Notes under the pieces: generated by a model | Seen by the model: only the letters and a program-made list of their open reading frames with translations | Told to the model about the DNA's origin: nothing | The model's database searches: none | IMG/VR virus record: IMGVR_UViG_3300032050_000963 | Location: 1 to 21,122 of that record | Source: a virus | Direction: 5' to 3' (one strand) | Length of the DNA: 21,122 bases | Made by a program: the position numbers and the translations under genes | Part shown: piece after piece, positions 1 through 21,122 of the stretch | How the letters are laid out: each line of letters begins with the position of its first letter | How positions within the stretch are numbered: position 1 is the stretch's first letter

Positions 1-11
1 GCGAAGGCGCG

Positions 12-218
12 ATGGGCAAGCTCATCGGCAAAGGTTTTGGCGGCATCCTGCCAGCGGCTATTGCACGCAGCGCCCAGAAAGACGCGGCTGAAGAAGAGCG
101 CCAGAAGGCCATTGCGGCTTCTGCGCAAGGCCAAGGCATGAAAAAGGGCGGCATGACGGCGTCCCAACGTGCCGACGGCTGCGCTCAGCGCGGTAAAACC
201 AAAGGCAAGATGGTGTAA
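12..218 (+). CDS. Small basic protein with C-terminal DGCAQRGKTKG tag (possibly 5' truncated)
   Basis: Function not recognised. The 68 residues from the ATG start with a Gly/Lys/Ile-rich segment (MGKLIGKGFGG), continue with a charged helix (AQKDAAEEERQK) and end with the tag DGCAQRGKTKGKMV. The reading frame stays open to the first base of the window, so this may be the C-terminal part of a longer protein. A possible ribosome site (GAAGG at 3-7) would support the ATG as a true start. The next gene also has 68 residues and carries the same tag at the same position (residues 55-65). A KKGGM motif at 45-49 resembles Gly-Gly motifs elsewhere in the window. It is probably a virion-associated or head-proximal accessory protein, but that rests only on its position upstream of the tail adaptors. 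Confidence 0.6.
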   Translation: MGKLIGKGFGGILPAAIARSAQKDAAEEERQKAIAASAQGQGMKKGGMTASQRADGCAQRGKTKGKMV

Positions 219-220
219 CC

Positions 221-427
221 ATGAACGATACTCCGCGCATGAGGTCTGCCAAAAAGATATACGAGGACATGCTCAATGCACCAACTCGTCCGTCTACAGG
301 GCACACATCCAAAGCCATGGACATGGCCGACAAAATGTTTGCGCCGGAGAAGAAAGCCAAAGGCGGCTATGTGAAGGCCGCTGATGGCTGCGCTCAGCGC
401 GGCAAGACCAAAGGGCGGATCGTATGA
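221..427 (+). CDS. Small basic protein with the same C-terminal tag
   Basis: 68-residue Lys-rich protein of unknown function, starting two bases after the preceding stop. A predicted helical middle (residues 8-45, rich in Met, Lys and Ala) leads to KAKGGYVKAADGCAQRGKTK. The tag DGCAQRGKTKG is shared with the preceding gene and is encoded partly by an identical 17-bp stretch. Outside the tag the two proteins do not align by eye, so this looks like a shared short peptide rather than a simple whole-gene duplication. The stop codon overlaps the next start (ATGA at 424-427), implying translational coupling. Confidence 0.72.
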   Translation: MNDTPRMRSAKKIYEDMLNAPTRPSTGHTSKAMDMADKMFAPEKKAKGGYVKAADGCAQRGKTKGRIV

Positions 428-699
428 GAGCCAGCCGTGGTATGGGGGACATCGCCCCTTCCAAAATGCCCAAAGGCAAGCGCACAGCTCGCCGGGATGA
501 CACCGACTTTACGCAATATGCTGAAGGCGGTAAAGTCAATGCGGCGGGCAATTACACCAAGCCCGGTCTGCGCAAGCGGATCGTGAGTCAAGTCAAAGCT
601 GCTGCAACGCATGGCACCGGTGCTGGCCAGTGGTCAGCCCGTAAGGCTCAGCTTGTGGCCAAGAAGTACAAGGCCGCTGGGGGTTCTTACCGTGACTAA
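424..699 (+). CDS. Small basic phage protein (NAAGNYTKPGLRKR family)
   Basis: 91 residues, strongly basic (Arg and Lys throughout). Two blocks stand out: QYAEGGKVNAAGNYTKPGLR (31-50) and GTGAGQWSARKAQLVAKKY (66-84). From memory, this 'GNYTKPGxRKR ... GQWSARKAQxxAKxYKxxGGxY' pattern recurs in small proteins near head/tail genes of many environmental phages; I know of no assigned function. The sequence suggests nucleic-acid or scaffold contact but shows no catalytic motif. The start overlaps the upstream stop by ATGA, and the C-terminus overlaps the start of the nuclease gene by 8 bp. Confidence 0.75.
   Translation: MRASRGMGDIAPSKMPKGKRTARRDDTDFTQYAEGGKVNAAGNYTKPGLRKRIVSQVKAAATHGTGAGQWSARKAQLVAKKYKAAGGSYRD
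678..684 (+). promoter_or_regulatory. G-rich ribosome site that decides the nuclease start
   Basis: The run of G around 678-684 (ctggggg) lies 8-10 bases before a GTG at 692. It supports that GTG rather than the in-frame ATG at 611, which would add a 27-residue extension lying in the body of the upstream gene and lacking a family-like sequence. Confidence 0.45.
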
Positions 700-1129
700 G
701 GTCTGCAAACACTGTGGAAGCGAAAAGCCGCACACCGATTTTTATTTGTTTTTTGACAAATGGGCCGGTAAAAGCTACATGAGCGCTCGGTGTAAACCTT
801 GCCACCAGCAACACAAAAAGCAGAACCCTAATACGCCAAGAAACAACAAAGCCGAGAAGTTGCAGTTACGGTACGGATTGACGTACGAGCGCTGGGAAAC
901 CTTGCGCGAAACCGAAAACTACGCTTGTATGATTTGCGGCATAACCGAAGACGAGATGGGGAAGCGCCTTGACGTAGACCACTGTCATGCTTCAGGTAAG
1001 TTTCGGGGCGTCTTGTGTAACCCTTGCAACAATATTTTGGGGCATGCCCGTGATAACCCGGCTATTCTTGAAGCTGCCGCCAAGTATTTGCACGAGAATG
1101 CAGACGGCTACAAAGGGGGACTGACGTGA
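692..1129 (+). CDS. Endonuclease VII-like HNH nuclease with N-terminal zinc ribbon
   Basis: 145 residues from the GTG start. The C-terminal domain matches the recombination endonuclease VII family (T4 gp49): CxxC at 79/82, the LDVDHCH motif with D96-H97 and H99, CxxC at 109/112 followed by N113, then the GHARDNPAILEAAAKYL helix. The C82-D96 spacing and the C112-N113 step match T4 gp49 (C26-D40, C61-N62), so both zinc and catalytic residues appear intact. An extra Cys4 ribbon (C5, C8, C34, C37) precedes it. T4 gp49 resolves branched DNA before packaging; related stand-alone HNH genes act as homing nucleases. Its insertion between two small basic protein genes suggests a mobile origin, but the GTGA overlap with the next gene shows it is well integrated. 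The family call is strong; the biological role is open. Confidence 0.88.
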   Translation: MTKVCKHCGSEKPHTDFYLFFDKWAGKSYMSARCKPCHQQHKKQNPNTPRNNKAEKLQLRYGLTYERWETLRETENYACMICGITEDEMGKRLDVDHCHASGKFRGVLCNPCNNILGHARDNPAILEAAAKYLHENADGYKGGLT

Positions 1130-1359
1130 AGGCTCCCCAGAGATCCCTCAAAGACTGGGGCGACCAGAAGTGGCGCACCAAGAGTGGGAAGCCGTCTTCA
1201 AAAACAGGTGAGCGTTACTTGCCGGAGAAGGCGATAAAATCGCTCAGCCACGCAGAGTATGCGGCCACCACAAGAGCCAAGCGTGCTGGTAAGGCGGCGG
1301 GCAAACAGTTTGTGGCCCAGCCCAAGACCATCGCCAAAAAGACAGCGAGCTTCAGATGA
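1126..1359 (+). CDS. Small basic phage protein (SLKDWGDQKWRTKSGKPS family)
   Basis: 77 residues, about a third Lys or Arg. GTG start inside GTGA, shared with the stop of the nuclease gene. The blocks SLKDWGDQKWRTKSGKPS (7-24), GERYLPEKAIKSLSHAEYAA (28-47) and a basic C-terminal helix ending KKTASFR are, from memory, a recurring small-protein pattern in environmental phage genomes with no assigned function. No enzymatic motif is visible. High positive charge and the neighbourhood of other basic small proteins fit a DNA-binding or virion-packaged role, which is inference. The ATGA overlap at 1356-1359 couples it to the LAGLIDADG gene. Confidence 0.75.
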   Translation: MKAPQRSLKDWGDQKWRTKSGKPSSKTGERYLPEKAIKSLSHAEYAATTRAKRAGKAAGKQFVAQPKTIAKKTASFR

Positions 1360-1970
1360 CAACCACAGACGCATATTTGGCAGGACTTTTTGATGGCGAA
1401 GGGTGTGTTTCGATGCACCTCGCAAAAGCAGGGTACGTGTCTGTGCAGGTCAAGGTGTCGATGTGCGATCGCGCCCCTGTAGCAGCGCTGTTTAAACGCT
1501 TTGGTGGCAGCATGGCGGATGGGCAGCAGCAAACCAAAACCGGTCGAAACATTTTTACGTGGTCCGTGTTTAATGCGGAGTGCGTGGAAGCCCTCCGTGT
1601 TTTTTCGGAGTTGTGTTTGGTGAAAAACGTGGTTGCCGCTGCCGCACTACCAACTGCGGAAAACATGGCAGCTAACCCTACTCGTGGGGTACTGTCCCAA
1701 GCTGAAAAAGGCGCAAGAGTAGAAGCTGCGCAGCTCATTGCCCGCATCAACAAACCGGTCGGTAGCCGTCGTGTGTTGGATGCTGCTGCGGTTGATGCGT
1801 ACATGCGACCAAAACGTATGGGTGGCGGCAAGCGCGTACGGCTATCTGATGGTCGAATCTTTGACACCACGCAGTCCGCCGCTGATGCGTTAGGAGTTTC
1901 TATTTCTGCGGTATCCTTGGCTAAACGCAAAGGCACCCGTACAGCGGGCTTACTGGTGGAGGCCGCATGA
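1356..1970 (+). CDS. Freestanding LAGLIDADG homing endonuclease with NUMOD1-like C-terminus
   Basis: 204 residues. The N-terminus carries one LAGLIDADG-type motif, YLAGLFDGEGCVSM (7-20), with the expected catalytic acid at E15. Only one motif is seen, so the enzyme would act as a homodimer, as single-motif members do. Residues about 160-200 (LSDGRIFDTTQSAADALGVS, then ISAVSLAKRKG) look like a NUMOD1-type helix-turn-helix DNA-binding module, common at the ends of homing endonucleases. Such enzymes cut an intronless or insert-free allele and spread their own gene by repair. The gene starts inside the previous stop (ATGA) and ends inside the next start (ATGA), so no surrounding intron or intein is apparent: it is freestanding. 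It lies directly upstream of the tail-adaptor gene, a plausible homing target. Confidence 0.82.
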   Translation: MTTTDAYLAGLFDGEGCVSMHLAKAGYVSVQVKVSMCDRAPVAALFKRFGGSMADGQQQTKTGRNIFTWSVFNAECVEALRVFSELCLVKNVVAAAALPTAENMAANPTRGVLSQAEKGARVEAAQLIARINKPVGSRRVLDAAAVDAYMRPKRMGGGKRVRLSDGRIFDTTQSAADALGVSISAVSLAKRKGTRTAGLLVEAA

Positions 1971-2665
1971 CAACATCTGGCGTTGCAAATTTTACGTTGG
2001 ATTTAGCAGAAATCGTCGAGGAGGCGTTTGAGCGCGTGGGCTCGGAGATGCGTACGGGCTACGATTTGCGCACGGCTCGCCGGTCGCTGAACCTGATGTT
2101 TGCTGACTGGGCCAACCGTGGCATCAATATGTGGACGTTCGAGCAGGGCTCCATCAACCTGATACCGGGCCAAGCGACATATAACCTCCCCGCCGACACT
2201 GTGGACTTGCTTGAGCACGTCATTCGTACAGGCGCGGGCAGCGCTTCAACACAGGCTGACCTGACCATCACCCGGATCAGCGTCTCGACCTACGCCACGA
2301 TCCCCAACAAGCTCCAACAGGCCCGTCCGATTCAGGTCTGGATTGAGCGCCTGAATACCCCACGCATCACCGTCTGGCCTGTGCCAGATAACTCTCAGCC
2401 CTACACCTTCGTGTACTGGCGCTTGAAGCGCATCCAAGACGCTGGCAACGGCGTCAACACGATGGACATGCCGTTCCGGTTCTTACCCTGCATGGTGGCA
2501 GGCTTGGCTTATTACTTGGCCCTGAAGGTGCCCGGTGGAGCTGAGCGTCTGGGTGTTTTGAAAGAGCAGTATGATACGGCGTGGCAACTGGCTGCAGATG
2601 AAGACAGAGAAAAAGCCGCAATTAGATTCGTTCCACGTCGCCAGTACATCGGGGGCGGTACGTAA
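1967..2665 (+). CDS. P22 gp4-like tail accessory / head-tail adaptor
   Basis: 232 residues. The start AEIVEEAFERVG, the RTARRSLNLMFADWANRGIN block (34-53) and the later MPFRFLPCMVAGLAYYLALK are typical of the podoviral tail accessory factor related to P22 gp4, which forms a ring between portal and tail and helps close the channel after packaging. Pattern: an N-terminal helical bundle, a central beta region with ARPIQVWIERLNTPRITVWP, then a C-terminal helical pair. Length is in the usual range. The start is fixed by GGTGGAGG at about 1952-1959 and by ATGA overlap with the homing endonuclease. It is followed directly by the zinc-ribbon gene. Family call by recognition only; no enzymatic function is expected. 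Confidence 0.78.
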   Translation: MTTSGVANFTLDLAEIVEEAFERVGSEMRTGYDLRTARRSLNLMFADWANRGINMWTFEQGSINLIPGQATYNLPADTVDLLEHVIRTGAGSASTQADLTITRISVSTYATIPNKLQQARPIQVWIERLNTPRITVWPVPDNSQPYTFVYWRLKRIQDAGNGVNTMDMPFRFLPCMVAGLAYYLALKVPGGAERLGVLKEQYDTAWQLAADEDREKAAIRFVPRRQYIGGGT

Positions 2666-3055
2666 ATGGGCAATCGTTTTGCCAGTGCCAAGAATTCGAT
2701 TGCGCAGTGTGACCGCTGCGGCTTTCGCTTCAAGCTCAAGGAGCTACGCAAGCTGGTTGTAAAGACCAAGATCAACAACGTCTTGGTGTGCAACTCCTGT
2801 TTTGACCCGGATCACCCACAACTGCAGCTCGGTATGTACCCAGTGGACGACCCACAAGCGGTGCGTAACCCCCGCAGGGACACAACATACGTGACGGCCG
2901 GAACCAACGTGGCAGGTTTTCCAACAGGCGGCAGCCGGGACATTCAGTGGGGCTGGGCCCCCGTTGGGGGTTCCCGATTCTTCGATGACGCGTTGACACC
3001 AAACACTTTGGTATTGACTGCCGCAATCGGTCAAGTGACAATCTCAACATCCTAA
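2666..3055 (+). CDS. Zinc-ribbon virion-associated protein
   Basis: 129 residues; start codon abuts the preceding TAA. Residues 15-45 form a Cys4 ribbon: C15-x2-C18 and C42-x2-C45 separated by a basic helix-like stretch. It is followed by FDPDHPQLQLGMYPVDDPQA, a block I recall as strongly conserved in related environmental phages. The C-terminal half (IQWGWAPVGGSRFFDD, then beta-prone TLVLTAAIGQVTISTS) resembles a small beta-sandwich. No catalytic residues are visible. Its position between two adaptor-type genes argues for a structural job at the head-tail junction, with zinc stabilising the fold or contacting DNA. That role is inference; the ribbon itself is clear. Confidence 0.75.
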   Translation: MGNRFASAKNSIAQCDRCGFRFKLKELRKLVVKTKINNVLVCNSCFDPDHPQLQLGMYPVDDPQAVRNPRRDTTYVTAGTNVAGFPTGGSRDIQWGWAPVGGSRFFDDALTPNTLVLTAAIGQVTISTS

Positions 3056-3065
3056 GGAGTTCATC

Positions 3066-3242
3066 ATGGACGCAAAGAAAGCAGTTCGCAAACACGAGGC
3101 CAACATGCACCCCGGTCAAAAGCCTACCAAGCTGCGTGCTGGTGGTAAGACCAACAGCGACATGCTGAAAATGGGTCGCAACTTGGCTAAAGTCGCCAAC
3201 CAAAAAGCGCCGACCCGTACCGTGCGCGGAACAGGCATCTGA
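3066..3242 (+). CDS. 58-residue basic protein with TVRGTGI end
   Basis: A short gene with a strong ribosome site (AAGGAG at 3054-3059). The product starts MDAKKAVRKHEANMHPGQKP and ends APTRTVRGTGI. It is highly basic with no predicted membrane segment. The middle, LRAGGKTNSDML, contains the Gly-Gly motif seen in other proteins here. Its C-terminal RGTG also occurs in the next protein (KIRGTGAATKG), as though the two belong to one small family or share a binding peptide. Function unknown; probably a virion or assembly accessory factor by context. Confidence 0.7.
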   Translation: MDAKKAVRKHEANMHPGQKPTKLRAGGKTNSDMLKMGRNLAKVANQKAPTRTVRGTGI

Positions 3243-3244
3243 TC

Positions 3245-3448
3245 ATGGCCACATCCTACAAAACCAAACCGGCCCCCAAGCAGGCCGTGCTGCCCAAGGT
3301 CAACGCCATGAAGCACATGGCGGACACCAACGTGACTGTGGCCAATAACCATAGCAACGAGTACCCCGGCGTCAAAACCTCGGGTATCAAGATTCGTGGC
3401 ACTGGCGCGGCCACCAAGGGCGTCATGGCCCGTGGCCCAATGGCATGA
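3245..3448 (+). CDS. Small basic protein with RGTGAATKG...ARGPMA end
   Basis: 67 residues starting two bases after the previous stop, likely translated by coupling since no good ribosome site is present. The end, GIKIRGTGAATKGVMARGPM, is, from memory, a recurring C-terminal signature in environmental podovirus-like phages. The body is Lys/Asn/Thr-rich with no hydrophobic core obvious enough for a stable globular fold, so it may be disordered or fold on binding. Function unknown; it precedes the adaptor gene, whose ribosome site (GAGG) overlaps this stop codon. Confidence 0.72.
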   Translation: MATSYKTKPAPKQAVLPKVNAMKHMADTNVTVANNHSNEYPGVKTSGIKIRGTGAATKGVMARGPMA

Positions 3449-3456
3449 GGTAAGGC

Positions 3457-4119
3457 ATGACCTACACCGAGTTGCAAGCAGCGATCTGCGATTACACGCA
3501 GAACTTTGATCAGGACTTTGTTTCAAACATCCCGGTGTTTGTACAGCAGGCCGAGCAGCGCATTTTCAACACGGTGCAGTTTCCTTCGTTGCGTCGCAAC
3601 GTGACAGGGGCTACTTCCTCCAACAACAAGTATCTGGCTTGCCCAGCCGACTTCTTGGCGTCTTATTCCATCGCTGCGGTGGCTCCTGACGGCTCCTACG
3701 AGTATTTGCTCAACAAGGACGTCAACTTCATCCGGCAGGCGTACCCCACCCCTTCTTCCACCGGGTTCCCCAAGTACTACGCGCTGTTTGGCCCGTCTTT
3801 TGCCAACAGTGATGAGCTGTCGTTCATTTTGGGTCCAACGCCTGATGCGCGGTATGTCGTGGAGCTGCACTACTTCTTCTACCCCGAGTCGATCTCCGTG
3901 ACGGCTGATGGGCGGACGTGGCTGGGTGACAACTTTGATACGGTGCTGCTGTATGGCTCTTTGGTTGAAGCGATCACGTTCATGAAGGGTGAGCAAGACA
4001 TGGTGGCTTTGTACGACGGCAAGTACAAAGAGGCGCTCGCACTTGCAAAACGTCTGGGTGACGGACTCGAAAGACAAGACGCTTACCGCTCTGGGCAGTA
4101 CCGACAGGCGGTGACTTGA
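3457..4119 (+). CDS. SU10-like phage adaptor protein
   Basis: 220 residues. The N-terminus MTYTELQAAICDYTQNFDQ followed by IPVFVQQAEQRIFNTVQFPS is characteristic of the adaptor family typified by phage SU10, whose ring connects the portal to the tail nozzle. The central beta domain runs from about residue 50 to 150 (YLACPADFLASYSIAAV, then FPKYYALFGPSF). C-terminal helices (LLYGSLVEAITFMKGEQDM, then YKEALALAKRLGDGLERQ) close the fold. The length fits. The ribosome site GAGG at 3447-3450 overlaps the previous stop. With the gp4-like gene this gives two adaptor-type proteins for one neck, which is normal for podoviruses with a multi-ring connector. Confidence 0.75.
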   Translation: MTYTELQAAICDYTQNFDQDFVSNIPVFVQQAEQRIFNTVQFPSLRRNVTGATSSNNKYLACPADFLASYSIAAVAPDGSYEYLLNKDVNFIRQAYPTPSSTGFPKYYALFGPSFANSDELSFILGPTPDARYVVELHYFFYPESISVTADGRTWLGDNFDTVLLYGSLVEAITFMKGEQDMVALYDGKYKEALALAKRLGDGLERQDAYRSGQYRQAVT

Positions 4120-4120
4120 T

Positions 4121-4528
4121 ATGGCGTTTGACCAAACTCTCACCACGCAGGCCAAGTTCATTGCACTGCAGGCTCTGGCTACAGGCACGCTCAAGATGGC
4201 CTTGTATACCGCCAATGCGGACCTTGGCGCTGGCACGCTGGTGTACACCACAACCGATGAGGTTGTTGGTACAGGCTACACTGCTGGCGGCAATACGCTG
4301 ACCAACGTGACGGTTCAGCAGTCTGGCACAACGGCTTTTTTGGACTTCGACAACGTGGTCTGGAACCCGGCCAGCTTCACTGCACGCGGTGCGCTTATCT
4401 ACAATACAAGTCTTGGCAATTTGGCCGTGGCGGTGTTGGACTTCGGGGCCGATAAAACGACCACCACAACTTTCACTGTGCAGACACCGGCCAACACGGC
4501 TGACGCTGCGCTCATACGTTTCGCATAA
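4121..4528 (+). CDS. Probable structural beta protein of the tail/fibre region
   Basis: 135 residues beginning MAFDQTLTTQAKFIALQALA, with the block YTTTDEVVGTGYTAGG (45-60) and the ARGALIYNTSLGNLAVAVLD region. From memory this family ('MALNQTLTxQAK ... EVxGTGYTAGG ... ARGALIYNxS..NKAVAVLDFG') is common in tailed phages next to tail-fibre genes, but its role has not been assigned that I know of. It is almost all beta-prone and Thr/Gly-rich, without signal peptide or catalytic motif. The gene follows the adaptor by one base. A minor virion or decoration protein is the best guess. Confidence 0.7.
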   Translation: MAFDQTLTTQAKFIALQALATGTLKMALYTANADLGAGTLVYTTTDEVVGTGYTAGGNTLTNVTVQQSGTTAFLDFDNVVWNPASFTARGALIYNTSLGNLAVAVLDFGADKTTTTTFTVQTPANTADAALIRFA

Positions 4529-4537
4529 GGAGCGATC

Positions 4538-5119
4538 ATGTCTATCGAAAAAGCAAGTTCTACAGATACCGTGGCAGCAGGCGTCAGCGCCACACGCTCT
4601 TTTGGCGAGGGTCTCAAGGGTGGCGGTGTGTTCAAGATCGCGTGCCACAGCGAAGACGGTAGCCTGAAGTGGGAAGCTGAGTCGCACAACCTCGTGGTGA
4701 ACGTGGGCCTGCAGGACATGAACACCAAGTACTTTAGCGGTAGCAGCTACACCGCTACGTGGTTCCTCGGTCTGTACGGTTCGGGCAGCACCAACAACCC
4801 CGCCGATGGCGACACGATGGCTTCACATGCAGGATGGACAGAAGTTACGGCATACAGCCAGTCCACACGTCCGGCTTGCTCTTTTGGTACGGCCACCACG
4901 GCTGACCCTTCGGTGATTTCAAACTCGGCTTCGCCTGCTACGTACAGCATCAACGGCACTACGGTGGTTGGTGGGGCGTTCCTGACAAGCAACAACACCA
5001 AAGGTGGCACGACAGGTATCTTGTTTTCCGCTGCTGATTTCCAAGCTCCGGGCGACCGCAGTGTGGTGTCCGGTGACACCATTACAGTATCGTATACTTT
5101 TTCCCTTGACGCTGCTTGA
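4538..5119 (+). CDS. Probable phage structural protein (beta-rich)
   Basis: 193 residues with a strong AAGGAG site (4527-4532) overlapping the preceding TAA. Two parts are visible: a polar N-terminus, then a beta-rich domain starting around FKIACHSEDGSLKWEAESHN, with WFLGLYGSGS and a long C-terminal region ending GDTITVSYTFSLDAA. The 'Lxw...HNLVVNVGLQDM' stretch is typical of virion proteins found beside fibres in many tailed phages (recall, not a search). No enzymatic motif. It most likely sits on the tail or capsid surface; the exact role is unknown. Confidence 0.68.
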   Translation: MSIEKASSTDTVAAGVSATRSFGEGLKGGGVFKIACHSEDGSLKWEAESHNLVVNVGLQDMNTKYFSGSSYTATWFLGLYGSGSTNNPADGDTMASHAGWTEVTAYSQSTRPACSFGTATTADPSVISNSASPATYSINGTTVVGGAFLTSNNTKGGTTGILFSAADFQAPGDRSVVSGDTITVSYTFSLDAA

Positions 5120-5127
5120 GGTGAATC

Positions 5128-5307
5128 ATGGCCACTAAATTCGCACGAAATCAAGTTGTCAAAGTCCGCACGGTTGTCCCCGAGGGCCCCGTACTTGCGC
5201 TGCGCATGGACGAAGATGGCGTGGTCCATTACCTGTTGCAGTGGGTTGACCAAGATGGCAACCAGCAAGAGCGTTGGTTTGCTGAAGATGTACTGACAGG
5301 GGTTTGA
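5128..5307 (+). CDS. 59-residue small beta-barrel-like protein
   Basis: A short gene with ribosome site GAGGTGA (5118-5124) and a clean stop three bases before the fibre gene. The product alternates charged and hydrophobic residues: NQVVKVRTVVPEGPVLALRM, then VVHYLLQWVD and QERWFAEDVLTGV. The pattern resembles small SH3/KOW-like barrels such as the DUF2158/YodC type (a 'V..G..V.....RWF....L' layout). That resemblance is by eye and uncertain. No known function; position directly before a tail fibre suggests a virion accessory or fibre-assembly role. Confidence 0.65.
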   Translation: MATKFARNQVVKVRTVVPEGPVLALRMDEDGVVHYLLQWVDQDGNQQERWFAEDVLTGV

Positions 5308-5310
5308 TAT

Positions 5311-7896
5311 ATGCCACTCGTTATCGCTGATCGTGTCCGGGAGACGACTACTACTTCCGGCACGGGCACACTTACACTGGCTGGGCCCTACTCCGGCTTC
5401 CAAGCCTTCTCAGTCATCGGTAACGGTAACACCACGTACTACGCCATCATCGATGCGCAAAACGGTGCGTGGGAAGTAGGTATTGGCGCGTACACCACGT
5501 CGGGTAACACGCTGTCGCGTGCAACCGTGCTGGCCTCCAGCAACGCAGGGTCGTTGGTCAACTTTGGTACCGGCACCAAGGACGTTATCCTGACCCAGCC
5601 TGCTCGCAGGTCTGTGCTTGTGCAAGAAGGTGGCTCGGGCCTCATCACTGGGGTTGCAGCGTTCACAGCCAACGGGGTTCCTTACGCCGACTCCACCAGC
5701 ACGCTGGCCACCAGCGCCAACATGACCTTCAACGGCACCCGCCTGACGGTTGCTGACCTTGCTGACTCGGGATTGACTTCGGGTCGTGTGACTTACGCCA
5801 GCACTGGCGGTGCGCTGGTGGACTCGGCAAACCTGACGTTTGATGGGACAAACCTGACTCTGGGCGGCGGCACAGCCAACGGCGTGGCCTACCTCAACGG
5901 CTCCAAAGTCCTGACCACTGGGTCTGCGCTGACGTTTGATGGGACGAAACTGACAAATACCGGGTCTGCTGGCGGTGTGAGACTTGAGATTGTTTCAACA
6001 AGTTCTAGCCCTGAAATCTCCCTCACATCCGCAGACACTGGAACGAGTCAAATCAACTTTGGTGGTGCAACGACACCGAAAAAAGGTGTGTTCCGATACT
6101 CAGACAACTCTGACCTGTTCGTCTGGTTGCTTAACAGCAACACCGAACAAATGCGCCTGACCAGCACAGGTCTGGGTATTGGGACGAGTTCGCCTGCGGT
6201 GAGGTTGCATGCGTTTACTTCTGGTGTTTCTACGCAAGCGTTCTTTGAGTCCGGCACTGGCGCGTCCGTTATCAGGTTTAAAGACTCAACTACAACCGAC
6301 ACCTTTGCCCCGCAGTTTGGCTCTGCTGGAAATTCCATGTTTTGGCAGATTGCAGGCTCCGAACAAATGCGCCTGACCAGCACAGGTCTGGGTATTGGGA
6401 CGAGTTCGCCATCGTACAAGCTGGACGTGAACGGCGTTATCGCCACTGGTAGCGGCAGCAATAGAGGCTTCTTCTACAACGATGGCAGCAAAATTCTTCT
6501 GGAGTCCAGTTCAACTTATCCGTTGGCTTTTTCTGTCAACGGGAGCGTCAGAGCCACCCTCGACTCCTCCGGCAACCTCGGCTTGGGGGTTACTCCGAGT
6601 GCTTGGGCATCTACGCACAAAGCCTTGCAAATGAACTGGTCGGCATTTTCGACTGATGCGGGCAACGGCGAAACCAGTGTTTCGACCAACGCATTTGCTT
6701 CTGCCGGAACTACTTGGAACTACAGATCAACTGCACCCGCCGCCCGATACACGCAAGATTATTTCGGAAAGCACATCTGGTACACCGCCCCCTCCGGCAC
6801 AGCAGGTAACGCTATTAGCTTTACTCAGGCGATGACGCTGGATGCGAGTGGGAATTTGTCTGTGGGGACCACAACGGTTAGCTCGCCCGGGATTACAGTC
6901 GCACAGGGTACAAATCTTTGCTTCAGCGAAGGTTCAGGTTCCTTTGTCAATATCTTTAGACAATCAAATTCTGCCGACAGTGTTTTTGGTAGCGGAGTGC
7001 GTTTTTCGTCTACAGCAAATGCTTTTGCAAGTTCTACAGCAAGTCCGTGGGCACGCAGCGCAATTACCGTTGGGTATGGTGCCATCAGGTTCTTGACCGC
7101 AGCAGAAGCAACCGTCTCTGTGGGGTCTGACGTAACACTGAACGAACGCGCCCGTATCGACTCCAGCGGTAACTTGCTGGTTGGCACAACCTCACCGTCA
7201 TTCAACGCCGGAAGCCGTGGAAACATTACTATTGGTGGTTCTGGTAGTGCAATCTTTGCGTTGCAAACCGGAGGCACAGCAAAAGGCTATGTTTTCCACG
7301 ATGGCACAGAGATGACCATTGCAAACGAAGCCAATGGTTTTTTGAGGTTTTACACAAACGCCACCGAACGCGCCCGTATCGACTCCAGCGGTAGCTTGCT
7401 GGTGGGAATGACAAGCGCATTTGGAAAAATCAGCATTGGCCAAAACTCACAATTTAGTTACGCTCAAGGTTTGTCTCTTTACTTTAGCGGAAGCTCGTAT
7501 TGGAACATTGTTAATGGCGGCTCCAATCGCCTGTATTTTGGTTTTAACGGCGCTGATCGCGGGTACATAGATTCTTCAAGCGGTAATTATGTTTCTGTTT
7601 CAGACCAGCGATTAAAAAAGAACATTGCAGATATTGGCTACGGCTTGTCTTCTGTTTTGTCCTTGCGGCCTGTTTCCTACAACATGAACAGCCAAGAGGA
7701 CACAGAAGAAAAAACACTTGGTTTTATTGCTCAAGAAGTATTGGAGGTCGTGCCTGAATCTGTTTCTGAAATGATGAACGGAATGTACGGTATGGATAAA
7801 ACCGCCATTATTCCTGTTCTTGTCAAAGCCATCCAAGAGCAGCAAGCCCTCATCCAAACCCTGACCGCCCGTGTCGCGGCACTCGAATCAAACTGA
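5311..7896 (+). CDS. Tail fibre with C-terminal S74 intramolecular chaperone
   Basis: 861 residues. Residues 1-107 form a conserved attachment module (MPLVIADRVRETTTTSGTGT, IGNGNTTYYAIIDA, TLSRATVLASSNAG). Residues about 110-220 contain three TF[DN]GTxLT-type repeats. The shaft (about 230-750) holds repeated MRLTSTGLGIGTSSP and ARIDSSGNLLVGTTSP units typical of beta-helical fibres. The C-terminus is a peptidase S74 chaperone: S764-D765-Q766-R767-L768-K769, spaced like the S911/K916 dyad of the K1F endosialidase, then GFIAQEVLEVVPESV and a terminal coiled coil (IQEQQALIQTLTARVAALES). In this family the chaperone drives trimer folding and then cuts itself off before the Ser, here releasing about 98 residues. 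No sugar-cleaving motif recognised. The C-terminal third is AT-richer than the N-terminus. Confidence 0.92.
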   Translation: MPLVIADRVRETTTTSGTGTLTLAGPYSGFQAFSVIGNGNTTYYAIIDAQNGAWEVGIGAYTTSGNTLSRATVLASSNAGSLVNFGTGTKDVILTQPARRSVLVQEGGSGLITGVAAFTANGVPYADSTSTLATSANMTFNGTRLTVADLADSGLTSGRVTYASTGGALVDSANLTFDGTNLTLGGGTANGVAYLNGSKVLTTGSALTFDGTKLTNTGSAGGVRLEIVSTSSSPEISLTSADTGTSQINFGGATTPKKGVFRYSDNSDLFVWLLNSNTEQMRLTSTGLGIGTSSPAVRLHAFTSGVSTQAFFESGTGASVIRFKDSTTTDTFAPQFGSAGNSMFWQIAGSEQMRLTSTGLGIGTSSPSYKLDVNGVIATGSGSNRGFFYNDGSKILLESSSTYPLAFSVNGSVRATLDSSGNLGLGVTPSAWASTHKALQMNWSAFSTDAGNGETSVSTNAFASAGTTWNYRSTAPAARYTQDYFGKHIWYTAPSGTAGNAISFTQAMTLDASGNLSVGTTTVSSPGITVAQGTNLCFSEGSGSFVNIFRQSNSADSVFGSGVRFSSTANAFASSTASPWARSAITVGYGAIRFLTAAEATVSVGSDVTLNERARIDSSGNLLVGTTSPSFNAGSRGNITIGGSGSAIFALQTGGTAKGYVFHDGTEMTIANEANGFLRFYTNATERARIDSSGSLLVGMTSAFGKISIGQNSQFSYAQGLSLYFSGSSYWNIVNGGSNRLYFGFNGADRGYIDSSSGNYVSVSDQRLKKNIADIGYGLSSVLSLRPVSYNMNSQEDTEEKTLGFIAQEVLEVVPESVSEMMNGMYGMDKTAIIPVLVKAIQEQQALIQTLTARVAALESN
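6143..6194 (+). repeat. 52-bp perfect direct repeat, copy 1 (fibre shaft)
   Basis: Identical to 6359-6410; the copies are 216 bp (72 codons) apart and in frame. It encodes the EQMRLTSTGLGIGTSS shaft unit. Perfect nucleotide identity, beyond what protein conservation needs, implies a recent duplication or ongoing gene conversion. Confidence 0.9.
6359..6410 (+). repeat. 52-bp perfect direct repeat, copy 2 (fibre shaft)
   Basis: Second copy of 6143-6194. Recombination between the copies would delete or duplicate 72 residues in frame without breaking the gene. Confidence 0.9.
7143..7181 (+). repeat. 39-bp direct repeat, copy 1 (fibre shaft)
   Basis: Matches 7365-7403 with one mismatch; separated by 222 bp (74 codons), in frame. 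It encodes an ERARIDSSGNLLV shaft unit. Confidence 0.85.
7365..7403 (+). repeat. 39-bp direct repeat, copy 2 (fibre shaft)
   Basis: Second copy of 7143-7181, encoding ERARIDSSGSLLV; the single base change gives the Asn-to-Ser difference. Confidence 0.85.
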
Positions 7897-7907
7897 AAGG
7901 AAAAACC

Positions 7908-8261
7908 ATGACCGATACCCTCAACTCCGTCACCATGACTTGGGACGTGACAGCTATGGACTGCTATCCACAAGAGGACGGCCACACCGACGTGGTGTTC
8001 ACCGTGCACTGGACCTGCTCCGGCAGCCAGACAGCCCGCGGCCAGACATACAACGGCAGCGTTTACAGCACTTGCGGCGTACCAGCGCCAACCGGCTCAG
8101 CGTTCACGCCATACGACCAACTCACCGAGCAGCAAGTCCTCGGCTGGATTTGGGCCAATGGCGTTGACAAGGCAGCCACAGAAGCCGCTGTGCAGCAGCA
8201 GATCAACAACCAGATCAACCCACCCGTGGTGACACCTCCACTGCCTTGGGCTGCGGCATAA
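7908..8261 (+). CDS. Fibre-associated accessory protein
   Basis: 117 residues, ribosome site AAAGGA just after the fibre stop. N-terminal half is a beta domain (VTMTWDVTAMDCY, DGHTDVVFTVHWTCSG) with four Cys (C24, C37, C56 and a neighbour set not matching a zinc motif). The C-terminal half has a helix (LTEQQVLGWIWAN, then KAATEAAVQQQINNQ) and ends in Pro-rich PPVVTPPLPWAAA. The layout (beta domain, '[LF]xxLTxExVxxWV' helix, C-terminal PPLPW) is one I recall for small phage proteins encoded beside tail fibres, where no function is established. A fibre chaperone or cap is possible. Confidence 0.7.
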   Translation: MTDTLNSVTMTWDVTAMDCYPQEDGHTDVVFTVHWTCSGSQTARGQTYNGSVYSTCGVPAPTGSAFTPYDQLTEQQVLGWIWANGVDKAATEAAVQQQINNQINPPVVTPPLPWAAA

Positions 8262-8292
8262 TTTACGCTCCATCAACCTTCTGGAGACTTGC

Positions 8293-8463
8293 ATGCAAGA
8301 CCAAGACATTACTCTCAAGCTGTCCCTGCTCAACGGCGTGTTGAACTACCTCGGCACCCGCCCCTACGGCGAAGTCGCTCCAATCATCCAAGCGATCCAA
8401 GAGCAAGCTGCCCCGCAGGTAAAAGTGCCCGAGCAGGCTGAACAGCCTCAAGTCGTGCAGTAA
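8293..8463 (+). CDS. 56-residue small acidic/Gln-rich protein
   Basis: Starts MQDQDITLKLSLLNGVLNYL with ribosome site GGAG (8283-8286). A hydrophobic helix-forming first half is followed by IIQAIQEQAAPQ and a Gln/Val/Pro tail ending QPQVVQ. Its layout ('LxxxLxNxILxxLGxxPYxEVxxLIxxIQxQ') is, from memory, common in small proteins near phage fibre genes and likely forms an oligomeric helical hairpin. The stop overlaps the next start (TAATG at 8461-8465), coupling it to the repeat protein. Function unknown. Confidence 0.68.
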   Translation: MQDQDITLKLSLLNGVLNYLGTRPYGEVAPIIQAIQEQAAPQVKVPEQAEQPQVVQ

Positions 8464-9392
8464 TGTTCGGAACTGCCGCATACGCACAACTGCCGTATGC
8501 CTCTGCACCGGGGGCAGAGTTTTCAGCGACCATAGCTGAAACCGTAACAGCTCTCGACACGTTTGCGGCAGTCACAAATTTTGCTTGCCTGACCAGTGAG
8601 CTGGCGCAGGCATCGGATGCAAGCACATCCACAACAGTTTTCACAGCTTTTGCAGCCGAGACTGCAACTGGGGCAGACACAACCGCTTCCACGTTTGTCA
8701 TAAACGCTGCGCTCAGCGACGCCGCGACCATAGCCGATACTACCTCTGCAGCGGCCACGTTCCCCACAGCACTGACTGAGGTTGCAGCGGCGGTCGGGAC
8801 ATTCACGGGCCTGCCCACATACGCTACCCAGATCGCAGAAGCAGCCAGCGGCGCAGACACCACGGCGTCCATTTTTGTGGCGTCAGCCTTCATTGCAGAG
8901 ACCGCCACTGCCGCAGACACCACGACCTGTATTTTTGTCTTCCCGGCCGAAGTAAACGAGAGCGCAACAGCTGCCGATACCGCTGTAGCTAACCTGACTG
9001 TCCCTGCCAGCGTGGAGGAGTTTGCCACAGCATCCGACACCTTCACCGCCACTGCCACATTCCCTGCGACTGTTTCTGAGCAGACAACGGCTATCCTCAA
9101 CTCCGTGGTGGCCACCGCCGCATTGCTGGCGTCCGTGGCGGAGAATGTGCAGGCTGCAGACGTTTTGGTGGGCTCGTTCCTGTGGAACGACATTGACGAC
9201 ACCCAGATTCCGGGCTGGACAGACATCCTTCGCCCGACGACAATCGAGGACATCGCGGTGTTTGGGGATGCAAATTTTGGTGTAATCCCGTTTGCTGGCG
9301 ATGTGGTTACCCGCTACGACCCCGCAGGGACGACTTGGTCACAAATTGACGATACGCAAACCCCAGACTGGACCGTCATTGACGCCGTTTAA
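8463..9392 (+). CDS. Protein of ten tandem 20-residue Ala/Thr repeats, probable virion surface protein
   Basis: 309 residues. After a short start (MFGTAAYAQLPYASAPGAEF) residues 26-226 are ten units of 20 residues (the last has 21), each of the form E-x-A-T-x-A-D-T-x(6)-F-x(5). Clear examples are ETATGADTTASTFVINAALS (66-85) and EAASGADTTASIFVASAFIA (126-145). The C-terminus holds two copies of W-x2-IDDTQ-x-P-x-W (from 241 and from 292). Strict phasing and alternating small/hydrophobic residues suggest a beta-solenoid or similar elongated rod. Comparable Ser/Ala/Asp 20-mers ('SESGSAADS...') occur in environmental phage genomes from memory, sometimes labelled antifreeze-like, which I would not accept. 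Location between two fibre genes supports an exposed virion role. No enzyme motif. Confidence 0.78.
   Translation: MFGTAAYAQLPYASAPGAEFSATIAETVTALDTFAAVTNFACLTSELAQASDASTSTTVFTAFAAETATGADTTASTFVINAALSDAATIADTTSAAATFPTALTEVAAAVGTFTGLPTYATQIAEAASGADTTASIFVASAFIAETATAADTTTCIFVFPAEVNESATAADTAVANLTVPASVEEFATASDTFTATATFPATVSEQTTAILNSVVATAALLASVAENVQAADVLVGSFLWNDIDDTQIPGWTDILRPTTIEDIAVFGDANFGVIPFAGDVVTRYDPAGTTWSQIDDTQTPDWTVIDAV
8538..9140 (+). repeat. Tandem 60-bp coding repeats (10 diverged units)
   Basis: Encodes the 20-residue repeats. Units are diverged at DNA level (conserved elements GCnGAnAC / GACAC) but kept in exact 60-bp register, apart from one 63-bp unit near the end. This indicates old duplication under selection for the protein period. 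Confidence 0.85.
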
Positions 9393-9401
9393 GGAAAAAT
9401 C

Positions 9402-10748
9402 ATGAGCACCTATTCACCCAGTCTTCGGATTGAACTCATCACAACCGGCACACAGGCCGGTACGTGGGGCAATACCACCAACACCAACCTTGGTGGTTTG
9501 ATTGAGTCTGCGATTGCAGGCTACGTCTCTGTCTCCATCACTTCAGCCAACCAAGCGTTGACTGCGCTTAATGGCGCAGCGGATCAGTCTCGCAACATGT
9601 CGATTGCACTGACCACAACCACCACCGCAGCGTTCAACGTCTACGCGCCTCCGGCCGAGAAGACCTACGTCATCTACAACGCCAGCGCATACGCTGCCAC
9701 GATCTTCAACTCCTCGGTTCTGGGTAACACCACGGCAGCGGGTACTGGGGTGGCTATCCCCGCAGGTAAAACCGTAACGATCTGGTCTGACGGAACCAAC
9801 TTCAGCTTCCAAAACGATCACCTGCCGAGCCTCACGCTTGGCACAGACTTGGCTATTGCTGACGGCGGCACGGGGGCCTCGACTGCGGCGAACGCTCGCA
9901 CAAATCTTGGTGTAACTGCCACGGGGCAGGACACCACCTACGCTTTCCGTTCCAACAACCTGTCTGATCTGGCCAGCGCTTCTTCTGCAAGGACCAACCT
10001 TGGTCTGGGCACCATTGCTACGCAGAACGCCAACGCCGTCAGCATCACTGGGGGCTCAATCTCCGGCATCACTGATTTGGCTGTTGCGGATGGGGGTACG
10101 GGCGCTTCGGATGCTGCAACTGCACGCAGCAACTTGGGGGTTCCATCAGCAACGGGTTCCGGTGCATCTGGTACGTGGAACATCAACGTCACTGGTAACG
10201 CCGCCACAGCCACAAACGCCACAAACGCCACAAACTCCACAAATGCCACGAACGCCACAAACGCTACCAACGCCACAAACGCAACCACAGCCACGACGGC
10301 ATCAAGTGTAACCAATGGTGTTTATACAGTTGGCGATCAGAATATTGGTGGAACCAAGACGTTTATCAACGGCGTACGCTTTGCCGATGGAAGCACGCAA
10401 ACCACAGCTGCCCTGATAAATCCACTTTCACTCGCATCAATCGGTTCAACCGTTTGGGGACTTAGGACTTCAACTGGCTCTGTTATTTACCCGGGGGACA
10501 CGATAAGTGGTTCTTTCGTGTTTTATCAGGGACTCGGCAATTCGATATATGGCCCGAATGTAGGTAGTCTGCAAATAAGTGGCGATCTTACAAACCGAAC
10601 AACTGCTTTTTCGGAATCTGTCAATTTTACCTTTTCCCCATTTGGGGTTGGAACTTGGCTGGTAATTTCACCTGTAAGACAGGCCGTCTATGATGGTTTG
10701 TACAATACTACTTATTTTTATTTTGCTTTATTTAGAAGGATTTCTTAA
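9402..10748 (+). CDS. Second tail fibre with (ATN)n neck and AT-rich tip
   Basis: 448 residues; AAGGA site overlaps the previous TAA. N-terminus SPSLRIELITTGTQAGTWGN (5-24), then TNTNLGGLIESAIAG, is a common phage fibre attachment module. Two copies of a LA[IV]ADGGTGAS...AR[TS]NLGV unit follow, a widespread fibre repeat. Residues 270-293 are eight Ala-Thr-Asn triplets (one Ser-Thr-Asn), probably a trimeric neck. Next is VGDQNIGGTKTFINGVRFAD, another recurrent fibre block. The last 115 residues or so form a distinct domain (SGSFVFYQGLGNSIYGPN ... FALFRRIS) that I do not recognise. GC drops from about 57% to about 40% here (about 30% at 10681-10740), as for a recently acquired receptor-binding tip. 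No S74 chaperone domain is seen, unlike the first fibre. Confidence 0.85.
   Translation: MSTYSPSLRIELITTGTQAGTWGNTTNTNLGGLIESAIAGYVSVSITSANQALTALNGAADQSRNMSIALTTTTTAAFNVYAPPAEKTYVIYNASAYAATIFNSSVLGNTTAAGTGVAIPAGKTVTIWSDGTNFSFQNDHLPSLTLGTDLAIADGGTGASTAANARTNLGVTATGQDTTYAFRSNNLSDLASASSARTNLGLGTIATQNANAVSITGGSISGITDLAVADGGTGASDAATARSNLGVPSATGSGASGTWNINVTGNAATATNATNATNSTNATNATNATNATNATTATTASSVTNGVYTVGDQNIGGTKTFINGVRFADGSTQTTAALINPLSLASIGSTVWGLRTSTGSVIYPGDTISGSFVFYQGLGNSIYGPNVGSLQISGDLTNRTTAFSESVNFTFSPFGVGTWLVISPVRQAVYDGLYNTTYFYFALFRRIS
10209..10280 (+). repeat. 9-bp tandem repeat, eight units (GCCACAAAC)
   Basis: Eight near-identical nonamers encoding Ala-Thr-Asn (one Ser-Thr-Asn). Changes in copy number would lengthen or shorten the fibre neck by three residues per step without shifting the frame. 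Confidence 0.9.
10734..10740 (+). promoter_or_regulatory. Ribosome site (AGAAGGA) deciding the start at 10750
   Basis: AGAAGGA lies nine bases before ATG 10750 and within the end of the fibre gene. It favours that start over the in-frame ATG at 10690, which would add 20 residues encoded entirely inside the fibre gene. Confidence 0.55.
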
Positions 10749-10749
10749 A

Positions 10750-11034
10750 ATGATTAACACAGTAATAACGTCCGCAAAAAACTTGATTTGGACTTCCCCT
10801 GACTCCGACAGGTTTGATGCGGAAGTTTTGTTTCAAGGCCATCAAAATTACATCCCAGCCGCTTGCAACATTGTTGAGGTAGGCGTGCTTGAGCACATCA
10901 CCGATCTTTGGAATCGCGCCATGAACGGCGAGTTCGGACAAATTGCAGAATTCGTTCCGCCGCCCGAAATCCCCGAGAGAGCGCAAGCAACCGCAACCGG
11001 AGCGTCTGGCGAAATTCCCGGGAGCGTCTTATGA
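10750..11034 (+). CDS. 94-residue protein after the fibre, function unknown
   Basis: Product MINTVITSAKNLIWTSPDSD..., with an alpha/beta-like core (FDAEVLFQGHQNYIPAACN, then LEHITDLWNRAMNGEFGQIA) and a disordered Pro/Ala tail. No family recognised. The upstream ribosome site and ATGA overlap with the cupin gene (11031-11034) place it in the same translation unit. Small genes directly after a fibre often encode fibre assembly helpers or tip proteins that vary with the receptor; that role is inference. Its N-terminal coding is AT-rich like the fibre tip just upstream, so the two may have moved together. Confidence 0.7.
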   Translation: MINTVITSAKNLIWTSPDSDRFDAEVLFQGHQNYIPAACNIVEVGVLEHITDLWNRAMNGEFGQIAEFVPPPEIPERAQATATGASGEIPGSVL

Positions 11035-11387
11035 GTCAACCAATCGTAAAAATCGGCTGTGTCGCCAATCTCTACTCGCGCATGATGCGTTTTGAGAAAG
11101 CTGGCGACATTGAAGTTGGCCACACTCACCAATTCGACCATCTCACGCTGCTTGCCAAGGGTAAGTTAAAAGTCACGGTCGAAGGTGTAGCAACCGAGTT
11201 CACTGCGCCGCACATGATCTACATCCACAAGGACAAGATTCATGAACTTGAGGCGCTGACCGATGAGACGGTGGCTTACTGCATCCATGCACTGCGGGAT
11301 AAAGAAACCAATGAGATTCTCGACCCATCAATGATTCCAGCGGGTGTTTCCGCAATGTCGTGTGCAGCACCAGTGGTGACTGTGTAA
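11031..11387 (+). CDS. Cupin-fold protein
   Basis: 118 residues from the ATG overlapping the upstream stop; the longer in-frame start at 10908 lies inside the previous gene. The HTHQFDHLTLLAKGKLKVTV stretch (about 32-51) matches cupin motif 1 (HxH, then an acid or His, and Gly on a turn), and APHMIYIHKDKIHEL is like motif 2 with two His. Metal binding through H32, H34 and a later His is plausible; the usual motif-1 Glu position is D/H here. Cupins include sugar isomerases, dioxygenases and non-enzymatic binding proteins, so the reaction cannot be named. A homologous cupin pattern occurs near fibres of environmental phages from memory. It may modify host surface sugars or act structurally. Confidence 0.72.
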   Translation: MSQPIVKIGCVANLYSRMMRFEKAGDIEVGHTHQFDHLTLLAKGKLKVTVEGVATEFTAPHMIYIHKDKIHELEALTDETVAYCIHALRDKETNEILDPSMIPAGVSAMSCAAPVVTV

Positions 11388-11416
11388 ATATGTTTGCCGA
11401 GGGAAAGAATTGACCC

Positions 11417-11863
11417 ATGCTGGCCGAAATTGCTGCTGCCAACGCAGCCTTTGCTGTAATAAAAGGTGCTCTGGCCAACGGTAAGGAGCTGCACCAACTC
11501 GGCACTCGGGTCTTTGATTACTTCGACAACAAGGCAAAGATTCAAGAGTCTGCCACCAAGAAAGGTGGAGGCTCGGACCTTGCTGAGTTCATGGCGCTTG
11601 AGCAACTCAAGCAGCAAGAAGAAGAACTGCGCGAGCGCATGGTCTACGCGGGCCGTCCGGGCATGTGGAACGATTGGCAGAAGTTTCAAGCCGCCGCCGC
11701 TCGCAAGCGCAGAGAGGCCCAAGAGGCCGCAGAAAAAGCCGCCAAGCTGCGCAAAGCGAGGATGGAGCAATTGGTTGAGTACATTGCCGTTGGTATTGCC
11801 ACGGTGATCCTTGCTGCTCTGATCATTTACGGAATCGTTTTGTACATGCTGCATCTGAGATGA
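11417..11863 (+). CDS. C-terminally anchored coiled-coil membrane protein of the lysis module
   Basis: 148 residues. An Ala-rich start (MLAEIAAANAAFAVIKGALA) is followed by ELHQLGTRVFDYFDNKAKI. A long charged coiled coil comes next (EFMALEQLKQQEEELRERM, then ARKRREAQEAAEKAAKLRKA). One transmembrane helix lies at about 120-144 (YIAVGIATVILAALIIYGIV). The GTRVFDYFDNK...YAGRPGMW pattern is, from memory, recurrent just before the holin in related phages, without a function. It is not a standard spanin (TM at the wrong end, no lipobox partner seen). It probably sits in the inner membrane with the coil in the cytoplasm. ATGA overlap with the next gene. Confidence 0.72.
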   Translation: MLAEIAAANAAFAVIKGALANGKELHQLGTRVFDYFDNKAKIQESATKKGGGSDLAEFMALEQLKQQEEELRERMVYAGRPGMWNDWQKFQAAAARKRREAQEAAEKAAKLRKARMEQLVEYIAVGIATVILAALIIYGIVLYMLHLR

Positions 11864-12477
11864 GCGACGAGAAGCTGAACGCCAACTCAACACTCGACAA
11901 GGTGCTCGGGTATGTGGACTCGCCGTTTAAGCTGTTTGCCATTCTCGTGATGGGCATTGTGGCTTTCTCTGGGTACTTCTTGTGGCAGAACCAAGAGTTC
12001 ATGCGCGACGCTTACAAGGAGTCCAAGAAGCTACCTGAGATCAATACCAGCCGCGCCGACGATGTGGGTGCGATGTTGATGAAAAAGACAGGAGCCACGG
12101 TGGTGGCGGTCTTCAAAGTCAACCCGCTGTTCAACAGCCGGGTGTTGTATCGCGCATACACCAAGGACGGCAGAGACAAGACGATTGAAGACATTGATGT
12201 CGGGCTGTTCAGCCAAAACGCGGCCAACAATTCGGATGTGGTGCGGCTGATGACCAATGAGATTCCTTGCGGGGAATACCGTTACGCGCAGTCCGAGGTG
12301 GGCCTGTGGTACTTGGAAAAGGGCGTGGCGTACACCTGCCGGGTGAGTGTTCCACCAGACAGTTACAGGTTTGTCGGTCAGGTTACTGTAGGCTGGACTG
12401 AGCAGCCCAAAGACATTGAGCAAGTAAAATTCATGCTGGAGATTGCCAGCGCCATGTTGACAAAAAGGGGTAACTGA
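11860..12477 (+). CDS. N-terminally anchored membrane protein with extracytoplasmic domain
   Basis: 205 residues: short cytoplasmic start, one TM helix at about 23-42 (FKLFAILVMGIVAFSGYFLW), then roughly 160 residues that would face the periplasm. The soluble part alternates helix and strand (RADDVGAMLMKKTGATVVAV, VGLFSQNAANNSDVVRLMTN, DSYRFVGQVTVGWTEQPKD), with two Cys (in IPCGEYRY and AYTCRVSV) that could form a disulfide. The layout loosely recalls a GAF/profilin-like sensor fold, by eye only. Start inside ATGA, end overlapping the holin start (TGATG). A role in lysis timing or superinfection exclusion is possible; family unknown. Confidence 0.72.
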   Translation: MSDEKLNANSTLDKVLGYVDSPFKLFAILVMGIVAFSGYFLWQNQEFMRDAYKESKKLPEINTSRADDVGAMLMKKTGATVVAVFKVNPLFNSRVLYRAYTKDGRDKTIEDIDVGLFSQNAANNSDVVRLMTNEIPCGEYRYAQSEVGLWYLEKGVAYTCRVSVPPDSYRFVGQVTVGWTEQPKDIEQVKFMLEIASAMLTKRGN

Positions 12478-12980
12478 TGCTTTCACTCATTTCAACTCTC
12501 GGGGGTCTGCTGATCTCTGGTCTTCCCAAGCTGCTGGAGTACTTCCAAAACAAAGCCGACCAAAAACATGAGCTGGCGCTGGCCCGAGTCCAGACCGAGC
12601 GCGAACTCCAACTGGCTGCTGCTGGCTTTGCAGCCCAAGCCAAGATCGAAGAAATCCGCACCGAGCAGGTGGCGATGGAGACCGACGCCCGGATGACTGA
12701 GGCGGCTCTTGCCCACGATGCCAAGGTGCTTGAGAAGGCCGCGTCGTGGGTGTCCAGCTACGTGGGCACTGTGCGCCCCACGGTGACGTATATCTTCGTG
12801 CTGGAGCTGGTGGCAATCAACGCCTTCATGGCTTGGTATCTGTACCAGCAGCCGGGACTGATCACCAGCATTGACGACGTGATCCGTTACTCCGACCTGA
12901 TCTTCTCCAGCGACGAGATGGCCATGCTGGGCGGTATATTAGGTTTTTGGTTTGGATCAAGGACTTGGAGCAAGAAGTGA
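12477..12980 (+). CDS. Three-TM holin (gene-transfer-agent holin family)
   Basis: 167 residues. A short hydrophobic N-terminus (residues 3-19) precedes a long charged amphipathic coil (30-90). Then comes WVSSYVGTVRPTVTYIFVLE with a TM at about 102-121, and FSSDEMAMLGGILGFWFGSR with a TM at about 146-160. This is the pattern of the 3TM holin family (GTA_holin_3TM type), which forms lesions in the inner membrane and lets the lysozyme reach the cell wall. VRPxxTY and the terminal GxxxFWFGxR block are its signatures. The following lysozyme starts within GTGA of this stop, so expression is coupled. It lacks an obvious dual-start antiholin. Confidence 0.85.
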   Translation: MLSLISTLGGLLISGLPKLLEYFQNKADQKHELALARVQTERELQLAAAGFAAQAKIEEIRTEQVAMETDARMTEAALAHDAKVLEKAASWVSSYVGTVRPTVTYIFVLELVAINAFMAWYLYQQPGLITSIDDVIRYSDLIFSSDEMAMLGGILGFWFGSRTWSKK

Positions 12981-13483
12981 AACTGAGCAAAGCCGGGGAA
13001 GACTTGATGCACAAGTACGAGGGCTTTCGCTCTCGGCCCTACCTTTGCCCAGCGCATATCTGGACGATTGGCTACGGCCACGTCCTGTACCAAGAGCAGA
13101 TCAGGCTCCCTGTGGTGCGCGTGGAGGGTAAAGAGACCCCCATGATCCGCAAAGAGATGCCATTGAAACCGGAGGACAATCGTGTCTGGACGAAAACGGA
13201 AATCGACGAACTATTCCGCGATGATGTCGGAGTTTTTGAACGGGGTGTTCTTCGTCTTGTTCCCGGTGTGGTTGGGCGTCAAGGCGCTTTCGACGCTCTT
13301 GTCTCTATTTCCTTTAACTTCGGGCTAGGCAACCTCCAGCGCAGCACCATCCGTATGCGCGCAAACCGGGGTGACTGGGAAGGCGCAGCCGATGCGTTTC
13401 GGGTTTGGACCAAGGGCGGTGGAAAAGTCCTGCCGGGTCTGGTCAAGCGCCGCGAAGCCGAGATTGCGCTGTTCCTGAGTTAA
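12977..13483 (+). CDS. Phage lysozyme / endolysin, GH24 family
   Basis: 168 residues from the GTG overlapping the holin stop; GGAG at 12966-12969 supports it over ATG 12947, which lies inside the holin gene. The enzyme cuts the MurNAc-GlcNAc bond of peptidoglycan. The triad Glu-x8-(Asp/Cys)-x5-Thr is present as E15-C24-T30 within EGFRSRPYLCPAHIWTIGYG; Cys replaces the T4 lysozyme Asp20, a known variant in many prophage lysozymes. FDALVSISFNFGLGNLQRST and LPGLVKRREAEIALFL are the standard C-terminal blocks. There is no signal or SAR segment, so it needs the holin. An insertion of about 28 residues (roughly 38-66) between GYGH and WTKTEIDELF is longer than usual. Confidence 0.92.
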   Translation: MKLSKAGEDLMHKYEGFRSRPYLCPAHIWTIGYGHVLYQEQIRLPVVRVEGKETPMIRKEMPLKPEDNRVWTKTEIDELFRDDVGVFERGVLRLVPGVVGRQGAFDALVSISFNFGLGNLQRSTIRMRANRGDWEGAADAFRVWTKGGGKVLPGLVKRREAEIALFLS

Positions 13484-13514
13484 GTGCGAAAATGCCGGAA
13501 AACTGAGGTAAACG

Positions 13515-15488
13515 ATGCCCTTACAGAAACTCCAACTGCGCCCCGGTGTAAACCGAGAATCGACGACACTGTCCAATGAAGGCACTTGGTTCGAGATGGA
13601 CAAGGTGCGCTTTCGCTCAGGCTACCCTGAGAAGCTGGGCGGTTGGGTTCGGGATACGGGTGGGTATTTCAACAACGGCGTTTCACTTCCCCCGGAAACT
13701 GGATCGTTCTGGGGTGTTGCCCGGTCGCTGTGGAACTGGGTGACGCTGGCAGGCTTTAACCTGATGGGTGTGGGCACCAACCTGAAATACTACATCCAGC
13801 AGACGGATGGCGGTAACTTCTACGACGTGACGCCCTTGCGGGATACCAACTCGATTGCCAGCGGCGCATTCACTACAACCAACGGCTCAACCACGGTCGT
13901 GGTCAACGACCCGGGTCACGGGGGCCAAACGGGCGACTTTGTCACCATTTCCGGTGTTGGCGGAGCCATCAACGGCATCCCTGCGTCTGCGCTGAACAAA
14001 GAGTTCCGCATGACCTACCTGAGTGCCAACACGTTCAGTATCGTGGTCAGCTCACCAGCTACCAGCGCGGGCACTACGGGCGCTTGCACAGTCGCGTATC
14101 AATTTGGTATTGGTAACGATGTTTACACGGTCGGTGTGGGCTGGGGTGCTGGCGGCTGGGGCGGCTCGACTACGGGCTTTCCTTCGACTGGGTGGGGTGA
14201 GCCTGCACCTGCTGGTGTGGGTGTTGGCGTGCAGCTTCGTCTGTGGAGCCAAGACAACTACGGCGACTATCTGGTCATGAACCCCCGTGGCGGTGCGCTC
14301 TATTTGTGGGTTCCCGGCGCTTCGCCTTCCACCTACTACCGGGCGCAGATTCTTTCCAGCACCAACACAAACACCCAAGATGGCGTGGCCTACTGGGAGA
14401 CGGACACCAGCTGCCCCACCGTGTGCAACATTGTTGCCACCTCTGACACATCCCGGTTTGTGATTGCCTTTGGCTGTAACGACTACGGCTCGGCCACTCT
14501 TGACCCGTTGCTGGTGCGCTGGTCTGACCAAGAAGATTACAAGGTCTGGGCCCCTGCGGCCACCAATCAGGCGGGCAGTTTCCGCTTGAGTATCGGCTCG
14601 TCCATCGTGGCCGAGTTGCAGTCTCGTCAGGAAATTTTGATCTGGACCGACGCTGCTCTGTATTCGATGCAGTACCTCGGACCCCCGTTTGTTTGGGGGT
14701 TCAATATCCTTGCGGACAATATCTCCATCATGGGGCCAAACGCCGTGGCCACGGCCGCCAACATCACCTACTGGATGGGGCGCGACAAGTTCTATATGTA
14801 CTCCGGCCGTGTTGAGACGCTGTATTGCCCTCTGCGCCAGTACATCTTTGGCGACATCAATCTGGAGCAGGCATACCAATTCTTTGCATCCACCAACGAA
14901 GCGTACAACGAAGTTTGGTTCTTCTACTGCTCAGCCAACTCCACCGTAATTGATCGGTACGTCATTTACAACCACCTCGAAAAGATTTGGTCGTATGGCA
15001 ACTTGTCACGTACGGCTTGGCTGGATACGGCTTTGCGGGACTTCCCAACGGCTGCGGGCTACAACGGCCAGTTGATTTACCACGAAGACGGTGTGGATGA
15101 CGGCACTACAAACCCACCCAGCCCGATCACTTCGTACATCCAGTCTGCCGACATGAACATCGGTGATGGGCATAACTACGGTTTTGTGTGGCGGATGATC
15201 CCGGACATCACGTTTGATGGCTCGACTGTAAACAACCCCTCGGTTACGTTCACGATGCGTCCCCGGCAAAACCCCGGTGCAAACTACGGAGCAGCGCCAA
15301 CTCCATCTGTCACCAGCACCCAAAACTACCAAGCGCAGCGCAATTACCTCGTGCAGCAGTTTACGCAGATCGTTTACACACGCATTCGAGGACGCCAGAT
15401 GGCATTCAAGATTGAGTCAACTGGGCTTGGCGTGCAGTGGCAGCTTGGCGTTCCGTCAATTGACCTCAGGCCTGATGGCAGAAGGTAG
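13515..15488 (+). CDS. P22 gp10-like tail/DNA-stabilisation protein
   Basis: 657 residues; GAGG at 13505-13508. The opening MPLQKLQLRPGVNRESTTLS with NEGTWFEMDKVRFRSGYPEK is a signature, from memory, of a large tail protein widespread in podovirus-like phages. I assign it to the P22 gp10 type, whose hexamer forms the tail hub below gp4. Middle segments with repeated Gly/Trp (VGWGAGGWGGSTTG) and several W-D-x2-L-like strands (LLVRWSDQEDYKVWAP, AALYSMQYLGPPFVWGFNIL, YWMGRDKFYMYSGRVETL) suggest a beta-propeller. Residues about 119-190 resemble an inserted Ig/beta domain (TVVVNDPGHGGQTGDFVTIS). The C-terminal third carries RPRQNPGANYGAA. It is separated from the other adaptor genes by fibres and lysis genes. 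Confidence 0.75.
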   Translation: MPLQKLQLRPGVNRESTTLSNEGTWFEMDKVRFRSGYPEKLGGWVRDTGGYFNNGVSLPPETGSFWGVARSLWNWVTLAGFNLMGVGTNLKYYIQQTDGGNFYDVTPLRDTNSIASGAFTTTNGSTTVVVNDPGHGGQTGDFVTISGVGGAINGIPASALNKEFRMTYLSANTFSIVVSSPATSAGTTGACTVAYQFGIGNDVYTVGVGWGAGGWGGSTTGFPSTGWGEPAPAGVGVGVQLRLWSQDNYGDYLVMNPRGGALYLWVPGASPSTYYRAQILSSTNTNTQDGVAYWETDTSCPTVCNIVATSDTSRFVIAFGCNDYGSATLDPLLVRWSDQEDYKVWAPAATNQAGSFRLSIGSSIVAELQSRQEILIWTDAALYSMQYLGPPFVWGFNILADNISIMGPNAVATAANITYWMGRDKFYMYSGRVETLYCPLRQYIFGDINLEQAYQFFASTNEAYNEVWFFYCSANSTVIDRYVIYNHLEKIWSYGNLSRTAWLDTALRDFPTAAGYNGQLIYHEDGVDDGTTNPPSPITSYIQSADMNIGDGHNYGFVWRMIPDITFDGSTVNNPSVTFTMRPRQNPGANYGAAPTPSVTSTQNYQAQRNYLVQQFTQIVYTRIRGRQMAFKIESTGLGVQWQLGVPSIDLRPDGRR

Positions 15489-15499
15489 GGTAAACCCGT

Positions 15500-16138
15500 A
15501 TGTCACAGCTTTTTGGTGTTGTACCCCCGCGCCTGCCAACTGCCCCGCAGCAATACGAGACCCGCTACCAAGACCAGCACAGCGATGTGCTGCGTTTGTA
15601 CTTCAACCAGCTTGGCGGCAACGTCAACGCTCTGATCGGGGTTCGCGGCGGGCAGTATTTGAACTTCCCATACGCCGCCATTCAGCGCACTACGGACAAG
15701 ACTTTCACGGCCAACACCGCTACGCAGATCACGTTTGACGAGACCGACTTTATCAACGGCTGCGTCAATGATGGCACGGACGGCATCTTGGTCAACCAGT
15801 CTGGCATCTACAACTACCAATTCAGTGTCCAGTTGAGGAATACCGACAGCCAGATTCACTCTGCGTGGATTTGGCTGCGCATCAACAACATCGACGTGGC
15901 TGGGACAGGCAGTAAGTTTGACGTAACCGAGCGGCACGGCGGGGTGGATGGTTTTATCATCGCGGCCTGCAATTTTTACGTCGAGCTGACAGCCGGGGAC
16001 ACCGTTGAAATGTGGGCTGCAGTCAACAACACCGCCGTGACTTTTGATGCCACCGCAGCCCAGACCAGCCCATTCCCGATGCCGTCCATCCCCTCTGTGG
16101 TGGCCACACTTTCGTTTGTCTCTTCGGTTCTCCCATGA
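15500..16138 (+). CDS. C1q/TNF-like jelly-roll virion protein
   Basis: 212 residues. An N-terminal anchoring stretch (MSQLFGVVPPRLPTAPQQYE) and helix (SDVLRLYFNQLGGNVNALIG) precede a jelly-roll domain from about residue 62. That domain runs KTFTANTATQITFDETDFIN, GIYNYQFSVQLRNTDSQIHS, AWIWLRINNIDVAGTGSKFD and LTAGDTVEMWAAVN. This order of strands is the C1q/TNF-like fold seen in trimeric phage spikes and head fibres. It has no catalytic motif. It would trimerise and decorate the tail or capsid, possibly binding the host. It lies between the tail protein and the ejection proteins. Confidence 0.75.
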   Translation: MSQLFGVVPPRLPTAPQQYETRYQDQHSDVLRLYFNQLGGNVNALIGVRGGQYLNFPYAAIQRTTDKTFTANTATQITFDETDFINGCVNDGTDGILVNQSGIYNYQFSVQLRNTDSQIHSAWIWLRINNIDVAGTGSKFDVTERHGGVDGFIIAACNFYVELTAGDTVEMWAAVNNTAVTFDATAAQTSPFPMPSIPSVVATLSFVSSVLP

Positions 16139-16172
16139 TAGACTCGATCAACCCCCATTCCGTGAGGCCCCA

Positions 16173-17399
16173 ATGAGCCTAGAACTTGCTGCACAACACC
16201 TTGCCAGCCGTGGGCGCAAAGGCGACACCATGCTGGTCCACATGGCCCCAGAGGAAGTCTCAGGCCTCCAAGCGCTTGCCATGGCTGCAGGCGGCACCCT
16301 GACGCTCAACCCAGATACGGGTTTACCCGAAGCCAATTTCCTCAAACGCATGCTGCCTACGCTGATTGGTGCAGGTTTGATGTTTGCTACCGGTGGAACC
16401 GCAGCTCCATTGATTGCTGGAATTAGCAACCCTGCTCTTATTGGTCTGGGGCTGGGTGGTTTGGAAACCGCCCGCACAGGCAGTCTTGAAAAAGGTTTGA
16501 TGGCAGGTCTTGGCGCGTATGGCGGCGCTGGTTTGACTGGTAGTTTAATGGGGGCTGGGGCAGCGGGAGCGACTGGCGCAGCTGGTACTGGCGCAAAAAC
16601 CGCAGGTGCAGGCATCACCCCGACCAACTACGGCTTGCTGCCGCAAAACCAGTATGCGCTGGCTTCCCCTGCAGGGGGTGAAGGCTTGCGTATGGGAGCG
16701 TCCGAAGGTTTGCGTACAGGCGCTTCAAACTTAACAACGGACATTGGGGGCTCCCTTGCTAAGCTATCAACCCCATCCATCCCCGCTGTACCCCCTACAC
16801 TCGGTGAGCGTTTTGCCAGCGGGCTTGGTAATTTAGGTGCAAAGGACGTTAAATACGGCCTCGCTGCACTGAGCCCTGCGTTGCAAGCCGATGACGCAAA
16901 GCCGTATGTTGACGGTGGCCCCAACTACGAGTACACATACGACCCCAACACCAGCAGCTACACGCGGGTGCCTGTGGGCACACGAGACAAGATGGGCAGA
17001 ACCCCGAGCTACTACGCAGCAGGTGGCACAGTTGAAGAGATGTCCGACCGCAATCAGATGGAAACCATGATGGCCAACGGCGGTCAGATGTTTGCTGCTG
17101 GTGGCGGCGTATCCCACCTCGGCGACTACTCCGATGGTGGTCGTCTTTTGAAAGGTCCCGGCGATGGCGTATCTGATTCCATTCCTGCAACGATTGCGGA
17201 CAAGCGCCCAGCGCGTCTTGCTGATGGTGAGTTCGTTGTGCCTGCTCGTATCGTTTCTGAGTTAGGTAACGGCTCCACGGAAGCTGGTGCACGCAAGCTG
17301 TACGCCATGATGGACCGGGTCCAAAAAGCTCGCAGCAAGACCACAGGCAAGAACCGTGTGGCCGTAAACAGCCGCGCTGAAAAGTTGTTGCCAGCATGA
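16173..17399 (+). CDS. Gly/Ala-rich membrane-active internal virion protein
   Basis: 408 residues from ATG 16173, preceded by GTGAGG (16162-16167). The longer start at 16044 would use the preceding gene's coding region. N-terminus MSLELAAQHLASRGRKGDTM with LVHMAPEEVSGLQALAMAAG is a family signature. Residues 57-145 are hydrophobic Gly/Ala helices able to insert in membranes (LPTLIGAGLMFATGGTAAPL, GAGLTGSLMGAGAAGATGAA). The C-terminus from about 314 is SHLGDYSDGGRLLKGPGDGV, then IPATIADKRPARLADGEFVV and GNGSTEAGARKLYAMMDRVQ, blocks I recall in many environmental phages. Expected role: an ejection protein or membrane channel component; there is no enzyme motif. Ends in ATGA overlap with the GNAT gene. 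Confidence 0.75.
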   Translation: MSLELAAQHLASRGRKGDTMLVHMAPEEVSGLQALAMAAGGTLTLNPDTGLPEANFLKRMLPTLIGAGLMFATGGTAAPLIAGISNPALIGLGLGGLETARTGSLEKGLMAGLGAYGGAGLTGSLMGAGAAGATGAAGTGAKTAGAGITPTNYGLLPQNQYALASPAGGEGLRMGASEGLRTGASNLTTDIGGSLAKLSTPSIPAVPPTLGERFASGLGNLGAKDVKYGLAALSPALQADDAKPYVDGGPNYEYTYDPNTSSYTRVPVGTRDKMGRTPSYYAAGGTVEEMSDRNQMETMMANGGQMFAAGGGVSHLGDYSDGGRLLKGPGDGVSDSIPATIADKRPARLADGEFVVPARIVSELGNGSTEAGARKLYAMMDRVQKARSKTTGKNRVAVNSRAEKLLPA

Positions 17400-17800
17400 G
17401 AATTGAACGCGTTGATGTAGGGCATGTCCACCAAGTCTGGCCTCTGGTGGAGTCCCATATTGCATCGGCGCTTGAGCACTCCAAAGGCGATTACACGCTG
17501 GAGTCAGTTAAGGTTTTGCTGGTTACAGGCCAGCTACTTTTGGTCGTAGCGGTAGACGATGAGGGTGTGCAAGGGGCGGCAACAGTAATGTTTACCAGCC
17601 GCCCGCATGACCGCGTTGCGTTTATCACGACAATCGGTGGCAAGCTGATTAGCAACGAAGAGACGTTTGAGCAGCTCAAAGCGCTGCTACGTTCTTTGGG
17701 CGCAACTTGTATTGAAGGCGCTGCACGAGAAGCCATCGCCCGGCTCTGGTCACGTTATGGCTTTGAAGAAAAGTACAGAATTGTTGGAGTGAAGATATGA
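17396..17800 (+). CDS. GNAT-like protein, positioned as T7 gp13
   Basis: 134 residues. Helix-strand order fits an N-acetyltransferase fold: IERVDVGHVHQVWPLVESHI, then strands LLLVVAVDD and GAATVMFT. The last 50 residues are LISNEETFEQLKALLRSLGA, TCIEGAAREAIARLWSRYGF and EEKYRIVGVKI, the common GNAT end with a 'YGFE' turn. The acetyl-CoA loop (Q/RxxGxG/A) is not clear, so catalysis is doubtful. In T7 the small protein gp13, required for the internal core, has been linked to this fold (from memory). The gene sits between two internal-protein genes and overlaps both by ATGA. Structural role in building the ejection core is as likely as an enzyme. Confidence 0.72.
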   Translation: MRIERVDVGHVHQVWPLVESHIASALEHSKGDYTLESVKVLLVTGQLLLVVAVDDEGVQGAATVMFTSRPHDRVAFITTIGGKLISNEETFEQLKALLRSLGATCIEGAAREAIARLWSRYGFEEKYRIVGVKI

Positions 17801-19137
17801 GCTATTCCCGCAGACAACTTGAAGCCTTGGGTGAACCCCTTGGCGAATCCGTAACCCGCAAAGAAGGCGGGCGCATTGTTTATGGTGGTGGCGGTGGCGG
17901 TGGTGGAGGCACAAGCACCCAAGTTGTTGACCTGCCGGGCTGGGCCAAACCCACGGCGGAGAGAACGCTCACCAAAACAGAAGCCCTGACTACAGATCGC
18001 CCGTTCAAAAGTTTTGCTGGGCAGTACGATCAAGCAGGTAATCAGATCGGGTTTGACCCCAGCAAAGCAGTTGCTGGATTCCGAGACCTGCAAACTACAG
18101 CGTTCCAAGGCGCAAAGGACCTGCAAACCTCTCCCCAATTAGGGACGGCTATGGGGCTTGCAGGTACTGCCGCCAGTCGCGGACTGGGTATGCAGTACGA
18201 CCCACTGCAGGCTTCGTTCATGGAAACGCAAGCTCCTCAGTTGCAGCAATTCCAGATGGGACCTGCCGAGCGAGTCCGTGCAGATATGTTCGGTGGCCGT
18301 CAAGCCGCGCAATACATGTCGCCGTTCATGGAGCAGGCCCTTGCACCACAACTGCGGGAAGCTCAGCGTTCGTCTGAGATGCAGCGCAACATGGACCAAG
18401 CTCGTGCCGTTGGTATGGGCGCGTTTGGCGGTTCCCGTCAGGCTATCGTTGAGGCAGAACGCCAGCGCAATCTAGGCACCCAGATGGGCGATATTCGTGC
18501 TCGCGGATTGCAAAGCGCTTTCGAGCAGGCACAGCAGCAGTTCAACCAAGACGCAGCGCGTCGTATGCAGGCTCAGCAGCTCAACCAGCAAGCTGGCCTG
18601 ACAGTGGGTGGCCAGAACCTCCAAGCCCTGCTGGGTACTCAGCAGCTTGGCGCGCAAACGGGAATGCAGTCTCAGTTGGCCAATCAGCAAGCGTTTCAGA
18701 ACGCTCGTCAACTCGCAGAACAATCCCGTCAGTTTGGGGGTAATCTCGGCCTGCAAGGTCTTCAGACCGCCCTGCAAGGCGCAGGCCAGTTGGGGCAGTT
18801 GGGGCAGCAACAGTTTGGCCAGCAAAGAGATATTCTCAATCTGCAGAGCCAGTTTGGTGGCCAACAGCAAGCGCAAGATCAGGCGCTCATCAACGCTCGC
18901 GCACAGGACTTTGCCTCCGCACAACGCTATCCGTACCAGCAGCTGGAGTTCATGTCAAACATCCTGCGTGGCACGCCCATGGGCTCGGTGCAGACCATGT
19001 ACCAAGCGCCCCCAAATCCGCTGGCCCAACTGGTTGGCGCGGGCACTGCGCTGTACGGCGCAAGCCGGATGGCCGAAGGCGGTGAAGTGAAGAAAAAATC
19101 GGCAGGTCTGGCTGAGCTGGCCCTGTCAAAAATCTGA
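17797..19137 (+). CDS. Gln-rich helical internal virion protein
   Basis: 446 residues; GGAG at 17786-17789. After RRQLEALGEPLGESVTRKEG comes a run of nine Gly (30-38), then a 45-110 segment. From about 140 the protein is almost wholly helical and Gln/Ala-rich (ERVRADMFGGRQAAQYMSPF, AFGGSRQAIVEAERQRNLGT, QAQQLNQQAGLTVGGQNLQA), with spacing suggesting long coiled coils. The end NPLAQLVGAGTALYGASRMA with EGGEVKKKSAGLAELALSKI contains a hydrophobic stretch plus a Gly-Gly motif. By order (after the GNAT gene) it corresponds to T7 gp14, although sequence similarity is not evident. Probably ejected with DNA into the host envelope. No enzyme motif seen. Confidence 0.75.
   Translation: MSYSRRQLEALGEPLGESVTRKEGGRIVYGGGGGGGGGTSTQVVDLPGWAKPTAERTLTKTEALTTDRPFKSFAGQYDQAGNQIGFDPSKAVAGFRDLQTTAFQGAKDLQTSPQLGTAMGLAGTAASRGLGMQYDPLQASFMETQAPQLQQFQMGPAERVRADMFGGRQAAQYMSPFMEQALAPQLREAQRSSEMQRNMDQARAVGMGAFGGSRQAIVEAERQRNLGTQMGDIRARGLQSAFEQAQQQFNQDAARRMQAQQLNQQAGLTVGGQNLQALLGTQQLGAQTGMQSQLANQQAFQNARQLAEQSRQFGGNLGLQGLQTALQGAGQLGQLGQQQFGQQRDILNLQSQFGGQQQAQDQALINARAQDFASAQRYPYQQLEFMSNILRGTPMGSVQTMYQAPPNPLAQLVGAGTALYGASRMAEGGEVKKKSAGLAELALSKI
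17884..17910 (+). repeat. Nine-Gly codon run (27 bp, GGN)n
   Basis: Nine consecutive glycine codons in the Gln-rich protein, residues 30-38; a flexible linker after the N-terminal domain. Codons are mixed (GGT/GGC/GGA), so this is not a pure microsatellite. Confidence 0.8.
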
Positions 19138-19145
19138 GGTAGGCC

Positions 19146-20885
19146 ATGATCGACGTCAACAAAATCACCTCCACGCTGGCCAAGTTGCCTGACCAGCAGC
19201 TGCAGCAATACGCGCAGATGCACAAGAACGATCCGTACATCATGGCGCTGGCCATGTCGGAGTCCAACCGCCGCAAAGAAATGCGTGCTTCAGGTCAGGG
19301 CGCGATGCAAGAGCAACCCAAGGTGGTTGACCAAGAAATCGCACGCATGGGTAATATGGAGGGCGCAAGCCCGGAGCAGCTTGCAAGACTGGCGCAGATG
19401 CTTGATGCGCAGAAAGAAGCTGAGTACAAAGAGTTCACCAGACAATCGCCCCAAGCTCCTGCGCAAACCCAGCAGATGCCAGAAGACCAAGGTATTGGCC
19501 AACTCCCCACAGGCGAGATGAACTTCGCAGGTGGCGGCATCGTTGCGTTTGCTGACGGCGGTGATGTTGAGCGTTATCAATCCGCAGGGCTTGTGCAGGA
19601 CCCCCGCCTTGCCAGTCTCTTGGCAGCACGTGAACGGTACTTACGATCCAACGCGGACACGTCCGCCATAGACCAAGCGATTGCAGCTTTACAGGCAAAA
19701 TCTACGCAGGGGGCAACCCAAACCGCTGCCCCATTGAACATCCCCACGGGCGGTGACTTTGCGGAACAGATGATGCAGGGCATAACAGCCCCCACATTTG
19801 CCCCCGCGCCTTCCTTCACTCCGGCAGTAAATCGCAGCATGCTTAATCGGGTTGAACAACCCGCAAGAGCGAACGCAGCCGTTTATGGAGCACCTGCAAA
19901 AGTTGAAGCCAAAGGTAAAGGTAAAACTGATAGCGGTGCCCCCACGGATAAGGCCGCTGCGCCTACTGCTCCGGGCGCAGCAGACCCATTTAGCATGAAG
20001 TCTATACGGGAAGCGCAAGAAGAAGCGATGCGCGACGTAAATTACCAGCGCGGGGCGTTACGGAACGAGGCTGTCGGATTGAGCAATCTCTACCAGCAGC
20101 AGGGCGAAGACCGCTTGGCGAGACGCAAAAAAGAGATCGAAGAAGAGGGCGATATTTTCAAAGGCCGCGAATCGCGGCTGAACGCCCGTGAAGCAGACAT
20201 TGGCAGGCAGAGAAACGAAAATAAAGGTCTGGCTTTCCTGAACGCTGGTCTGGCCATCATGTCCACTCGGGGTGGCCTTGCTACTGCATTGGGGCAAGGC
20301 GCACAGGTGGGTACAGCGCAATACGCCGCTGGTCTCAAAGACCTGCGTGCTGCCCAGCAACGGTTGGACGACGCTCGGGACAACATTGAAGAGTTGCGCC
20401 TGAACCGCAAGGACATGAACAAGAAAGACATTCGGGCTCTGGAAAAAGAGCGCGACGACAACATCAACAAAGGCAAAGAGCTTCTGTTTGGTGTCGCAAA
20501 AGAAACTTATGGAGCAGACGAAAAGAGCGCGACCGAGCTGTTTAAGTCGTACATTCAAGGGCAGACAAAGGTCTATGAGCAAGGGCAGGAGAACCTTCGC
20601 AATAGGGAGCGCGTGCAGGGCATGATCGCTGCGCGGGGAGACACTGCGGGGACCAAGCAGAGTAGGGTTGCGATAGATGCCCTCAAAGCGCAGGCCACCA
20701 ACCTAACCAATCAGTTAAAAGATATTCCCGCCGTTGGTACAAACAATCTTGCAAGGAGGCAACCGCTAGAAACCCAGCTTGCACTGATCAACGCACAACT
20801 TGCGCAGATGTCGGGGTTGGGTACAATGCTGCCAGCCTCCCCCACTGGCGCACGTGGCGGAGTTCAATTCCTCGGATACGAGTAA
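19146..20885 (+). CDS. Coiled-coil internal virion protein with FAGGGIVAFADGG motif
   Basis: 579 residues; GAGG at 19135-19138 overlaps the previous stop. Residues 1-125 are helical (INKITSTLAK-like start, LPDQQLQQYAQMHKNDPYIM). Residues 127-141 are FAGGGIVAFADGGDV, a motif I recall as frequent in this type of phage. Then come a Pro/Ala/Thr linker region (about 200-285) and a long charged helix (RDVNYQRGALRNEAVGLSNL, then RRKKEIEEEGDIFKGRESRL and IEELRLNRKDMNKKDIRALE). A short hydrophobic block, GLAFLNAGLAIMSTRGGLAT, may contact membrane. By order it takes the place of T7 gp15. The rod-like coiled coils fit a conduit protein delivered with the genome. Confidence 0.74.
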   Translation: MIDVNKITSTLAKLPDQQLQQYAQMHKNDPYIMALAMSESNRRKEMRASGQGAMQEQPKVVDQEIARMGNMEGASPEQLARLAQMLDAQKEAEYKEFTRQSPQAPAQTQQMPEDQGIGQLPTGEMNFAGGGIVAFADGGDVERYQSAGLVQDPRLASLLAARERYLRSNADTSAIDQAIAALQAKSTQGATQTAAPLNIPTGGDFAEQMMQGITAPTFAPAPSFTPAVNRSMLNRVEQPARANAAVYGAPAKVEAKGKGKTDSGAPTDKAAAPTAPGAADPFSMKSIREAQEEAMRDVNYQRGALRNEAVGLSNLYQQQGEDRLARRKKEIEEEGDIFKGRESRLNAREADIGRQRNENKGLAFLNAGLAIMSTRGGLATALGQGAQVGTAQYAAGLKDLRAAQQRLDDARDNIEELRLNRKDMNKKDIRALEKERDDNINKGKELLFGVAKETYGADEKSATELFKSYIQGQTKVYEQGQENLRNRERVQGMIAARGDTAGTKQSRVAIDALKAQATNLTNQLKDIPAVGTNNLARRQPLETQLALINAQLAQMSGLGTMLPASPTGARGGVQFLGYE

Positions 20886-20890
20886 CTTCC

Positions 20891-21122
20891 ATGCCAATAG
20901 CTCGCTTCAAACTCCCTGATGGCCGTATCGCAAGATTCCAAGTTCCAGACGGGACACCACCAGAAGAAGCGCAGCGAATGATAGAAGCGGAGTTGGGGAA
21001 ACTACCCCCGGCTCCTGCCGCACCCAAAGAAACCACCGTTGGCGGCAACGTCAAAGAGTTTTTCAAGGGCATAGTGCCCGGAGCCATCGGCCTTGCCGAA
21101 AGCGCTGCGGTGGGTGCGTCTG
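20891..21122 (+). CDS. N-terminus of a further internal virion / tail protein (truncated by window)
   Basis: 77 codons visible, running off the right edge. Starts MPIARFKLPDGRIARFQVPD, then GTPPEEAQRMIEAELGKLPP: a small N-terminal domain I recall at the front of large phage proteins ('IARFEVPEGTTPEQAQ'). It is followed by VGGNVKEFFKGIVPGAIGLA, a hydrophobic helix. There is no strong ribosome site; the start lies five bases after the previous stop. Order suggests the largest ejection protein (T7 gp16 position), which in many phages carries a lytic transglycosylase, but no such domain is in view. Confidence 0.75.
   Translation, partial: MPIARFKLPDGRIARFQVPDGTPPEEAQRMIEAELGKLPPAPAAPKETTVGGNVKEFFKGIVPGAIGLAESAAVGAS

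Follow-up and report, generated by a model that had tools for sequence, protein, structure and literature searches.

A gene of a freshwater phage (8463-9392) encodes a protein in which a 20-residue repeat lies between two different end modules. The gene is under purifying selection and occupies a conserved slot, and its relatives carry different numbers of repeat units. We propose, with a probability of roughly 0.5, that it encodes a modular virion protein in which the end modules and n 20-residue beta units form a rigid spacer or shaft for the adjacent tail fibres. The window, by which we mean the whole stretch of 21,122 bases that was analysed, comprises the whole virus record, which probably covers only part of a genome. 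Since the stabilisation/nozzle-like protein at 13515-15488 has relatives in DSL-LC04, HTVC027P, CRP-901/902 and Bruynoghevirus-type Pseudomonas phages, we regard the phage as most likely podovirus-like and related to the HTVC027P/DSL-LC04 group. The features discussed below are listed in Table 1.

Table 1. Positions in the window of the repeat gene, its parts and its neighbours, with the observations that define them.
Feature	Position	Strand	Basis
Small phrog_644-type gene and small phrog_8123-type gene	4121..5119	+	Mark the conserved slot on its 5' side
Upstream S74-type tail fibre	5311..7896	+	Peptidase_S74, E = 1.9e-14; PHROG tail fibre
56-aa ORF just upstream of the repeat gene	8293..8463	+	Sequence; no family match
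Repeat protein ORF (whole feature)	8463..9392	+	309 aa + stop, ATG start; homologous ORFs, dN/dS 0.28
N-terminal module, aa 1-19, MFGTAAYAQLPYASAPGAE	8463..8519	+	F2/Y7/Y12 five residues apart, each followed by G/A
Repeat units 1-10, 20 aa each	8520..9119	+	PSSM hits at aa 20, 40, ... 200; autocorrelation
Single extra residue (unit 10 is 21 aa)	9120..9122	+	Spacing of 21 to unit 11
Repeat unit 11, aa 221-240, running into the C-terminal module (ENVQAADVLVGSFLW)	9123..9182	+	PSSM spacing
C-terminal Trp module, aa 241-309, WNDIDDTQIPGW ... WSQIDDTQTPDW	9183..9389	+	W241, W252, W292, W303
Downstream tail-fibre-like gene (MSTYSPSLRIELITTGTQAGTWGNTTNTNLG...)	9402..10748	+	PHROG tail-fibre matches; conserved 3' neighbour

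The repeats cover residues 20-240 of the 309-residue protein as eleven units that start at residues 20, 40, ... 200 and 221, with a spacing of 20 residues nine times and of 21 residues once (unit 10 to unit 11). Autocorrelation of the protein gave z = 8.6 at lag 20 and z = 5.4 at lags 40 and 60, and no other lag up to 60 exceeded z = 2.8 (2000 shuffles). Nine [E/D]-x5-[D/E] units form an in-register chain, compared with a maximum of five in 20,000 shuffles. Both tests agree with an earlier note on this DNA, which described strictly phased 20-residue repeats with just one unit off by one residue; its count of ten units has to be corrected to eleven according to the PSSM. The period of its register E-x-A-T-x-A-D-T stands, but the motif is better written as F-x-x-x-V-S-E-T-A-x-A-x-D-x-x-x-A-x-x-x, in which F1, E7 and D13 are present in 63%, 93% and 82% of 214 distinct units of the family. 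Within the window protein, position 7 is acidic in 11/11 units and position 13 is D in 9/11. Positions 1, 5, 9, 11 and 17 are apolar, 7 and 13 acidic and most even positions polar, an alternation that resembles beta strands. The protein has a low sequence complexity, with 47% A+S+T, 36 acids, two arginines and no lysine. An antisense ORF (8384-9253) also has a 20-residue period, which is a mere mirror of the plus strand; the plus strand was chosen because purifying selection and the relatives are found there.

Unit DNA is on average only 44.5% identical between the units of the window and Tandem Repeats Finder reported no array over them, therefore the period is a feature of the protein level. 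The dN/dS ratio was 0.28 against relative L001 and 0.36 against relative L002 (for the C-terminal half of L002 only), and the N-terminal 19 residues had no non-synonymous changes against either, so the repeat gene is under purifying selection. Together with the register kept in relatives, this upholds the view that selection has maintained the period of the protein through the divergence of its DNA.

We call proteins E-type when their units have 20 (+0/+1) residues with an acid at position 7, D at 13, an aromatic or aliphatic residue at 1 and V/I/L at 5, and when an N-terminal aromatic-Gly motif and C-terminal 11-residue Trp repeats enclose them; the window protein has all of these. Scans of IMG/VR with several members yielded about 47 distinct E-type relatives with 5-48 units each, so that the orthologues of different repeat number for which the earlier note had proposed a search do exist. 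Loss of the period in relatives would have counted against that note, but the period is conserved: in a held-out set of 37 proteins outside the unit-profile set, some of them close kin of it, the spacing was an exact multiple of 20 in 314 of 394 cases and within one residue of it in 385. Large members of the family have internal WG modules that resemble the N-terminal motif; they were seen in L006, L011, L017, L021 and L027. The distance from unit to unit across these modules is 58-60 residues, the module itself adding about one 20-residue step. Since the register survives this unrelated sequence, a geometric constraint is indicated. Between close relatives the length differs by entire units: there are 48 in L017 and 35 in L021, yet their DNA is 88% identical around and within the gene, and the window has 11 units against 13 in L002.

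The window protein and several relatives were searched by tblastn against cultured phages and returned nothing or DSL-LC04 only, with the restriction that the low-complexity filter may hide relatives (gp68 of HTVC027P surfaced only through synteny). Scans of bacterial and archaeal genome contigs gave no relative and hence no assignment to a host or a prophage. Neither Pfam nor NCBIfam had a match above cut-off for the window protein or its relatives. PHROGs had no family for the window protein and matched two relatives only at E > 0.05, the PDB gave no match by sequence, and our literature search found no paper describing the repeat. The repeat protein is a member of a widespread, unnamed and uncharacterised phage family of a known general kind.

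The end modules recur in the family. The N-terminal motif reads F-G-x3-Y-A-x3-Y-A in the window and has its counterpart in WGxGxWGxxxWG of the relatives. The C-terminal module consists of 11-residue repeats of the type W-x-x-I-D-D-x-Q-x-P-x-W, of which L017 has many copies; in the window protein the tryptophans are 11 residues apart inside each pair (W241/W252 and W292/W303), and an insert separates the pairs. A match of the window protein to relative L014 (E = 6e-5) was carried by query residues 214-304.

For the window protein (8 sequences), AF2 predicted beta strands that follow the phase of the repeat units, at a low confidence with a mean pLDDT of 41 and values below 50 over most of its length. 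A second model was made for a very regular segment of L017 (residues 270-570) with 27 rows that included the window protein; for these, relatives were split at the WG modules, since repeat windows in multiple registers collapsed in MAFFT. This model reached a mean pLDDT of 49 and a block confidence of up to 69. At about residues 59-152 it has 7-residue strands and 3-residue turns, that is, two strands per 20 residues. The monomer predictions for which the earlier note had called are therefore beta-rich, whereas their confidence leaves room for disorder. A Foldseek search of the L017 model against the PDB gave non-significant matches only (E >= 3), among them SufB, a putative pectinase, a putative adhesin, an antifreeze protein, LpxD and an Ag43-type protein, which we take to be mostly parallel beta-solenoids or beta-helices. 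VIA-align gave Z scores of 11.2 for SufB (5awg), 9.2 for the putative pectinase (3lyc), 9.0 for the putative adhesin (4opw) and 7.8 for a Ca-dependent beta-helical antifreeze protein (3p4g) at 6-12% identity, and repeat proteins reach such Z scores by common arrangement. The coil of about 20 residues that is predicted here likens the protein to these solenoids; their coil motifs differ and there is no sequence match. A BFVD structure search had no match at E <= 0.001. The sequence agrees with a solenoid in that the period is a plausible coil length and the register is conserved. We therefore favour a parallel beta-solenoid with one coil and two strands per 20 residues as the putative fold. With a solenoid rise of about 0.48 nm per coil, eleven units would give a rod of ~5 nm and 48 units one of ~23 nm. 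Two known folds were discarded on sequence grounds. The pentapeptide-repeat (Rfr) fold, A(D/N)LXX, has neither lag-5, -10 or -15 autocorrelation nor a Pfam match in its favour, and the Ca-dependent beta-helix of the 3p4g type has a 19-residue repeat with a Ca-binding GTGND turn, whereas the unit here has 20 residues and no such turn.

The favoured fold generates two problems. Firstly, if the residues alternate strictly, E7 and D13, both conserved, would point to the side of the apolar residues, so that a plain solenoid leaves the acids unexplained; ladders of stacked acids would require cations, turns that interrupt the alternation, or an oligomer interface. Secondly, solenoids often score well in AF2 even with few sequences, and the low confidence of both models (41 and 49) could thus mean that the fold is an obligate oligomer or otherwise different. 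An interlocked trimeric beta fibre with the function of a triple beta-spiral or another fibre shaft, in which three chains each contribute to a strand-turn-strand module per 20-residue unit, would account for the poor monomer predictions and could place the conserved acids and the one aromatic residue per unit at chain interfaces, and phage fibres are usually trimers. We nevertheless consider it unlikely, since the better of the two monomer models looks like a stack of solenoid coils already, and the features of adenovirus-type triple beta-spirals, a 15-residue period with a Gly/Pro turn, are absent (the period is 20, no G is conserved and P stays at or below 13% at any position). A largely disordered acidic spacer whose register is a by-product of unit duplication would also fit the low pLDDT (under 50 for most of the window protein) and the composition, which is rich in Ala, Ser and Thr, free of lysine and of low complexity. 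This reading is improbable, because the register is kept at about 44% unit DNA identity, across WG modules and in divergent relatives, and the apolar positions are conserved. Moreover, drifting linkers are expected to gain indels of any length, but here almost only +1 or whole-unit changes were found.

The gene slot points to the virion. From the 5' side, the window encodes the phrog_644-type (4121) and phrog_8123-type (4538) genes, the S74 fibre (5311), a DUF7936 gene (7908), the 56-aa ORF, the repeat gene and a GTWG tail-fibre gene (9402). The stop codon of the 56-aa ORF and the start codon of the repeat gene overlap (TAATG), which suggests translational coupling of the two. A GTWG-type ORF is the next one downstream in 37 of the 43 E-type loci with downstream sequence, against a background of 73 in 3805 ORFs over E-type loci that includes the same genes; some relatives lack the S74 fibre at the position directly upstream. 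An elongated virion rod is consistent with this slot among virion and tail genes. The alternative, a fibre or decoration that is associated with the head and lies outside the tail apparatus, seems quite doubtful: the slot follows small virion genes close to the head-tail connector genes, and roseophage CRP-902 carries the alternative repeats in fusion with a homologue of the window gene at 2666-3055, but the gene directly downstream is tail-fibre-like in the 37 of 43 relatives just mentioned.

Several other genes of the window were noted. The protein of 2666-3055 is small, has paired CxxC motifs (zinc-ribbon-like) and ends in a single 'WGWAPVGGS...LVLTAAIGQVTIS' stretch like the WG and VTG elements. 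Among the virion genes are a recombination endonuclease VII (HNH) gene (611-1129; Pfam E = 2.9e-22) and a LAGLIDADG-like ORF (1356-1970; sub-threshold), which are likely mobile endonuclease insertions. Three small genes with hydrophobic segments at 11417-12980, one with a sub-threshold 3TM-holin match, are followed by a phage lysozyme and form a probable lysis cassette.

DNA of the window matches that of L001 at 3464-5941 (96%), 7830-9840 (94%) and 10227-11636 (91%). At 5942-7829, which covers the greater part of the S74 fibre, there was no match except for a patch of 73%, and at 9841-10226, which is part of the downstream fibre, there was none. The repeat gene, 94% identical to that of L001, is hence kept while segments of the fibre genes on either side are exchanged, a pattern that speaks for a shared structural part and against a host-specific binder. 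The downstream fibre gene also contains a NAT tripeptide run at 10197-10282 (a 9-bp DNA repeat), and the non-matching stretch runs just before and into it. No recognisable tail-fibre or receptor-binding domain was found in the repeat protein by PHROG or Pfam, though its neighbours match such families. That the repeated face binds ice, minerals, glycans or the cell envelope is very improbable: regular arrays can bind periodic surfaces and 3p4g is a weak structural neighbour (VIA Z 7.8), but such a weak match is common to unrelated solenoids and the repeat gene is conserved where the flanking fibres were exchanged. The ice-binding function raised in the earlier note lacks a conserved T-x-T face, since T occupies positions 8 and 10 together in about 3/11 window units and relatives often have R, N or Q at position 10. 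Its glycan-binding alternative, like host binding, finds no support in view of the same conservation next to exchanging fibres.

In the shaft or spacer reading, the aromatic-Gly N-terminal module and the C-terminal 11-residue Trp repeats would be end pieces that dock or cap, and the n copies of the beta unit would stack into a rigid rod. This rod would act as a spacer or shaft that sets the distance or orientation of the adjacent tail fibres, and its length would be set by the number of units and tuned by gain or loss of whole units. The new type of elongated virion rod suggested in the earlier note gains from the slot among virion and tail genes and from the variation in unit number; presence in the virion itself, as well as a role in attachment, the partner, the rod shape and the oligomeric state, we infer. 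Members of the family occur in numerous environmental viral contigs and also in relatives of the Pelagibacter phages, where its genes are called hypothetical. If it forms a length-adjustable rod between host-recognition fibres, this would explain a common unannotated gene of environmental phages. The aromatic-Gly start, the 20-residue E-x5-D units and the W..IDDxQTPxW end would then provide an annotation signature, and the family a natural system of interchangeable repeat coils.

A second kind of repeat is found between the same ends. DSL-LC04 (OR003939) is a lake phage genome assembled from a metagenome; its TerL falls into a group with those of Pelagibacter phages (PMC10611076). Its hypothetical protein WJZ48131.1 shares the N-terminal aromatic-Gly motif, the C-terminal W..IDDxQTPxW 11-residue repeats and the slot ahead of a GTWG fibre gene with the E-type family, but has a Gly-rich repeat of ~22 residues, VTGVxGTGxVGxVTV, without the E/D pair. 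A scan with this protein gave 80 loci, and a later census counted about 33 distinct VTG-type proteins in IMG/VR. The census of both kinds found no protein that combines E-type and VTG-type repeats. Ends and slot are what the two kinds have in common. In CRP-902, gp53 (L040:7964-8890) has VTGVAGTG repeats and a GWGNNAWGNGTWGNG WG motif fused to the homologue of 2666-3055; repeats may thus move onto another virion gene. More tentatively, fixed end modules may clamp interchangeable stacks of beta repeats (20-residue E/D, 22-residue VTG and WG) of conserved coil length, which would be an undescribed class of rod. Length and chemistry of the rod could then change by whole coils, and E/D ladders could be bridged by cations and make the rod ion-dependent.

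Among cultured phages, gp68 (QGZ17849.1) of Pelagibacter phage HTVC027P, annotated as hypothetical, lies in the same slot after a phrog_644-like gene and before a GTWG 'putative tail protein'. Its N-terminal WNTGSWGQNQW motif, internal WG modules and C-terminal W...PGWREV liken it to the E-type family, although its repeats are different and looser. The serine-rich protein family NF033849 (ser_rich_anae_1) of NCBIfam matches L013 (E = 3e-8) and L017 weakly in low-complexity stretches, at 31.5 bits against a cut-off of 650, and does not match the window protein. The repeat protein belongs to no named family; if the rod reading is right, it would work in a similar way to other phage shaft and spacer elements.
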